Source of the DNA: Anaerolineae bacterium
GTDB taxonomy: Bacteria > Chloroflexota > Anaerolineae > Aggregatilineales > J027
Reading direction: 5' to 3'
Length of the DNA: 64,000 nt
NCBI GenBank assembly: GCA_019913005.1
Contig: JAIOHL010000078.1
Location: 62,001 to 126,000 of the forward strand
Below the pieces are notes generated by a model. That model saw only the letters and a program-made list of their open reading frames with translations. It did no database searches and had not been told where the DNA came from. Positions 1 to 64,000 of this stretch are shown here, piece by piece; the stretch's first letter is position 1, and each line of letters starts with the position of its first letter. The position numbers were made by a program, and so were the translations under genes.

Positions 1-381
1 GCCCAACAAATCTAAATCGCGGGCCATGCTAAAGGCTAGGAGTGGGAAAGCAAAAACCGCCCCAACTAAAAATCGGCGTTGCTGATGTTTCAATTCTGCG
101 GCACGGGCCTCGGCTTCTTTGTCCTGTAAATCTTCTTCTTCGGCAGCCACGACCACGCCATAACCAGCATTTTCCACCGCCGTCACGAGGGTGTTGGTAG
201 AAACGGTAGGCGCAATCTTTACAACCGCCCGCTCGGTGGCAAAGTTGACATCAGCTTCAACTACGCCTTCCACTTTGCGTAGGGCACGGTTGACAGCTTT
301 TGAACAATTGGTGCAAGTCATCCCGGTGATGGGAAGTTCGATGGTAATGAAGTTGTTGGGTGCGACAGTGGCGTCTGACAT
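1..381 (-). CDS. copA: Copper-translocating P-type ATPase, N-terminal part (cut by window edge)
   Basis: The visible 127 residues are the N-terminus of a heavy-metal P1B-type ATPase that would pump Cu(I) across the cytoplasmic membrane. Residues 11-75 form one HMA domain with the metal motif GMTCTNC (Cys23 and Cys26). A charged Glu/Asp/Lys linker follows, and the first hydrophobic segment starts at about residue 103, where the window ends. The catalytic DKTGT and CPC motifs lie outside the window, so the Cu specificity is inferred from the neighbours. The start is supported by an AAAGGA-like site 7-8 bases upstream. It is the third gene of a leftward csoR, chaperone, ATPase operon. Confidence 0.85.
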   Translation of the reverse strand, partial: MSDATVAPNNFITIELPITGMTCTNCSKAVNRALRKVEGVVEADVNFATERAVVKIAPTVSTNTLVTAVENAGYGVVVAAEEEDLQDKEAEARAAELKHQQRRFLVGAVFAFPLLAFSMARDLDLLG

Positions 382-453
382 CTATGATCCTTTCTGAATG
401 TCGTTTCATGCACCGAAAAAAAAGCCCTGTTGAGAGTCAGGGCAGGGAGTGCG

Positions 454-669
454 TTAGGCCTTTACTTCTTCTGGAGGGTATTCAATTTCGACAAGCGCGT
501 TTTTGATTTGTTCCCATGTCGCTGGGTTGTCCCATTCGACAACGACCTGCTTGGTTTTTTCGTCGGCGTGGGCCGATTTTACGCCTGCAATGCTTTTGAT
601 TTCACGCTCGACGGTGTGGACACAGTGACCGCAGCTAATGGCTGGAACGTTGAAGGTTTTGGTAGACAT
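454..669 (-). CDS. copZ: CopZ-like copper chaperone (HMA domain)
   Basis: A 71-residue single HMA domain protein of typical copper-chaperone length. The metal site is SCGHC (Cys13 and Cys16), followed by the expected alternation of strand, helix and strand and by a conserved-looking IEYPPEE end. It probably carries Cu(I) to the neighbouring ATPase in the cytoplasm. The start has a good GGAGAAA ribosome site. It lies 22 bases after csoR and 72 bases before the ATPase, in the same direction, so co-transcription is likely. The first Cys motif is ISCGHC rather than the commoner MTCxxC. The family call is secure; the exact metal is inferred. Confidence 0.88.
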   Translation of the reverse strand: MSTKTFNVPAISCGHCVHTVEREIKSIAGVKSAHADEKTKQVVVEWDNPATWEQIKNALVEIEYPPEEVKA

Positions 670-691
670 TGAAATTTCTCCTATGATTGGG

Positions 692-973
692 TTACTTTGT
701 CCGATTCTCGGTACGGAATACTTCCATGACTTCGGCTAGGACACGCTCTCGTTCATTCGGGTCGTCGCCGCGAATGGCGGTGGTGAGGCAGGTGTCTAGG
801 TGATTTTCCAAGATGATTTCACTAACACGGGCTAGTGCGGCTTGGGTCGCCTGTATTTGTTTGATGATGTCAATACAATAGCGATCTTCCTCTAACATGG
901 TGATGATGCCATTGATATGACCCGAAACGCTTTTGAGGCGGTTGACGACATTGGTGTGATTGTGATGTTCCAT
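692..973 (-). CDS. csoR: CsoR-family copper-sensing repressor
   Basis: A 93-residue all-helical DUF156/CsoR-type regulator. It shows the canonical RLKsvsGHINGI helix near the N-terminus and the copper ligands in the usual C-H-C arrangement: Cys33, then His58 and Cys62 in the HLDTC motif. Proteins of this family bind a GC-rich palindrome and release it on Cu(I) binding. It is the first gene of the leftward copper operon, and a matching operator lies only 14 bases upstream of its ATG. A ribosome site (GAGGG) precedes the start. RcnR/FrmR relatives have different ligand sets, so CsoR is favoured. Confidence 0.92.
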   Translation of the reverse strand: MEHHNHTNVVNRLKSVSGHINGIITMLEEDRYCIDIIKQIQATQAALARVSEIILENHLDTCLTTAIRGDDPNERERVLAEVMEVFRTENRTK

Positions 974-986
974 AGACCCTCAATTT

Positions 987-1013
987 TATCCCTCCCCCCT
1001 CTGGGGTGGGATA
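987..1013. promoter_or_regulatory. CsoR-type operator (GC-rich inverted repeat)
   Basis: The 27 bases form TATCCC, a C-run, a short centre, GGGG, T and GGGATA. This is an imperfect palindrome whose outer 6 bases pair exactly. It resembles the described CsoR operators with C-tract and G-tract half sites. It sits between csoR and the divergent membrane protein gene, directly upstream of the csoR start and downstream of the predicted -10, so bound repressor would block elongation or start-site clearance. Confidence 0.8.
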
Positions 1014-1027
1014 TGCTATACTTCCCT

Positions 1028-1055
1028 ATTGTAGTAAATAGTAGCAGGGTGTCAA
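1028..1055 (-). promoter_or_regulatory. Promoter of the csoR operon
   Basis: On the minus strand there is a perfect -35 TTGACA (1050-1055), a 16-base spacer and a -10 TACAAT (1028-1033). Transcription would start near 1020, a few bases before the CsoR operator. Confidence 0.7.
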
Positions 1056-1193
1056 GCCGTTTTTGAAAATTCACGCGCAATGTCATATAAAAAATGTGCC
1101 AGACGCGATGTATCAGGAGACAAACGTCACCGATAATAAAACTATTGACCCAAACTTGGCCGTTACGTTTCATCGCAATGAAGGATCGCTACA

Positions 1194-2240
1194 ATGAACT
1201 TATGGGTAATTTTTCTGACAGGCCTTACCACTGGTGGTTTATCTTGCTTGGCGGTACAGGGTGGTCTACTAGCAACCGCTATCACGGGACAGAGCCACAC
1301 CGGACGCCAAAAAAAGCTACATGATGAAGTGTTGCAGATGCAAGTAGCTGCCAATCCATGGCCTGTAGTCTATTTTCTGGGTGCAAAATTATTGGCCTAT
1401 ACAGCATTGGGATTTTTGCTGGGCATGGTAGGGTCAGCCCTCCAAATCTCCCCCAAGACCCAAGCAGTCATGCAACTTCTCGCCGCATTTTATATGCTGG
1501 CGACGGCTCTCAATATGTTAGAAGTCCATCCCATTTTTCGCTATTTTGTGATTCAACCCCCCAAATCATTTACCAAACGGGTGCGGAATCAGGCCCGTCA
1601 GCAAAGTTTCTACACGCCTGCGATTTTAGGCGCGATGACCGTCCTAATTCCCTGCGGCACAACCCAAGCCATGATGGTTTTGGCGATTAGCGAAGGGCAG
1701 CCGGTTTTGGGCGCGGCGATCTTAGCGATTTTTGTGCTTGGTACATCCCCGACCTTTTTTGTCCTCGGTTTTCTGGCGACCCAATTACAGCATCGGGTCA
1801 AACGAGCATTCAACTACACCGCTGCCACTTTGATTATTTTGGTGGGTATGCTATCCGCCGACAGTGCGCTCAAAGTGCTTAATTCGCCATTTGTGCCCAG
1901 CTATACGGTGACATCGGCCCTTGAGTCGTTGGGGATTTTGACGCCGAAGCCTGTCTATGCCGAAGATGTAGACGGGGTTGAGGAGATGACGATTCATGTG
2001 GAAGCGGAAGCCTATAAACCGAATCACTGGATCGCTGAACAAGGCAAACCTCTCCGGATTCGTTTGATTACCGAAGACACCTATGGCTGTACACTGGTTT
2101 TTACGATTCCCGAATATGATGTGGTGCAGTTTTTGGAAAGTACCGATGAAAAAGTGGTCGAGTTGCCACCACAACTACCCGGCGAAATTAACTTTATGTG
2201 CAGTATGGGTATGTATACCGGCAAGATCGAGATTCAATAG
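1194..2240 (+). CDS. UreH/DsbD-like membrane protein with C-terminal cupredoxin domain
   Basis: A 348-residue protein. Residues 1-215 hold about six hydrophobic segments of the TauE/UreH/DsbD-like type, with the motif GGLSCLAVQGG at the start and PCGTTQAMM in the middle. Residues 255-348 form a small cupredoxin-like beta domain ending in a Cys-x-Met-Gly-Met motif (FMCSMGM) that can bind copper. The fusion suggests a copper-trafficking or reductant-transfer protein at the membrane with an outward copper site. The start has AAGGA 8 bases upstream. It is divergent from csoR and 10 bases before another HMA gene, which supports a role in copper handling. The exact function is not known. Confidence 0.8.
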   Translation: MNLWVIFLTGLTTGGLSCLAVQGGLLATAITGQSHTGRQKKLHDEVLQMQVAANPWPVVYFLGAKLLAYTALGFLLGMVGSALQISPKTQAVMQLLAAFYMLATALNMLEVHPIFRYFVIQPPKSFTKRVRNQARQQSFYTPAILGAMTVLIPCGTTQAMMVLAISEGQPVLGAAILAIFVLGTSPTFFVLGFLATQLQHRVKRAFNYTAATLIILVGMLSADSALKVLNSPFVPSYTVTSALESLGILTPKPVYAEDVDGVEEMTIHVEAEAYKPNHWIAEQGKPLRIRLITEDTYGCTLVFTIPEYDVVQFLESTDEKVVELPPQLPGEINFMCSMGMYTGKIEIQ

Positions 2241-2250
2241 GAGGACTTGG

Positions 2251-2472
2251 ATGGTAAAGCAGCAGTTCAAAATTCAGGGGATGCACTGCGTCGGGTGTGC
2301 CATGATGGTTGATGGCGCAGTTGAAGATTTGCCGGGAGTGAAATCGGCCTCCACCAACTATAAACGCCAAGTGGCCGTAGTGGAATATGATGAACGCCAA
2401 GTGAGCGAGACCGACATTTTGCAGGCAATTCATGAGGCGGGTTATTCCGGTAAGGTTGCGGAAGCGAATTGA
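2251..2472 (+). CDS. Small HMA-domain metal-binding protein
   Basis: A 73-residue HMA domain with the motif GMHCVGC (Cys13 and Cys16), the third HMA domain in this locus. The reading frame stays open upstream to 2083, but the ATG at 2251 is preceded by GGAGGA at 2240-2245 and begins right at the domain start, so I chose it. It follows the cupredoxin membrane protein by 10 bases and is surely co-transcribed with it. Likely a soluble Cu(I) chaperone that serves the membrane protein instead of the ATPase. This pairing is inference from position. Confidence 0.85.
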   Translation: MVKQQFKIQGMHCVGCAMMVDGAVEDLPGVKSASTNYKRQVAVVEYDERQVSETDILQAIHEAGYSGKVAEAN

Positions 2473-2519
2473 TGTATCCAAGAGGGTATATTTATGCCAT
2501 TGCACTGCCCTAAAAAGGA

Positions 2520-2547
2520 TTGACACCCAAGCATTCTTTGTTATACT
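2520..2547 (+). promoter_or_regulatory. Promoter of tRNA-Lys
   Basis: A perfect -35 TTGACA (2520-2525), a 16-base spacer and -10 TATACT (2542-2547). The tRNA 5' end is 15 bases past the -10. Confidence 0.75.
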
Positions 2548-2561
2548 TGCACCCAAAATTC

Positions 2562-2636
2562 GGCTCAGTAGCTCAATGGCAGAGCAGTTGACTCTTAATC
2601 AATTGGTTGGGGGTTCGAGTCCCTCCTGAGTCACCA
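2562..2636 (+). tRNA. tRNA-Lys (anticodon CTT)
   Basis: A full cloverleaf can be drawn: the acceptor stem GGCTCAG pairs with CTGAGTC (one G-T pair), the D stem is GCTC/GAGC, and the anticodon stem GTTGA/TCAAT has loop CTCTTAA, so the anticodon is CTT. The T arm has GGTTCGAGTCC, the discriminator is A, and the 3' CCA is encoded. It reads Lys AAG codons. Confidence 0.97.
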
Positions 2637-2643
2637 ATCTAAA

Positions 2644-2672
2644 CCAGCTTCATGGCTGGCTTTTTGTTTTTT
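2644..2672 (+). terminator. Terminator after tRNA-Lys
   Basis: The stem CCAGC/GCTGG with a 6-base loop is followed by CTTTTTGTTTTTT, a typical intrinsic terminator just downstream of the tRNA. Confidence 0.75.
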
Positions 2673-2753
2673 ATACCCCAAAGATTTTCTAAAGTGTCCT
2701 TCGGCGGGTAAACTTATCCTGTTGGTTTATCATGAATGGTTGGAGAAAAATCA

Positions 2754-3854
2754 ATGGGTTGGGCGTTCAAAAAAATTATCCTACTGCTGATAACCCTGCT
2801 GGCACTAAGCGCTTGCGGCGCAGAAGACACCCCCATCATTGTGACTGAGATTCCAACCAACACCCCTAGTCAACAAGCACCACCTGCCGCAACGTTTACC
2901 ATAGCACCAACGGTGGCGGCTGTGGCGTTTAACACGATGACCCTCGTTCCAACCGTCGAGCGCCGCCGCGACGTTACAGCAACATCCGGCCCATCACCGA
3001 CCAGCCCTTTGCGACCCACCTTTACCCCCGCGCCCGCGACTTTGACGGCGACCTCTTTGCCCACGCTGGCAGGCATTGAAATTGAATATTTTGCCAATGA
3101 AACAACAGGAGCACTTGCACCGGGGGCCAATGTCACGCTGTTTTGGCGTGTGACCGGGGCGGAACGGGTCAGCATTTATCGCTTGGATGCAGAAGGCGAA
3201 CGCACCAAAGAATGGCGGGTGGATAACGAGGGCCGCATTACGGTTGCCACCGAAAGCACGGACGTGGACGAGGCCAAATTTGAATTGGTTGCCAGTAATG
3301 CGGATGGGGTTGCTAATTCCGAAGTGAGTGTACCCCTTGCGGCGGCTAATTGTCCGCAATTGTGGTTCTTTAGCCCGGCGCCAGCGACCTGTCCAAATGG
3401 CCCCGGCGAACCCACTTTTCAAGTCGAGCAGCGTTTTGAGCGAGGTTTCATGATCTGGTTGGACAATACTCGTGAGATCGTGATTGTCTACTCGGATGAC
3501 CAACAACCGCGCTGGCTACGTGTGCCAGATGCCTTTACGGAGGGTCAGCCAGAACGAGATGACTCAATCCAACCCCCACCGGACTTATTCCAGCCCATAC
3601 GTGGTTTTGGATTAATCTGGCGAGAAAATCCGCGTACCCGTGATCGGTTAGGCTGGGCGACGGAGCCGGAATTAGGTTATGACGGTATTGTGCAAACAAC
3701 GGGCCTGACCGATAATGATCGCGTGATTTATTTGCGTACCCGTGACGGTGGGATTTTAGAATTGTCAGAGAATGGCGGTGCATGGCAAATTTTGCCGTAT
3801 CAACCCCCGGTTGCTGTGCCACCCACATTGCCGCCACCGACAGCCACCCCATGA
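2754..3854 (+). CDS. Secreted lipoprotein with Ig-like and Cys-containing C-terminal domain
   Basis: The protein starts with Lys-Lys, a hydrophobic stretch and the lipobox LSAC, so it should be lipidated and held on the outer face of the membrane. A long Thr/Pro/Ala-rich linker follows (about residues 30-110), then an Ig-like beta domain (about 110-205), then a domain starting with CPQLWFF and containing two Cys about 11 residues apart, an FERGFMIW motif and an LGWA motif. The last residues are a Pro/Thr tail. The frame opens at 2736, but the ATG at 2754 has a GGAG site and begins the signal peptide. No enzyme motif is seen; the function is unknown. It is followed by an M50 protease gene. Confidence 0.8.
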   Translation: MGWAFKKIILLLITLLALSACGAEDTPIIVTEIPTNTPSQQAPPAATFTIAPTVAAVAFNTMTLVPTVERRRDVTATSGPSPTSPLRPTFTPAPATLTATSLPTLAGIEIEYFANETTGALAPGANVTLFWRVTGAERVSIYRLDAEGERTKEWRVDNEGRITVATESTDVDEAKFELVASNADGVANSEVSVPLAAANCPQLWFFSPAPATCPNGPGEPTFQVEQRFERGFMIWLDNTREIVIVYSDDQQPRWLRVPDAFTEGQPERDDSIQPPPDLFQPIRGFGLIWRENPRTRDRLGWATEPELGYDGIVQTTGLTDNDRVIYLRTRDGGILELSENGGAWQILPYQPPVAVPPTLPPPTATP

Positions 3855-3890
3855 ATCTTCTAGAATACTCGTAAAGGTTAAATAACGTAG

Positions 3891-5069
3891 ATGCTTCCTG
3901 AACAATCTCAAAATAGCAGTGACGCGATTGATATTCCACAGGTTACCACGCTGCCGCCCCGTGAAATGGATGATCGCCTGCGCTTGGCTGTCGCAACTGT
4001 GTTAGACATTGAAGAAACCACCAATCCACCAGCCCCAAACGTCGAAATTCAATACGTCGGTCAACTGCGCGTTCCAAGTGAAGGGGTAATAGACCAACTT
4101 GACCCAACACTTGAGCAACTGGGTGTTCATGCCTATCTAAGCCAAGATGACCAAACAGGTAAGCACTTAATAACTGTGGTTCGGGGGCGCTACACATCGC
4201 GGGCTTGGCCTTGGTGGCCCAATCTGGTCCTTCTCATGATGACAATCCTCAGCCTACTCTTGATTGGAGCAGTTACTCAGGCAGGGCTTGAGGGTCGGGA
4301 TATGGAAGATTTAAGTGAACTCCGTTTATGGGAAGGTTGGCCGTATGCGCTCAGTTTAATATTGATATTGGGAGCGCACGAACTGGGACATTATTTTATG
4401 GCGCGGCGCTATCGTGTTAATGCGACATTGCCCTATTTTATCCCGATGCCGATTGGCTTTGGAACGTTGGGAGCAATTATTTTGTTTCGCAGTCCCATCA
4501 AGAACCGTAAGGTTTTGTTTGATGTAGGGGCAGCGGGACCATTGGCGGGCTTAGTGTTTGCCATCCCGATTCTCATTATCGGCCTTGCGACATCCGACAT
4601 CAAAGAAATTCCCAAAAATGAGGATATTACCCGTGAAGGCAATTCACTGCTCTACGCCGCCGCAAAAATTGCAATATTTGGACGCTTTGTGCCAGATGGG
4701 GATGAAGATGTGTATATCAATCAATTGGCGATGGCGGGTTGGACGGGTCTGTTTGTCACAGCGCTCAATTTGGTGCCATTAGGTCAGTTGGATGGGGGGC
4801 ACGTCATTTATACGCTTTTTGGCCGACGAGTCCGCAAACTATACATACCTGTCCTTGTGATATTCGTTACCTTAACCGTTCTAGTAAGCCTATCGTGGGC
4901 GCTTTGGACGCTCCTACTCCTCTTGTTTGGGTGGCAGCACCCAGCACCCTTAGATGATGTTACTCCGTTGGATCGGCGGCGGCGTATCATTGGGTATTTT
5001 GCCTTGATCATTTTTGTCTTGGTGTTTGTTCCAAACCCCATTCAATTTATTCCAGCCGGGTCACGGTAG
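3891..5069 (+). CDS. Site-2-type membrane metalloprotease (M50 family)
   Basis: A 392-residue integral membrane protein. The zinc-binding HELGH motif is at residues 163-167 inside a hydrophobic segment, and the third ligand motif LDGGH is at about 300-304. Both match M50 proteases that cut transmembrane segments within the bilayer. Residues 1-95 are a soluble cytoplasmic-type extension without a recognised domain, and about six further hydrophobic segments surround the motifs. PDZ insertions typical of RseP are absent, so this belongs to the short SpoIVFB/plant EGY-like type. The substrate is unknown. It lies 36 bases after the lipoprotein gene and 9 bases before the transglycosylase gene. 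Confidence 0.9.
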   Translation: MLPEQSQNSSDAIDIPQVTTLPPREMDDRLRLAVATVLDIEETTNPPAPNVEIQYVGQLRVPSEGVIDQLDPTLEQLGVHAYLSQDDQTGKHLITVVRGRYTSRAWPWWPNLVLLMMTILSLLLIGAVTQAGLEGRDMEDLSELRLWEGWPYALSLILILGAHELGHYFMARRYRVNATLPYFIPMPIGFGTLGAIILFRSPIKNRKVLFDVGAAGPLAGLVFAIPILIIGLATSDIKEIPKNEDITREGNSLLYAAAKIAIFGRFVPDGDEDVYINQLAMAGWTGLFVTALNLVPLGQLDGGHVIYTLFGRRVRKLYIPVLVIFVTLTVLVSLSWALWTLLLLLFGWQHPAPLDDVTPLDRRRRIIGYFALIIFVLVFVPNPIQFIPAGSR

Positions 5070-5078
5070 GGGCACAAT

Positions 5079-5894
5079 ATGGGTCGCCGTACTAGCAAAG
5101 AATCAACATCACCAGCCAAGAAAAAAACAACCAGCAGTAAGGGGCACAAAAAATCCGCTCCGAAAAAGAAAGCCCCTTCGCGTTTACAGCAATGGTTGAC
5201 CCGTCTGCCGGCGCTATTTGTGGTTGCATTGGCGCTCTATTTCTTAGTGATTCAAGTGATTGGAAATTGGGTGGGGATCAGTAAATCTGATGAGGGCGAC
5301 ACTTTTGGGCGTTATGACGGTCTGTATGAGACTGACCGTGAGCTTGCCGAATTATTTTCGCCGAGCGTGGACTATTGGGAACCCGCCATTTATCAATGGT
5401 CGCAAGACTTTGGCCTTAATCCGAATTTAGTAGCGACGGTCATCCAAATCGAGTCGTGTGGTGATCCCTATGCCGTGTCGAATGCAGGAGCACAGGGTCT
5501 ATTTCAGGTGATGCCTGCTAATTTTCAAGAACCGGGCCTCAATCAGCTTGATCCGATGGATAATGCCCGCATTGGGTTAAATATTCTTGCGGAGTGTCTG
5601 CGTTTTTCGCGTGACCCAAATTTTGACGGGGAGATTGATGGGCCGCCAGATGTTGGGTTGGCGCTGGTTTGTTATAACGGGGGGCCAAGCGTGTTGAGTA
5701 CTCCGCGTGACGAGTGGGTGCAAGAATCTCAGAATTATTATAAATGGGGTACAGGCATCTGGTCGGACGCTTCACAAGGCCGCTCTACCAGTTCAACTTT
5801 AAATGAATGGGTAGCAGCAGGCGGGTGGTTGTGTGATCGCGCCAGAACCCGTCAGCAGTTACTCCGTCCGCTGCCGTCGCTCACTCTAAATTAG
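5079..5894 (+). CDS. Membrane-anchored lytic transglycosylase (SLT domain)
   Basis: A 271-residue protein with a Lys/Ser/Thr-rich cytoplasmic start, one membrane segment at about residues 44-65, and an outward SLT domain. The catalytic Glu is Glu125 in ESCGDPYAV, followed by the diagnostic GAQGLFQVMP and a CYNGGP motif. Such enzymes cleave the MurNAc-GlcNAc bond of peptidoglycan with formation of a 1,6-anhydro end. Three Cys in the domain could form a disulfide. It follows the M50 protease by 9 bases and is likely co-transcribed. It ends one base before a convergent gene. Confidence 0.9.
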   Translation: MGRRTSKESTSPAKKKTTSSKGHKKSAPKKKAPSRLQQWLTRLPALFVVALALYFLVIQVIGNWVGISKSDEGDTFGRYDGLYETDRELAELFSPSVDYWEPAIYQWSQDFGLNPNLVATVIQIESCGDPYAVSNAGAQGLFQVMPANFQEPGLNQLDPMDNARIGLNILAECLRFSRDPNFDGEIDGPPDVGLALVCYNGGPSVLSTPRDEWVQESQNYYKWGTGIWSDASQGRSTSSTLNEWVAAGGWLCDRARTRQQLLRPLPSLTLN

Positions 5895-5895
5895 A

Positions 5896-6909
5896 CTATT
5901 CGGCGGGTAGGGTAATTTTATCAATCGTGAAGGGCAGTGACGGATCCACCAGAAAACTAATGACCGGGGCAAGCGAAACTGAGTCTAAATTGGTGACATA
6001 GACGGTGTTATCCAGATAGGCCACGTCGCTTGGCTCGCGGAAATCTTCCGCCAGAACGGTAATCTCGCCGTTGAGTTCTATCCGTGCCACTTTATTGGTG
6101 TCATAGATAGTAAAAATGACCCGCCCCAAATCGTCAATAGTAAGGCCGTCGAGTTCCCGGTCATCTTCGCTGTAGACAGTGCCCAATAATTTTGGACTAC
6201 GGTCAGCTTCGAAATCAATCCGATAGACAATACCCGCAGCGGTATCTGCCACCACGATGTCATCCGTCACCGCATCATAGGCCAGTCCCGTTGGTTGCAC
6301 TTCATTACTCACTTCGGGAAGTATCCACCATGTTTCATACTCCCCGGCCTCGTTCAATTTTAGGATTGTGCCGCGCTGGGTATCAGTGAAATAGAGCACT
6401 CCGTCTTTATCGAAGGTGATGGAGTGGGGGATTTCGTCGTTATCGAGTTTGCCGATTTGTTCAACCGTCTGCCCATCAGCGGAAATGCGTTTGATCTGGC
6501 CCTGTCCCCGACGTGGGTCACAATCCTTGCGGTCAATCACATATAATGAGCCATCCGGCGCAAAAGCCATCCCCGATGCAGCCTCAATGGTTTTACTGCC
6601 GCCCTTGACCCATGTGGTGCGTTCACCAGCGGGGGTAATTTGCCAAATATCGCCTGTACAAAAGCTGCCTGCATAAATGTTGCCGTCTGGCCCGATGGTT
6701 AATGCGCCGGGATAGGCGCGATCACCGGGGAGTTCAACAAATGTATCCGATGATGCTCCTGCCAAAACCGCCTTAGATTCGCGGCGTTCGGTATTAAAGG
6801 CACTGCGGATGAGCAGAGCGGTTAGTCCACAGATAAAAATCAATGAGACGACAAAAAAGAGGGTAACGCCCAAGATTCGTCTCTGGCGTTTGTTGGTTTG
6901 TGTTGCCAT
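5896..6909 (-). CDS. Membrane-anchored NHL/SMP-30-like beta-propeller protein
   Basis: A 337-residue protein with a basic start, one transmembrane anchor at about residues 12-35, and an outward domain of repeated blades such as PGALTIGPDGNIYAG, SGMAFAPDGSLYVID and SITFDKDGVLYFTD. These match the SMP-30/gluconolactonase/NHL propeller superfamily. Some relatives are lactonases, but the active-site set cannot be judged from sequence alone. The frame is open back to 7014 through the tRNA-Ser gene; that extension is not real, and the ATG at 6909 starts the anchor. It converges on the transglycosylase gene with a one-base gap. Confidence 0.82.
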   Translation of the reverse strand: MATQTNKRQRRILGVTLFFVVSLIFICGLTALLIRSAFNTERRESKAVLAGASSDTFVELPGDRAYPGALTIGPDGNIYAGSFCTGDIWQITPAGERTTWVKGGSKTIEAASGMAFAPDGSLYVIDRKDCDPRRGQGQIKRISADGQTVEQIGKLDNDEIPHSITFDKDGVLYFTDTQRGTILKLNEAGEYETWWILPEVSNEVQPTGLAYDAVTDDIVVADTAAGIVYRIDFEADRSPKLLGTVYSEDDRELDGLTIDDLGRVIFTIYDTNKVARIELNGEITVLAEDFREPSDVAYLDNTVYVTNLDSVSLAPVISFLVDPSLPFTIDKITLPAE

Positions 6910-6986
6910 TGCTGTCTGTTCCAGTGCATCTCGATCAATAAAACATAACGACAGACGGAAATGAACCCCGTCTGCCGTCATTGCTT

Positions 6987-7079
6987 TGGCGGAGAGAGTG
7001 GGATTTGAACCCACGACAGGGAATTACCCTGTACCCGCTTTCCAGGCGAGCGCATTAGGCCAGACTATGCTACCTCTCC
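6987..7079 (-). tRNA. tRNA-Ser (anticodon GGA)
   Basis: The minus strand folds as a class II tRNA: the acceptor GGAGAGG pairs with TCTCTCC, the anticodon loop is CTGGAAA giving anticodon GGA, a long variable arm (ACAGGG...CCCTGT) is present, the T arm is GTGGG/CCCAC, the discriminator is G, and CCA is encoded (6987-6989). It reads Ser TCC/TCT codons. Confidence 0.97.
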
Positions 7080-7100
7080 AATTTCATTCAATTAAACGTG

Positions 7101-7130
7101 ATTATAGCGGTAAGCACTAGGCGCGGTCAA
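7101..7130 (-). promoter_or_regulatory. Promoter of tRNA-Ser
   Basis: On the minus strand -35 TTGACC (7125-7130), an 18-base spacer and a perfect -10 TATAAT (7101-7106) lie 22 bases before the tRNA 5' end. Confidence 0.7.
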
Positions 7131-7138
7131 TACAAACT

Positions 7139-7825
7139 TCAACTCAATACCGGGCTGATGTCATAGGGTGGGCCGCTGATTTGAAAGCCCTGTCCGCTGC
7201 TGTCCATGCTTAAAATGGAGACTGGCGAAAGAGAGGCGGGAACCCCGGTTTCGGGCCACCAAATGCGCCCTTTTTTGACAATAATCAGCAGGCCCGCTGC
7301 GTCCCCTAGCGCTACAAATTCTTCACTTTCGCTGTTTCGATAGACTTTCAGTGGCAAATAACTTTGAATCTGACGAACCGTTGCAGCGACATCCGGTGTC
7401 GTTAGCCCGATTTCGCTAATGGCTAACAGGCTATTACCCCCAAAAGGTGCATCGGAGACATTGGGGAGATCGTGCCGGGCAATTAGCTCCAAAATGTTGT
7501 CTGCCGGGTCATAAAAATAGAGGGCATGGGCATTCCAACTTTCAAAGCGGAATTCATCCTGTCCGGCGGGGTTATGAATGAGTTTTACCCGTTCGGCGAG
7601 CCATGTCTTGGCCTGTGTAAATTGATTCTCAGGGATGTTAAACGCGAAATGATAGCTGCCCTCCCAATCTTCATCGGCCTGCAAAAAGGTCAATTTGGAG
7701 CGACCCACGCCGAATGTAATGACCTCCTCACCGCCTTCCAGCATCGGTAATCCCAAAATTTCGGTATAAAATCTGTGTTGGGCTGGCAAATCTTGGGCTA
7801 AAAGCGTTAGGTGGGCGATTTCCAT
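7139..7825 (-). CDS. VOC-family (glyoxalase/dioxygenase fold) protein
   Basis: A 228-residue protein with an N-terminal VOC module: MEIAHLTLLAQDLPAQHRFYTEILGLPM, followed by LTFLQ, YHFAFNI and a YFYDPADNILELI end strand holding the usual metal-ligand Glu. A second, weaker module occupies about residues 125-228 (ISEIGLTTPDV). Metal ligands expected of VOC enzymes are partly present (His5, His59 area, Glu near 114), so enzymatic activity is possible but the substrate cannot be named. It follows DUF4058 by 84 bases in the same direction. Confidence 0.82.
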   Translation of the reverse strand: MEIAHLTLLAQDLPAQHRFYTEILGLPMLEGGEEVITFGVGRSKLTFLQADEDWEGSYHFAFNIPENQFTQAKTWLAERVKLIHNPAGQDEFRFESWNAHALYFYDPADNILELIARHDLPNVSDAPFGGNSLLAISEIGLTTPDVAATVRQIQSYLPLKVYRNSESEEFVALGDAAGLLIIVKKGRIWWPETGVPASLSPVSILSMDSSGQGFQISGPPYDISPVLS

Positions 7826-7909
7826 AATGATGTTTTACTCGCAAAAAAGGATGATTCGATGTGGTGGTCATTATCCCCGATTTCGGCTGGTGAGGCGAGA
7901 TAAACTTTG

Positions 7910-8788
7910 TCACACACGCTGCATAACCTGTTTAATCCGGTCTTGATCGGTTAGGCTATAGGTCTCAAATTTACGCGGTAGTTCCGCATAATCCAGATGT
8001 TTGCCCCAACGCCCTACTTCAAAGGTGTAATGATAAACTGCGTTGAAATCAAATTCAATGCGTGCATTTCCTGACAATGGTACTTGCACATGGGAAGGCA
8101 GGGGTGTATCCACATCCAACAAATAGACCAACGTCGTCAAATTCGGGTTGATATGATGTCGTCCATCGGTTACAGCAATGGTGTAGGCGTGGGAATCAGG
8201 GGCGGAGGGATATGCGGGCACATTGGCGAGGGGGGAGACGCTTTGATGTAAAAAATCCAATTCAATGAGAGATGTGCCAGTGCGTAAGGCGGTTGTCCGA
8301 TTTTGCTGATAGCCAATTTCGCCGCTGCCGCCGTGTTTGTTGCTCGGCGAGAGCAGTTCAATGCGGGTGACGGGTCTCCCCCGTGTCTCGTGTCCCGTCA
8401 CTTGATAAATGGCGACGGCTGCGAGGGTGATTCCTTCATCATCGGGGAGGCTCGATACTTCGATGGTTTGAATGTGAGGGTCTTCCATCACACCGGCTGA
8501 TGGTGGGGCAGGGCGTTGGAAGGTGGCACCAGTACGGAAGATGGCGACATCTGGTTCGGGGCGGCGCTGAATGGTACTCTCAAAATCCTCCACCCAAATT
8601 TGAAGGGATTGTTCTGGTCGGGCGACAAAATCATCCGGGAGTAATTGATTGAGACTATCGGTGATATGATTGATGTGGCTGGTGTGAAAACTATGCCAAA
8701 TTGAAGGGCTTTCGATTGGAGTTTGGGCGATGCTATGCAGATGGGCATTAATCCCCCGGTAAGGATTTTTCATGGATTGAATGGGCAT
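7910..8788 (-). CDS. DUF4058 family protein
   Basis: A 292-residue soluble protein that fits the DUF4058 pattern: an N-terminal NPYRGINAHL...WHSFH segment, a middle PDVAIFR strand of nuclease-like appearance, RIELLSPSNK (the strongest family signature), and a C-terminal ELPRKF tail. The family is common in cyanobacteria and Chloroflexota and has no established function. The fold hints at a PD-(D/E)xK-like core, which I cannot confirm. The start has AAGGA 9 bases upstream, and the gap to the preceding HEAT-type gene is 5 bases, so the two are translated from one transcript. Confidence 0.8.
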   Translation of the reverse strand: MPIQSMKNPYRGINAHLHSIAQTPIESPSIWHSFHTSHINHITDSLNQLLPDDFVARPEQSLQIWVEDFESTIQRRPEPDVAIFRTGATFQRPAPPSAGVMEDPHIQTIEVSSLPDDEGITLAAVAIYQVTGHETRGRPVTRIELLSPSNKHGGSGEIGYQQNRTTALRTGTSLIELDFLHQSVSPLANVPAYPSAPDSHAYTIAVTDGRHHINPNLTTLVYLLDVDTPLPSHVQVPLSGNARIEFDFNAVYHYTFEVGRWGKHLDYAELPRKFETYSLTDQDRIKQVMQRV

Positions 8789-8793
8789 GATGG

Positions 8794-9408
8794 CTAATCC
8801 TTCAAAAATCTGCTCGCCAGTTTATATACCCGTGCCACTTTTTTAGACGATCTATCCCATGATGATAACTCAGTCCGAACTAAATCGGGATAGGTGCGGC
8901 TTATGTCGCGCAGTGCATTCCCCACCGATTTTCGGACGTATTCACTTTCATCGGCATGTAATTGGCTCAATAGCTGGATGGCAATTTGGGGGTGCTCGTC
9001 AAAATACGGGCGGCTTGTCCAAATGCGTAATCCTTCGGTCACGGCGCGGCGTACATGATGGTGATCATCGCCTAGCCAATCCCGAATAACCGGGAGGACA
9101 TTTTCATAACCCGTATCGGCACAAAATTGGTCAAAGGCCATTGCTAGGATTTCTTGCACACGCCAATTGTCATCGCGGCTGATTTGATCGTGCATAAATT
9201 GAAGGATGTCTTCAGACTCGGCTGCAAATCGTCCAAAAATAAAGGTCGCCAACATGCGTGCCTGATGTATCTCGCTTTTGAATAATTCATGGGCAAGGGA
9301 GATACAAATCTCAGGCGTTTGACTGGCGACCAACTCATCCGCCGCTTTTTTGATGTCGGTAAACCCGTGTTGGGTTTTTTGTACACGCTGGATGAGAGTA
9401 TCAATCAA
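8794..9408 (-). CDS. HEAT/AlkD-like DNA alkylation repeat protein
   Basis: A 204-residue all-helical protein. The C-terminal half carries SRPYFDEHP, then a helix with DESEYVRKSVGNALRDISRTYPDLV, which is typical of short AlkD-type/HEAT proteins annotated as DNA alkylation repeat proteins. AlkD enzymes excise N3/N7-alkylated bases, but the catalytic Asp/Trp/Arg set cannot be checked here, so a binding role is equally possible. The start is TTG, chosen because AGGA lies 7 bases before it and no suitable ATG exists. That ribosome site overlaps the stop codon of the Fe-S gene upstream, which indicates translational coupling. Confidence 0.78.
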   Translation of the reverse strand: MIDTLIQRVQKTQHGFTDIKKAADELVASQTPEICISLAHELFKSEIHQARMLATFIFGRFAAESEDILQFMHDQISRDDNWRVQEILAMAFDQFCADTGYENVLPVIRDWLGDDHHHVRRAVTEGLRIWTSRPYFDEHPQIAIQLLSQLHADESEYVRKSVGNALRDISRTYPDLVRTELSSWDRSSKKVARVYKLASRFLKD

Positions 9409-9417
9409 GGGCGATTC

Positions 9418-11622
9418 CTAAATGGCCTCCGCGACAATTTCCGAGACGTCCCGCACAACCAAATCTTCCACTGCCATTGATTGTTGGGCGCTGTTGAGCA
9501 TGACGGTGCAGAACGGGCAAGCCGTCGCAATCGTGGCGGGTTTTTCCAGCTTAACATTGGTGCCCACCTCACGCGCTGCGCCTGTGTGGTCGTAGGGAAT
9601 ATCCCCATTGAGCGCATTGACGGCCTCGGTTAGGCGCACCATGTTAACTGGTTGGGTTTGGTGGGTTTCCATAAAGACCTGAGCGCCGCCGCCGCCGCAA
9701 CACAATCCACGATCCCGACTGCGGGCCATTTCGACCAGATTGACACCGGGAATCGCCTCAATCATCTTGCGTGGGCTGTCATATTCATCATTATAGCGTC
9801 CGATGTAGCACGAATCATGATAGGTAATCTGCCTGACCGCCTCGGACATATCACCCGCCGACCCGTTGCGCGAATAGTCGGGTTTGATCTTGCCCTCCGC
9901 AATCAACTTGGCGATGTATTGGCTGTGATGCACTACGGTGTAGTTGCCACCAAAATCGGGGAATTCATTCTTGATGGTGTTAAAACAGTGCGGACAGTGG
10001 GTGATTATCGTATTGAATTCATATTGATTGAACGTCTCGATAATCCCCGGTACGGCTTCTTGATAGAGAGCTTCATTGCCGCCGCGCCGTGCCCATTCAC
10101 AGTGGCAGGTTTCTTCATCCCCCAACATGCCCCAATCTACCCCTGCCGCATTCAAAATCTTGGCAACGGCCCGACTGGTACGCTGCGAATTGGGATCAAA
10201 CGCCCCGGAGCAACCCACCCAATATAACACATCCACCTTTTTCTTTTCGGCCATGATGGGTGGCTCAAATTCAAGTTCTTCTGTCCATTTCAAACGCGAA
10301 TCACGGTTGTTCCAAGGATTACCCGAACGTTCGGCGTTGTTAAAGGTGGTGCCGAGTAGGGCTGGTGGCTCGCCTTCCATCAAAACCAGATGGCGGCGCA
10401 TATCCACGATGCTGTCCACATGCTCAATCAAGACTGGACATTCATAAACACAGGCGCGGCAGGTCGTACAAGCCCACAACGCATCTTTGCTGAGGAGTTC
10501 GCGCCCCTGATATTCCACCCCGATAATCGGCATGTCGTCGGGGTTGAATTGGTGGTCAGCGGCGGCAGAGGGATGTAACCCGACCCCCAATGGCCCACTG
10601 TAGAGATTCATGGCGGAGCGAATATCGAGAATGATTTGCTTGGGGTTCAGTGGAGTTCCCGCTAGATAAGCAGGGCAGGCGGCTTGGCAGCGTCCACATT
10701 CGGTACAGGCATCGCCATCCATCAATTGCGCCACGCGGAAGTCAGTCAGACGCCCCACGCCAAACTGCTCAACGTCGGGATTTTCGAGATCGAGTTTGGC
10801 AAGCTGACCGGGTTCACGGAAATTGCTAAAAAAGATATTGAGCGGACTGTAAATAGTGTGCTTGAGGGGGGTATCTACCAAAGTCACGATAAATACGGCG
10901 ACCTGAATGGCATGGAACCACCACATGCCGACATGCCAATCGCGCCAGAGCGATTCACTGTCACTCAGGATCAGCAGCCCTTGAGCCAACGTCCATCCCG
11001 CAAAGGAATAGCGCCCCCACGAATCGCCAATATAGTCGTTGAGCGCCGCCAAACGGAAGGCTTCGAGGATCAGTCCCGTCAGCACCAGCAGGAACAATTG
11101 GAACAAAACAGCATTAAATCCAACCGTCAGGGTCAATTTCTTGGGGCGGAGAGCATTGCGGCGATAGAGGGCATAACCGAGTCCACCCAGAAAGGCGAGC
11201 GTGAAGGCGTCTAGGGCAACCTCATAAACAACATAGGCGGCGTGTTTGAGTAATTTTTCATCGAGAATTTTGACAAAAAAATCTTGGTCAATCGTGGCGA
11301 GGGCTGTTCCGATAAACAGGGCCGTAAACCCGAAGAATATCCCTGCGTGCATCAGGCCGGGGGCGCGATCTCGCACTAAACGCGATTGGCCTAGCGCATA
11401 CTTGAGGACGCGCCCAATACGTTCGGGCAGGTGGTCAAATTGCAGTTCACCTTGCCCTTTACGCCAAATTTGCAAGCGTATCCATAGTCGCCCGATCAAA
11501 AGTAGCGTTGCGGCAAACATAAGGATATACAGATACATCTCGTGCCCTTCGACATTCCACATCGTCCAGCGACACGGCGTATCAAGATTGGTACACACTT
11601 TATCGGGAAAACCATCGGGCAT
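9418..11622 (-). CDS. Membrane Fe-S oxidoreductase (heterodisulfide reductase/FadF-like)
   Basis: A 734-residue protein in three parts. Residues 30-260 hold five or six membrane helices with His residues, resembling the NarI-type haem b subunit. Residues 290-420 hold two 4Fe-4S motifs, CTECGRCQAACPA and CTTCRACVYECPV. Residues 440-730 hold two CCG-type domains, with HCPHCF, CCGGGGAQ and a final CPFCTVML. This is the layout of HdrD/GlpC-like proteins such as B. subtilis FadF, which pass electrons between soluble donors such as ETF and the quinone pool. The donor here is unknown. The start has GGAG 9 bases upstream. The gene heads a leftward operon with the HEAT and DUF4058 genes. Confidence 0.88.
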   Translation of the reverse strand: MPDGFPDKVCTNLDTPCRWTMWNVEGHEMYLYILMFAATLLLIGRLWIRLQIWRKGQGELQFDHLPERIGRVLKYALGQSRLVRDRAPGLMHAGIFFGFTALFIGTALATIDQDFFVKILDEKLLKHAAYVVYEVALDAFTLAFLGGLGYALYRRNALRPKKLTLTVGFNAVLFQLFLLVLTGLILEAFRLAALNDYIGDSWGRYSFAGWTLAQGLLILSDSESLWRDWHVGMWWFHAIQVAVFIVTLVDTPLKHTIYSPLNIFFSNFREPGQLAKLDLENPDVEQFGVGRLTDFRVAQLMDGDACTECGRCQAACPAYLAGTPLNPKQIILDIRSAMNLYSGPLGVGLHPSAAADHQFNPDDMPIIGVEYQGRELLSKDALWACTTCRACVYECPVLIEHVDSIVDMRRHLVLMEGEPPALLGTTFNNAERSGNPWNNRDSRLKWTEELEFEPPIMAEKKKVDVLYWVGCSGAFDPNSQRTSRAVAKILNAAGVDWGMLGDEETCHCEWARRGGNEALYQEAVPGIIETFNQYEFNTIITHCPHCFNTIKNEFPDFGGNYTVVHHSQYIAKLIAEGKIKPDYSRNGSAGDMSEAVRQITYHDSCYIGRYNDEYDSPRKMIEAIPGVNLVEMARSRDRGLCCGGGGAQVFMETHQTQPVNMVRLTEAVNALNGDIPYDHTGAAREVGTNVKLEKPATIATACPFCTVMLNSAQQSMAVEDLVVRDVSEIVAEAI

Positions 11623-11659
11623 AATAAAAACGCTCCAATCAACAATGTATTTAGGTAAA

Positions 11660-11679
11660 AATCAAATCGTGGTTTGATT
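11660..11679. repeat. 20-base inverted repeat before the Fe-S gene
   Basis: AATCAAA and TTTGATT flank a 6-base loop. On the minus strand the hairpin is followed by TTTTACC, so it may be a weak terminator for the GNAT/TIR operon. It also lies 38 bases upstream of the Fe-S gene start and could be an operator. A -10-like TATACT lies just upstream on the minus strand. Confidence 0.5.
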
Positions 11680-11714
11680 ATGTAGTATAACGTAACAAAT
11701 CCAGCCTGCAAGCA

Positions 11715-12311
11715 TCACGGCGCATACCCCAAGCGTGCTTCCAGTTTCGCTTTGACTTCGGGCCATTCCTCATCGGTGACACTAAAATAGACCGAATGGC
11801 GATAATGACCGTCGGGCATGATATAGTGATTGCGCAGCACGCCCTCCCGTTTTGCGCCGATTTTTTCGATAGCCCGCTGGCTCTGCAAATTACGCGAATC
11901 GGTTTTGAGTTGCACGCGGATGGCTTTGAGATTTTCAAAGGCATGACGCAATAGCAAATATTTGGCTTCGGGATTAATCGCTGTGCTCTGATGCGTTTTG
12001 CCAATCCATGTGCTGCCGATTTCGAGACCGCGATGGGCCGGACGGATTTCCATAAAGGTCGTCACACCGACAGGCTGATTAGTTGCAACCTCGACTTGGC
12101 AAAAGGGGCACATATCGGGAACCGCCAGCAGATTTTGCAGATATTTCCGAAAGCCCGCTAGTGTCCATTCGGCGGGGACAGAGGCAAAATATTGAAAGGT
12201 ATCGGGCGACACGGCCTGCCATAACCCTTCGGCGTGGCGGTCAATGGTGAGAGGTTCAAGTTGCACAGCGCGTCCGGTTAAGGTCACAGGTGTTACCCAC
12301 GTTTGGCTCAT
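11715..12311 (-). CDS. GNAT acetyltransferase (RimJ/RimL type)
   Basis: A 198-residue protein of RimJ/RimL type: the N-terminal LTGRAVQLEPL strand, GLEIGSTWIG in the middle, NPEAKYLLLRHAFENL, a KTDSRNLQSQRAIEKIGAKREG helix-strand that binds acetyl-CoA, and the YFSVTDEEWP end. Such enzymes acetylate N-terminal or small amine groups with acetyl-CoA; the acceptor is unknown. The frame can begin at TTG 12323, but that codon overlaps the GAGGA ribosome site of the ATG at 12311, which I prefer. It is 12 bases after the TIR gene and probably the last gene of that transcript. Confidence 0.88.
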   Translation of the reverse strand: MSQTWVTPVTLTGRAVQLEPLTIDRHAEGLWQAVSPDTFQYFASVPAEWTLAGFRKYLQNLLAVPDMCPFCQVEVATNQPVGVTTFMEIRPAHRGLEIGSTWIGKTHQSTAINPEAKYLLLRHAFENLKAIRVQLKTDSRNLQSQRAIEKIGAKREGVLRNHYIMPDGHYRHSVYFSVTDEEWPEVKAKLEARLGYAP

Positions 12312-12323
12312 AATTGTCCTCAA

Positions 12324-13037
12324 TTAGCGAAATAGGCCGAATACCCCGCGCAACTGCTCCATGCCTGTATACATGGCGGCGGCGGTTTCTTCGGGGATGT
12401 AAATGACGTTCTTGAGTTGCAATTCTGGAAAAGGGCTTCCCGGCAGATCGTCGGGAGCAAATCCGCCATGCAGCACGGGGATGATGCGAGTATTGGGGGT
12501 TTCCAATGCCCAATGGATTTCGCGCTGGCAGTATTCGGATTGTAAAGTGGAAGGGCCGATGCAGGCGATAAATATAGTGCTGTTTTTGACCCGTCGTTCG
12601 AGCAAGTTATACCATTCGTCACCGGGGTCTATGCCGCGTATATCCAAAAATGGGGTAAAGCCATCTACGCGCAGTTCTGACCAGATGAATAGGGCAAGGG
12701 CGCTGCTGATGGAACGTCGGTAGGAAATGAATATCGAAACTGGGGGAGGGGCATTGAGTAGTTCAAAAGTCTTGGAGGTTAATTGGACAACAATCGGGTT
12801 GCCTTCACGAGCGATGGTCATGTAGCCGAGTGCCAGCATCAAGCTCAAGGCGGGCGGTTGGTTGTCCCAGACTTCTTGGACATATTGGCGCGGGCCGCCG
12901 TCGGTCAATTCACCCCGAAAATAGCTGAGTCTGGCATCCCATTTTTCGTTGATCGCGCCCCATGCAAGGTCATAGGCAAAACGCTGGATGCGCTGGAGGG
13001 GGTCTTTAGGGAGGGGTAAACCAAGCGGGTCGTCCAT
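12324..13037 (-). CDS. TIR-domain protein with uncharacterised N-terminal domain
   Basis: A 237-residue protein. Residues 98-237 form a TIR domain: VSIFISYRRS (box 1), a helix, then PFLDIRGIDPGDEWYNLLE, then FIACIGPSTLQSEYCQREI. Glu173 of the YCQRE motif occupies the place of the catalytic Glu of NAD-cleaving TIR domains. Residues 1-95 are mostly helical and end in a winged-helix-like strand pair (GNPIVVQLTSKTFELL); I do not recognise the family. Bacterial TIR proteins usually act in antiphage abortive infection by NAD depletion or signal synthesis. It follows the YcxB-like gene by 20 bases and the STAND-like gene one step further. Confidence 0.87.
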   Translation of the reverse strand: MDDPLGLPLPKDPLQRIQRFAYDLAWGAINEKWDARLSYFRGELTDGGPRQYVQEVWDNQPPALSLMLALGYMTIAREGNPIVVQLTSKTFELLNAPPPVSIFISYRRSISSALALFIWSELRVDGFTPFLDIRGIDPGDEWYNLLERRVKNSTIFIACIGPSTLQSEYCQREIHWALETPNTRIIPVLHGGFAPDDLPGSPFPELQLKNVIYIPEETAAAMYTGMEQLRGVFGLFR

Positions 13038-13057
13038 TGAATGACTCCGAATATGGC

Positions 13058-13567
13058 TTAATCGTAAAATTTCATTGGCACATCAAGTGCAAAAATGATT
13101 TTTTCAAAGGCGTCAATATCTTCTTGAGATTTAAAGGCATCAGCCGGAATCCAGTCAATCATCCGTCGTTGATAGAGCAAGTAGGATTCATCTGTGACGA
13201 CCAGTCTACGATATTCTGACCAGTGTGTTTTAGAGGACTTGCCTTTATCAACCTGACGTGCAACATGCTCCGAGTCAATGACATAAATGATTGACCTTTC
13301 AAATGCTCCACTTGTTCGCAAAGCATAATTGTCGGCCCATTCCTTAAACTTTCTCAGCGCAAAGAGAATCAACGTTATTACAACGAATCCTTGTGTAAGC
13401 GTTAGTACGGCTTGGAGGTCGCTATTGGGAAGAAGCGCTATAACCACAACAGTTAGTATGCCAATCCATATTTTTCCAATATGTCTTTGATAGGCTGGCT
13501 TACCCGTATCGCTGAGTTTTTTGACATCATCCGGTGTCAACCGAACAGGTTTAGTAATGATCGTCAT
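13058..13567 (-). CDS. Two-TM YcxB-like membrane protein
   Basis: A 169-residue protein with a basic start, two close hydrophobic segments at about residues 33-52 and 56-72, and a C-terminal soluble domain with WSEYRRLVVTDESYLLY and WIPADAF, the pattern of the YcxB-like C-terminal domain (PH-like fold). It lies 9 bases after the STAND-like gene and 20 bases before the TIR gene, so the three are likely co-transcribed. YcxB-like proteins are otherwise of unknown role. In this setting a membrane sensor or effector is possible but unproven. Confidence 0.75.
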   Translation of the reverse strand: MTIITKPVRLTPDDVKKLSDTGKPAYQRHIGKIWIGILTVVVIALLPNSDLQAVLTLTQGFVVITLILFALRKFKEWADNYALRTSGAFERSIIYVIDSEHVARQVDKGKSSKTHWSEYRRLVVTDESYLLYQRRMIDWIPADAFKSQEDIDAFEKIIFALDVPMKFYD

Positions 13568-13576
13568 GGCCTAACC

Positions 13577-15967
13577 CTAAGTATTGGCCTCATACGCGGC
13601 TTGGGCGTAGACCTGCAAATCGCTTTCAATAGGAGCAAAAGTGTACCCTTCCCGTATTAAGCGATCATAACGGCCTTTGGCACGTCCCAAAAAACGCAGG
13701 GCATCATCGGAGGGGTCAAGGTCTACCGAGGCTTCTAACAGCCGGATGGCCTGTGGCAGTTGACCAGCATCGGTCAAAAGCAACCTCCCCAAGTCGAGGG
13801 TGATTTGGGTGATGGAGGCCCGATCTCCGGCAACGAGTGCTAAATAAAGCGCCTGCCGACTATAATAGATAGCCCAATCGTAATAGCTCTCGGCTTCGGC
13901 GACAAAGGCGAGGTTGGTTAATTGGAAACGTTCATCCTCAATATCACCCATTTCACGGGCGATTTGCAGCGCCAGCATGTGACGTTGACCTGCTTCTTTC
14001 CAGCGACCCATACGACCAAAGGCCGTGCCGAGATTGCCTAATGCGCGTCCCTGTAAATCACGGCGCCCAACCTGCTCAAAACGAGCAGCAGATTGAGCCA
14101 GCACAATCGTAGCCTCCTGAAAATCGCCCTTGTCTAAGAGGGTCGTGGCGAGTTTGCCCTGTGCTAACCCAATGGCTACGGCATCCCCCGATTTTTCAAG
14201 TATCTCGACTGCTTCCTGATAGGTTTTCAGGGCATTGTCATAGTTACCCTCTAGAACAGAGGCATCGCCCATCACCGTGACAATCCGCCCTTTGCGACCC
14301 GGATAGTGTTCACCGTTAATCATCTCGATGGCATGTTGGGCGGCTTCAATTGCCTGTTGGGGTTCGTTTAAAGTCAGGAGTACCGCCGCCAAATTTTCGT
14401 AAATCATCAAACGCCGACTGTCATCGCCTGACTCTTGGCTGAGGGTGACAGCCAATTGATATTTGGGTACGGCGAGTTCGGGTTGCTTATGGCGGGTATA
14501 CCAATCGCCCAACGCCATTGCCAATTTAAGCGCATGTGCCCGATTGCTGTTCGCAGTGGCTTCTTCGAGGGCAATTTCAAGGGTCTCCCGCGACAGGGTG
14601 CGGATGGCCTCGGTGTCAATCACCATACGAGTCGGTTCATCGGGTGGGAGAGGCGGTAAATCGGGTGGCAGGGTCTTAAATTCTTGAGTCGCTTCCGGCA
14701 CAAAGGGCTTAATAGATTGTCCCGGTTTTTCAGATTGGCTCGTCAGCAGTCGCCCCAACAGTGCATAAAATCCTTGATAGCCGCGTGCGTGGATGACATT
14801 TTGAGTGCCATGCTGTCCCAATAGTTTAAATAGGGTCTCCAGCGTATCAAATTGCTGGGTGGTGGCGGCGTAACGGGCTGTACCCCATAGATTATCCATC
14901 TCGCGTGCCAGATGGTCATAGGCGGTGGGATCAGGTTCACCCGCGTGCAGCTTCACAAATTTCATCGTATTGTTCAAAATGCGGTTGCGGGTGGCCTCTA
15001 ATTTGTTTTGGGCCTGCAAACGTGAACGGGCAAATGTCCGTGCCAAATCATGAACCCTATAAAAGGGCGGGTGGTCGGCGAGGCGAACTTCGTCACAAAA
15101 TCCATGATTGACAAGGTGTTGAAGAATCCCCGGTAGGGTGCGTTCTGACACTCCACTGATCGCGCTTAATAATGGAATGCCAATGCGGTCAGTGAATAAT
15201 GATCCCAGCAGCAAAAATAGGCCCTGTGCTGGCGCATCCAATAGTCCATAGCCCGCTGCCAATACGCCTAATGTCCGGTTTTCGGGGCCGACAGGGGTTT
15301 CGGGCAACAGGCTGGTAAAATGCGTTTGGGTGACATTGGCATTCGTGATTTGTTTGGCCGCCATCACAAGTCCAAGAGGATGCCCTTGAATGTAATGCAG
15401 GAACGGCGCAAGCAGAGCAGTGCGGGTTTGTTCATCTAACTGGGCGGCATGGCGATAAAACTGTTCACTGTCTTTGTCGTTCAGTTTGTCTAACTGAAAA
15501 ATTGTCCATTGGCCGTCTACTGGGACGCCGCTGGTAATCATAACTGGGTGATGAGGGGGGATACACTGCTTCAGAAATTGGGTAATCACCCCAACCGACA
15601 ATGGCCCATCTAAAACCAGCAGGGGGCGATTTTGCTCCAACAGGGCCTGCGCCATATCCAGTTGGGTGGGGACATCATCGGTTGCTAAGGCCGAAATCCC
15701 ATAGGTGCGTGCCACCCGATTGGACAGCATGAGTACATCGTCATAATAGACCGGAAACCACAACACACCGCCGGGGCGCTCTACAAACTGCGCGGCGACA
15801 CTGGCAGCCAACCCACGCCGCCCAATTCCTGATGCTCCATAGAGCCAAACGACATCCCCCGCCGCTACCAAATCACGCAGGCGTTTCAGTTCACCCGCTC
15901 GGCCAAAAAGCGGATTAGGGGGTGTGACGGGCAGCACCTCAACCGAATGAATGGGTTTTTCCAGCAT
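13577..15967 (-). CDS. STAND/NB-ARC-like protein with TPR repeats and degenerate P-loop
   Basis: A 796-residue protein. Residues 18-290 resemble an NB-ARC/MalT-type module: NPLFGRAGELKRL, then GASGIGRRG where a P-loop GxxxxGKT should be (residues 44-52), then LLVLDGPLS (Walker B place) and VMITSGVP (sensor 1 place). A winged-helix-like section follows (about 290-340). Residues 440-780 form about eight TPR units (for example LAMALGDWYTRHKQPELAVPKYQLAV and ALGNLGTAFGRMGRWKEAGQRHMLAL). The P-loop Lys and Thr are both replaced, and the sensor Arg is Gly, so ATP hydrolysis is doubtful. It heads a probable operon with the YcxB-like and TIR genes. Confidence 0.82.
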   Translation of the reverse strand: MLEKPIHSVEVLPVTPPNPLFGRAGELKRLRDLVAAGDVVWLYGASGIGRRGLAASVAAQFVERPGGVLWFPVYYDDVLMLSNRVARTYGISALATDDVPTQLDMAQALLEQNRPLLVLDGPLSVGVITQFLKQCIPPHHPVMITSGVPVDGQWTIFQLDKLNDKDSEQFYRHAAQLDEQTRTALLAPFLHYIQGHPLGLVMAAKQITNANVTQTHFTSLLPETPVGPENRTLGVLAAGYGLLDAPAQGLFLLLGSLFTDRIGIPLLSAISGVSERTLPGILQHLVNHGFCDEVRLADHPPFYRVHDLARTFARSRLQAQNKLEATRNRILNNTMKFVKLHAGEPDPTAYDHLAREMDNLWGTARYAATTQQFDTLETLFKLLGQHGTQNVIHARGYQGFYALLGRLLTSQSEKPGQSIKPFVPEATQEFKTLPPDLPPLPPDEPTRMVIDTEAIRTLSRETLEIALEEATANSNRAHALKLAMALGDWYTRHKQPELAVPKYQLAVTLSQESGDDSRRLMIYENLAAVLLTLNEPQQAIEAAQHAIEMINGEHYPGRKGRIVTVMGDASVLEGNYDNALKTYQEAVEILEKSGDAVAIGLAQGKLATTLLDKGDFQEATIVLAQSAARFEQVGRRDLQGRALGNLGTAFGRMGRWKEAGQRHMLALQIAREMGDIEDERFQLTNLAFVAEAESYYDWAIYYSRQALYLALVAGDRASITQITLDLGRLLLTDAGQLPQAIRLLEASVDLDPSDDALRFLGRAKGRYDRLIREGYTFAPIESDLQVYAQAAYEANT

Positions 15968-16026
15968 GGGTTAGCTCGATTAGTGGTGATTTCAAAATGA
16001 TTATTTAGGCGAACAAATTTTATAGA

Positions 16027-16281
16027 CTAGTTGTTCTCTGGCGGTAGCACCGATGGAAGTTCGCTTTCGGGCACGTCTTTCCATTTCAGGCCTTCTTCGG
16101 GCAGCAGCACCGGAATGCCATCCCGAATGGGATATTTATAACCAGAATCGTCACAGACCAGCCACATATTGTTGACCAAACGCAGGCGTCCGGGATCATC
16201 CCCTTTGGTTTTGTCATGCACGCCGACTGGACAGCGGAGGATATTCAATAAGTCTTCGGAAATTGGCGCTTGATTGCCCAT
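16027..16281 (-). CDS. Trm112-family small protein
   Basis: An 84-residue protein with the Trm112/DUF343 pattern: ISEDLLNILRCPVG at the start, a middle NNMWLVCDDSG strand and YPIRDGIPVLLPEEG. Trm112 proteins act as zinc-bound activators of methyltransferases in eukaryotes and archaea; bacterial members are short and of uncertain role. Only two Cys (CP and VCDD) are visible instead of the four of zinc-binding forms. The frame opens at 16326, but the ATG at 16281 starts the conserved part and has AAGGA upstream, though at 11 bases. It stands alone between divergent or unrelated neighbours. Confidence 0.72.
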   Translation of the reverse strand: MGNQAPISEDLLNILRCPVGVHDKTKGDDPGRLRLVNNMWLVCDDSGYKYPIRDGIPVLLPEEGLKWKDVPESELPSVLPPENN

Positions 16282-16418
16282 GAAAATAGCCATCCTTCTC
16301 TGGTGAGTTTCAAAAGTCGTTTTCAATTATACAAAAATTGTGCAAAATTACTCGTCTCTGTACAAAGGTGTGGCAAAATTAGAAGTTGAAAAATGGTTGA
16401 GATTTCGGTTTAATTCAG

Positions 16419-16445
16419 TTGACTTTTAACGCTTGTCGTTATAGT
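16419..16445 (+). promoter_or_regulatory. Possible promoter of the response regulator
   Basis: TTGACT (16419-16424) and TATAGT (16440-16445) are separated by 15 bases, which is short. No better pair is seen in this 209-base gap. Confidence 0.4.
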
Positions 16446-16490
16446 CTGAAGGCTTGATGTTTTGCGACTACATGAGGAAGTAGGTAGGTC

Positions 16491-16859
16491 ATGCAGCATA
16501 TTCTAATAGTCGAAGATAACCGCGACATTGCTGCTTTGTACCAGCGTGCTTTGTTCAAATATCAGCATACTCTGGTCAGCAGTGCCGAGAAAGCACTTGA
16601 AAAACTAAGCGATCAAACTTACGACCTCATTATTTTGGATCTGCACCTCGCGGAGATGTCGGGTTTACATTTATTGGAACATATCCGCACCCAACCCGAA
16701 GGTGAAAAAGTCAAGGTTTTTGTTATTTCGGCTGATGATCTACTCAAACCCAAATGCGAGGCACTGGGTGTTCAAGCATGGATGACCAAACCAATTGAGA
16801 TTGATGTGTTTATGGAGACGGTAGATCGTTGGGTCAATCAACCTGCAACCCATAAGTAG
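16491..16859 (+). CDS. Single-domain response regulator (CheY-like)
   Basis: A 122-residue receiver domain with no output domain. The acidic pair is Glu8/Asp9, the phosphorylation site is Asp50 in LIILDLHL, Ser80 takes the Thr/Ser position, and Lys100 is in the MTKP motif, so all receiver-domain residues are present. Such proteins act by protein contact or phosphotransfer in the cytoplasm. No histidine kinase lies nearby, so the partner is unknown. The start has an AGGTAGGT-type ribosome site. It is followed at 137 bases by the secreted substrate-binding-like gene, which has its own possible promoter. Confidence 0.93.
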   Translation: MQHILIVEDNRDIAALYQRALFKYQHTLVSSAEKALEKLSDQTYDLIILDLHLAEMSGLHLLEHIRTQPEGEKVKVFVISADDLLKPKCEALGVQAWMTKPIEIDVFMETVDRWVNQPATHK

Positions 16860-16863
16860 ACGC

Positions 16864-16891
16864 TGGACAATTACCCCGTAACGTGTAAAAT
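16864..16891 (+). promoter_or_regulatory. Possible promoter of the large substrate-binding-like gene
   Basis: TGGACA (16864-16869), a 16-base spacer and TAAAAT (16886-16891) lie between the response regulator stop and the ATG at 16996. Both hexamers match five of six consensus bases. Confidence 0.45.
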
Positions 16892-16995
16892 CACCCTTCG
16901 GTTTTAGCTTATTAGCACAAGAATATCCCACCTACGGCGTGGCCTTTGACGATGGGACACGCTGCTTTCTGTCACGTTTCTTTTCGGAGGCTTTC

Positions 16996-19320
16996 ATGAC
17001 TAACCTGTTCCGGCGTACCCTCCATGCGGCGTTACTTTTGACGCTGGTATTGATGGCAGGGTTGCCTACTTATCAAACCCGCACCACCTTTGCACAAGAT
17101 GATGGCGCTAGTGAAGTCGTCGTTGCGGGGTCACGCTATGTCCAAGACCTGCTGCAAAAGTTAGTAGATAATTACAACGCGGCGGCAGAAAACGATACAA
17201 CTGTTCAATTTGATGCACAAGGTAATGCCGACGGCTTTACACGGCTGTGCGGTGGCGTTGTGGATGCGGTCATGGCGACTGAACCAATTTCCGATGAACA
17301 ACTGCTGGTTTGCGATACCAATGCGGTGGAATTTGTGGAATTGGTGCTGGCCTATGAAGCGTTGGTGCTTGTCCCCAGCGCAGGTGCCCCAGCCACTTGT
17401 ATTGACCAATCCAGCCTGCCCAGTGTGCTCGGTGAGGGTGGGGCAGCCCAACTCAATTGGTCAGTTATCAACCCAACGGCGACCCCCGGTGACATTACTC
17501 TGTATGGGCCAAATCCTGAAAGTCAAACAGTCGTCGGTTTCCTTGCCTCGCTGCTGCCAGACGCGCCGCGCACGGATTACACCCAATATGAATCCCCTCA
17601 AGCGGTTGTAGATATACTCAAAGACCCCGCCAGCATGGGTGTGGCATTTATGACGTTTGCTGAGTGGTCTGGGGTTGAAGATCAAGGCGGTTTGACGCCC
17701 TTACAAGTCAGCACCGATCAATTGCTGAACTGTCTTTCGCCGGATGAGAGCACGATTGCTGCCGGAACATATCCCTTCCGCCGCCAATTGATGCTGTATG
17801 TCAATGTGAATGCCTTCGACAAAGCCAATTTCAGCGAATTTGCTAAATATGCGGTGGGTGCGGATGGTCTGTCAGTGGTGGATGATGAATTTAACTTCAC
17901 CGTGCCTGTGCAAGCAGTGTTGGATCGCGGCCTTAACAATATCACTGGCCCGATTGTAGGACGTACATTTACCCGCCCGAATTCCCCGGTGACACTGAAT
18001 ACTGCTGCTGAGGGTTCGGTGACCATCAACGGTACGGGTTTGGCATCTACCGCAACTAAGCCCATTTATGATTCCTTTACGGGAACCTATACCAACGTTG
18101 ACCTAACAGTTGGTGCGATGACCAATGACCAAAGTTGGGGTGCGTTCTGCGCTGGGACAGCCTCGGTGATTCAAGTCAATCGCCCTCCGTCCGAAGCTGA
18201 GTTAGCCACTTGCTCCGAAAACAACATTGACCCCTATACCATCAATTTTGGCGCTCAGGCAGTGGTGCTGGTTGTAAAGGCCGATTCTGACTTGCCCATT
18301 TGTCTGGATTACAGCCAATTGTCGGCCATGTTGGTGCAAAATGTTTTGGATCCGCAGGCTGGCACACTGAATCCTGATGCCACTGCCGAAGCAACAGAAG
18401 TCACCCCAACTGAAGTTCCTACCGAAGCTGTCACGGAAGTTCCGACGGCTGAACCGACGGAAGTTGCTACGGAAGCGCCTGCACCGGAACCCACCGAAGC
18501 GCCGATTGTTCCGCTTGACCCGACCAAACTGCAAGGGCCAGCACGTTGGAACGAAATCAATCCTGAGTGGCCTGATCGCCAACTGTTGGTGCTGTCTCCT
18601 AGCTTGGGCGCGATTGAAACCGACTTGATTTTGGCGACTGTAACCAATGGTCAACAAGTGCTCCGTCGCACCGATGCTCCCATTGTTCAAATGTCGCCTG
18701 TCAACACCCCCAATGCATCAGGGGCGACGGATATTCCCGATTTGCAATATCGTGTTGGCGCTACCGCACATTTTGATGGCGCGATTACTTATGCCCTGTG
18801 GACGGCTTTCCAATCCGACCCCGGCAAAGATGGAGTACGGGTTGTCCAGATTGACGCTGGTAATGGGTGCATTGAACCGACAGCCGAAACCATTCTTGAC
18901 GGCAGCTATCCGTTCTCCTATAGCTCGATGCTGGTCTTCTCGAAGGCAGCGTTGAGTGATGATGTGGTGGCCGCGCTCTTATGGCAGGCTTTTAACAGTG
19001 ATGCGCTGATTCAGATTGAAACCCTCGGTCTCGTTGGGTTTGATCGGGCCGCATTGGAAGCCGAACGCGAAAATATCTTCACGATGATTGAAGAAGCGCG
19101 TCGTGCCGCCGCAGAAGCCGATCCTGATGCCGAATCCGGCGATGCCACCCCAGAAGCAACTGAGGAAGTGACTGAAACGCCTACTGAAGTGCCTACCGAA
19201 GAACCTACGGAAACGGCAACTGAGACCGCAACCGAAGTTCCCACTGAGATTCCAACCGAGGTACCGACGGAGCTACCAACGGTTGAACCTACTGAAGCCC
19301 CAACTCAGGCGGCTCAATAG
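16996..19320 (+). CDS. Secreted double periplasmic-binding-like protein with PTE-rich insert and tail
   Basis: A 774-residue secreted protein. A signal peptide (residues 1-34, ending TTFAQ) precedes a PstS-like binding domain (about 35-350; VVVAGSRYVQDLLQKL and CGGVVDAVMATEPI resemble phosphate-binding-protein segments). A second such domain lies at about 360-715. A Thr/Pro/Glu-rich stretch (about 461-505) interrupts the second domain, and another forms the C-terminal tail (about 718-774). Several Cys pairs could form disulfides. The frame opens at 16939, but the ATG at 16996 follows CGGAGG perfectly. No ABC transporter genes are adjacent, so ligand capture or sensing at the cell surface is possible. 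The ligand is unknown. Confidence 0.8.
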   Translation: MTNLFRRTLHAALLLTLVLMAGLPTYQTRTTFAQDDGASEVVVAGSRYVQDLLQKLVDNYNAAAENDTTVQFDAQGNADGFTRLCGGVVDAVMATEPISDEQLLVCDTNAVEFVELVLAYEALVLVPSAGAPATCIDQSSLPSVLGEGGAAQLNWSVINPTATPGDITLYGPNPESQTVVGFLASLLPDAPRTDYTQYESPQAVVDILKDPASMGVAFMTFAEWSGVEDQGGLTPLQVSTDQLLNCLSPDESTIAAGTYPFRRQLMLYVNVNAFDKANFSEFAKYAVGADGLSVVDDEFNFTVPVQAVLDRGLNNITGPIVGRTFTRPNSPVTLNTAAEGSVTINGTGLASTATKPIYDSFTGTYTNVDLTVGAMTNDQSWGAFCAGTASVIQVNRPPSEAELATCSENNIDPYTINFGAQAVVLVVKADSDLPICLDYSQLSAMLVQNVLDPQAGTLNPDATAEATEVTPTEVPTEAVTEVPTAEPTEVATEAPAPEPTEAPIVPLDPTKLQGPARWNEINPEWPDRQLLVLSPSLGAIETDLILATVTNGQQVLRRTDAPIVQMSPVNTPNASGATDIPDLQYRVGATAHFDGAITYALWTAFQSDPGKDGVRVVQIDAGNGCIEPTAETILDGSYPFSYSSMLVFSKAALSDDVVAALLWQAFNSDALIQIETLGLVGFDRAALEAERENIFTMIEEARRAAAEADPDAESGDATPEATEEVTETPTEVPTEEPTETATETATEVPTEIPTEVPTELPTVEPTEAPTQAAQ
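18379..18510 (+). repeat. PTE-type low-complexity repeat inside the coding sequence
   Basis: Degenerate repeats encode Thr-Glu-Val-Pro/Ala units, about 44 residues. The stretch falls between two beta-alpha segments of the second binding domain. Confidence 0.75.
19150..19315 (+). repeat. PTE-type low-complexity repeat at the C-terminus
   Basis: Repeated Thr-Glu-Val-Pro-type codons encode the last 55 residues. No sortase motif or membrane segment follows. Confidence 0.75.
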
Positions 19321-19343
19321 ATAAAATCGCAAGGATATAACAA

Positions 19344-19375
19344 GGGCGGGCTAATGGCCTGCCTTTTTTATTTTT
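19344..19375 (+). terminator. Terminator after the large substrate-binding-like gene
   Basis: GGCGGGC and GCCTGCC form a 7-base stem (one G-T pair) with a 5-base loop, followed by TTTTTTATTTTT. Confidence 0.85.
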
Positions 19376-19402
19376 GCAAAGCCTTTTGGTTTGTTAGATA
19401 AT
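19374..19402 (+). promoter_or_regulatory. Possible promoter of the second substrate-binding-like gene
   Basis: TTGCAA (19374-19379), a 17-base spacer and GATAAT (19397-19402) lie 40 bases before the ATG. The -35 overlaps the T-tract of the terminator. Confidence 0.45.
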
Positions 19403-19441
19403 GTTTTCCAAAACACCCATCCAATCAGCGAGGAATTTCTG

Positions 19442-20752
19442 ATGCGCGGTGCAAATCTACGGTTGTTGTTGCTTTGCCTGCTGGTCTTGACTTTGATGCC
19501 TATAGAGTCGGTTAATATACGACCTGTTTTTGCTCGTCAATCGGCACCATTTGCGGTAGTGGCGAACGATGCTCTTGCCGAACGGGTAAGTCGTGCGCTT
19601 ATTGATGCCTATCCCTATGGCGGATTTGAGACACGGCGCAGTTCGGAGTCAACTCTCACCAATTTGTGTGCGGGTGAATTTTTGGTACTTGCCACAACGA
19701 CCCCGCCAACGGCTGAAGAATTTGCGGATTGTCCTACCGCTGTAGAGCTTATTGTGGCAATTGATGGCTCGGTGGTTATTATTTCGACACAGGTAGATTT
19801 TTTGCTTTGTCTTGAGACCGACCAATTAAAAACCCTCTTTGGCACAAATGGCCCGCGTGATGCCGAAACATGGAATCAATTGAATCCAGACTTCCCAGAG
19901 CGGCGTGTCAGCGTTTTTGCGACCAACGATCAAGACGTGGAAGATTTCTTTTTTCAGCGCGTGATTGGTGAAGACAGCGGTCAGCGGCCCGGTATTGAGG
20001 CGTTTGGCGACGAACCCTATCGTCAAATTAATACACGGCAGGGTGGGATTGGTTTTGTACCATTGGTCGAATATTTTAGTAGTCCACCCACCTACAGCGT
20101 CGTGCCCTTAAATAACGGGACGAGCTGCCAATTGCCGACAGAACGTACCATCGCGGAAGGCGATTATCCGGCTGCTGGCCCAGTTTATTGGTATATTAGG
20201 CAAGATTCTTCGTTGCCAGTTTCGGAAATCTCTACCCTGCTGGCGTTTGTTTTTGGCGAGGGTGGTGCTGCCGCCATTCAATCAGCCGGAGGATGGTCGG
20301 CTCCATCTGATTTGACCAGCCTCTCGTTACGTAATCTTCAATACGGGATGGCAGGCCCGGTGTTGTCTGGTGATAGCGGCCCTGATTTTGTGGTGCGCTT
20401 GACGTGGGAAACCAGCCATGATCTAGATTTAGGTCTCTATTTACCGGGCGGTGCCGAAGTCAATTTTACCAATCCCGCCGCACCGGGATTCTATCGCCAA
20501 TCGGAAAGCGGGAATGACTATTGCTCAACATCCGCTGCCAGTCCGCAAGAGCAGATTATCGCTGTAGATGGAATCGCGTATCCTACCGATTATTTGGCCT
20601 ATGTTCAGCTTTCGTTATCGTGTGGAAATGAAGAAACCACCGCTGCCTTTACCGTAGAATTTTTGATTGATGGGCAGGTTGTGGACTCAGCAACAGGCAG
20701 TATTGGAGAGGGTGAAAATCCATTTGTGGTAACGTTTAGTTATCCGGGTTAG
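19442..20752 (+). CDS. Secreted substrate-binding-like protein with C-terminal DUF2135-like domain
   Basis: A 436-residue paralogue of the preceding gene product. The signal peptide covers residues 1-34. One PstS-like domain follows (about 35-295) with LCAGEFLVLATTTPPTAEEF and WNQLNPDFPERRVSVFA, which mirror the first protein. A beta domain at about 310-436 starts FVVRLTWETSHDLDLGLYLPGG, the pattern of DUF2135/YfaP-type domains. The ATG at 19442 follows AGGA and begins the signal peptide; the open frame upstream to 19391 is not used. It lacks the PTE inserts. No transporter genes accompany it. A role in sensing or adhesion is inference. Confidence 0.78.
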   Translation: MRGANLRLLLLCLLVLTLMPIESVNIRPVFARQSAPFAVVANDALAERVSRALIDAYPYGGFETRRSSESTLTNLCAGEFLVLATTTPPTAEEFADCPTAVELIVAIDGSVVIISTQVDFLLCLETDQLKTLFGTNGPRDAETWNQLNPDFPERRVSVFATNDQDVEDFFFQRVIGEDSGQRPGIEAFGDEPYRQINTRQGGIGFVPLVEYFSSPPTYSVVPLNNGTSCQLPTERTIAEGDYPAAGPVYWYIRQDSSLPVSEISTLLAFVFGEGGAAAIQSAGGWSAPSDLTSLSLRNLQYGMAGPVLSGDSGPDFVVRLTWETSHDLDLGLYLPGGAEVNFTNPAAPGFYRQSESGNDYCSTSAASPQEQIIAVDGIAYPTDYLAYVQLSLSCGNEETTAAFTVEFLIDGQVVDSATGSIGEGENPFVVTFSYPG

Positions 20753-20787
20753 TTCGTTCTATTCACTAAAAATCTATCTCCAAAACC

Positions 20788-20817
20788 AAAAAGGCCGATC
20801 TGATAGTCGGCCTTTTT
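20788..20817. terminator. Bidirectional terminator between convergent genes
   Basis: AAAAAGGCCGA and TCGGCCTTTTT form an 11-base perfect stem with an 8-base loop. It serves both the + gene ending at 20752 and the - gene ending at 20837. Confidence 0.92.
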
Positions 20818-20836
20818 AGTATTATGACCTATTCGA

Positions 20837-21565
20837 TTACACACTCATCCGGCTGAAATTCAGCAGTTCTTCAACATGGGCATCCAGTTCAGCAAGCAGG
20901 GTGTCGGCATCTTCTTGGCTTAACTTGCCGTCGGTGACCGCTTGGTTAATTTGTTCCGTCGCGTCGCTGATGATTTGAGCCTTGACCGCTGCTACATCCC
21001 CGCCATTTTCGGTAATGATGGTGGTAAGACTTTTGCCGTCACGCAGTTCTTGGCGCACGTCCTGAGTTTCAAGGCCGGTGGTTTCGGTGACGACATCCAT
21101 TACGATGCGGCGCAGACCAAAATTGACACGGACATTAATCATGCGCTGACCTAGTTCATGATCGAGGATTTCTTGGATTTTGGTATCCAATTCCGCCTTC
21201 AGTTCAGCGGCGCGTTCTTCGGTGATGCGTTCATTGGCAAGGGCTTGATCTATTTGGGCTTCGGCTTCGACTTTGGCATCCGCCGCGACTTGGGCCGGAT
21301 TACCGCCATTGGCTGTAATCAGGTCACTGAGGGTTTGACCTGCTTCGGCGCTCTGCAAAAATTCACGGATGTCCATGCCCACCGATTCGGCGGCGGTGAC
21401 GGTGACGATGCGAACGAGGGCTAGACCCCCGCGATGACCTCCCCGATTACCGCCACGATCCCCAAGCGGACCTTGCGCGAATGACACCCCCACGGCGCTG
21501 AATACCATCGCAATGGCTACTACCGCAACGGCTGCCCCCAATACCCCACGCTTCAATGACTTCAT
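20837..21565 (-). CDS. Secreted protein with two tandem helical repeat domains
   Basis: A 242-residue secreted protein. The signal peptide (residues 1-31) ends in VSFAQ, and a short Gly/Arg-rich segment follows. Two homologous units of about 85 residues then occur (about 55-140 and 150-235). Both contain a DIREFL/DVRQEL helix, a GQTLSDLI/GKSLTTII segment, NGG(N/D), an A(Q/E)QI(D/N)QA helix and an E(R/D)A(A/D) helix ending in a Leu-rich stretch. The family is seen in Chloroflexota and Firmicutes secreted proteins but I cannot name it. The ATG at 21565 has GGAG 8 bases upstream. It is divergent from the GT2 gene. Confidence 0.75.
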   Translation of the reverse strand: MKSLKRGVLGAAVAVVAIAMVFSAVGVSFAQGPLGDRGGNRGGHRGGLALVRIVTVTAAESVGMDIREFLQSAEAGQTLSDLITANGGNPAQVAADAKVEAEAQIDQALANERITEERAAELKAELDTKIQEILDHELGQRMINVRVNFGLRRIVMDVVTETTGLETQDVRQELRDGKSLTTIITENGGDVAAVKAQIISDATEQINQAVTDGKLSQEDADTLLAELDAHVEELLNFSRMSV

Positions 21566-21756
21566 GTTCCAATTCTCCTTGTTTGACTCAGTTAATCTGA
21601 CCGACACTTCGTTTCGTTCGTATGAGCCTATTTTCAGGGACAGATGTAACCGGAGTGTTATCTTTCCCCTCAGAAACTGTAAAATCTTGTGTTGTAAACC
21701 CTCGCAGAGCGTTTACAATTGCATTATTTGGAGTGGTCATACAGCAGGATACAACA

Positions 21757-22740
21757 TTGGATTTATCCATCATCATCGTGAATTGGAATGTCGCGGAATT
21801 ATTGGCGCGATGCCTTGAAAGTATTTGTCAATCGCCGATTGCCATAGTCGCCCCAGACAGCACATGTACGGGGACTGGGCTGCTAACTCAAGTCATAGTG
21901 GTAGATTCCGCCAGCCAAGATAGCAGTGTGGAAATGCTCCGCGAACGGTTTGGGTGGGTGCATCTCATTACATGTGAGCAAAATATCGGTTTTGTGCGCG
22001 GGAATAACTTGGGCCTGAAATCAGCCACCGGACGGGCGGTTTTGCTATTGAACCCGGATACTGAAGTTTTGGGGGATGCTCTGCCACGTTTGATGTCTGC
22101 TTTGAATTCTGACCCGAAAGTGGGAGTGGTTGGGCCACACACCCTGAACCCCGACGGCACATATCAGCAAACGCGCCATCATTTCCCGACCCTGCTCGTT
22201 GGCATAGCCGAAAGCCCTTGGATCAGTAATATGGCCCCACGCCGCTGGCTCGATTGGTTTTTTATGCGTCAGATGTCCAACGATGCAACCTTTCCGGTGG
22301 ATTGGGTCAAAGGGTCGGCATTGCTGGCGCGGCGAGAGGTTTGGGAGCAAGTTGGCAGTCTGGACGAGCGCTACATCATGTACTCGGAAGAAATGGATTG
22401 GTGTAAGCGCGTTAAAGACAGGGGTTGGGAAATTTTGTATGTAGGGGACGCCAAAATTATTCACCATGAAGGTCAGAGCAGCAAACAGGTGAAAGCCCGT
22501 AGCCATGTACATTTTCAACACAGCAAACTACGCTATTTTCGCAAGTTTCATGGACGCTGGCAGGCCGAAGTTTTTCGGCTGGCAATGGTGGTAAACTATG
22601 CGAATCAGATTGGGATTGAGGCCGCTAAATGGAGTTTGGGCAGTCAGCGACCATTACGTTGGGAGCGAGTCAAGGCCTATTGGTTAGTGATTCGGTCATT
22701 GTTGTGGGCAGGCGAATCTATTGTGAATAAGGGGAAGTGA
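21757..22740 (+). CDS. GT2 family glycosyltransferase (rhamnosyltransferase-like)
   Basis: A 328-residue cytoplasmic GT-A enzyme: LDLSIIIVNWN at the start, VVDSASQDSSVEML, NIGFVRGNNLGL, LLLNPDTEV (DxD-like metal site) and MYSEEMDWCKRVKDRGWEILY near 220, all typical of the rhamnosyl/galactosyl-transferase GT2 group. It would add a sugar from an NDP-sugar to a lipid-linked or surface glycan. The frame is open from an ATG at 21622, but the first 45 residues do not fit the family. The TTG at 21757 has AGGA 7 bases upstream and begins right at the conserved strand. It is 4 bases ahead of a GT4 gene. Confidence 0.82.
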   Translation: MDLSIIIVNWNVAELLARCLESICQSPIAIVAPDSTCTGTGLLTQVIVVDSASQDSSVEMLRERFGWVHLITCEQNIGFVRGNNLGLKSATGRAVLLLNPDTEVLGDALPRLMSALNSDPKVGVVGPHTLNPDGTYQQTRHHFPTLLVGIAESPWISNMAPRRWLDWFFMRQMSNDATFPVDWVKGSALLARREVWEQVGSLDERYIMYSEEMDWCKRVKDRGWEILYVGDAKIIHHEGQSSKQVKARSHVHFQHSKLRYFRKFHGRWQAEVFRLAMVVNYANQIGIEAAKWSLGSQRPLRWERVKAYWLVIRSLLWAGESIVNKGK

Positions 22741-22744
22741 CTCG

Positions 22745-23935
22745 ATGCGGATTGGCATCATCACAGGTGAGTTTCCGCCAATGCAAGGCGGTGTAGGGGA
22801 TTATTCATTGGAATTAGGGCGGGCGATGGTGACGCAGGGACACGAGATATTTGTCCTGACGAGTGATCGGGCCGTGCCTGCCATTCAAGAACGTGGGATT
22901 CACGTGCAGCCGACAGTGGCGAGTTGGGGTCGCTGGGGGAAACAAAAATCCGGTGATGGACGGCGCGGTGAAGTGCAGGCCGCTCAGTGGATCAAAGCCA
23001 ATCAATTGGATGTGGTCAATATCCAATATCAAGCAGCGGCTTATAACATGCGGGTTGCGGCGAATCTGCTACCCGAAACACTGGGTCATATAGCCCCTGT
23101 TGTGACAACCTTCCACGATCTGCTGGTCCCCTATTTGTTTCCCAAAGCTGGCCCCGTCCGTAAAAAAGTCATTTACCGCATGGCCCGCCAAAGCAAGGGC
23201 GTGATTGTGACCAATCGGGGCGACGAACGCGAATTAGCTGAACAAGGCCATATGCCGCCTGTGATGCGGATTCCGATTGGCTCCAATATCGCCGTACAGC
23301 CCCCCACTGATTATGACAAAACGGCATGGCGTGAGGCGCATTTTCTGCCACATGATGCGTTGATTGTTGGCTTCTTTGGGTTCATCAATCGCAGCAAGGG
23401 CGTAGACACGTTGGCACAGGCGATTCGATTGTTGGTAGATCGCGGCATCAATGCCCATTTGTTGATTGTAGGTGGACAGGCGGGGGCGAGTGACCAGACC
23501 AATATTCAGCAGGCAGATGAAGCCGAACGCATGGTAGGCGGCTTGGGCATTTCGCGGCGTGTGCGTTGGACAGGTTTTGTTACCCCCGAAGCCGTCAGTG
23601 CCCATCTGATGGCCTGTGATGTAGTGGCCCTACCCTTTCGTGATGGGGTATCCTATCGGCGCGGGACGCTCATGGCGACCCTCGCGCATGGCTGTCCAAT
23701 TGTGACGACTTTCCCGCAGGTGGATGAACCCGATTTGGTGGATGGGCAGGCGATGAAAATGGTGCCGCCGGATTCACCCCAAAAATTGGCGGAGGCGCTG
23801 CGTGAATTAGCCCATGATGAAGCCCAGCGCATTCGGCTTGGCAAAGCAGCGGCCCAACTTGCCACCCAGTTCAGTTGGGATGCGATTGCAGCGGCGACCC
23901 TGCGCTTTTTTGAACAGATGCGTGCGTCACGGTAG
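22745..23935 (+). CDS. GT4 family glycosyltransferase (GT-B fold)
   Basis: A 396-residue GT-B enzyme. The N-terminal GEFPPMQGGVGDYSLELGRAM loop binds the acceptor side. The C-terminal half shows GFFGFINRSKGVDTLAQAI, then the ALPFRDGVSYRRGTLMATLAHGCPIV motif, which holds the nucleotide-sugar-binding region of GT4 enzymes. It acts in the cytoplasm on an unknown glycan. It follows the GT2 gene by 4 bases and overlaps the convergent GT-C gene by 9 bases at the 3' ends. Confidence 0.9.
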   Translation: MRIGIITGEFPPMQGGVGDYSLELGRAMVTQGHEIFVLTSDRAVPAIQERGIHVQPTVASWGRWGKQKSGDGRRGEVQAAQWIKANQLDVVNIQYQAAAYNMRVAANLLPETLGHIAPVVTTFHDLLVPYLFPKAGPVRKKVIYRMARQSKGVIVTNRGDERELAEQGHMPPVMRIPIGSNIAVQPPTDYDKTAWREAHFLPHDALIVGFFGFINRSKGVDTLAQAIRLLVDRGINAHLLIVGGQAGASDQTNIQQADEAERMVGGLGISRRVRWTGFVTPEAVSAHLMACDVVALPFRDGVSYRRGTLMATLAHGCPIVTTFPQVDEPDLVDGQAMKMVPPDSPQKLAEALRELAHDEAQRIRLGKAAAQLATQFSWDAIAAATLRFFEQMRASR

Positions 23936-26113
23936 CCCTGTACCACCGGGCCACTGCACTTGGATGGTCACAGGCAGGCGGATGGCATCATCGCCATTGG
24001 TCAAGTGTTGGCGTTCGTTGCTGCCCGATTGCCAATCATACCAGCCGACCAAAATGGAATAGTCTCCGGCGGGTAGGTTGGGCGGCAGCAAGATTTCGCG
24101 GGTGTCAAAGATCGTTTCGCCAGATTGCCATGAACTTAAGGGTCGGGTGTTATTCACCGCATAACCATCGGCCTGCGCCACCACATGCCCCTGCGCATTT
24201 ACCAGATGTACCAGCGCACTGTAATCAGCAGCGGCGGGTTCAATGGCCTGCCAATAGAACACGACTCGAACACTGCCCCCCGACCACGCCACATTGCCAT
24301 CAGGCAGCGCGATGCCTGCTAATTGGGCAAATGGCGACCACACGACCTCCTCTAATCGTGCCAATCCCACATTTTCGGTATAGGGCAGGACTTCAATATT
24401 TCCCGTATAGCGATCATCCCCGCAGGCCAATTCCCATTGATAACTACCTGCCGGAACATACAGGGGGAGGCCGATTTGCTCATGAATCATCTCATCCCCT
24501 CCGGCGGTAGTGGTAGGATAGATGGATTGGAAAAAGGTGTGGGCATCCTCAACAACCACATTCCCTGCCGCGTCCAACAAACGGGCGCGGATTTCGTTGG
24601 GCAGGGTGTCACCTTCATTTGATCGAATATCGCAATTGAGGGGTAGGGTATCGCCTTGCCAGAGGGTAGAGGGTGTCGTCAAAGGCAGGCGTCGCTGATA
24701 CACCGTCATGGGGCTAAAGGTATCGGCCTCGGTGCTAAATTGGGCGGCGGAACGATAGTAGGTGTCGAACCAATCTTGCGCGATGACCTGCTGCCATGTG
24801 TAATAACCTGTTGCGACTACATAATCCGGTTTGTATTTCAGGACGGCATAATCATCCTGCTTAAAATACATCTCTGGCACTATCAGGCCGGGTGAATCAA
24901 TGGTATGGCGTTGCGCGTAATATCCCATCACGCCCAAATCACCTACAAGCAAGGTGGCATCGGTGGGGGTATTGGCCTCAACCCACTTGCCCAGTACCAC
25001 ATACGTACTTGTGCGAGGTGGTGGGTCAGCGAAATCCTGCGATTTTAGAATGGCAAGCACCCCCGAAATACCGACCAAAACCCCCACCAGCGCGAACCGC
25101 CATGTTTTGTTGGAATTCAGCCGCCCCGCCTGCTCAAAAATCCATGCGCCGCCAAACACCATGAGGACAACATAACTGGTGAATAGAGGGGTGTAGTACC
25201 AGAAGGCTGTGGCGTTCAAAACCGTGTAGCCCGCCAGATAGAAGCCTGCCCATAGGGCCACCGGACGCAGAGATTTGATTTTGAGGACGCGCCATGCCCC
25301 AATGAAGATGAACAAAAAGGCGCTGATGCTTAGGGGATTGTTGTCCCAATAGAAGGTTTTCCACCAATTCCAACCATCTTTTAGGAACTGGATACCTTCA
25401 AAACTGGACTGTTTCGCGCCAAAGGTGTTGGGCAGAGGTGTGTCAAAATAGGCCCATGCGAATAGATACCAAGGCGCAATCGCCGCTGTGTAGACCAGAC
25501 CCAATGGGTAAGGCAATTGACGCAGGCGAAAAATGATTGGTGCATCTTGGTTAGCCTGCCAACTTTCCCATGCTGCCACTAACCACAGAGTCCCACCCAG
25601 AACCACTCCATCGGCGCGTGTCCATGTGAGGGCTGCCGCTGCCAAGATCGCTTCATAGGGTTTGCCACGTTCCCAACGCCACAACGCCAGCATCAGCAGC
25701 GTGCAGTAGAGCAGGGTCTCCATACCAAAACTGACATATATCAGTGGCGAGGTGGCTAAAATGACGCCGATGGCAAAACCGCCATAATGCGAAAGATGGT
25801 CACGGGTCAGCAAAAAGGCGAGGCCACAGGTTAGGGCCAATAAAATCGCACTGAGGAGATTGCCTGCATGTAATAAATCATGGGTGAGAAAATAGACCCC
25901 AGACATCAGCAGGGTATAGAGCGGGGTAGTCGTGCCTTGAACATGGTCACCGGGATTAAATACAAACCCCCGCTCCTCTGCGATGTTACGGCTGTAGGCA
26001 TAGGTGATAAATACATCGTCTTGGGTATAGTCCCAAAACGCGGTGGTCAGATAGGCGACGAGTCCAAGCAGGACAACCCCAAACAGCCAATAGCGGCGTG
26101 GTTGCAGCATCAT
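23927..26113 (-). CDS. GT-C-type membrane glycosyltransferase with C-terminal beta domain
   Basis: A 728-residue membrane protein. About ten hydrophobic segments lie in residues 1-390, and the first outward loop carries the QDDVFITYAYSRN motif with the paired Asp expected of GT-C polyprenyl-phosphate-sugar enzymes. Residues 480-728 are two soluble beta domains, the last holding LSSWQSGETIFD and LPAGDYSILVGWYDWQSG. It likely transfers a sugar from a lipid carrier on the outer face. The ATG overlaps the stop of the upstream gene by four bases (ATGA). Family members such as ArnT or AftB-type cannot be told apart here. Confidence 0.82.
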   Translation of the reverse strand: MMLQPRRYWLFGVVLLGLVAYLTTAFWDYTQDDVFITYAYSRNIAEERGFVFNPGDHVQGTTTPLYTLLMSGVYFLTHDLLHAGNLLSAILLALTCGLAFLLTRDHLSHYGGFAIGVILATSPLIYVSFGMETLLYCTLLMLALWRWERGKPYEAILAAAALTWTRADGVVLGGTLWLVAAWESWQANQDAPIIFRLRQLPYPLGLVYTAAIAPWYLFAWAYFDTPLPNTFGAKQSSFEGIQFLKDGWNWWKTFYWDNNPLSISAFLFIFIGAWRVLKIKSLRPVALWAGFYLAGYTVLNATAFWYYTPLFTSYVVLMVFGGAWIFEQAGRLNSNKTWRFALVGVLVGISGVLAILKSQDFADPPPRTSTYVVLGKWVEANTPTDATLLVGDLGVMGYYAQRHTIDSPGLIVPEMYFKQDDYAVLKYKPDYVVATGYYTWQQVIAQDWFDTYYRSAAQFSTEADTFSPMTVYQRRLPLTTPSTLWQGDTLPLNCDIRSNEGDTLPNEIRARLLDAAGNVVVEDAHTFFQSIYPTTTAGGDEMIHEQIGLPLYVPAGSYQWELACGDDRYTGNIEVLPYTENVGLARLEEVVWSPFAQLAGIALPDGNVAWSGGSVRVVFYWQAIEPAAADYSALVHLVNAQGHVVAQADGYAVNNTRPLSSWQSGETIFDTREILLPPNLPAGDYSILVGWYDWQSGSNERQHLTNGDDAIRLPVTIQVQWPGGTGLP

Positions 26114-28275
26114 TCGATTGTCACTATTCCTAACAAAGCGGAATCCCCAATAGGAGTGCCATTTGTATCATGGACAGGCAGGCGCTGAAAAGTGTCGGGG
26201 TCATAAATCCCAATGACCACCTGATAATTGCCAGTTGGTAGATCAAGCAAGGGCACGCTTATCACATCCTCAATTTGTTCGCCCTTGCCCCATGCCCAGA
26301 TCGGATAAGGTTCCCCTCCCGGAATAGGGTCACTTTGGGCGACTCTTTGACCGGCATGATCCAAAATATGCACAAAAAATTTGTAGGAATTGTGGGGTGC
26401 GGAATACGTTCCCCATGTCAGGTGTAGATTGAGCATGTTATCCGTAATGCCCATCTCGTAGGTCGCCAGCGCCACGCCTTCAAAACGGAATGGGGCGGAA
26501 TGGAGTAGGGTCGGGTCAATGGGCGGTGCAGGTGCCCATAAATGCCCAATGATGACACTGCGTTGCTTGCTGCCATTCACAGTGGCTTCAAGAGGGATGC
26601 CGTCAGGTAGGCCAAATAGGGATAATTGCAGGGGATAGACCTCACCCGCTCGCACATTTTTCTCAATCTGCAGGGCAAATTCATCGCAAAAGATTTTGTT
26701 TGGCTGCCACAGCGTATAGTTACCCAAACCCGTAAATGATTCGCGCTTGCCCACCAATTGGCTGTCGAGTGTCGTGATGGTGAGGGAGAACGGATAGGGC
26801 AGGGGGATTTTTTGGTTGCTATCAGGCGCTTGCCAGCACAATTGAAAGTGGCGATAGTCTCCATTGTGGATGGAATTGCTATCTACCGTATAACCCAAAA
26901 AGCGCGGGCCGCCAAAATCAATCACTGGGCCTACTAAGTTATCAGGGGCATCATTCCGGAGGGGTGGGGGGCCAAACGCATGAATAATGACCGCTGGAAC
27001 CATCACCAGAGCCATACCACCCGACGCACCAGCGAACCAACCACGCCACTGTCGGAAGTGATACAGACCCGTCACCACGAGTAAAACAAAGGCGCTGTAA
27101 TAGGGATACGTGAGTCGGCCTGTGATGAGATCGAACATGGACATCCATTGGAATAGGGCGGTCAATCCAACCCCAATAGTCAATAAAAGCAGCAGGGTAT
27201 GGCGGGTGGGGCGGGTGTACAGCCATCCGATCAAGCCTAATCCCAACAAGGTCAGCGGCACGACATAGCCCCACTCAGCGGGTCGGACTTCACCAGAGCC
27301 GAAATTGGCCCACAGCGAGAGAATAAGAATCGGGGTGCGGCTGAGAATTTGCGAGATAGACTGGGGTTCATCCCATGCCCAAGGCTGTGCTCTGTGGGGG
27401 GCCATACCCAGTGGGTCATCATAAAGAAGCCAGCCGCGCATATACCACCATCCGGCAATCAGACTAGCGATGGCGATGACCGCCGCGCATCGGATAATCA
27501 ATGACCGCCAATTTTGTTTGGTTTGCCACCAGCCGATAAAAATGCCAGCAGGTGGGATACTCCATAGGGCTAATCCGCTGGCTTTGGAGAGGGCCGCCAG
27601 TCCCATGACAACCCCAGCGAAGAGTAACAGCCGATTGTTTTGCCAATCATTGATGAGATGCAATCCCACCGCCAATGTGAGCGACCCAAACGCGATCACG
27701 GCGACATCGTTGCTGGCGAGGGCGAAGGTTTGTATCAACAAGGGATTCATGCTGTAGGCCAATGCCGCGAACACTGCCCATGATTTTTGAGCAGGCCAGA
27801 TGGCAAGCGCTGACCAATAGACCCCTAAGAGTGCCAAAACGCCGTATAGGGGGGCTATTCGGCGTATCCACTGTAGGGCCGCGCTCATTTGTTGCTGGTC
27901 ATTTGTCATGGCGTGCTGGCGGGGTTGCATCATAAAATGATTGCGATTATCGCGCCCGGTCACTGGCGAGGGATAAGCACCCCAAGGGTTGGTTTGGTAG
28001 CGAACTTCCCAATCTCCAAAGTCGCGCACACGGGTAAAGAGAGCCGCCGTCGTATAATACAGCGGCGCTTGGGCAGCGGCCTGTTTGATAGGGGTATCCA
28101 GATCGTGGTCGGGGTTGGGAAATTTTCCTGTACGAGCCAGTTTCATGATATAGGCGAAATGTTCCCCTTCGTCTGGCCCTTCAAAGGGCGGGACAGTTTC
28201 GGCATACAGGGTGGTCAAGCCAAAAAAAATCAGTATCAAAATAAATAAGGGACGATGATTTTTAAGTGCCCGCAT
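26110..28275 (-). CDS. GT-C-like/DUF2142-type membrane protein with C-terminal beta domain
   Basis: A 721-residue protein similar in plan to the next two GT-C genes. A first helix is followed by PPFEGPDEGEHFAYIMKLARTGKFP, a Asp/Glu-rich outward loop seen in DUF2142 and related lipid-carrier-dependent enzymes. About ten further helices follow to about residue 440, and then a beta region holds LPTGNYQVVIGIYDPDTFQ. Whether it is an active transferase is open. It is co-transcribed with the 23927 gene. The 121 bases to the divergent 28397 gene hold no clear promoter pair that I can identify. Confidence 0.78.
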   Translation of the reverse strand: MRALKNHRPLFILILIFFGLTTLYAETVPPFEGPDEGEHFAYIMKLARTGKFPNPDHDLDTPIKQAAAQAPLYYTTAALFTRVRDFGDWEVRYQTNPWGAYPSPVTGRDNRNHFMMQPRQHAMTNDQQQMSAALQWIRRIAPLYGVLALLGVYWSALAIWPAQKSWAVFAALAYSMNPLLIQTFALASNDVAVIAFGSLTLAVGLHLINDWQNNRLLLFAGVVMGLAALSKASGLALWSIPPAGIFIGWWQTKQNWRSLIIRCAAVIAIASLIAGWWYMRGWLLYDDPLGMAPHRAQPWAWDEPQSISQILSRTPILILSLWANFGSGEVRPAEWGYVVPLTLLGLGLIGWLYTRPTRHTLLLLLTIGVGLTALFQWMSMFDLITGRLTYPYYSAFVLLVVTGLYHFRQWRGWFAGASGGMALVMVPAVIIHAFGPPPLRNDAPDNLVGPVIDFGGPRFLGYTVDSNSIHNGDYRHFQLCWQAPDSNQKIPLPYPFSLTITTLDSQLVGKRESFTGLGNYTLWQPNKIFCDEFALQIEKNVRAGEVYPLQLSLFGLPDGIPLEATVNGSKQRSVIIGHLWAPAPPIDPTLLHSAPFRFEGVALATYEMGITDNMLNLHLTWGTYSAPHNSYKFFVHILDHAGQRVAQSDPIPGGEPYPIWAWGKGEQIEDVISVPLLDLPTGNYQVVIGIYDPDTFQRLPVHDTNGTPIGDSALLGIVTIE

Positions 28276-28396
28276 TGTATTCTGCCAAAAGTTGGTTAAA
28301 ACGACGGCAAACGCAGAGCAGTAGGCTATGGACTGATGGGCTAGGCCGCGCTACACTCTCTCGCCGTCTCTGGGTACATACTAGAAAAGATTTCGC

Positions 28397-30724
28397 ATGA
28401 ATTGGATTTTACCGGAAACTCCTCAACAATTGCAGCGTCGGCGTTTGGCCCTTGTGGGGTTGTTTGTGGCGCTGGCGTTGCTCTATATGCTGACCTCGCC
28501 CATTTTTGAGGTTTCCGATGAGATGCTCCATTTTCCAGTGGTAGATTATATCGCCAGCACGGGTAAACTGCCCTATCAAGACCCCGGCCAAGAAACCCTA
28601 TGGCGACAAGAGGGCAGTCAGCCGCCCTTGTATTATCTCATCACGGCGCTGCTGGTGCTGCCGATTGACCGCAGCGATTTGGAAACGCGGCTTTTTTATA
28701 ATCCCCATTCCAAAGTCGGCATCGGCCTTGCCAGCGATAACCAAAATATCATCGTCCACGATGCGGATGCCGAGTCGTTTCCCTATAAACAAACGACCCT
28801 AGCTGTCATGATTTGCCGCCTGTTTAGCATTTTGTTGGGGGCGGGTACGGTCTGGTTAACTTTCGATATGGCGCGGCTGGTGATTCCGACATGGCCTATG
28901 CTCGGTTTTTTGGCGATGGCCTTTGTCGCGTTTAACCCGATGTTTTTATTCATTACCGCCAGCGTCAACAATGATAATCTGGTCATCTTTTTGGGGACAG
29001 CAATAATTGTACAAATGCTGGCCCTGTGGCGATATGGCTGGCATCGGGGGCGGATTGGCCTCGTGTCGGTGTTGTTGGGCATGGCGGCCCTGACCAAACT
29101 CAGCGGATTGACCTTTGCGCCGATGGTCGCCCTCCCCATTTTTGCGGTTTATTGGCGGGAGCATCGCCCAATCAAAGATTTGATATTAGCGGGGATAGTC
29201 GTTGCCGCTGGAATTAGCCTAATTGCCGGATGGTGGTATATCCGCAATGTGCAACTGTATGATGATCCAACGGGCCTCAATACTATGATTGAAATCGCAG
29301 GCAAGCGCCCCGCCGATTTTGGCTTACACGATGTTTGGGCCGAGCGCGAAGGATTTTATTATGCCTATTGGGGGTGGTTCGGCGGCTTAAATGTCATCAG
29401 CCCTCAACGATTTTTTGATTACACGTTGGCAATATGCGGTCTTGGACTTGTGGGTTTGACCTTGACAGGGGTGCGCCATCGGAAGCGATGCACTAGTGCA
29501 AGTCTGGTTGTTTTGCTCTTAGTGCAACTGGCCCTGATGTTCGGTGGGGTCGTGCGTTGGACATTACAGACACCCGCCAGCCAAGGGCGCTTATTGTTCC
29601 CTGCTATTGCCATCATCGGAGTATTGTTAGCATTAGGGTGGAGTGGTCTGTTGCAGATGCTACATCTACCTAATCGCCTTGCTCTGGTTCCAATGATGCC
29701 ACTAGCGGCCTATGCGCTCATTTTACCCTTTACCGTAATTCGACCTGCCTATACTCCGCAGGATACGATTGCCCGATTGCCCGCAGATGCCCGCCTGACC
29801 GATGCCCAATTTGGCCCGATTCAACTGCTGGCCTACCAAATTGACGCCACCCCCATGATTTTGAATGACGAGACGGTGGATGAGGTCAAGATTACCTTAT
29901 ATTGGCGACCTCAAGCCCAAACCGAAACCCCACTGAGTTTCTATATACAGGTGTTTGGCCCTGCCGCTAATTTGACCGATCAACCTGTCGTGATAGGGAA
30001 ATTGGATAGTTTTCCGGGAAGGGGTTTGCATCGCACCGATACATGGGAAGTTGGCAAAATCTACGCTGAAACTTATCGTATTGAGATTCAAGACAACCTT
30101 GCCAATACCCCTTTTGAACCACGTTTCAAAATCGGCTGGCGTGATTTTTTTGCGGGCGTCGAGATTGCGCCTGTCCGCAGTGATGCGACGGTGCTCAGTG
30201 AAGTGATTTTGCGCGGGGGTAGCGTAGCAGGGCAGCACGATGGTGATGGGTATCAGTGTTGTGATGTTTCGTTTGGTAACGTTGCTTGGCTTCGGGCCGA
30301 TTTGCTGCAACCCTCAACCCGCTATCAGGTCAAACCAAACGATACCATCGAACTGAGTTGGACGTGGTATATTGCCAATCCGACTCCAGCGGATTTCACC
30401 GTTTTTGTTCAGTTGATTGATCCAGCAAATCCCGGTCAATTGTGGGGCAGCGGCGATGCAGTACCGCGCCAAGACTGGTATCCCACTCACGCTTGGTTAG
30501 CCAAAAAATATGCCCATGATAGGTATATGGTTAGAGTATCAGATACAACGCCGCCCGGTGTTTATCGTATCTTAATCGGATTTTATCGACCTTCGGATGG
30601 GGTTCGCCTACCGGTCAATGCCCCTAGCTGGGATGGAGTTCCAAACCCATTCCCCGATGCATTCCTTTCCCCGATTGAGGTGGAAGTTTTGCCCGCTGAT
30701 TCCCCGATGCAGGGAGATGAATAA
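28397..30724 (+). CDS. GT-C-like/DUF2142-type membrane protein with C-terminal beta domain
   Basis: A 775-residue protein. The first outward loop has SPIFEVSDEMLHFPVVDYIASTG with acidic residues like the preceding gene, then QEGSQPPLYYLI. About eleven helices reach to residue 450. Two beta domains follow, the last containing TPPGVYRILIGFYRPSDGVRLPV. This end segment is clearly related to those of the 23927 and 26110 products. The stop overlaps the start of the YfhO-like gene by one base. A role in extracellular polysaccharide or glycolipid assembly is inferred from the block of glycan genes. Confidence 0.8.
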   Translation: MNWILPETPQQLQRRRLALVGLFVALALLYMLTSPIFEVSDEMLHFPVVDYIASTGKLPYQDPGQETLWRQEGSQPPLYYLITALLVLPIDRSDLETRLFYNPHSKVGIGLASDNQNIIVHDADAESFPYKQTTLAVMICRLFSILLGAGTVWLTFDMARLVIPTWPMLGFLAMAFVAFNPMFLFITASVNNDNLVIFLGTAIIVQMLALWRYGWHRGRIGLVSVLLGMAALTKLSGLTFAPMVALPIFAVYWREHRPIKDLILAGIVVAAGISLIAGWWYIRNVQLYDDPTGLNTMIEIAGKRPADFGLHDVWAEREGFYYAYWGWFGGLNVISPQRFFDYTLAICGLGLVGLTLTGVRHRKRCTSASLVVLLLVQLALMFGGVVRWTLQTPASQGRLLFPAIAIIGVLLALGWSGLLQMLHLPNRLALVPMMPLAAYALILPFTVIRPAYTPQDTIARLPADARLTDAQFGPIQLLAYQIDATPMILNDETVDEVKITLYWRPQAQTETPLSFYIQVFGPAANLTDQPVVIGKLDSFPGRGLHRTDTWEVGKIYAETYRIEIQDNLANTPFEPRFKIGWRDFFAGVEIAPVRSDATVLSEVILRGGSVAGQHDGDGYQCCDVSFGNVAWLRADLLQPSTRYQVKPNDTIELSWTWYIANPTPADFTVFVQLIDPANPGQLWGSGDAVPRQDWYPTHAWLAKKYAHDRYMVRVSDTTPPGVYRILIGFYRPSDGVRLPVNAPSWDGVPNPFPDAFLSPIEVEVLPADSPMQGDE

Positions 30725-33009
30725 TGATGCAACGAGTACGCCGTTCGCCCGATCTATGGGCGATTTTGCTGCTGATTGGCTTGTGGGCTATCTTTTTTTG
30801 GCGGCTATATACCCCGAATGAAGTGGATCAGGTGTCATTGGAGGAAGGCGATTTTTCCGGCCAATTTGTGGCATGGACATCCTACAGCGTCGAACGATTC
30901 GATGAGGGTGAAATCCCACTTTGGAATCCCTATATGAACGCTGGTGCGCCCTTTTTGGCCGATCCACAAACGGCGGTTTTGTACCCCCCCCGCCTAGTAA
31001 CCATTGCCCTGCTTGCCAGTCAATCTGATGTCAGCAATGGCGAAGTGTATGCGGCCCTACAGCGCGAAATGACGCTCCAAGTGTTGTTGGGGGCGCTCAT
31101 GATGTACGCCTTTTTGCGCCACCTGACCCGCGACATTATTCAAGATGCCTCTAGACAAATTTCAGTGGTAGCAAGCCTGATTGGGGCGCTGGTGTTTGGA
31201 TTTGGCGGGTTTATGACGGCCTATCCTCCGCTGCAACTGCCCCTCTTGGAAAGCGCGATTTGGATACCGCTAGTGCTGCTCGGCGTTCATGAGGCCACCC
31301 GTCCCACACCTGCCAAAATCGGCTGGCGATGTTTGGTCTTGGCAGGTGTGGGATTAGCGTTGTGTGCGTTGGCAGGCCATCCTCAGACTTTGTTATTCAC
31401 GGCTTATGGTGCGGTCGCTTATCTGGTCTATCGTTTGTGGCGGTGCGGCACGGATTGGAAAACGATTGGTTTGGCGATTCTCGTGATGGCCCTAATCGCG
31501 GGCGGCTTGAGTGCGGCTCAATTATTGCCGACAGCCCAATTTCAGAGCCAGACCTACCGCGAGAATTTCAGCATAGATGACAAGGGTGGCGGGTTTTCGA
31601 TGCAAGACCTAACCCAATTTGTGTTCCCTTACATGCTTGGACGCTGGACACCGCTTTATCTGGGTTTGATTGGACTGGTGCTGGTTGGGGTAGCGATCTG
31701 GCGACGTGTACCGGGACATGGATTTTGGCTCAGTGTGGGCCTATTTGGTTTAGCCCTCTCATTTGGTCAGCGACTGGCGATTTACGATTTTGTCTATGTG
31801 CTGCTGCCGGGGTTTGGCTTCTTCCGAGGTCAAGAACGCGCTGCGTTTGTCGTGGCGACGGCGGGGGCAGTGCTTGTCAGCATGGGGGCGGTGCAAGTTC
31901 TGGCATGGGATTATCTGAGCGATCACAAACCGCTACGTCAACTCCGGCGGGTATTGATTGGCTTGATTGTGCTGTGTGCCCTGTTCGGCCTAATTTTCTT
32001 TGTGATGCGCTTGATTCCACCCAACGGTGAACTGTATCAAAATGCGTTGGATTCAGCGGGATTGGCCCTGCTCATCGCCGTGTTGATGACCCTCATTTTA
32101 CCGCCGATTATGCAGCAGCCGACCCAGCTAAAATGGCAGTTGGCGCTGGTGGCATTGCTCGTGTTTGACCTATTTAGCGCGAACATGGGCGGCGAAAATT
32201 ATGACCCCATTCCCGCCCGTAACCGTTTGTCCGAACCCGCTTTTATCCAAACAATGCGTGATAACCTGACGCCGGGGCAAAAAATTGAAGGACTGGTAGG
32301 GATTGGCAGCAGTTACAGCACGATGTACGACCTGCCCGATATTTGGGGCAACAGCCCACTGCAATTTGAGGCGGTAGAATTCTATTTGCGAAAAATTCCG
32401 GTAGAGCGCCGTTGGGAGCTACTATCAGTGCAGGTCTTAAACGCCGAATGGGATACCCTGCCTGTGCCCCATACTCGGATTGGGGAAGAGCCGGGCTTTT
32501 ATGTCTATCGTTTGGATGATCCCCGCCCGTTTGCCCATATGGTCTATCAAGTGCGGGTGGTATCCAATAATGGTGAGGCACGGCAGTTGGTCGGGGATTT
32601 AAATTTCCCAGTACGCGAAGTGGCGGTATTAAAAGAAAACCCCGGTGCTTTGCCTGAAAACCCCGGCAATACGGTTGTGACATTACAAACGCTCGACCCC
32701 GAAAAAATCCATATCCAAACAGAGGGGGATACCTCCGGTGTTTTGACGCTGGCGCTGCCCTATGATACGGGTTGGCAGGTCGAAATTGATGGCAGAGAAG
32801 CCGATTTATTGGAGGCGTATGGTGGACTCAGCGCGGTCTATGCGCCAGCGGAAACACACCAAATTGAGTTGGTGTATCGCCCTCTATCTATCCAAATTGG
32901 TGCGATCATTAGTGTTGTGACCCTGCTGGTTGTAACTGGTGTAGTCGCTTGGGGGTTACGTGGCAATCGAAAAATAGGAGTACAAGATGCTGGAAAACCA
33001 GCGGCTTAA
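30724..33009 (+). CDS. YfhO-like large membrane protein
   Basis: A 761-residue protein with about twelve hydrophobic segments. The first outward loop reads EGEIPLWNPYMNAGAPFLADPQTAVLYPPR, the signature of YfhO-type proteins. In firmicutes these are linked to lipoteichoic acid glycosylation by the GT-C route. The C-terminal 230 residues form a soluble beta-rich region, followed by a final helix and a basic tail. It overlaps the preceding gene by one base and the next gene by 23 bases, so the three form one transcription unit. Its substrate is not known. Confidence 0.85.
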   Translation: MMQRVRRSPDLWAILLLIGLWAIFFWRLYTPNEVDQVSLEEGDFSGQFVAWTSYSVERFDEGEIPLWNPYMNAGAPFLADPQTAVLYPPRLVTIALLASQSDVSNGEVYAALQREMTLQVLLGALMMYAFLRHLTRDIIQDASRQISVVASLIGALVFGFGGFMTAYPPLQLPLLESAIWIPLVLLGVHEATRPTPAKIGWRCLVLAGVGLALCALAGHPQTLLFTAYGAVAYLVYRLWRCGTDWKTIGLAILVMALIAGGLSAAQLLPTAQFQSQTYRENFSIDDKGGGFSMQDLTQFVFPYMLGRWTPLYLGLIGLVLVGVAIWRRVPGHGFWLSVGLFGLALSFGQRLAIYDFVYVLLPGFGFFRGQERAAFVVATAGAVLVSMGAVQVLAWDYLSDHKPLRQLRRVLIGLIVLCALFGLIFFVMRLIPPNGELYQNALDSAGLALLIAVLMTLILPPIMQQPTQLKWQLALVALLVFDLFSANMGGENYDPIPARNRLSEPAFIQTMRDNLTPGQKIEGLVGIGSSYSTMYDLPDIWGNSPLQFEAVEFYLRKIPVERRWELLSVQVLNAEWDTLPVPHTRIGEEPGFYVYRLDDPRPFAHMVYQVRVVSNNGEARQLVGDLNFPVREVAVLKENPGALPENPGNTVVTLQTLDPEKIHIQTEGDTSGVLTLALPYDTGWQVEIDGREADLLEAYGGLSAVYAPAETHQIELVYRPLSIQIGAIISVVTLLVVTGVVAWGLRGNRKIGVQDAGKPAA

Positions 33010-34489
33010 ATTAAACGAAAATCTGCCCACCTTAAATGCGCTGACGATTGGGGTGATGTTGGGTGTATTGGGCGGGATATTAGCCCTACTGCTGATTTTG
33101 GAAGGGCCCGTAATGGCGCTGGGGTTGGTCGTCGCGGCGATGATCGGCCTAGTCGCGTTGAGCAACCTTGATGCATCGTTGGCACTCGTGCTGATTTTGA
33201 CCGGACTGCTGCCATTTGGAACGCTGCCCTTTAAAGTTGCCATTACGCCTTCGCTGATTGATACGGCGTTGGGGGTGTTTATCGTCGTCTATTTGTTCCA
33301 ATGGATGACCGGGCGGCGGCGCGATTTACAGACCACCCCAGTGCATGTGGTGATCTTGCTGTTCATCTTGATGATGGTCTTTGCCTTTGTTTTGGGGATG
33401 CCGAATGGAACACTGACCCCCGGTATACTGCGGCGCTTTTTGGGCTTAATGGCAAATGTCGGCCTGTCCTTAGTGTTGGTGGATGTGGTGCGCCGGGTTG
33501 AAACATTGCGACGGTTGGCCCTGACTTTTATGGTGATTGGGGCGGTGACGGGGGTCATCGGCAGCGTATTGTGGGTACTGAACGACGATACCGCCAATAC
33601 CGTATTGAATCGCCTTGTTCGTGTTGGTTATCCGGCGGGGAATGTGCTGCGTTATCGTGAAGATGGCGTGCAAATTAAGGGGGAACGGGCGATTGGCACA
33701 TGGGTTGACCCGAATGCGTTTGGCGGCTTTTTGATGATGGTTGGGGCGTTGATTGCGCCTCAATTATTGGCCCGCCGACCCTTGACCGGATACCGCTGGA
33801 TTATTTTTGTACTGATGGGATGCGTCGGGGCGGGACTATTTTTGAGCGATTCACGCGGCTCGATGTTGGGGTTGCTGACAGGGGTCGGTTTGGTGGCGGT
33901 CATTCGCTATCGCAGTCTGATTTGGGTGCTGCTGATTTTGATTGCCATCGCGCCATTTAATCCCGTCACAGCGGGTTATGTAGATAGAGTGATCGCGGGT
34001 GTCACGGCGGCTGACCTCGAAACTCAGATGCGCCTCGGTGAATACAAAGACACTTTCATACTAATTGCCCGTTATCCTGTATTTGGGGTAGGGTTTATCG
34101 CACCACCCGACATTGACCTATATCAGGCGGTTGCCAATACTTATCTAACCATTGCCTCAAATTCTGGCATTGTTGGCTTGGTGGTATATCTCATTACTCT
34201 AATGAGTGTATTTGGTTATGGCTATCGTCACCGCACCGAGATTGACCAGAATAATGAAATCAACGACATTTGGTTGGGCCTGTTTGCGGGGGTGGTGGCG
34301 GCGATGGTCGGGGGAATGTTCGACCATTTTTACTTCAATATCGAATATCAGGCGACCTCACTGACGGTGTGGTTTTTTGTCGGGCTATTGCTGGCGGCAA
34401 CCCGATTAGCCATCCCTATCAATCAGGATAAGGCGCTTGGCGTGCGGCGTGTGCCGAAATTAAAGCGGGTCGAACCAGCATCCGATTAA
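32987..34489 (+). CDS. O-antigen ligase/polymerase-like membrane protein (Wzy/WaaL superfamily)
   Basis: A 500-residue membrane protein with about twelve hydrophobic segments and a middle outward loop holding GERAIGTWVDPNAFGGFL and LSDSRGSMLGLLTGVGLVAV, typical of the O-antigen ligase domain (PF04932-type). Such proteins join glycan repeats or ligate glycans to a carrier outside the cell. In a Chloroflexota-like cell without LPS the acceptor must be another polymer, which is inference. The start has AGGAG 6 bases upstream and overlaps the YfhO-like gene. It ends with a 4-base overlap of the convergent amine oxidase gene. Confidence 0.88.
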   Translation: MLENQRLKLNENLPTLNALTIGVMLGVLGGILALLLILEGPVMALGLVVAAMIGLVALSNLDASLALVLILTGLLPFGTLPFKVAITPSLIDTALGVFIVVYLFQWMTGRRRDLQTTPVHVVILLFILMMVFAFVLGMPNGTLTPGILRRFLGLMANVGLSLVLVDVVRRVETLRRLALTFMVIGAVTGVIGSVLWVLNDDTANTVLNRLVRVGYPAGNVLRYREDGVQIKGERAIGTWVDPNAFGGFLMMVGALIAPQLLARRPLTGYRWIIFVLMGCVGAGLFLSDSRGSMLGLLTGVGLVAVIRYRSLIWVLLILIAIAPFNPVTAGYVDRVIAGVTAADLETQMRLGEYKDTFILIARYPVFGVGFIAPPDIDLYQAVANTYLTIASNSGIVGLVVYLITLMSVFGYGYRHRTEIDQNNEINDIWLGLFAGVVAAMVGGMFDHFYFNIEYQATSLTVWFFVGLLLAATRLAIPINQDKALGVRRVPKLKRVEPASD

Positions 34490-35763
34490 AGGACGGCTAG
34501 ACATTCCCGCGCCGCACGCCAACCGCTTTCAATTGCGCCGTGTACGGTTTGTGGATTAGTGTCGTAGGCCGTCGCCTCGCCTGCAAAAAATAGCTGATTC
34601 CCTTCTGGACGGGCCAACAATGGGCGACATTCCGCCATGCCGGGCGGGACATGGGCATAACCACCCAATGCCAGCGGGTCAGCCGCCCATGTCAACCGCT
34701 TAGAAGCGATGGTAGTCTTCGATAATTCATTCAATGGGATGTCAAGCAAGGTGCTTAATTCCTGCAATCCCATTTCCAAAGCGCCGGCCTTATCCATCAC
34801 ATCCAATTTTTGTGCCCGTTCAGCCGTGATGTAACAGGCAATAATGGCATCCTCATTGCGCCCATAACTCGGCGTCCACCAACGGGCGGTCAATCCCGCA
34901 TGGGCCATAAAGGTCAGATTGTCATCCCACAGGCGTTCGCGGAAACGATAAATCAATTTGGTAGCGGCTTCCATACGAAAGGCGCTGATGGCCCATATTT
35001 TGTCGGGGGGCAGGGCAGGGGTGAAGCGAATGGTGTCATTTTGCAGAAGGCTAACCGGGATGGTGATGATACAGGTCTTAGCTCGATAAACCTGACCGTT
35101 GGAAATGACCCTTACGTCGCCATCGCCCCATTGGATTTCCTGAACCAGCGAATTGAAGTGGATGGAGTAATCGGTGCGATACCAATCTAACAACCTGCCA
35201 TAGCCCTCACGGATGCGCGATTCGCCATGACCCACAGTGTCGGCCTTCATTTCGCGGATAAGGTCGTGGCAGCTAAGGGTTTCAATGCTGGCGCAGCAGG
35301 TTTGGGCTAACAAGACATCTGCCGCTGTGAGCGTGTCCCCTGTCCAACCACGTCCCCGCAAATAATCCGCCAGTGATACATCTTGGGGCAAATGTGCTTC
35401 GGATAGTTGGTCATAGGCTTGCAGCAGTCCGGTCAGTGTTTGGCGTAACTGGTCGGGTAAGCGTGCAAGGGGTAGGGCGGGATTCACCCCATCCGACCAG
35501 CGTAAATTACCCAGTCGCACGACGGGTAGGGTGTGCAGACCCGCTGATTTGACCAAATCTACCGTAACGGCACGATCCCCATGAATGAATTCCGCGCCAA
35601 ATTCGATGGGGATGACAGCGAAATCATAGTCGGTGTGGATACGTCCGCCGATACGATCACGTGCTTCGAGCATCAAAATCGAGCGTCCGGCATCGTGTAA
35701 TATCCGCCCTGCTGCCAGACCTGCTGCCCCCGCACCCACAATGAGGGCATCATAAATCGTCAT
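34486..35763 (-). CDS. Flavin monoamine oxidase family protein
   Basis: A 425-residue FAD enzyme. The N-terminal GAGAAGLAAGRIL and EARDRIGGRIHT motifs bind the ADP part of FAD, and the C-terminal LFFAGEATAYDTNPQTVHGAIESG motif is the second FAD contact of the monoamine oxidase family. It would oxidise an amine to an aldehyde or imine with H2O2 release. The substrate cannot be told from sequence. The start overlaps the stop of the nucleoside phosphorylase gene by ATGA, so both are translated from one message although the functions are not obviously linked. Confidence 0.9.
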   Translation of the reverse strand: MTIYDALIVGAGAAGLAAGRILHDAGRSILMLEARDRIGGRIHTDYDFAVIPIEFGAEFIHGDRAVTVDLVKSAGLHTLPVVRLGNLRWSDGVNPALPLARLPDQLRQTLTGLLQAYDQLSEAHLPQDVSLADYLRGRGWTGDTLTAADVLLAQTCCASIETLSCHDLIREMKADTVGHGESRIREGYGRLLDWYRTDYSIHFNSLVQEIQWGDGDVRVISNGQVYRAKTCIITIPVSLLQNDTIRFTPALPPDKIWAISAFRMEAATKLIYRFRERLWDDNLTFMAHAGLTARWWTPSYGRNEDAIIACYITAERAQKLDVMDKAGALEMGLQELSTLLDIPLNELSKTTIASKRLTWAADPLALGGYAHVPPGMAECRPLLARPEGNQLFFAGEATAYDTNPQTVHGAIESGWRAARECLAVL

Positions 35764-37082
35764 ACGGGTCGGCCTGTGAGGGTGTCATAGAACAATGGCA
35801 GGGCATCAACAGGCGAATTGCTCAACTTGGCTACCGTACCCAAACGCGATTTGACCTCGGCAAGTTTGGCGGGGTCGTTGGCATAAATGGTGAATAAGGG
35901 ATCGCCTGCCTTAACTCTATCACCGATTTTGTGATGGGTCTCGACCCCAACACCATAATCAACGGGGTCGCCTTTTTTCTCACGCCCGCCGCCTAATCTA
36001 ACGACTGCAAGGCCAACCTCAAGGGCGCTTAATTCTGCCAAATATCCGTCCTGCGGGGCTGTGACCGATTCAATCAATGAAGCGTCCGGTAGGCGGCTGA
36101 CATCATCCACCTGAGCCACGTCCCCGCCTTGCCCTTCCACCATACTGCGGAAACGACGATAGGCGCTTTGGTCATGCAGGCTGTGTTCGGCGGCGGTATA
36201 GGCAGCTTCAAAGGTGTCTACTCCGCTGTTGGGGGCAAGGTGCAGCATATGGGCTGCAACAACTAAACAGTGTTCAGTAAAATCGGCTGGCCCTTCGCCT
36301 TGCAGAGTTTGGATGGCCTCCCTGACTTCCAACGCCAAACCTGCCATTTTACCAAGCGGTTGATTCATGTCCGAAATGAGGGCGACCATGCTGCGGCCTG
36401 CATCTACGCCAATATCTACCATCGTGCGGGCCAATTCTCGCGCATCTTCCACCTTTGCCATAAACGCGCCTTTGCCTGTTTTGACATCCAGCACAATCGC
36501 ATCTGCCCCCGCCGCCAGTTTTTTCGACATGATGCTGCTGGCAATGAGGGGTAGGCTGTCCACTGTTCCGGTCACGTCACGCAGGGCGTATAGGAGTTTA
36601 TCAGCGGGAGCGAGATCACCGGATTGACCTGCCAGTACCAGCCCATTTTCGCGGGCGAGGCGCTTAAATTCTTCTTTGGAAAATTCGGCACGAAAACCAT
36701 GAATCGCTTCCAATTTATCAATCGTGCCGCCTGTATGCCCCAACCCGCGTCCACTCATCTTGGCGACGGGGACACCACACGCCGCAACAATCGGCAGCAC
36801 CACGAGTGAGGTTTTGTCGCCGACCCCACCGCTGGAATGTTTATCGAGGGCAAAGGGCACAACATCGCTTAAATCTATCTGGTCGCCGCTGCGGGCCATC
36901 GCAAGGGTAAGATCACTGATCTCACGCCGCGTCATGCCTCTGAAAAAAATTGCCATACACAGGGCCGCCGCTTGATAATCAGCGACCTTCCCGGCAGTAT
37001 AATTTTCAATAAACCAGTTAATTTCTTCGGTAGAAAGTTCGCCGCCGTCACGTTTGCGAACAATAATGTCGGTAATGTGCAT
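35760..37082 (-). CDS. pdp: Pyrimidine-nucleoside (thymidine) phosphorylase
   Basis: A 440-residue enzyme with KHSSGGVGDKTSLVVLP (phosphate site), KMSGRGLGHTGGTIDKLEAI and the C-terminal PYNP barrel-sandwich segment (HHKIGDRVKAGDPLFTIYAN). It cleaves pyrimidine nucleosides with phosphate to base and (deoxy)ribose-1-phosphate in salvage. The family includes thymidine phosphorylase (deoA) and the broader pyrimidine type (pdp); I prefer pdp on length and overall pattern but cannot separate them. It lies upstream of the amine oxidase gene. Confidence 0.95.
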   Translation of the reverse strand: MHITDIIVRKRDGGELSTEEINWFIENYTAGKVADYQAAALCMAIFFRGMTRREISDLTLAMARSGDQIDLSDVVPFALDKHSSGGVGDKTSLVVLPIVAACGVPVAKMSGRGLGHTGGTIDKLEAIHGFRAEFSKEEFKRLARENGLVLAGQSGDLAPADKLLYALRDVTGTVDSLPLIASSIMSKKLAAGADAIVLDVKTGKGAFMAKVEDARELARTMVDIGVDAGRSMVALISDMNQPLGKMAGLALEVREAIQTLQGEGPADFTEHCLVVAAHMLHLAPNSGVDTFEAAYTAAEHSLHDQSAYRRFRSMVEGQGGDVAQVDDVSRLPDASLIESVTAPQDGYLAELSALEVGLAVVRLGGGREKKGDPVDYGVGVETHHKIGDRVKAGDPLFTIYANDPAKLAEVKSRLGTVAKLSNSPVDALPLFYDTLTGRPV

Positions 37083-37165
37083 CTTCTAGCCATCCTAATA
37101 TGGTAAAAATCGCCCATTAATGATAGCAAGTCAGAGGTACTTTAGCGAAGAAAGAGAGTGTTGGT

Positions 37166-37828
37166 ATGGATGAGTTTTTATTGGCATTAGCGGCCATATT
37201 GGTTTATGGGGCTTTTCACAGTTTGCTGGCGGCGTTTGGGATCAAGGCGTGGTTTGTAACGGCGTTTGGCCGACGGGCCTATGAGGGCATGTATCGGTTG
37301 TTTTTTAATGCAGTGGCGACGATTTCTTTTCTACCCGTGTTAATCGTCGTAGGTGCAAATCTGGGGGAGACAATATGGCAGGTGGAGGCCCCGCTGAGTT
37401 ATGTTTTGCTAGGTATACAGACAGTGGGACTAATCGGATTGATGATCTCGCTCCTCCAAATTGACACGATGCGATTTTTGGGCTTGAGCCAGTATGTTGC
37501 ATGGCAAAATGGCAAACCACTGCCCTTACCAGAAGAACCGCTTCAAATGGGCGGGGTATATGCGTTGGTGCGCCATCCTCTTTATTTTTTCAGTCTGTTG
37601 CTGTTATGGCCCAGTCTGATGATGACCACTGGGATGCTGGGATTGTATGTCGGTGTAACACTCTATTTTGCAGCAGGGTCGTTGTTGGAGGAGCAAAAAC
37701 TACAGCGGACTTTTGGACAAACCTATTTGGATTATCAATCGCAAGTGGCATGGATGATTCCGTATATTAAATTAGGGCCAAGAGCGACAAAACCTGTTAT
37801 AAATGTAGGAGAATCTTTACAAGACTAA
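37166..37828 (+). CDS. Membrane methyltransferase, isoprenylcysteine carboxylmethyltransferase/NnrU-like
   Basis: A 220-residue protein with about five hydrophobic segments. The C-terminal half carries GGVYALVRHPLYFFSLLLLW and LLEEQKLQRTFGQTYLDYQSQV, the SAM-binding pattern of the ICMT/PEMT group. The acceptor is not known; bacterial members often methylate lipids or quinone-like molecules. It is divergent from the pyrimidine phosphorylase gene and is followed by a short terminator-like hairpin. Confidence 0.85.
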   Translation: MDEFLLALAAILVYGAFHSLLAAFGIKAWFVTAFGRRAYEGMYRLFFNAVATISFLPVLIVVGANLGETIWQVEAPLSYVLLGIQTVGLIGLMISLLQIDTMRFLGLSQYVAWQNGKPLPLPEEPLQMGGVYALVRHPLYFFSLLLLWPSLMMTTGMLGLYVGVTLYFAAGSLLEEQKLQRTFGQTYLDYQSQVAWMIPYIKLGPRATKPVINVGESLQD

Positions 37829-37834
37829 GGATAA

Positions 37835-37859
37835 ACGGAATATAGTCCGTAATGTTTTT
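37835..37859 (+). terminator. Weak terminator after the membrane methyltransferase
   Basis: ACGGA and TCCGT form a 5-base stem with a 6-base loop, followed by AATGTTTTT. A second hairpin, CTAGG/CCTAG with a 5-base loop, lies at 37866-37880 in the same gap. Neither explains the rest of this 139-base region. Confidence 0.45.
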
Positions 37860-37967
37860 AATGGTCTAGGTCTCGCCTAGCATTGCGTCATCTGAGACAA
37901 TGGACGAGCCTTTTCAGGCGTTGTGTAATTTAATGAGAGGGAACCGATTCACGTAAGGAGAATTTTC

Positions 37968-38870
37968 ATGGCAGAACCAGTTAAAACTAAGCCACCGAAA
38001 GCACCAACCGCCCAACGGATTGCGGCGAAGAAGAAGGCCCAAAAGAAACAGCAGCAACAGTTGTTATTAATCGGCGGTGTCGTCGTTGCCACGATCATCG
38101 CGGTGGTTGCAGTGATTTATTTGACACAAAAAGAAGCGACAAAGGTGTGTGCGATAGAGGATACCAGTTGCTTTAACGCCTATGCGGGGATTCCGCTCTC
38201 CGCCGATCTGCAAAGCGAAGCCAAGCGTGATGACGCTGGAGTGAAGCTGGCCTCGGACGTGATGGAAGGGGTTGAACGCGGGGTCACGGAAGATGGCATC
38301 CCCTATATTGGCAGTCCCAATGCCCCGATTGTATTTGCCGAATTTTCTGATTTTTCCTGCCCACACTGTGCCGAATATGCCCCAGAAGTGGAACGGATTA
38401 TCAAGGATTTTGTGCGAACGGGGCAGGCCCGCTTGGAGTATTATCCCATGACGTTTGTGGGCGGTGCATTTTCTGCCAAAGCGACGGATGCGGCGGTATG
38501 TGCGGATAAACAGGGCGCTTTTTGGGAATTTCATACCCAGCTATTCGACTTGGCCCAAGCTGAGGGACATGAGGCCTTTAACACAAGCCGGTTGATTGAA
38601 TTAGCGGATGATATGGGGTTGGACACGGGCGAACTACGCACTTGCATCAATTCCAATTATGGGCAGCAGGTTCGTGCTGCTGCCAGTGAACTTCAAAATA
38701 CACTGGGCGTCAACAGCACCCCAACGGTGGTATATCGTGCGGGTGGGTCGCAGAGTGATGCGGACTGGCGGTTCTTCACCGCATCTAATGGGGAACGGGC
38801 GACACGTGGCAATTATGACGAAGTTGCCGCACTGGTACGGCAATATAACAGCCCCGACGCAGGCCAATAG
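37968..38870 (+). CDS. Membrane-anchored DsbA-family thiol-disulfide oxidoreductase
   Basis: A 300-residue protein with a Lys-rich cytoplasmic start, one membrane segment (about residues 33-52) and an outward DsbA-like thioredoxin fold. The active site is Cys131-Pro-His-Cys134 (FSCPHC), and the cis-Pro lies in GVNSTPTVVY near 247. It would form or shuffle disulfides in secreted proteins, consistent with the many Cys-bearing secreted proteins nearby. Relatives include BdbD-type proteins. The start has AAGGAG about 9 bases upstream. No paired membrane reoxidant gene (DsbB/VKOR) is next to it. Confidence 0.92.
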   Translation: MAEPVKTKPPKAPTAQRIAAKKKAQKKQQQQLLLIGGVVVATIIAVVAVIYLTQKEATKVCAIEDTSCFNAYAGIPLSADLQSEAKRDDAGVKLASDVMEGVERGVTEDGIPYIGSPNAPIVFAEFSDFSCPHCAEYAPEVERIIKDFVRTGQARLEYYPMTFVGGAFSAKATDAAVCADKQGAFWEFHTQLFDLAQAEGHEAFNTSRLIELADDMGLDTGELRTCINSNYGQQVRAAASELQNTLGVNSTPTVVYRAGGSQSDADWRFFTASNGERATRGNYDEVAALVRQYNSPDAGQ

Positions 38871-38892
38871 CCTATTCCTGACTATCAAAACT

Positions 38893-38925
38893 AAAAGGGA
38901 CGAGTGTTGAATTCGTCCCTTTTTT
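38893..38925. terminator. Bidirectional terminator between convergent genes
   Basis: AAAAGGGACGA and TCGTCCCTTTT form an 11-base stem with a 9-base loop, with T-runs on both strands. It separates the DsbA-like gene from the DUF4397/SH3 gene. Confidence 0.9.
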
Positions 38926-38950
38926 GATTCCCGTAATTGGATACAGAGAA

Positions 38951-41572
38951 TTAGTTCATCGAGTCGGCTTCACCGCTGGTAATTAACAGAGTATTGATCG
39001 GGAAGGCCGAACCGCTACGGGTCACAGTCACGAATTCGGTGGCGACCCAACCTGTTGAAGCGCCTTGACCCGCGATTTCATAGCGGACATTCAGCCATGT
39101 GCCATCGCCGTTGCGCCCCAACACGACCACTGTCGAGCCGGAGGGGATGGGGGTGACGAGGATGCCGTCGGTGCTGGGCCGATCCCGCAGATTCAGATTG
39201 CCTTCTCCGGGTATGGAAACAAGACCAACAATGGGTGCTTCGGTGGGTACAGCAATAGCAGGTGAACCGGTGCCAGCCAAGATTTCACCGACGGGTAGGG
39301 GGTCTTCGGCCAGCGGAACATCTTCGGCGGTGATGGCGCGACCATTGAAGGTCAAAATCACAAAATCGGCAGATACCCACCCGGTAATCAGGGCTGACCC
39401 ATCCGGTGTAGCGAACTGGACAAAATACCAATCGGGGGATTGGGGTGCGCCAATTTCTGTGCCGGGGGTGATTTCGGTGCGGGACAACACGCTCAGATCA
39501 GTACCACCGGGAATCAGAGCCAGTGACTCGGCTTGAATGGAGGGTGTGCGGCGCAGTTGCAGGTTGACACCAGAATTCAGATTGACTGTCGCGGTTGGCA
39601 GTTGCGGTGCAGTTTCCGAAGGTGGCACCACAACGGCAGAATCATCTACCGCGCCGCCGGGATAGTTGGAAGGCACGGCATCAATCTCGCCGAGTTCGAC
39701 CAGTTCAAAGAACTTGCCAACATCATTGATATTGCGGCCCTTATAGGTAATTTGTAGGAAGTCGGCACGTACCCAGCAGCGAATTGTGCCGCCTTGTGGT
39801 GCAGCCCAATCCGCATTCAGCCAAATTTCATTGAAATCTACCGCAAGTTCGGGATTATCAAACGCACCCGGTTCCAGCGGCGTGTTGGGTTGACCATCTT
39901 CCGGATCAATCGGGCCAGCAAAGCCTTGCAGAATCAAGGTTGCGCCGTTGGGCACTAGACCGAGCGAGAAGGCAGCGGAGGTGGGATATTCGCGGCATTG
40001 CAGATTGACACCCGAATCCAAATTGACCACAGCGGTGAAGGCTTGGGTCGCAGGTGGCGCAGAGACCACAGGCGGCGGAGTAACCGCAACGGGCGTTGTA
40101 GCAATCGGTGTGAGAGGCGGCGGGGTGGTAACAACGGCGACGGGCGTTGCTTCGGTTGTGACAGGTGTCGCTTCGACGGGTTCTTCAGTCGCTGCTGCTA
40201 CCACTTCTGGAGCCGCCGCACCCGTGAAGCTATTGGAGGCCGTGTTGATGGGAGTATACGCAAGGCCTAGCCCGGGGGTCGCGGCGGAAAACACCAACAG
40301 CGTGTAATGAGTGCCACCGACGAAGGTCTGATCGGGCAAGCTGATGGATACAGGGCCTGCTTCTTCGTCAAAACTGCCGGTCACACTATAGGAACCGGCG
40401 GGAACATCTACTGGGTTGGAGGCGGCGAATGGTGCAAGGGCACTTGCCAACGCTGTGCCGTCGCTCAATTCTAGATTAGCCGGGCCAGTTGTGACGGCAT
40501 TGATGACGTGGATACGCGCGGTGGCACTGTCCAAATCGGCAATCTCATCTGTGAACAGCGAGAAATTGAATGTGCCATCCGTCAGCGAACCCAACGCGAC
40601 AATGGTGGCTGCACCGGAATCGCTGCTCAAATCCACTTCGGATTCAAAGGCGGCGGCGCTGTTCGGGAGTGCTCCCGCTTCACGTAGCGACAATTTGACT
40701 GTACCCACAGGTATTGGAATATGGGGTGTGACAGCTCCCGGTTCCAAACCGACCAAAATAGGCGTATCGTTGGCGTACACATCAATGGCAGGGGCGTCCC
40801 CACTGCCATGTGCAAAGCTGACGAGAATTTCGTCTTGGGCGGGATTGCTGAAGAACGGCGTGGTGAGCACCAGTACGGCGGGCGCAGGATCATCAGAGGC
40901 TGTGCCGATAACAATCACCGTGTAGAGCAAATTGGTGTTCACCTCAATATTCCCGACAGCTAACAGGGCGTTTTCGGGTGTATCACCAGTGGCGGTGACG
41001 ACCAGATCATAGTTGCCAACAGGCAAATTGACCGAACCAGACACCTGATTGAAGGTGACACCTTGCAAAATGGGAGCACCATCGGTACGCTGCAAATCAA
41101 TCGGGGCAACGCCTGCTACCGCATGAATCAGGTGCATTCGTGCAAAGCCAAGCGTGGCCGGGTCAAGATCATCGAAATAGAGGGCCAGTGCCGGATTGCC
41201 ACCCTCATCCGCTTGGATAACGGCGGTGTTTTGGCGATACCCGGTGCGGCTGGCGGCCAGACTAAATGATTGACTAAAAATGGCGGCGTCCGCTACATCC
41301 GAGCCAGCCGGACGAAGGGCCAATGTATAGTCACCCACTGGGAAAGCAAGATGAGGGGTGGCTTGTCCATAGGCTAAAGCTGGGACAACTAACCCGTCGT
41401 TGACATAAACATCTACCGCCTCGCCATCTGGCAAAGCGTGAACAAAACGCAGTAACACCGTGTCGGTGGATTGCGCGAAGGCGGGTGTTGGGTGATTGGT
41501 AATGCTTGCAGCGGTAAATCCGGTGATGAGTAGTGCTATCACCAGAAATGCCGCAAAAAGTTTTCTTGCCAT
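38951..41572 (-). CDS. Secreted DUF4397 and SH3-domain repeat protein
   Basis: An 873-residue secreted protein with a signal peptide (residues 1-33, ending PAFAQ). Four related beta units follow at about 40-95, 145-200, 245-300 and 345-400 (for example LRFVHALPDGEAVDVYVND and ARMHLIHAVAGVAPIDLQ), which match DUF4397. A Thr/Pro/Val linker comes next (about 440-500). Three bacterial SH3-like units (about 505-570, 640-700 and 770-850; VNLQCREYP, VNLQLRRTP and LNLRDRPS) complete it and may bind peptidoglycan peptides. The plan suggests a cell-wall-associated structural protein. No enzymatic motif is seen. Confidence 0.85.
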   Translation of the reverse strand: MARKLFAAFLVIALLITGFTAASITNHPTPAFAQSTDTVLLRFVHALPDGEAVDVYVNDGLVVPALAYGQATPHLAFPVGDYTLALRPAGSDVADAAIFSQSFSLAASRTGYRQNTAVIQADEGGNPALALYFDDLDPATLGFARMHLIHAVAGVAPIDLQRTDGAPILQGVTFNQVSGSVNLPVGNYDLVVTATGDTPENALLAVGNIEVNTNLLYTVIVIGTASDDPAPAVLVLTTPFFSNPAQDEILVSFAHGSGDAPAIDVYANDTPILVGLEPGAVTPHIPIPVGTVKLSLREAGALPNSAAAFESEVDLSSDSGAATIVALGSLTDGTFNFSLFTDEIADLDSATARIHVINAVTTGPANLELSDGTALASALAPFAASNPVDVPAGSYSVTGSFDEEAGPVSISLPDQTFVGGTHYTLLVFSAATPGLGLAYTPINTASNSFTGAAAPEVVAAATEEPVEATPVTTEATPVAVVTTPPPLTPIATTPVAVTPPPVVSAPPATQAFTAVVNLDSGVNLQCREYPTSAAFSLGLVPNGATLILQGFAGPIDPEDGQPNTPLEPGAFDNPELAVDFNEIWLNADWAAPQGGTIRCWVRADFLQITYKGRNINDVGKFFELVELGEIDAVPSNYPGGAVDDSAVVVPPSETAPQLPTATVNLNSGVNLQLRRTPSIQAESLALIPGGTDLSVLSRTEITPGTEIGAPQSPDWYFVQFATPDGSALITGWVSADFVILTFNGRAITAEDVPLAEDPLPVGEILAGTGSPAIAVPTEAPIVGLVSIPGEGNLNLRDRPSTDGILVTPIPSGSTVVVLGRNGDGTWLNVRYEIAGQGASTGWVATEFVTVTRSGSAFPINTLLITSGEADSMN

Positions 41573-41629
41573 GAAAGATTTTTCTCCTCACATACGTAAA
41601 ACCTCGGCGAGCGAGTTTACCACAGATTA

Positions 41630-41661
41630 AATGCAAAATGAGCGCCGCTTTACGACGCTCA
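41630..41661 (-). terminator. Terminator after ahcY
   Basis: On the minus strand TGAGCG and CGCTCA form the outer stem with an 11-base interior, followed by TTTTGCATTT. It lies between ahcY and the DUF4397 gene. Confidence 0.65.
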
Positions 41662-41690
41662 CCATACGCTTGACTGGCTTCAGCCTTAAA

Positions 41691-42974
<1,284 letters not shown>

Positions 42975-43017
42975 TTAAAATGTTAGCGAGACCGCACAAA
43001 ATCTGGGTAAAACTTAT

Positions 43018-43836
43018 CTATCGTTTGATAGCGACACATTCATGGATGGGGGCATGGATTCGATAGCCCAATTTGTTATAGGCGCGAATCGCAGGCGTGT
43101 TAGTTTGGAACACATTCAGCGCCACCAAGCTAATGTCCATGCGGAACAATTCGCGGGTTACGGCGGCGGTTGTCATGGTGGCATAACCGCGTCCACGTTC
43201 CGATGGGGCAGTATAGACATGCCCAACTGCGCCCACCCGTTCTTTAGTAGCAACCACATGCGTGCCAGCCACTGAAATCATCTGGCCTTCTTTATCGGTG
43301 ATGCCAAAGAAAACACCATTGTCGAGCATGGCGGGGGTGTAGGTGGTATCCCGACCAAAAGCGCCACGTTCCATGCTTTCCAGACGGGTGACAGCTTCGG
43401 CATCTGCTCCGGTCAGCCGACGCAGATAGGGATTGGATGGGCCATCCACAAATTCAGTAGGAGTGACAACCATCCGCCACAGCTTGCCGGATTCTTCAGG
43501 GGCATAATATTGCTCGAAGGTGGAAAATAAATCACCGGGGATAATAGCCCAGACTTTTTCGGGCAATTGCGGCTGTTGAAGCAGCATATTTACTGCATCT
43601 GGTGAGCCAGTTACCAGACAGACAGGCGTCTGCACGCCACGCCAAATCAGCGAGACGCCTTCAAGCCCTTGACCATTAAATGCCCCGGTAAATTCGCTGA
43701 TTTCCCACATGGCATCTTCGAGGTCGCCCAGCATATACACATGCAGACCTCGGTTGCGGGTAAAAAATTCACGCAGCAGGTTACGATCTTGAACGCGCTG
43801 CACTTGATATTCAGTAGTTTTAGCGACTGCGGTCAT
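43018..43836 (-). CDS. Two-part GNAT acetyltransferase
   Basis: A 272-residue protein. The C-terminal 130 residues are a clear GNAT domain: RRLTGADAEAVTRLES, GHVYTAPSERGRGYATMTTAAVTREL (acetyl-CoA loop) and NVFQTNTPAIRAYNKLGYR. The N-terminal 140 residues are a second, weak GNAT-like half (FTRNRGLHVYMLGDLED). The acceptor is unknown. The start overlaps the kinase stop by ATGA. It sits between the PfkB-type kinase and ahcY, so a link to nucleoside or methyl metabolism is possible but not shown. Confidence 0.87.
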   Translation of the reverse strand: MTAVAKTTEYQVQRVQDRNLLREFFTRNRGLHVYMLGDLEDAMWEISEFTGAFNGQGLEGVSLIWRGVQTPVCLVTGSPDAVNMLLQQPQLPEKVWAIIPGDLFSTFEQYYAPEESGKLWRMVVTPTEFVDGPSNPYLRRLTGADAEAVTRLESMERGAFGRDTTYTPAMLDNGVFFGITDKEGQMISVAGTHVVATKERVGAVGHVYTAPSERGRGYATMTTAAVTRELFRMDISLVALNVFQTNTPAIRAYNKLGYRIHAPIHECVAIKR

Positions 43837-44825
43837 GATGCTGTTTGTGTTTCCTTTGGTGTAGTGGACGATAATAACACATCCAGCGCTCCATCATCAT
43901 CAAAAGCGGTACGATAACGGGCTACAAATTGCTCAGTCGTATAACGATGATTTTGAGTGCCGATGGTTTCCAAAACAAATGCAGCGGCAACCGACCCCAT
44001 GCGGCCACAAATATCCAGTGGGAGGCCTAAATCTAACCCACGCAAGACACCTGCCCGGAAGGCATCGCCTACGCCAGTGGGTTCTAATGGGGTAACGGGT
44101 TCATAGGGGGGAATATAATAGGTTTCGCCGTCCCGATAAATATGGGCGCCTTCTTTACCCTGTGTGATAATCAGGGTTAAGCCTGTATTGATGGCGCGGG
44201 GACGGCTGAGTCCCGTTTTCTTTTCGATGACTTCCCACTCATAATCGTTGCACATTAGAATGTTGCAGCGTTCGATACCGTGCAGCAGTGCATCACCATC
44301 AAGGCGAGCGGCTTGCTGGCTGGGGTCGTACAAAAATGGAATTTTACGCTCGGCGCATTCGTTGATAAGGTTTTGCATCGCATCGGGCGAGTTGGGGGAG
44401 ATTACCACAAGGTCGGGTCTTTTGTTGGTGACATCGTTGATTTTGTATTGACCCGCGCGGCCCATTGCCCCGGCGTAAAATGAAGCAATTTGATTATTTT
44501 CTTGGTCCGTGTTGGCAAAAAATGAGGCGGTGAAAACATCGGTGAGGATAACGACAGTTGAGGTATCTACTCCCGCCTGTTCAAGCCAAACTTTATAATC
44601 GCCAAAATCACGCCCTGCTGTGCCCATTAAGCGGGGACGACCCCCAAGCAGCGCCAAGTTATAGGCGATGTTGGCCGCGACCCCGCCATAGTGACGGGTC
44701 ATTTCATCTACAAGAAAACTGACGCTGATTTTTTCGAGGGCCTCGGCAATAAGTGAGTCTTTAAATTTGCCGGGGAAGCGCATTAAATAATCGAAAGCGA
44801 TTGACCCAGTAACCAGAATATCCAT
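43833..44825 (-). CDS. PfkB-family kinase, adenosine kinase-like
   Basis: A 330-residue ribokinase/PfkB-type kinase. Signatures are TGSIAFDYLMRFPG at the start, RHYGGVAANIAYNLALLGGRP (substrate loop with the GG motif) and EPTGVGDAFRAGVLRGL with the catalytic Asp of GxGD. The closest-looking relatives are archaeal-type adenosine or nucleoside kinases and unassigned sugar kinases. Linkage with ahcY favours adenosine as the substrate, since phosphorylation to AMP would drain the hydrolase product. That is inference. It has its own promoter with a leader hairpin and heads the kinase, GNAT, ahcY operon. Confidence 0.85.
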   Translation of the reverse strand: MDILVTGSIAFDYLMRFPGKFKDSLIAEALEKISVSFLVDEMTRHYGGVAANIAYNLALLGGRPRLMGTAGRDFGDYKVWLEQAGVDTSTVVILTDVFTASFFANTDQENNQIASFYAGAMGRAGQYKINDVTNKRPDLVVISPNSPDAMQNLINECAERKIPFLYDPSQQAARLDGDALLHGIERCNILMCNDYEWEVIEKKTGLSRPRAINTGLTLIITQGKEGAHIYRDGETYYIPPYEPVTPLEPTGVGDAFRAGVLRGLDLGLPLDICGRMGSVAAAFVLETIGTQNHRYTTEQFVARYRTAFDDDGALDVLLSSTTPKETQTAS

Positions 44826-44867
44826 GCGTTCAACTTTCTTGAATTTATTTTCAGTGTAGGTTGATAG

Positions 44868-44892
44868 TTGGCTGGGAAAAAAAGTCAGCCAA
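44868..44892 (-). repeat. Leader hairpin upstream of the kinase operon
   Basis: TTGGCTG and CAGCCAA form a 7-base stem with an 11-base A/T-rich loop. It lies between the predicted transcription start and the ATG, so it would be transcribed as leader RNA. Its function is unknown. Confidence 0.55.
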
Positions 44893-44902
44893 AAACGTTC
44901 CG

Positions 44903-44930
44903 ATTATACTTACCCGTGTGACCCTTTCAA
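44903..44930 (-). promoter_or_regulatory. Promoter of the kinase-GNAT-ahcY operon
   Basis: On the minus strand -35 TTGAAA (44925-44930), a 16-base spacer and a perfect -10 TATAAT (44903-44908) lie 78 bases before the kinase ATG. Confidence 0.7.
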
Positions 44931-44980
44931 GCGTGGATTGTACGAATGGTAGAAAAACACCAAATGAAGGCAGGTATCGC

Positions 44981-45499
44981 ATGAAAAAGCGGATGTTATG
45001 GGCTGTGATAGGTTGTGTGGCGCTCCTAGTGGCGTGTGAATCGGCTGAAAATGACAAAACAGGCAGTTCTGAACCAAGCCCAGTCTCAGATTATCCCCTC
45101 TTTTTTGTAGCGGAATATGACCCCACACGCGACCCCGCTGCTGACCTAACCAATGCTGTTGATGAGGCACAACAATCGAACAGACGGATTTTGCTAGACA
45201 TCGGTGGAGATTGGTGTGGTTGGTGTCATATCCTAGATGAGTTCATTGAGCAGCGTGCTGATATTAATCAGGCGCTACGGCAGAATTTTGTCATCCTAAA
45301 GGTCAATTACAGCCAAGAGAATTTCAATGATGCGTTTTTGCAGCAGTTTCCAGCGGCGGCGGGCTATCCCCATTTTTATATTTTGGAAAGCGATGGCACA
45401 TTCTTGCATTCACAAAACACCGCCGAATTGGAAGAAGGGCAGTCTTATAATCCGGCAGTGTTCATGGCGTTTATCGAACAATGGAAACCACAGTCTTAA
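44981..45499 (+). CDS. Thioredoxin-like lipoprotein
   Basis: A 172-residue protein with a basic start and the lipobox LVAC, so it is lipidated and outside the membrane. The thioredoxin-like domain has the active site Cys79-Gly-Trp-Cys82 followed by His, in GDWCGWCHILDEF, which is typical of the DsbD-gamma/thioredoxin_7 type. It would reduce disulfides or supply electrons in the envelope. The open frame begins at 44861, but the ATG at 44981 begins the signal peptide and has an AAGGCAGG site. It is convergent with mltG, with a gap of 3 bases. Confidence 0.88.
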   Translation: MKKRMLWAVIGCVALLVACESAENDKTGSSEPSPVSDYPLFFVAEYDPTRDPAADLTNAVDEAQQSNRRILLDIGGDWCGWCHILDEFIEQRADINQALRQNFVILKVNYSQENFNDAFLQQFPAAAGYPHFYILESDGTFLHSQNTAELEEGQSYNPAVFMAFIEQWKPQS

Positions 45500-45502
45500 A
45501 TC

Positions 45503-46678
45503 TTATGGGCATCCTTTGGCGGCATGTTCCTCGAAAGTGGTCGAGAATTGATGCGATCCGTCCCCATTGCAGGCGGCGCGGAAATAGAAATAGGTCGTCG
45601 TCGCGGGGTAGATAGCGGCACGGATGGAAGACAGACTGGGGTTGACGATTGGTCCCGGCGGTAATCCGACATTCAGATAGGTGTTGTATGGGCCGACAGC
45701 AGAGACATAATCATCAGCGGTGATTAAGGGCCACCACACCCCATCTCGGCGATTGTTGGCAAGCTGGTATTGTACGGTGGGGTCAGCGTCTAATTTTTGA
45801 CCGATATTCAAACGATTGAGATAGACCGAGGCGATGGTGGGGCGTTCGGAGGCTAAAACAGCTTCACGCTCAACGATAGAGGCCAGTGTCACAATCTCGA
45901 ACATCGTTTTACCCTGCAAAGCTACTGTATCGCGTAAATCTTGGGTGACATAGGTATCGAAGGCGGTCAACATTTGGTCGCGGAAGCTAATGGCAGTATC
46001 TGTGGCAGTCAATTCATAAGTGGCGGGGTACAAAAATCCTTCGAGTGAGGCATTGGACGGGATACCATAGCGCGTGCGGAAGTCATTCGGCAGGATGGCA
46101 CTTGGCCCGACGACGGCCAAAAATTCCGCGCCTGTAAAACTGAGCAGGGGGGTGGCATCAATTTGGGCAGCAATTTCCTCCATCCGCATGTTTTCGCGTA
46201 CCAAGAAGCGTGCCGTAGTCGGGGTGGGGTCGGTCAAAACCTCCAAAATTTTGTCGTAGGTCATGGTTTCGCTGATGAAAAACACACCGGGGCGCAAATC
46301 ATCATCTATGCCTTGAAACCGCGCATAACGGGCGAATAATGAGCCGTTCCGAATGAAACCCGCCTTCACTAAATTAATGCCGATGTCGTTGGCACTTTCG
46401 CCCTCGCGCACCTCAAAGCGCTTCAGGGTGGGGTCGGTGCCGATGGGGGAGTTCAATTCATCACGGTTTTGCACCAAGTAAAGCCGGATTGCCATGCCTT
46501 CGATGGGGTTGTAGCCTTCGGGGGTGGTAATGACGACGAAAAAGCTGACCACCACGCACAATAAAATGAACCCCAAGCAGCCGGGAATCAGGATGGCGCG
46601 GAGGATGTTGCCGAGGGTTCGGACGCTGACGCCATGCGGTTCTTGCAGCGGATCCGAATAGGGTTGTTGTTCGTACAT
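45503..46678 (-). CDS. mltG: Endolytic murein transglycosylase MltG
   Basis: A 391-residue protein with a single membrane anchor at about residues 28-50, a LysM-like part at about 85-160 (LKRFEVREGESANDIGINLVKAG), and the YceG catalytic domain. The catalytic Glu lies in LASIVEREAVLASERP, and the family signature DADPTVQYQL follows. It cuts nascent glycan strands outside the membrane and sets their length. The catalytic residues are complete. The C-terminal YFRAACNGDGSHQFSTTFEEH motif is typical. Confidence 0.95.
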   Translation of the reverse strand: MYEQQPYSDPLQEPHGVSVRTLGNILRAILIPGCLGFILLCVVVSFFVVITTPEGYNPIEGMAIRLYLVQNRDELNSPIGTDPTLKRFEVREGESANDIGINLVKAGFIRNGSLFARYARFQGIDDDLRPGVFFISETMTYDKILEVLTDPTPTTARFLVRENMRMEEIAAQIDATPLLSFTGAEFLAVVGPSAILPNDFRTRYGIPSNASLEGFLYPATYELTATDTAISFRDQMLTAFDTYVTQDLRDTVALQGKTMFEIVTLASIVEREAVLASERPTIASVYLNRLNIGQKLDADPTVQYQLANNRRDGVWWPLITADDYVSAVGPYNTYLNVGLPPGPIVNPSLSSIRAAIYPATTTYFYFRAACNGDGSHQFSTTFEEHAAKGCP

Positions 46679-46867
46679 CGGTTGCGGTCTCTTTCAAAGG
46701 TGTCGAATTTCAACTGCCGGAATATAGGATAACACAGGTGGGGGCGCTTGGTGATAGGCGGAAATCGGGCGGTGTCTGGAGTGGTGTGTGAGGTGGGTTA
46801 TAAGAGGGTTGATAAGTTTATTTACAGCTAATATACGACAGAGTAAGTGCTGGCGATGAAACGGTAT

Positions 46868-46882
46868 GCACTTGTCAAGTGC
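46868..46882. repeat. 15-base palindrome
   Basis: GCACTTG and CAAGTGC are perfect arms around one central base. This size and symmetry suits a dimeric repressor. Confidence 0.7.
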
Positions 46883-46902
46883 CAGCGTTTGATATGGGTG
46901 GG

Positions 46903-46916
46903 GGTTATATATAACC
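46903..46916. repeat. 14-base palindrome
   Basis: GGTTATATATAACC is perfectly self-complementary and lies 20 bases after the first palindrome, about 50 bases ahead of the toxin promoter. Confidence 0.7.
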
Positions 46917-46968
46917 GTTAGGGAGGGGAGAATGTGGTAGGGGTATTTGACTTTGGGGGCCATGACGA

Positions 46969-46997
46969 TTGGCTGATTGAGGAAGGCTTGCTAAAAT
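46969..46997 (+). promoter_or_regulatory. Possible promoter of the toxin-antitoxin pair
   Basis: TTGGCT (46969-46974), a 17-base spacer and -10 TAAAAT (46992-46997) preceded by TGC (extended -10). Confidence 0.5.
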
Positions 46998-47090
46998 ATT
47001 GGTTGCAGCCTAGCGCAACATACTTATTCTAGACAATGTCCCTTGTTGGTTAAAATCGCCGAAATAAGTTCTTTGATAACTGGAACTCCT

Positions 47091-47462
47091 ATGGCACTTA
47101 AATTTTATACGGATAAACATGTTGCCAAGCAGATTGCAGTACAATTGAGGAAAAAGGGTATAGACGTATTACGATGCGAAGAAGTTGGCCTTGATAAAGC
47201 CAGCGATACTGCGCATTTGGAATACGCCACTGAACAAGGGCGAGTTGTAGTGTCGTTTGATGAAGATTACATGAAACTACACGACGAATGGCAAGCCACA
47301 GGTAAGCGCCACGCCGGAATAATGCGATTGCTGCGACATTTGCAAGGTGAAGATGGCATAGGAACAATCGTGAAGTCTCTTTTGGAATATCACGCTCTCA
47401 TCGAGACTGGGGCGGGCACAGTTGATGCGGATATTGAAAACCAAGTATTTTTCATCGGGTAG
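47091..47462 (+). CDS. DUF5615 PIN-like toxin
   Basis: A 123-residue protein of DUF5615 type: MALKFYTDKHVAKQIAVQLRKKG at the start, the D-x-x-H acidic site, VLRCEEVGLDKASDTAHLEYA, and RVVVSFDEDYMKLH with the second and third acidic residues of a PIN-like RNase fold. Such proteins are the toxins of VapBC-like pairs and are expected to cut RNA. The ATG at 47091 fits the family start and follows a GGAA site; the frame is open upstream to 47043. It lies 10 bases before the DUF433 antitoxin. Confidence 0.88.
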   Translation: MALKFYTDKHVAKQIAVQLRKKGIDVLRCEEVGLDKASDTAHLEYATEQGRVVVSFDEDYMKLHDEWQATGKRHAGIMRLLRHLQGEDGIGTIVKSLLEYHALIETGAGTVDADIENQVFFIG

Positions 47463-47472
47463 GACATAAACA

Positions 47473-47778
47473 ATGGGTGCGATTGCGGCAATCAATCATA
47501 TTGAATTGGTGGATGATGGGTTTGGAGGACTAGAGCCTGTTATCGCCGGGACAAAAATCACGGTGCGTGACATCGTAGGGATGTTTGTGTTGGGGACATC
47601 GTCGGTGGAATGGATTGTCGAAAATTTCGAGTTGAGCCATGCCCAAATCTACGCGGCGCTGGCTTATTATTATGACCATAAGGCCACGATTGACCACGAA
47701 ATTGCAGAGGCCGAAGCGGAAACTCGCAAGAAGGCCACCCCGCTTGATGAAATTATCCGCCGAATCAAGAAAATCTGA
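47473..47778 (+). CDS. DUF433 antitoxin
   Basis: A 101-residue protein with the DUF433 domain: PVIAGTKITVRDIVGMFVLG, then SVEWIVENFELSHAQIYAALAYYYDHK, a HTH-like DNA-binding unit that in known pairs represses the operon and neutralises the PIN-like toxin. The C-terminal tail (about residues 76-101) is Lys/Glu-rich and probably covers the toxin. Here the toxin gene comes first, although many VapBC-type pairs have the antitoxin first. It ends directly against the ruvX stop on the other strand. Confidence 0.88.
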   Translation: MGAIAAINHIELVDDGFGGLEPVIAGTKITVRDIVGMFVLGTSSVEWIVENFELSHAQIYAALAYYYDHKATIDHEIAEAEAETRKKATPLDEIIRRIKKI

Positions 47779-48243
47779 TTATTCCTCGATAGCCGTTACC
47801 TGTTCGGGCCACTCAATGCCACTATCGCGCAAGGCGTCCAAAAAGGATTGCAGCATGACGGCGGCGGCATGGGCATCTATGCGTTCGGGTATGTTTTGGT
47901 CGGTATCATGTAATAATGCCTCAGCATCTACACTGGTTAGTCCTTCATCCCAAAAATAAACCGGAATCGAGACCGTACCCGCCAAACGCTGACCCCAAAG
48001 GCGCACAGTGTCGGATTGGCTGTGGCCTTCAAAATCAGGGGGACGGGGAGGCATCCCGACAATCAACGCGGCGATTTCATATTTTTCGATGAGGGTGTTG
48101 ATAAAGGCAAAATCCTCACGCTTGGAGGAGCGATGGTGTACCGCGAGGGGGGCTGCAATGAGGCCGATACGGTCACAGGTTGCAAAGCCAATAACTTTAA
48201 GGCCATGATCTATACCGAGCAACTTGCCGGGGAAAGTCTCCAT
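47779..48243 (-). CDS. ruvX: Holliday junction resolvase-like RuvX (YqgF)
   Basis: A 154-residue protein of YqgF type: LLGIDHGLKVIGFATCD at the start (first Asp), IVGMPPRPPDF in the middle, PVYFWDEGLTSVDAEALL (second acidic) and RIDAHAAAVMLQSFLD at the end (third acidic). These place the three acidic residues of the RNase H-like fold. It acts on branched DNA or on 16S rRNA maturation in bacteria. It is one base from the stop of the baseplate-J-like gene, and the two are co-transcribed. Confidence 0.94.
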   Translation of the reverse strand: METFPGKLLGIDHGLKVIGFATCDRIGLIAAPLAVHHRSSKREDFAFINTLIEKYEIAALIVGMPPRPPDFEGHSQSDTVRLWGQRLAGTVSIPVYFWDEGLTSVDAEALLHDTDQNIPERIDAHAAAVMLQSFLDALRDSGIEWPEQVTAIEE

Positions 48244-48244
48244 T

Positions 48245-49813
48245 TTAGCCTCCTCGAATATGGACGCTAATACGAACGGGCAAAATCGGTAGTCGGTTCA
48301 AAAAGCCGGGCCATGTGCTGATTTCAATGGGTTCGTCAGGATCAAGTGTATATTGGCGATCCAAAAGGGCACGGGCTTCGTTCTCAGATTTTCCGGCCAA
48401 ACGATCCCGGACTTCGTTGGCGTCAATGGCGACACGGGTGCTGCCATCCACACGCAGGGTAAGGGCAATGGTTCCATCGGCGGCGGGAGGCTGAATTTGA
48501 CCTACGCGAACACTGGCGCGTTCAAATAATTCGTTCCCCGGCGTCACGAAAGAAGCGAGATAGGCATTGGCTATCAAGCGAGCTTCATCCAAATTGATGA
48601 CCGTCGTGGCGACGGTGACTTGCATGGTTAGACTAACCGAATCCACTGGCTCATTGAGGGCGGCGCTATAAAAAAGCTGTGGCTCTCCAACAATTTGGAG
48701 GTCGGAAATGACGTAATATTGATCGGCATCAGCGGCGAGCCTTAGAGTGGCTTGGGCGTTGGTAAGCACTTGTTGGCGGGCCAGCGTAATGAGCCGATCA
48801 TAATCTTGTTGGGTGACAAACGCGGCCTCCCGCACGCCTGCACCAAAGGTCGGGTTGGGATTGGTGACAGAAACGCTGCCTTCTAGGGGGCCAGTGACCC
48901 GTGCGATTTCACCAATATCCACGTTCCCGCGCAGGCCATTGGAATTTTCGAGGGCACGGATATTGACTTCGATGGTTGCGCCTTGTCGGGCGGGTAGGGC
49001 CACGTCTTCAAGCGTCTCAAATTGGATGGGTGGGGCATCAATCGTTTGTACCACTGTGCCAGCAGGGACGAAGGTCGCCAAGCCTGTATCGTTGGTAAAG
49101 ACGACTTTGCCCTCGGCTAATTCACTTTCGGCAGTGCGTCGTCCGGTGGTTTCGATGGTCGCGGTACCATCTTGTAAGAACTGGCGTGTTTCAGCCGGGA
49201 TGCGGTTGCTTTCGGGGATCGCTTGACTGATGGATGGATCGGCGGTCACATTAATAATTTCATTCAATTGATCGCTGGCGGGGGTAATGGTGACGGTGGC
49301 ACTGGGTAGGATGGCGTAGATGCCAAACAGCAGCAGCAGCACCGCAGCACCAAACATCACCCCCCGTATAACACGCCGCACGGCTTGTTTTTTCGGACTT
49401 GGCGGTGGTTTGAGGCGAGAGGCAACCTGCATCAGTTCATACGGATCGTGTTCGGCATGGGGGCGGTCTTCCCGATCTACAAATACCTTGTTGCGGGGGC
49501 GCTTCCACCGCTGAGTTCGGGCCTGTTCGATAGTAAAGAATGCCGAGATATTTAATTCTTTGGCATGGGAGGCAATGTCAGGATCGCTAGTGACAAGAGC
49601 CAAACGCAAATCACGACGGGCCGCTTCACGCTGGATCAACACCAGATCGAGTTTGCGACGCAGGATTTTGCCATTGGCAGGGAAAACGATCAGCACTCGT
49701 CCGGCGTTGACAAATTGCAGGCGGTCACGCACCGACACAACATCATCATAGGGTTCTAGCTGGATACGCTGAATCCGTTTTTGGCGGGGAAGGCTCTGTT
49801 GTGATTGCGCCAT
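48245..49813 (-). CDS. Membrane protein with cytoplasmic Rossmann-like domain and baseplate-J-like outer domain
   Basis: A 522-residue protein. Residues 20-140 form a cytoplasmic domain with DDVVSVRDRL, GRVLIVFPANGKILRRKLDLVLIQREA and LRLALVTSDPDIASHAKEL, a unit seen in Chloroflexota and cyanobacteria. One membrane segment follows at about 150-172, and an outward beta-rich region at about 175-522 contains a stretch like baseplate J (VVFTNDTGLATFVPAGTVVQT and GGNVDI-like turns). The start at 49813 has GGAG 8 bases upstream; an upstream ATG at 49846 lacks one. It is joined to ruvX. Its function is unknown. Confidence 0.75.
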   Translation of the reverse strand: MAQSQQSLPRQKRIQRIQLEPYDDVVSVRDRLQFVNAGRVLIVFPANGKILRRKLDLVLIQREAARRDLRLALVTSDPDIASHAKELNISAFFTIEQARTQRWKRPRNKVFVDREDRPHAEHDPYELMQVASRLKPPPSPKKQAVRRVIRGVMFGAAVLLLLFGIYAILPSATVTITPASDQLNEIINVTADPSISQAIPESNRIPAETRQFLQDGTATIETTGRRTAESELAEGKVVFTNDTGLATFVPAGTVVQTIDAPPIQFETLEDVALPARQGATIEVNIRALENSNGLRGNVDIGEIARVTGPLEGSVSVTNPNPTFGAGVREAAFVTQQDYDRLITLARQQVLTNAQATLRLAADADQYYVISDLQIVGEPQLFYSAALNEPVDSVSLTMQVTVATTVINLDEARLIANAYLASFVTPGNELFERASVRVGQIQPPAADGTIALTLRVDGSTRVAIDANEVRDRLAGKSENEARALLDRQYTLDPDEPIEISTWPGFLNRLPILPVRISVHIRGG

Positions 49814-49818
49814 CGTGT

Positions 49819-50565
49819 CTACTCCGCTGGTCGCCGAACGCGCCAAACACTGAAATATAACAAGGGCTGATAACCGTGTGTGGCGTAAAAATGTTTTGCC
49901 ATCTCAGAGGGTATCAATAAAATGCGGGTGACGCCATTCTCGACACCAACCTGATGCACCCGATTGAGTAATGCCCCCGCCACCCCACGCCGTCGAAAGT
50001 CGGGCAGGGTATACAAATTGTTGATATAGGCGATGTTGGGGACGGCTTGGATTACTTGTATCCAGCCGACTGCCTGCCCCTCTATTTTAGCGAAAAATTG
50101 GCGGATGGCTGGATGGCCGACGATATGCACGGGCATGGGTTCGTGTTGCAGGTGGGTTTCGTTGACGTACATGGCTTGGGCAGGGCGCTTGACTTCAAAT
50201 ACCGCGATTTTGGGGACATCCAATGCTGGCGGGGATTCGATCCCATAAAGGGGGTAGGTGCGCTGATATTGATAGCCTAAATTCGCGTAGGTGGTATCGG
50301 GAGTTTCATCAGCGTGGGCCACATTGAGGACGTAGGTTTCGTCGGGTTGGATGGGATAGGCGCGAATGGCTTCTAGCACCGCTGATGGCTCGGCCTCTAC
50401 CGCGAAAAATTCCATTTGGAAGGAGGCCACCTCCGCATCGCCATAATAGGCCACCTGTACCGCGCCTAAATCTTGAGTGGTGGTGTCATAGATGGCGGCG
50501 AAAATCTCCGTGTAGGATTTGAGAAATGCTTCGGCGGCCCAACGATTTTTCAATCGGACTCCCAT
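49819..50565 (-). CDS. GNAT acetyltransferase
   Basis: A 248-residue protein with a C-terminal GNAT domain (about residues 130-240): FFAKIEGQAVGWIQVI, NNLYTLPDFRRRGVAGALLNRVHQ (acetyl-CoA loop) and GVTRILLIPSEMAKHFYATHGYQ. The N-terminal 120 residues are another alpha/beta half with no clear acetyl-CoA loop. The acceptor is unknown. It ends 5 bases before the baseplate-J-like gene start, so the three genes to ruvX form one operon. It starts 14 bases after the alaS terminator. Confidence 0.86.
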   Translation of the reverse strand: MGVRLKNRWAAEAFLKSYTEIFAAIYDTTTQDLGAVQVAYYGDAEVASFQMEFFAVEAEPSAVLEAIRAYPIQPDETYVLNVAHADETPDTTYANLGYQYQRTYPLYGIESPPALDVPKIAVFEVKRPAQAMYVNETHLQHEPMPVHIVGHPAIRQFFAKIEGQAVGWIQVIQAVPNIAYINNLYTLPDFRRRGVAGALLNRVHQVGVENGVTRILLIPSEMAKHFYATHGYQPLLYFSVWRVRRPAE

Positions 50566-50579
50566 CCCATAAAAACCCT

Positions 50580-50609
50580 CAAAAACAAGGGCGAACAGGG
50601 TGTCCGCCC
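50580..50609 (-). terminator. Terminator after alaS
   Basis: On the minus strand GGGCG and CGCCC, with further inner pairs, form a stem followed by TTGTTTTTG. It separates alaS from the GNAT operon. Confidence 0.7.
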
Positions 50610-50619
50610 GATTTTTGCG

Positions 50620-53301
50620 TTATTTCGCCAAGAGTTCGGCGATTAATTCACTGGCACGGGCAAGGGCATCGTCCAAGCGGGTCGCATCTTTACCACCTGC
50701 TTGGGCCAGATTATCACGCCCGCCGCCACCACCGCCGATGATCGCAGCGATTTCTTTGATGACGTTGCCCGCATGGACACGTTTGGTCAAATCTTTGGTG
50801 ACAGCGGCAATCAACTGCGGTTTGCCATTTTCGGCAATCATGCCCAAAACCACGACGCCATTGGTCGGAATCGCATCACGGAACCAGTCGGTCATGTGGC
50901 GCAGGGTATCCGGTGAGGTGGGGCTGACGCGACTCACGAGTACATGTACATCATGGAACTGCTGGGTGTTAGAGAGCAAGTCTTTAAATTCGGCACGGGC
51001 TAGGCGATCCCGCAGGTCGGTGATTTCTTGCTGCTGCTGCTTAATTTGCGTTTGCAGTGCGCTCACCCGATCCGTAATGGATTCGGCAGAGGCTTGCAAT
51101 TGGTGGGCCAGTTCGTTGACCGTGTTCAGGCGATGGGCGGTGAACATCGAGGCTTGCATCCCAGTAATCGCCTCGACACGACGGATGCCCTGTGCAATCG
51201 CGCCCTCTTGGACAATGATGAATGAGCCAATGACGGCGGTGTTGTTGACATGATTGCCGCCGCAGAGTTCATAGCTAAAACGTTTCTTGTCATCGCCAAT
51301 GGTGATGGTGCGAACCTGATCGCCATATTTTTCACCAAAGAGAGCCATCGCACCTTCGGCCTTTGCTTCATTTAGAGTCTTCCAAACGGCGGTGACGGGC
51401 AGATTGGCAAGGATTTCTTGATTGACATCACGCTGTACATCATTCAATTCGTCAAAGGTCAGGGCGGCGTCGTGGCTGAAGTCGAAACGCAGGCGGTTGG
51501 GGGCGACGAGTGAACCACGCTGTTGGACATGCGTGCCCAGTCGTTTCCGAAGGGCGGCATGGAGCAGGTGGGTCGCGGTGTGGTTTCGCATAATATCCAC
51601 GCGGCGTTCGGCGTCAATGCTGGCGATAGAAGGCACATTCGATTGAACAGTTCCCTGCACCACTTCGCCGATATGGATTATCAGGCCACCAACGGGGCGG
51701 CGCACATCTTCGATATCAATCAGCCAGCCATCGCCTTCGATAATGCCGGTGTCGCTGACCTGACCGCCGCTTTCGACATAGAAGGGGGTGCGGTCTAGGA
51801 CAACCTCGACGCGATCCCCTACAGTGGCGGATTCAAGGGGTTGACCATTTTGCAGAAGGGCGACTAGATTAACTTCTTGCGAATAGGCCCCATAGAGATC
51901 GTGGGCGACCTCGGTGAATCCATTATGGCGCAGATTTTCGAGGGCGCGGGTGTAGGCTTCGGCGACATCAATATCCCCGAAGAAACTGCCCTTGCTCGAA
52001 ACAGTGGCATGTTCTTCCTGCGCGGCCTTGAATCCGATTTCGTCTATTTGATAGCCACGTTCAACCACAACGTCGCGGGTGACTTCAAAAGGCAGGCCGA
52101 GCGTGGCGTGCAGATAAAAGGCCCGTTCGCCGTCGAGCGTGCCACCAGCGGGGAGGGTATCGAACATCGCCTCTAGTTCATTCAGGCCGCGATCCATTGT
52201 ACGCAGGAAGCGGTTTTCTTCGGTGGCGATGGTGCGATAAATCGTCTCACGGTGTTCCTTTAGTTCTGGATAGGCGTCACCAAAATTGGCAATCACCACA
52301 CCGGAAAGGTCGGCAAGGAAGGTCGGGGTATCGAAGGGCAGTTTTTTGCCAAAACGCATGGCTCGACGCAGCACCATACGGCACACATAGTCGCGGCCCT
52401 GTGTGCCGGGGCGCACGCCATCAGCAATCATGAAACAGGCGGCGCGTAAATGGTCGGCAATGACGCGGTAGGGCACATAATTGGCTTGGCGTTCGGCGTC
52501 GGTGTGGCCTGTTAATTCTTGGGTAGCACGAATAATGGGCATGAACAAGTCGGTGTCGTAATTGTTATCCTTGCCCTGCAATATGGACACGATGCGCTCT
52601 AGGCCAAGCCCGGTATCCACACCCGTTTTGGGTAGAGGGACGCGCGTGCCATCGGGGAGGGCGTTGAACTGCATAAACACTAAGTTCCAAAACTCAAGGA
52701 AGCGGCCATCGTCGGCGTCAAAGGATGCTTGGGCCGACGCGGTACCTTGTTCGGGGACTTTGTCCCAATGAATTTCGGAAGTGTAACCACATGGGCCAGT
52801 ATCACCCATCATCCAAAAATTGTCTTTGTCGCCCATTAAACAGACATGGTCAGCAGGCACGCCTACCACATTGACCCAAATGTCGTAGGCTTCTTGGTCG
52901 TCCTGATGCACAGTGTAATAGAGGCGTTCTGGGGCCAGACCGTAGGCTTGGGTGACAAGGGTATAGGCAAATTGGCAGGCTTCACGCTTGAAGTAATCGC
53001 CGAACGAGAAGTTGCCCAACATTTCAAAAAAGGTGTGATGGCGTGGGCTGGGTCCGACATTATCGAGGTCGTTGTGTTTGCCGCTGACCCGCATCACTTT
53101 TTGCGCGGTGGTGGCACGGCGATAATCGCGGGTTTCCATGCCCAAAAAGACATCTTTGAACTGCACCATCCCGGCATTCGTAAAGAGTAGGGTGGGGTCA
53201 TTGCCGGGGACAAGCGATGAGGATGCCACGACTTTGTGACTATTTTCTTCAAAAAACTCCAGAAACGCCGCCCGAATCTCAGCGCTGGTCATTTGTTTCA
53301 T
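50620..53301 (-). CDS. alaS: Alanyl-tRNA synthetase
   Basis: An 893-residue class II synthetase. The N-terminal catalytic domain has LFTNAGMVQFKDVFLG, FFEMLGNFSFGDYFK and TGLGLERI. The editing domain (about 555-715) has HTATHLLHAALRK and the zinc-binding CGGNHVNNTAVIG. A coiled-coil region follows (about 720-770), and the C-terminal C-Ala domain ends in GGGGGGRDNLAQAGGKD. The parts are complete and the length is normal. The first ATG is used; a second Met three codons in could also start. Confidence 0.98.
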   Translation of the reverse strand: MKQMTSAEIRAAFLEFFEENSHKVVASSSLVPGNDPTLLFTNAGMVQFKDVFLGMETRDYRRATTAQKVMRVSGKHNDLDNVGPSPRHHTFFEMLGNFSFGDYFKREACQFAYTLVTQAYGLAPERLYYTVHQDDQEAYDIWVNVVGVPADHVCLMGDKDNFWMMGDTGPCGYTSEIHWDKVPEQGTASAQASFDADDGRFLEFWNLVFMQFNALPDGTRVPLPKTGVDTGLGLERIVSILQGKDNNYDTDLFMPIIRATQELTGHTDAERQANYVPYRVIADHLRAACFMIADGVRPGTQGRDYVCRMVLRRAMRFGKKLPFDTPTFLADLSGVVIANFGDAYPELKEHRETIYRTIATEENRFLRTMDRGLNELEAMFDTLPAGGTLDGERAFYLHATLGLPFEVTRDVVVERGYQIDEIGFKAAQEEHATVSSKGSFFGDIDVAEAYTRALENLRHNGFTEVAHDLYGAYSQEVNLVALLQNGQPLESATVGDRVEVVLDRTPFYVESGGQVSDTGIIEGDGWLIDIEDVRRPVGGLIIHIGEVVQGTVQSNVPSIASIDAERRVDIMRNHTATHLLHAALRKRLGTHVQQRGSLVAPNRLRFDFSHDAALTFDELNDVQRDVNQEILANLPVTAVWKTLNEAKAEGAMALFGEKYGDQVRTITIGDDKKRFSYELCGGNHVNNTAVIGSFIIVQEGAIAQGIRRVEAITGMQASMFTAHRLNTVNELAHQLQASAESITDRVSALQTQIKQQQQEITDLRDRLARAEFKDLLSNTQQFHDVHVLVSRVSPTSPDTLRHMTDWFRDAIPTNGVVVLGMIAENGKPQLIAAVTKDLTKRVHAGNVIKEIAAIIGGGGGGRDNLAQAGGKDATRLDDALARASELIAELLAK

Positions 53302-53349
53302 TAGAGAGCTGTCCTATAAACGAAAATGTTTGAAACGAAAGTTACCGTC

Positions 53350-53378
53350 ATTATAGGTGACAGACCCTTGAATCTCAA
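53350..53378 (-). promoter_or_regulatory. Promoter of alaS
   Basis: On the minus strand TTGAGA (53373-53378), a 17-base spacer and a perfect TATAAT (53350-53355) lie 48 bases upstream of the ATG. No T-box or other leader structure is seen. Confidence 0.75.
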
Positions 53379-53537
53379 TAGCGACGGCGCGGAGGCTGTT
53401 AGGAAAGCGTTTTAGTTTGGTATCAATCTCTCAAAATTTACACTTTTGACTGGCGTTGTTGTATAGATTCAGCGAGAATAATAAATTGAGTTATAGATGC
53501 AATTATTAGCATGGCGCATCGTTGAGTTTTGTAGGGA

Positions 53538-54458
53538 ATGAATGATTCGGACATGGAACAGTTAATCAATAGCCTGAACGCTCCCAATGTAGGGGAACGG
53601 ATGCGGGCAATTCAGGCACTGGGTAAAAGCCGTGACGCCCGCGCCATTGAGCCTTTGATTGCAACATTATCGGACAATGCCGTGATGCTGCGGACAGCGG
53701 CGGTGAATGCGCTCACGATGATGGGTGAGCCTGCGACGGATGCACTTATTTTGGCCTTACAAGAAGAAGATGATTTGTTACGTACCGGAGCCGCCAAAAT
53801 CTTGGGAGCGATTGGCGGTACACAGGTATCACAGGCACTTCAAATAGCCCTGAGTGACGAAAACAATCGGGTACGTGCATTGGCGGCTGAGGGGTTGGGC
53901 ACGATTGGCGATCCGCAGGCGATCCCGGCCTTGCTTGAATCACTCGACGACCCAGATAAGCAGGTAGTTGTACGGGCTGTAACTTCATTAGGCAAATTGC
54001 AGGCGGCAGAGGCGGTTGAGGTGTTGATCCAACTGGTCGTTGCTCACCACGATATGATTCGACATATGGCGGTGTGGGCGCTGGGGCAAATTGGGGATGC
54101 GCGGGCGATTCCGGTGATTTTGCAGGCGTTGGTGGAAGACTGCCAAACCCACCCGATTGATCTGGGTGCTAATGAGCATGATTTTCGAATTGCTGGAAAT
54201 GATGGGGCGGGGGATGCCAACCGTCCGGATGTGGAAATTGCGGCGTTGGTGAAAATTGGTCAGGCTGCCCTAGTGCCACTCTTGAATCTCCTGCCCAAAG
54301 CAAAGCTGGCTGTTCGGGCCTATGCCCTGATGGGTATCGCTCAGATTGACCCAACCGAAGGGTTGATTGCTAGTACCATCGCGCTTGATGATTCCGACCC
54401 CTTTGTACGGCGGATTGCGTCCCAACTCTACCAGCGTTTGTCACCTCCACAGGATTAA
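53538..54458 (+). CDS. HEAT-repeat protein (PBS lyase type)
   Basis: A 306-residue cytoplasmic protein made of about eight HEAT units, for example IQALGKSRDARAIEPLIATL, AEGLGTIGDPQAIPALLESL and VWALGQIGDARAIPVILQAL, with a less regular insert at about residues 205-235. HEAT arrays bind other proteins, or phycobilins in cyanobacteria; no cofactor link is seen here. Related arrays occur in many Chloroflexota. The start follows GTAGGGA closely. The tyrS gene follows after 75 bases with its own promoter. Confidence 0.87.
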   Translation: MNDSDMEQLINSLNAPNVGERMRAIQALGKSRDARAIEPLIATLSDNAVMLRTAAVNALTMMGEPATDALILALQEEDDLLRTGAAKILGAIGGTQVSQALQIALSDENNRVRALAAEGLGTIGDPQAIPALLESLDDPDKQVVVRAVTSLGKLQAAEAVEVLIQLVVAHHDMIRHMAVWALGQIGDARAIPVILQALVEDCQTHPIDLGANEHDFRIAGNDGAGDANRPDVEIAALVKIGQAALVPLLNLLPKAKLAVRAYALMGIAQIDPTEGLIASTIALDDSDPFVRRIASQLYQRLSPPQD

Positions 54459-54491
54459 TCAATACGGCTTTTTCAAACCTCCCCGTCGCTG

Positions 54492-54500
54492 TGCTATAAT
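54492..54500 (+). promoter_or_regulatory. Extended -10 promoter of tyrS
   Basis: TGCTATAAT, a perfect extended -10. No good -35 lies at the proper distance, as expected for this class. Confidence 0.65.
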
Positions 54501-54533
54501 GACCCCATTAGCCGCTTTTAATTGGAGGAAATA

Positions 54534-55787
54534 GTGACAATGACGGGGAATACGCAAGTGCGCGTGTCAATAGATGAGCAAGTGGATGTTCTGATGAGCA
54601 ACACGGGCTATGGAGACGACCATACCCGTGAAATTATGCGTCAAGAACTGCGCGAACGCCTAATTCAGGCCGAACGCGAAGGGCGTCCACTACGGGTCTA
54701 TTGCGGCTATGATCCCCGTACCACCGATCTGCATCTTGGGCATACGATTACGATGCACAAACTGCGCCAATTTCAGGAATTTGGACACCACATCATTTTC
54801 CTGATCGGGTCATTTACCTCGCTGATTGGTGACCCAGATGATGTTAAGGCGCGGGAAATCTTGACGCCGGAAAAAGTGGCGGAAAATGCCCAGACTTATA
54901 AGGAACAGGCGTTTAAAATCCTCGACCCCAAGAAAACGGAAGTGCGCCATAACAGTGAATGGTTGGCGGAACTCGGCTTTTTGGATGTCATCAAACTTGC
55001 CCAACATTTTACTGTGCAGCAGTTTTTGGCACGCGAAGGATTTAGTAATCGGCTTGAAGACGGCAATCCCATATATCTGCATGAATTCTTTTACCCATTG
55101 ATGCAGGGGTATGACCCCATTGGCCTCAAGGCGGATGCACAGGTTGGCGGACAAGACCAATTGTTTAACTTGATGGCAGGCCGCCAATTGATGCAAAAAC
55201 TCGGCGTGCAGCCGCAAGTCGTCATTGCCATGGGAGAGAGCCTACCGGGGACGGATGGCATCGAAAAAATGAGCAAGAGCAAAGGCAACCATATCGCCTT
55301 GCTGAGTGAACCCGGTCAGATGTACACCAGTTTGATGAAACTGCCCGATTTCGCCATGCCGCTCTACTTCAAACTCCTATTAGGGTGGAGTCAGGAAGAC
55401 GTGGACGATATGATGGTTCGGATTAATCAGGGCGAGGTGGAACCGCAGGAAGTCAAAGCGGGGATGGCGCTCGACATCACCACGATTTTTCATGGTCGTG
55501 AAGCCGCTTTGCAGGGGCGTGAGTTTTCGCGCAAGGCCATGCAAGAGGGTGGTATCCCGGATGATATTGCCGAACATGCGATCCCCTCTGATATGCCGTT
55601 GGTGGATTTGCTGGTAGCGACGGGTTTGTGCAAAAGCAAAGGTGATGCTAAACGCCAAATTCTAGGTGGCGGTGTTCGCCGCGACAGTGACAAGGTGACG
55701 GATTTTGATGAGGTCGTGCGTGCGGCGGATTTACCCACCGTGCTGCAATATGGCAAACGCCATTTTGTGCGGATTGTCAAAGGCTAA
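54534..55787 (+). CDS. tyrS: Tyrosyl-tRNA synthetase
   Basis: A class I synthetase: CGYDPRTTDLHLGHT holds the HIGH-like motif, EKMSKSKGN the KMSKS motif, and DLLVATGLCKSKGDAKRQI the S4 RNA-binding domain at the end. It is of the longer TyrZ type. The frame can be extended to a TTG at 54522, but that codon lies in the GGAGG ribosome site itself. GTG at 54534 is 5 bases after GGAGG and ATG at 54540 is 11 bases after, so GTG is preferred but either could be used. Confidence 0.96.
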   Translation: MTMTGNTQVRVSIDEQVDVLMSNTGYGDDHTREIMRQELRERLIQAEREGRPLRVYCGYDPRTTDLHLGHTITMHKLRQFQEFGHHIIFLIGSFTSLIGDPDDVKAREILTPEKVAENAQTYKEQAFKILDPKKTEVRHNSEWLAELGFLDVIKLAQHFTVQQFLAREGFSNRLEDGNPIYLHEFFYPLMQGYDPIGLKADAQVGGQDQLFNLMAGRQLMQKLGVQPQVVIAMGESLPGTDGIEKMSKSKGNHIALLSEPGQMYTSLMKLPDFAMPLYFKLLLGWSQEDVDDMMVRINQGEVEPQEVKAGMALDITTIFHGREAALQGREFSRKAMQEGGIPDDIAEHAIPSDMPLVDLLVATGLCKSKGDAKRQILGGGVRRDSDKVTDFDEVVRAADLPTVLQYGKRHFVRIVKG

Positions 55788-55805
55788 ATTGAGGAAGATG
55801 AGACT

Positions 55806-55831
55806 GGGGAAGTGTATCGCTTCCCCGTTTT
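55806..55831 (+). terminator. Terminator after tyrS
   Basis: GGGGAAG and CTTCCCC form a perfect 7-base stem with a 7-base loop, followed by GTTTTAG. Confidence 0.8.
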
Positions 55832-55854
55832 AGATTGAGGAGAGGATTAGCGGT

Positions 55855-57003
55855 ATGTCAGAGATGCCCCCATTTCCAGCGAATGATCCCCAACGGGGAA
55901 CTATGCAATCACCGCCACCTAATTTTTCCAGTGGCCCGTTTTTTCAACCACCTGTGCAAACATCCCCGCCCCAAAAAAGTCGTGGAGAAGCCTCAGTGGT
56001 CAATCGGACAGCGCTATGGGTGCTGCTTTCGACATTGGCAGGGATGGCGATGCCCATTTGTCTATGTGTATGTCTTTGTTTAGCCTCGTTTGTGGGGCTA
56101 TCTACATGGGCGGGTCAACTAGACACGACTCAGGAAACTGGGCCAGCGGTTGGCGTGATTGACCTTACCGGGCCGATTATCGCAGGGGACAGCCTGTTTA
56201 GCGCCTCGACAGGGTATATGCAAGAGCAGCTTAAGTGGATGGAAGAAAGTAACGATGTCAAAGCAATTGTCATCCGCGCTAACAGCCCCGGTGGTGGAGT
56301 TGACCCCAGCGATACGATTTGGCACGAGGTGGCAAAACTGCGGGCTAAGAAACCGATTGTGGTTTCAGTGCAAGGGATGTGTGCATCGGGTTGTTTATAC
56401 ATTTCGAGCGCGGCGACTGAAATTTGGGCCACCCGCAGTTCGCTGGTCGGCAGCATTGGCGTCATTTCGACCTTTTTTAATGCCCAAGAACTGTTGGACG
56501 ATTTGGGGATTGATGTTCAGACGATTGCGACGGGTGAAAATAAAGATTTTGGCAGCATGTTCCGTCCGCTGACCCCTGAAGAGGAAGCGTATTGGCGCAG
56601 CCAGAGCGAAATTTTGCTTACCAATTTCATCCAAGCCGTCGCCAGCCGTCCGGGGTCAACTTTGACTGAGGATGAAGTGCGTCAATTGGCGACAGGCCGG
56701 GTGTGGGTGGCGAGTGAGGCCAAAGATCGCGGACTGGTAGACCAAATCGGTTATGAAGAAGATGCGATTCAACGGGCGGCTGACTTGGCGGGCATGTCGT
56801 CGTATCGCGTGCAAGAATATCCATTCGCGTTTGACTTCTTCAACATTTTTGGATCGGGTTTTAGTGCTGCTGAGGGTCTGTCAGAAGGCTATTTTGATAT
56901 GCCGACGACCCAAGAAATACTCGATAGTTTGCAACAAGCACCGCTGCAATATCGCTATTTTGGCCCGTTTGACGGCGGGCAAAATAGGCCACTTGACCGT
57001 TAA
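55855..57003 (+). CDS. sppA: Signal peptide peptidase SppA (S49 family)
   Basis: A 382-residue protein. Residues 1-47 are a Pro-rich cytoplasmic start, one membrane segment lies at about 50-78, and the S49 domain follows outside. The nucleophile Ser is in the GMCASGCLYISSAA motif and the Lys partner in the later GENKDFGSMF region. SppA-type proteases digest cleaved signal peptides. It matches the short bacterial form with one catalytic unit. The ribosome site AGGA is 8 bases upstream. Confidence 0.92.
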   Translation: MSEMPPFPANDPQRGTMQSPPPNFSSGPFFQPPVQTSPPQKSRGEASVVNRTALWVLLSTLAGMAMPICLCVCLCLASFVGLSTWAGQLDTTQETGPAVGVIDLTGPIIAGDSLFSASTGYMQEQLKWMEESNDVKAIVIRANSPGGGVDPSDTIWHEVAKLRAKKPIVVSVQGMCASGCLYISSAATEIWATRSSLVGSIGVISTFFNAQELLDDLGIDVQTIATGENKDFGSMFRPLTPEEEAYWRSQSEILLTNFIQAVASRPGSTLTEDEVRQLATGRVWVASEAKDRGLVDQIGYEEDAIQRAADLAGMSSYRVQEYPFAFDFFNIFGSGFSAAEGLSEGYFDMPTTQEILDSLQQAPLQYRYFGPFDGGQNRPLDR

Positions 57004-57096
57004 ATCATTAAAGCGGAAGGGATGATAACACGGGGCTAAAACCGCCGTGCTGAATCTAGCTTGACTACAGGCCGGTTAATGTTAAGACCGCTATAG

Positions 57097-57125
57097 ACCC
57101 CGGTAAATGAGCCGGGGGTTTTTAT
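57097..57125 (+). terminator. Terminator after sppA
   Basis: CCCCGG and CCGGGG form a 6-base stem with an 8-base loop, followed by GTTTTTATT. It ends next to the convergent YciI-like gene. Confidence 0.8.
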
Positions 57126-57130
57126 TCACC

Positions 57131-57466
57131 CTAATCTTCTTTACCCTGTAGATAACCTTTGCCAACCCACCAAGTCATGATTTCGACAACCAAGTGCCCG
57201 ATTTTGACGTGCGGGTCTTGGGCCATGAGTGCTTTGGCTTCTTCGATTGTTGGCGTCTTGAAAATCGTGACGCCACGCAGATTGCTACTGGGGTCTTCAA
57301 CGGGGCCGCTGACAATCGTTTTGCCATCGGCGCGTAATTTGCCCAAATATTCGACGTGGCGTTTTTGGCGCTCTTCAAGCTCGGGGCTTGGCTCACCTGT
57401 CCAAATTGGGCCTTTGCGTGAAAAGCAGATAAAAAATGTATCCATTTCCATTGGGAAATCAGCCAT
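57131..57466 (-). CDS. YciI-like protein
   Basis: A 111-residue protein of the YCII-related fold: FFICFSRKGP at the start with EERQKRHVEYLGKLRADGK, then VSGPVED and RGVTIFKTPTIEEAKALMAQDPHVK with the conserved Asp-Pro. The typical His and Asp pair of the ferredoxin-like fold is present. No reaction has been established for most members. It stands alone, downstream of fabH in the same direction but with 165 bases between, and it has its own promoter. Confidence 0.87.
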   Translation of the reverse strand: MADFPMEMDTFFICFSRKGPIWTGEPSPELEERQKRHVEYLGKLRADGKTIVSGPVEDPSSNLRGVTIFKTPTIEEAKALMAQDPHVKIGHLVVEIMTWWVGKGYLQGKED

Positions 57467-57493
57467 GCGTTTGCTCCTATGATTTTTGATAGA

Positions 57494-57522
57494 ACTATCG
57501 TTCCATTCAATGATAGGTTCAA
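57494..57522 (-). promoter_or_regulatory. Possible promoter of the YciI-like gene
   Basis: On the minus strand TTGAAC (57517-57522), a 17-base spacer and GATAGT (57494-57499). Confidence 0.45.
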
Positions 57523-57631
57523 AGACGATGTCGTTTCACATTTACAAGGGCGATCAAAACACAAGACCGACCAGTCAAGATGAAAATTGGTGAAAACAAA
57601 AAGGGCGTTGGATGCGCCCCTTCCGTAAAGA

Positions 57632-59023
57632 TTATTCCCAATCGCTCCGTTCGAGTTTTTTGCGGAGGTTTTCCATTGTGGCGTTGGGAGTTGCTGAACC
57701 CGCCAGTCGGTTATAGACGCGCCGCCATGTTTTGACGGCACCCTGCCGTTGGGTGGCATACCAGTAGGTAATTTGACGCCGTGCCTCCATGATGGTTTGG
57801 TTGCGTTTTTCGGGAATGACCGCCCACTTCACGACCATTGAGGCCCATGCTAAACCACCGCCGAAACCCACAAACACGATGTTATCACCGGGTTTGATGC
57901 GATTTTCTTCAATCGCTTCACACAGGGCAATCGGAATCGAGGCGGCGGAGGTGTTGCCATAGCGACTGATATTGCTATAGAGCTTGTCTTCTGGCAATTT
58001 GAGGCTGCGCGCGGCGGATTCGATAATACGCTGATTGGCTTGGTGCGGCACGATCAGGGTGACATCCTCTACCGTGAGGTCAGCAAGCCGAAGCGCCTCT
58101 TTGATGCTGTCACTGACGACGCGGGTGGCAAAGCGAAACACCTCACGCCCGTTCATGCTCATACGATGCAATTTCGGACCCTGCCCACCCTCTTTATCTT
58201 TGGATTCTTTGGTGTCGTCGGCTTCACTCTTGGACTTATGGTCACGCAGGAAGGTTTCGGTGCTACCCACTGTTGGTAGGGTCAAGGCGTCCCAACCCGC
58301 GCCGTCCGAGCGTAGAACGCTGCTCAAGACGCCGCCGGGTTCACGATTGGCCTGCAAAATGACTGCCCCTGCGCCATCGCCAAATAAGATGCACGTGCCA
58401 CGATCTGACCAATCCATCACACGGCTCATGGTCTCGGCACCAATGACCAAGGCGGTTTCGATGTCCCCCGCGCGTATTTTGGCCGAAACCATATCTACCG
58501 CATAAACAAAGCCAGAGCAGGCCGCGCTGAGGTCATAGGCCCCGGCTTGGCTTGCACCTAACCAGCCCTGAATTTGACTGGCGGTACTGGGAAAAATGAA
58601 TTCCGGGGTGGAAGTGGCAACAACGATCAGATCGAGGTCGGTGGGTAAAATATTGGCGACTTCAAGGGCTGCTTGGGCTGCTTTGAGCGCAAGTTGTCCG
58701 GTCGTTTCTTTTTCACCCGCGATGCGTCGTTCCGAAATACCTGTGCGTGCGACAATCCATTCGTCATTGGTTTCGACAATGGCGGCGAGATCGTGATTGG
58801 TGAGGACGTGCTCTGGTACAGCCATGCCCCAGCCAACAATATGGGCATAGCGCCGCTGAAATTGGGTTGAATTTGCGTTGAGATGCGTCAGTCGCTCAAG
58901 CGGCCCACTGCCATTGGGCTTGCCTGCGGTGTTTTTGCGGGCAGGCCAAAGACGGCGTTTTTCAAGTTGCCCCTTATGCCCATTTGACCCGTTCGACGAG
59001 TGTCCGTTGTTGCCGTTGTTCAT
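57632..59023 (-). CDS. fabH: 3-oxoacyl-ACP synthase III (FabH) with extensions
   Basis: A 463-residue protein. The core, about 59-390, matches FabH: HIVGWGMAVPEHVLTN, ARTGISERRI, DLSAACSGFVYAV with the active Cys, FGDGAGAVIL, PHQANQRI with the active His and GNTSAASIPIAL with the active Asn. It starts the fatty acid cycle by condensing acyl-CoA with malonyl-ACP. Three oddities exist: an N-terminal Asn/Gly/Ser-rich extension of about 55 residues, a charged Lys/Asp/Glu insert of about 30 residues near 265-295, and a C-terminal tail of about 65 residues beyond the GFGGGLAWASMV end. FabH proteins are normally about 320 residues. It follows fabF. Confidence 0.93.
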   Translation of the reverse strand: MNNGNNGHSSNGSNGHKGQLEKRRLWPARKNTAGKPNGSGPLERLTHLNANSTQFQRRYAHIVGWGMAVPEHVLTNHDLAAIVETNDEWIVARTGISERRIAGEKETTGQLALKAAQAALEVANILPTDLDLIVVATSTPEFIFPSTASQIQGWLGASQAGAYDLSAACSGFVYAVDMVSAKIRAGDIETALVIGAETMSRVMDWSDRGTCILFGDGAGAVILQANREPGGVLSSVLRSDGAGWDALTLPTVGSTETFLRDHKSKSEADDTKESKDKEGGQGPKLHRMSMNGREVFRFATRVVSDSIKEALRLADLTVEDVTLIVPHQANQRIIESAARSLKLPEDKLYSNISRYGNTSAASIPIALCEAIEENRIKPGDNIVFVGFGGGLAWASMVVKWAVIPEKRNQTIMEARRQITYWYATQRQGAVKTWRRVYNRLAGSATPNATMENLRKKLERSDWE

Positions 59024-59100
59024 GATTTTTCACCTCGCCATTGATTGGGGTAGGGACGGCGATAATCTTCGCTGCCCCTACGAACCCTGCGAGTTGCTAT

Positions 59101-60357
59101 TTAAGCCTTACCGTTGCCGTTGTAGCGCCCAAAAATCAGCACCGCGTTGTGACCACCAAAGCCAAATGAATTGCTCATCACGTAGTCAATTTGGTGTGCT
59201 TTACCCACATTGGGCGTGTAATTCAAATCACAGTTTGGGTCGGGGGTAAATTGATTGATGGTCGGTGGTACAAAGTTTTCCAATAGCGATTTGACACTCA
59301 GAACCGCTTCAACTGCTCCGGCTGCACCCATCAGATGGCCCGTGACGGATTTGGTGGAGCTAATGGCAAGATCATAGGCCCGTTCACCAAAAACAGTTTT
59401 GAGGGCGCGGGTCTCGCTGGCATCATTAAGTGGGGTGCTGGTGCCGTGTGCATTGAGATAATCAATATCATCAATGGTCAGGTTGGCATCCTTGAGTGCC
59501 CGTTTCATTGCCATGACCGCGCCTTCGCCGTTTTCCAGCGGGGCGGTGACATGAAAGGCGTCGGCGGTGGCAGCATAACCCACCAATTCTGCCAAGATGG
59601 TCGCGCCGCGTGCTTGGGCGTGTTCCAGTTCTTCCAAGATCAACATGGCTGAACCTTCGGCGACAACAAAACCATCACGGTCTTTATCGAAGGGGCGAGA
59701 AGCAGTGGCAGGATCGTCATTGCGCCGAGAAATCGCCCCCATATTATCGAAGCTGGCGACGGCTAAATCCATCAAACCCGCTTCCGTGCTGCCTGCCAAC
59801 ATCACATCGGCGGCACCACGTGCAATCATGGCGGCGGCTTCACCGATGGCATTGTTACCAGTCGCACAGGCCGTGCTGATCGCCATATTTGGCCCACGCA
59901 GACCCCATTCGATACTGACACGTCCGGCGGGGCTGTCGGGGAGCATGATGGGTACGAGCAGAGGGCTTACCCCGCGTTGGCCTCTTTCGGCAAAGGCTAG
60001 AACGCCTTCACTGATGGAATGGATGCCGCCAATGCCACAGCCAACAATGCAGCCAACGTCATAGCGGTTTTCGTCGGTGACAACGAGGCCGCTGCTGTCG
60101 AGGGCTTGTTTCGAGGCATACATGGCAAGCTGGGTGGTACGATCCATGCGGCGGATTTCACGCTTGCCGAAATATTCAACGGGGTCAAAATTCTTTATTT
60201 CACCACCGATTTTTACGCCGATATTGCTGGCGTCCCATTGGGAAATATGGGTGATCCCAGATTTGCCATTTTTGGCGCTTTCCCAACTTTCTTCAACGGA
60301 ATTACCAATGGGGCAGATAATCCCCATACCTGTGACAACTACGCGCCGACCTTTCAC
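59101..60357 (-). CDS. fabF: 3-oxoacyl-ACP synthase II (FabF)
   Basis: A 418-residue enzyme with VVVTGMGIICPIGN at the start, ISTACATGNNAIGEA with the active Cys, YLNAHGTSTPLND with the first active His and TKSVTGHLMGAAG with the second. It elongates acyl chains with malonyl-ACP. The start is GTG with AAGGAG 6 bases upstream. It is 77 bases before fabH, so the two are likely one operon. No acpP or fabG is nearby. Confidence 0.97.
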   Translation of the reverse strand: MKGRRVVVTGMGIICPIGNSVEESWESAKNGKSGITHISQWDASNIGVKIGGEIKNFDPVEYFGKREIRRMDRTTQLAMYASKQALDSSGLVVTDENRYDVGCIVGCGIGGIHSISEGVLAFAERGQRGVSPLLVPIMLPDSPAGRVSIEWGLRGPNMAISTACATGNNAIGEAAAMIARGAADVMLAGSTEAGLMDLAVASFDNMGAISRRNDDPATASRPFDKDRDGFVVAEGSAMLILEELEHAQARGATILAELVGYAATADAFHVTAPLENGEGAVMAMKRALKDANLTIDDIDYLNAHGTSTPLNDASETRALKTVFGERAYDLAISSTKSVTGHLMGAAGAVEAVLSVKSLLENFVPPTINQFTPDPNCDLNYTPNVGKAHQIDYVMSNSFGFGGHNAVLIFGRYNGNGKA

Positions 60358-60407
60358 AATGCGCTCCTTCGCTGTATTTCGCGGATATTTCTATTATTGT
60401 GCGGGGG

Positions 60408-60416
60408 ATTATAGCA
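60408..60416 (-). promoter_or_regulatory. Extended -10 promoter of fabF
   Basis: On the minus strand TGCTATAAT, the same extended -10 as at tyrS, 51 bases before the GTG start. Confidence 0.65.
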
Positions 60417-60523
60417 AAAATCTGTCCCCTTCGCGTCGCAGAATTTATAACCCTTGCCGCCGCCAAAGGTTACAATAGAATTTGATATATTCTGTAATGA
60501 ACCGATCAACAGAGGATAGATTC

Positions 60524-60952
60524 ATGGTTGATTTCTTTCTAAATTTCCATTCCGGCTGGCGCTATTTGGTGCTATTGGGGACGTTGGCGACTCTCGTCTA
60601 TTTCATTTATGCGTTGGTCAGTAGTGCCGATTCCAAACGCGACAAACTGGTGATGACCGTCTGGGCGATTTTGGTGGATATTCAAGTAACCCTCGGCCTG
60701 ATTTTGTTTGTGTTGTACATTTTTGACGATGCCTATGAAATCAAAGGGCAGCAGATCGGTCATCTATTCACTATGCTGCTGCTCGTGCCACCCGTGGTGC
60801 ATTTTTACAGCATCTATGCCAAGCGTAATCCGAATGCCGACCTCAAACGGCTGCGGACTATTGGGGTGGTTGCGCCGATTGCCGCATTTGTATTGATCGT
60901 CGGCGGCATCTTGGCGTTGGGTGGGGGTTTTGAATTAGTGTTTGGGAGTTAG
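60524..60952 (+). CDS. Small four-TM membrane protein of unknown function
   Basis: A 142-residue protein with four hydrophobic segments (about residues 10-30, 42-62, 80-98 and 112-135). Its start, FLNFHSGWRYLVLLG, and the His in GHLFTMLL resemble a four-helix family of short membrane proteins seen in Bacteroidota and Chloroflexota, whose function is unknown. The ATG at 60524 has AGAGGA 7 bases upstream; the frame is open from 60482, but that is not the likely start. It is divergent from fabF. Confidence 0.75.
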   Translation: MVDFFLNFHSGWRYLVLLGTLATLVYFIYALVSSADSKRDKLVMTVWAILVDIQVTLGLILFVLYIFDDAYEIKGQQIGHLFTMLLLVPPVVHFYSIYAKRNPNADLKRLRTIGVVAPIAAFVLIVGGILALGGGFELVFGS

Positions 60953-60984
60953 GCACTCTCACCATCACGGCCATTCCTTCGGCA

Positions 60985-60993
60985 TGATATAAT
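60985..60993 (+). promoter_or_regulatory. Extended -10 promoter of the SDR gene
   Basis: TGATATAAT is a perfect extended -10, with the start site about 20 bases before the ATG. GGAGGA lies in between. Confidence 0.55.
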
Positions 60994-61019
60994 GTCGCGC
61001 CGGAGGAATCATTTTCACT

Positions 61020-61997
61020 ATGATTATTGTTACAGGAGCGATGGGTTTTGTGGGCCGTCATCTGGTGGCCCAACTGCTACGTTCTGGCAACCTAGTGCGC
61101 GTCTTGGTGCCACCCACGATTGTGGCTCGTTATCAACGACGACACTATCCTTGGCCGTGGGCCGAGGCGGGTGAGGCCGAAATTTTCCCCGGCAGCATTT
61201 TCCAAGCGGAATCCTTATTTCAGGCGATGCAGGGCGTTCATACCGTTTATCATCTTGCCAGCGCACAATGGTGGGGCAGCCGACATGATCTTGAACAAAT
61301 AGATTTAATCGGTACACGCCAGATCATCGCCGGAGCGCGGGCCGCACGAGTAGGTCGTATTATTACTCTAAGTCACCTCGGAGCCGAACCTTCATCCGCC
61401 TATCCGTTATTGCGGGTGAAAGGGCAGGTGGAAGAACTGATTCGCTCCAGCGGGGTAGCCTATACGATTTTCCGCTGTGGGGTGGTGTTCGGGCCAGATG
61501 ACCATTTTGTGAATAATCTTGCGATGCTGGTACGGGCTAACCCCATTTTCTTTTTCCAGCCGGGACATGGAGAACATTTACTCAATCCACTGTATATCCA
61601 TAATCTCGTCGCGGCACTCGAAGCCAGCTTAGAATCACTGGGGTTGGTGGATGTCACGGTGGATATTGGGGGTGGCGAGTATGTGAGCTTTAATGAAATG
61701 ACGCGGACTGTCATGCGTGTCACCCATGCCAAACGGGTGATTTTTCCATTACCGCCCTATTTTTTGCGCTGGCTAACAGGAGTGGCGAATGTGATTTTTC
61801 CGCGTTGGCCTGCAACGAAACAATGGTTTGACTTGATGGCAGGGCATCGCACCGCACGGCTGGGGAATCTTTATGAATATACAGGGGTGCGACCTGTGCG
61901 CTTTGAAGATACATTGGTGACGTATATGCCGCAGCGCCGCTACAGCCTTGAACTTCTGCGGTTCATGTTCCGGCGGCGACCCGGTATTCGATTCTAA
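61020..61997 (+). CDS. NAD(P)-binding SDR/NmrA-like epimerase
   Basis: A 325-residue protein of the extended/atypical SDR class. The start has VTGAMGFVGRHLV (GxxGxxG), HTVYHLASA is near 80, and the Tyr-Lys active pair is not obvious, since the SAYPLLRVKGQVEEL helix keeps the Lys with a Tyr four residues away in the less usual form. This resembles the NmrA/NDUFA9-like group, which binds NAD(P)H and may lack catalysis. The C-terminal part (about 240-325) is basic. The substrate is unknown. The GNAT gene follows after 43 bases. Confidence 0.82.
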   Translation: MIIVTGAMGFVGRHLVAQLLRSGNLVRVLVPPTIVARYQRRHYPWPWAEAGEAEIFPGSIFQAESLFQAMQGVHTVYHLASAQWWGSRHDLEQIDLIGTRQIIAGARAARVGRIITLSHLGAEPSSAYPLLRVKGQVEELIRSSGVAYTIFRCGVVFGPDDHFVNNLAMLVRANPIFFFQPGHGEHLLNPLYIHNLVAALEASLESLGLVDVTVDIGGGEYVSFNEMTRTVMRVTHAKRVIFPLPPYFLRWLTGVANVIFPRWPATKQWFDLMAGHRTARLGNLYEYTGVRPVRFEDTLVTYMPQRRYSLELLRFMFRRRPGIRF

Positions 61998-62040
61998 CTT
62001 CGTCCGATTAAGTAAGAAAAGCGAGATAGAGACAAAGCAG

Positions 62041-62955
62041 ATGTCCAGTGTACATGCATTTTCGGTGCGAACCCTGACCCGACCTGAAGAATTTCGGACG
62101 GTGATGGATTTGCAGCGGTTGATCTATGGAGATGACCCGACGACTCACATTGCCCGCCACACACTGGTCAGTTATGCCCGTAATGGGGGACAGGTGTTGG
62201 GGGCGTTTGAGGATGAATTGTTGGTGGGATTCTTAGTGGCGTTTTTGGGGACAGACAGCCTTGACCCACGCCGCCCGGCAATGGCAAACCTGAAATTGGT
62301 GATTGAACGACTGGCCGTGCATCCTGATTATCGTGGGATTGGCCTTGCCTCACAGTTGGCCCGTCAGCAACGCGAAATGGCCGTGATGCAGGGGATTCGA
62401 CTGGTCACAATCGCATTTGACCCCCTCAGTAGTCGTGATGCCTATTTGTATATCCGCAAATTAGGCGCGATGGTGCAGTCCTACGTGCCAGATTATTTTG
62501 GCGTGGATGAACACGAAGCATGGGAACGGAACATTACCCTGTCGCCAGATCGTATGATGGCGGAGTGGTGGCTGACACGCAATCGGGTTGAGGAACGGCT
62601 TTTTGGTAAACGCAACAGCCTGACATTGGCCCAATATTTGGATGCTGGAATGCCAATCATCAATCCCTCACAGCCGGGGCCAGAGGTGTTTTGTCCGCAT
62701 CCTTATGAGGGTGAGTTGAAGCTACCAGATGGGGCCATGATGCTCATTGAAATCCCATCGGACTGTTCGGCGATTTTGCATGGCGACCCTGAATTGGCGA
62801 CGGCATGGCGTGATCACGCTCGACAGGTGTTTGGCACGGCCTTTCAAGAGGGGTATGTCGCCACTGATTTGATGCGAGAGCCATTTGAAGGACGAGAGCG
62901 GACGTTTTATTTGATGAGTTATGACGGGCCGCGTTTTAGTATTGAAATTGAGTAG
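62041..62955 (+). CDS. GNAT acetyltransferase (COG3375-like)
   Basis: A 304-residue protein: RPEEFRTVMDLQRLIYGDD at the start, IERLAVHPDYRGIGLASQLARQQREMAV as the acetyl-CoA loop, VTIAFDPLSSRDAYLYIRKLGA and a Tyr-rich tail, the pattern of predicted acyltransferases near the N-succinyl amino acid group. The acceptor is unknown. The frame is open from 61948, but the ATG at 62041 starts the conserved part. It lies after the SDR gene and before proC. Confidence 0.85.
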   Translation: MSSVHAFSVRTLTRPEEFRTVMDLQRLIYGDDPTTHIARHTLVSYARNGGQVLGAFEDELLVGFLVAFLGTDSLDPRRPAMANLKLVIERLAVHPDYRGIGLASQLARQQREMAVMQGIRLVTIAFDPLSSRDAYLYIRKLGAMVQSYVPDYFGVDEHEAWERNITLSPDRMMAEWWLTRNRVEERLFGKRNSLTLAQYLDAGMPIINPSQPGPEVFCPHPYEGELKLPDGAMMLIEIPSDCSAILHGDPELATAWRDHARQVFGTAFQEGYVATDLMREPFEGRERTFYLMSYDGPRFSIEIE

Positions 62956-63017
62956 GCAATACACATAAACAATAGACGGGTGAGCCTTTATCGGCATGAA
63001 GGGGTAATTAAGTCGTC

Positions 63018-63926
63018 ATGTTTGAAAACAAGACACTAGCCTTTATCGGCAGCGGACAGATGGCGGAGGCGATGATTGCGGGCTTGGTCGGCAATGACAG
63101 CGTCCATCCAGAACAGATTATCGCAGTTGGGCCACGCAAGGAACGCGGGCAGGAATTGGCGGCGCGGTATGCGGTGCGCTGTACGACTGATAATCTTGCG
63201 GCGGCGCGTGAAGCGAATATCGTTGTCTTGGGTGTCAAACCCCAAGTCATGGACGATGTGCTGCCAGCAGGAGACCGCAGTTTGGCGCATTGTGAATTGG
63301 TGTTGAGCATCGCCGCCGGGATACCGATTAGCTATTTGGTGCATCTGTTTGACAATCCGCGTGTGGTGCGGGCCATGCCGAATACTCCCGCCAAAATCGG
63401 CAAAGGCATTACGGTGTGGACGGCAACTGATGAGGTCGAGGCGCAGCAGAAAAATCAGGCACAGGCGATTTTGAAGGCGCTTGGTGAAGAAGTGTTTGTC
63501 GAGAAAGAGGATTATCTTGACATGGCAACTGCGCTGAGTGGCACTGGGCCGGCCTACATTTTCATTTTCCTAGAGGCGATGGTGGATGCCGGGGTGCATA
63601 TGGGGTTTTCGCGCCGCATCGCAGAAAAATTGGTGCTGCATACCATGTTGGGTTCGGTGGAATATGCGATGGCAAGTGGCGAACATCTGGCAACCCTGCG
63701 CAATCAAGTCACCAGCCCGGGGGGAACTTCTGCCGAGGCGCTCTATCATATTGAAAAGGGTGGATTGCGGACGGTCATTTCACGCGCGATTTGGGCGGCT
63801 TATCAACGCAGTGTGGCGCTCGGACGCGGCAAAAAGGTTAGCCAACGCATGGATAATGGACAGATTGAGGAAAACGGCAACGGGCATAACGAAATAAATG
63901 GAGTATTTGATAAGGATCGGTTCTAA
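63018..63926 (+). CDS. proC: Pyrroline-5-carboxylate reductase
   Basis: A 302-residue enzyme. FIGSGQMAEAMIAGL binds NAD(P)H, VLGVKPQVMDDVL and RAMPNTPAKIGKGITVW are P5CR signatures, and the C-terminal ALSGTGPAYIFIFLEAM, VTSPGGTSAEALYHIEKGGLR and a tail complete it. It reduces P5C to proline as the last step of synthesis. The C-terminal tail of about 30 Asn/Gly/Glu-rich residues beyond the P5CR end is an extension. The stop overlaps the next start by one base. Confidence 0.97.
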   Translation: MFENKTLAFIGSGQMAEAMIAGLVGNDSVHPEQIIAVGPRKERGQELAARYAVRCTTDNLAAAREANIVVLGVKPQVMDDVLPAGDRSLAHCELVLSIAAGIPISYLVHLFDNPRVVRAMPNTPAKIGKGITVWTATDEVEAQQKNQAQAILKALGEEVFVEKEDYLDMATALSGTGPAYIFIFLEAMVDAGVHMGFSRRIAEKLVLHTMLGSVEYAMASGEHLATLRNQVTSPGGTSAEALYHIEKGGLRTVISRAIWAAYQRSVALGRGKKVSQRMDNGQIEENGNGHNEINGVFDKDRF

Positions 63927-64000
63927 TGCAGGTCAAAAAATTGTGGTGGGTCGGGTTGTTTGCGATTGCGATGGCCTATCTTGAATCGGCTGTTGTGGTC
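63926..64000 (+). CDS. Membrane protein, N-terminus only (cut by window edge)
   Basis: The visible 25 residues begin with MQVKKLWWVG and one hydrophobic segment. The start overlaps the proC stop by one base (TAATG). No family can be named from this stub, although the AYLESAVVV end is like a group of Chloroflexota membrane proteins. Confidence 0.6.
   Translation, partial: MQVKKLWWVGLFAIAMAYLESAVVV

Follow-up and report, generated by a model that had tools for sequence, protein, structure and literature searches.

A gene for an NB-ARC-like protein with C-terminal TPRs, here called P0001, lies on the minus strand of the window, that is, of the whole 64,000-nucleotide stretch of DNA that was analysed. 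In g1, the genus to which the window belongs, it is part of a tight run of genes on one strand, in the order Trm112-like, NBD-TPR, YcxB-like, TIR and GNAT, followed by an Fe-S oxidoreductase gene. The main genes of this run are as follows.

16027..16326, minus strand: Trm112p-like gene, directly upstream of the P0001 gene
13577..15967, minus strand: NB-ARC-like/winged-helix/TPR protein P0001, 796 aa (open frame, profiles)
13058..13567, minus strand: YcxB-like gene, directly downstream of the P0001 gene
12324..13037, minus strand: TIR-domain gene, downstream of the YcxB-like gene
11715..12323, minus strand: GNAT acetyltransferase gene, downstream, present in 5/5 g1 genomes

Only 9 bp separate the NBD-TPR gene from the YcxB-like gene, and 20 bp the latter from the TIR gene. 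A Trm112p-like gene stands directly upstream, on the same strand, at 37 of the 93 loci with room for it (41/101 before the removal of eight duplicate loci, four of them positive); these loci belong to families f1 (the window's own), f2 and f4, and none to f5 or f8. The YcxB-like gene is found in three of the five g1 genomes (window, L061 and L063), the other two copies being 30–36% identical to that of the window. In the same loci the genes that flank it are 94–97% identical, and comparison of these sequences suggests fast change or replacement of one gene within a conserved operon. In genome G007, also of f1, the Fe-S gene directly follows the NBD-TPR gene. Beyond the Trm112p-like gene, positions 16939–20752 on the plus strand encode two consecutive PBP-like (substrate-binding) proteins (Pfam PBP_like_2), the first of which contains long TEVPTE-type low-complexity stretches.

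Domain architecture and motif residues of P0001

Two regions were delimited in the protein.

14753..15961, minus strand: NBD and ARC/winged-helix part, residues 3–405 (family profile matches)
13580..14587, minus strand: TPR region, residues 461–796 (Pfam TPR_12 and others; helical repeats in AlphaFold2)

The C-terminal half gives strong TPR matches in Pfam, and the N-terminal part alone matches only AAA_16, below the cut-off. A profile was built from the N-terminal regions of 53 family members, picked among the 97 orthologous copies described below. This profile matches APAF1 (E 4.2e-12) over profile positions 18–343, which span the NBD and the winged helix, and it also matches plant NB-ARC proteins, together with many generic AAA+ P-loop entries. 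In addition, 37 of the 53 members match Pfam NB-ARC at E-values up to 0.01. Since the profile matches APAF1 and plant NB-ARC proteins, P0001 can be regarded as an NB-ARC-like STAND protein with C-terminal TPRs, and the STAND-like nature proposed in an earlier note on this DNA is thereby borne out. When the whole protein was modelled with AlphaFold2, the TPR repeats reached a pLDDT of mostly 70–90, and the NBD part about 25–45 by blocks. Residues 3–405 modelled alone gave a mean pLDDT of 38; the input consisted of only five near-identical sequences, so the NBD model is unusable.

The residues expected to handle nucleotide are located as follows.

15812..15838, minus strand: degenerate P-loop GASGIGRRG, residues 44–52 (translation)
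15815..15820, minus strand: R50 R51, at the Lys and Thr/Ser places of GK(T/S) (orthologue comparison)
15605..15619, minus strand: Walker B LVLDG, residues 117–121 (orthologue comparison)
15527..15535, minus strand: TSG at the sensor-1 place, residues 145–147 (orthologue comparison)
15050..15052, minus strand: H306 of the MHD-like motif, RVHD (His in 96/97 orthologues)

Translation of 15812–15838 on the minus strand yields GASGIGRRG at residues 44–52, exactly as the earlier note had read it, and confirms that the P-loop Lys and Thr have given way to Arg50 and Arg51. The intact Walker A form, GxxxxGK(T/S), is thus absent from P0001. Likewise, its Walker B segment, LVLDG, carries no second acid and departs from the pattern hhhhD followed by D/E/N. 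H306, in turn, provides the MHD-like His that is expected of the NB-ARC/STAND class. Four paralogues in the window genome, examined at the NBD as a control, keep GKT, an hhD(D/N) Walker B and TSR. The note had also put forward TSG, in place of TSR, at sensor 1. The reading itself is right, but it does not set P0001 apart, as a crude window test found an Arg near this place in only 16 of the 97 orthologues. Because most orthologues are without that Arg, the argument falls, and TSG was dropped as special evidence, though the four paralogues have TSR.

The Lys of P-loop NTPases touches the beta and gamma phosphates, and their Thr/Ser coordinates Mg. P0001 has Arg at both places and is therefore unlikely to hydrolyse Mg-ATP or to work as a normal switch.

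P-loop and Walker B states across the orthologous family

An order-wide protein search returned a match at E <= 1e-30 in 100 of 154 genomes, and in the window's family, f1, all ten genomes gave a match, two of them partial. A class-wide sample of 199 genomes gave nine with a match at E <= 1e-25, every one of them from the window's order. As sampled, then, the orthologous family appears only in this order of Chloroflexota, with weaker relatives possible elsewhere; the named relatives are Chloroflexota metagenome assemblies. In total, 108 loci were read, and removal of eight duplicates (L082–L089) and three partial loci (L069, L071 and L123) left 97 orthologues. In a gene tree of these 97 copies, f1, f2, f4, f5 and f8 each group with starred support (SH-aLRT, quick method), a pattern that, as far as the gene tree alone can tell, fits vertical inheritance. 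A literature search returned no description of this NB-ARC/TPR family, which is no proof that none exists.

Outside f1, the P-loop Thr/Ser is kept in 89/89 copies and the Lys in 85/89, the four exceptions reading GRT. This exchange of Lys for Arg with retention of Thr arose independently in two lineages (L074, L078, L079 and L142), in three of the five g8 genomes plus G046. Position 50 is therefore Lys or Arg in 97/97 orthologues compared. Within f1, the P-loop takes several forms. GRR occurs in 5/5 genomes of g1 and in G009, of a sister genus; the copies of the other four g1 genomes share 86.7–96.9% protein identity with that of the window, and the G009 copy 45–46%. G007 reads GKR and G006 reads GKT. 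In G008, the P-loop place reads GATGHGSHA, with GSH for GKT; this copy comes from a single incomplete genome and sits on a frameshifted 3.2-kb contig. Its NBD, on a long branch, falls outside f1 in the NBD tree, so that its orthology rests on the TPR match (55–56% over 121 residues). Finally, G005 carries on a 29.7-kb contig a 340-aa gene that matches the TPR half only, with a short-chain dehydrogenase gene directly before it. In the TPR tree, which has 35 rows, this gene falls with f1 (97, starred); the TPR-only state is known from this one genome, which is 80% complete.

Parsimony on the 97-copy tree, from which G005 and G008 are absent, requires one change for Thr to Arg and, over the whole tree, four changes between Lys and Arg. 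By parsimony, the loss would thus have begun with the Thr-to-Arg exchange in the ancestor of g1 and g4. The earlier note had proposed an alignment of close homologues as a check on GRR. The motif is indeed conserved in the five homologues with an NBD identity of 45% or more (L061–L064 and L070), and most distant ones carry an intact GK(T/S). Such intact homologues had been expected to reveal local decay or a sequence error; they exist, but they point to neither, as the loss has become fixed in a single lineage.

The Walker B Asp is kept in g1 and in G008, and is replaced by Glu in G009, Asn in G007 and His in G006. Outside f1 it is Asp in 87/89 copies and Glu in the other two. A Gly follows this position (DG) in 83 of the 97 orthologues. 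Taken with the rarity of the sensor-1 Arg, the DG form of Walker B raises the prospect that the whole orthologous family may be a poor ATPase, and that f1 went further.

Selection on the NBD and the weighing of explanations

Across the five congeneric genes (ten pairs), dN/dS of the whole gene ranges from 0.023 to 0.057. Between L064, the most divergent, and the other four, it amounts to 0.042–0.047 for the NBD and 0.042–0.060 for the TPRs, ratios that are rough because synonymous sites are near saturation in the L064 pairs. The codons for R50 and R51 are CGG CGT in the window, CGA CGT in L064 and CGG CGG in L070; the first of the two is CGA in L064 vs CGG in the other four genes, with the residue unchanged. 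Residue 45 is Pro in L064 and Ala in the window copy. None of the five g1 genomes has an interruption of the reading frame. In the 89 copies outside f1, 38 NBD/WHD columns show a conservation of 90% or more. The window copy retains 32 of these, among them the three P-loop glycines, GR, W70, R87, P115, D120, W154 and H306; K50, T51, A88, S/T263, F391 and E400 are lost. The NBD/TPR distance ratios of the five families give f1 no clearly faster NBD clock (f1 1.19, f4 1.19, f2 1.25, f5 0.86, f8 0.84), which speaks against a special relaxation of its NBD.

Purifying selection, the kept residues that mark the fold and the existence of a TPR-only relative together make a scaffold for TPR-mediated contacts the most likely role. 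On this sequence evidence, P0001 is probably an iSTAND-like pseudo-ATPase scaffold in which the TPRs carry the function, and not an ATP-driven switch, in line with the scaffold or weak nucleotide binder that the earlier note had proposed. In the P0001 lineage, Arg has taken the place of both the Mg-coordinating Thr and the phosphate-binding Lys, and according to this model the NBD has probably lost the ability to cycle between on and off states with Mg-ATP. The NBD and winged helix that are left would probably serve as a scaffold or a platform for assembly, with weak Mg-independent binding at most, and the TPR superhelix would do the work through protein contacts. From these comparisons we infer that hydrolysis has been lost, that P0001 serves as a scaffold and that its TPRs work through protein contacts. 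Against a pseudo-ATPase scaffold stand the lack of a clearly faster NBD clock in f1 and the retention in the window copy of both the Walker B D120 and the MHD-like His. Furthermore, the low dN/dS of the NBD means that the domain does something, so that a retained ligand is possible, and the Arg residues at the P-loop could still be in contact with phosphate.

These observations lead to the chief rival of the scaffold, a Mg-independent ligand site made of the two Arg. The NBD would then bind ADP, ATP or another anionic ligand tightly, without Mg or hydrolysis, the Arg pair clamping the phosphates, and would act as a ligand-gated sensor or be held in a locked state. The invariably basic residue at position 50, an NBD dN/dS as low as that of the TPRs, the independent origin of GRT outside f1 and the retained D120 and H306 all agree with such a site. 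However, it follows from general knowledge of P-loops that Arg in place of Thr brings a bulky side chain to the Mg-binding position, and the GSH of G008 and the TPR-only gene of G005, each in a single incomplete genome, suggest that a cationic site is dispensable in some relatives; we consider this alternative unlikely, though it has to be taken seriously. Recent local decay, in which the gene or at least its NBD would be losing function and GRR would be a neutral mutation, could account for a P-loop that varies within f1 and for a genome without the NBD. It is largely refuted by an NBD dN/dS of about 0.05, the 32 retained columns, the open frames and the survival of the Arg pair through a synonymous codon change (CGG/CGA), and appears highly improbable. 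A sequencing or assembly error has nothing in its favour beyond the unusual motif; the occurrence of the same Arg pair in the window genome, four other g1 assemblies and a sixth genome from a different genus excludes chance or error for R50/R51 and reduces the probability of this explanation to a negligible level.

A further possibility is a small conflict system in which P0001 would be a platform without a switch and the TIR protein the effector. The tight gene run with a TIR gene at the P0001 locus in 5/5 g1 genomes speaks for it, and so does the TIR protein itself, which matches the SARM1 TIR domain (E 6.9e-06) and, weakly, Thoeris models (16.3 of 21.2 bits for Pfam ThsB_TIR; E 3.5e-11 for the PADLOC ThsB match, for which no cut-off is stated). 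Yet the TIR gene is missing from the locus in G007 and was undetected at E <= 1e-10 in G006, G007 and G009. When neighbours within four genes on each side were clustered, the TIR cluster occurred only at g1 loci and at L145, a distant case four genes away. TIR relatives are also spread through the order (80/154 genomes, often with several copies in one genome), so that the pairing characterises the genus rather than the family. In addition, the NCBIfam Thoeris model gives a score far under its cut-off (ThcB4, 45.5 of 220 bits), and we regard the conflict-system platform as quite improbable. A broader and more speculative proposal combines several of these elements. It sees a graded natural series from GKT through GKR/GRR and GSH to loss of the NBD, with the GRR form of g1 as a Mg-independent anion-binding platform that would recruit the TIR enzyme of the same operon into a switch-less STAND signalling complex; taken as a whole, it seems rather improbable.

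Comparison with described STAND and TIR systems

The action of NLR-like proteins is commonly attributed to a switch between ADP and ATP. With NB-ARC STAND proteins (APAF1, plant NLRs and bacterial AfsR-type regulators), P0001 has in common the order of NBD, ARC and winged helix, the GR motif, three P-loop glycines, the Walker B Asp and the MHD-like His. Unlike them, it has Arg for both the Lys and the Thr of the P-loop, lacks the second Walker B acid and the sensor-1 Arg, and ends in TPRs where they have WD40 or LRR. Its match to the AfsR model is weak (47.6 of 1430 bits), with the best stretch in the TPRs.

Inactive modules of this class are already in print. Two reports describe iSTAND and iSTAND2, modules of bacterial MoxR-vWA ternary systems whose STAND domain is predicted to be inactive, and a bacterial STAND pair with degraded NTP-binding motifs in one partner; their authors proposed the inactive domains as nucleic-acid receptors (PMC7159879, PMC8195603). 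By analogy, the receptor idea would also fit P0001, which too is a bacterial multidomain protein containing a STAND domain with eroded NTP-binding motifs. The difference is that the loss in P0001 occurs within one family; its other members mostly keep GK(T/S), and its gene tree is consistent with vertical inheritance. The 19 other window proteins profiled by Pfam between 1194 and 23935 include no MoxR/vWA match, so P0001 was not filed as an iSTAND system; nor does any model named iSTAND or iSTAND2 figure among the Pfam, NCBIfam and PADLOC results. As inactive bacterial STAND modules have been published, the kind is known, and the novelty lies in the graded erosion seen within a single orthologous family.

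Activity without an intact P-loop also has precedents elsewhere. In one report, the helper activity of ADR1-L2 and NLRC4 is independent of the P-loop (PMC3636237). An intact P-loop is thus not indispensable to an NB-ARC or NACHT protein, and P0001 would be a similar case. The P-loop of ADR1-L2 was mutated in the laboratory (PMC3636237), whereas that of P0001 was lost naturally. By contrast, NRCX, a modulator NLR, keeps its P-loop, according to another report (PMC9851556). The stepwise loss of switch residues under purifying selection, together with a TPR-only relative, would offer a direct test of what an NBD does without nucleotide cycling, and the series would reveal in which part of a bacterial STAND protein the function resides.

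The combination of an NBD-TPR protein with a TIR-like protein recalls the FxSxx-COOH system, in which the genes for two such proteins, FxsT and FxsC, lie side by side. Filing under this system was rejected, as the NCBIfam FxSxx scores are far under the cut-offs (44.8 of 300 bits for P0001 and 25.8 of 130 bits for P0002), and filing under Thoeris was likewise given up, the TIR protein being far under the cut-off of the curated model. Judged by its sequence, the TIR protein is possibly an active NADase. It has an N-terminal extension, and comparison by eye with SARM1 indicates that a CQRE segment may hold the catalytic Glu.
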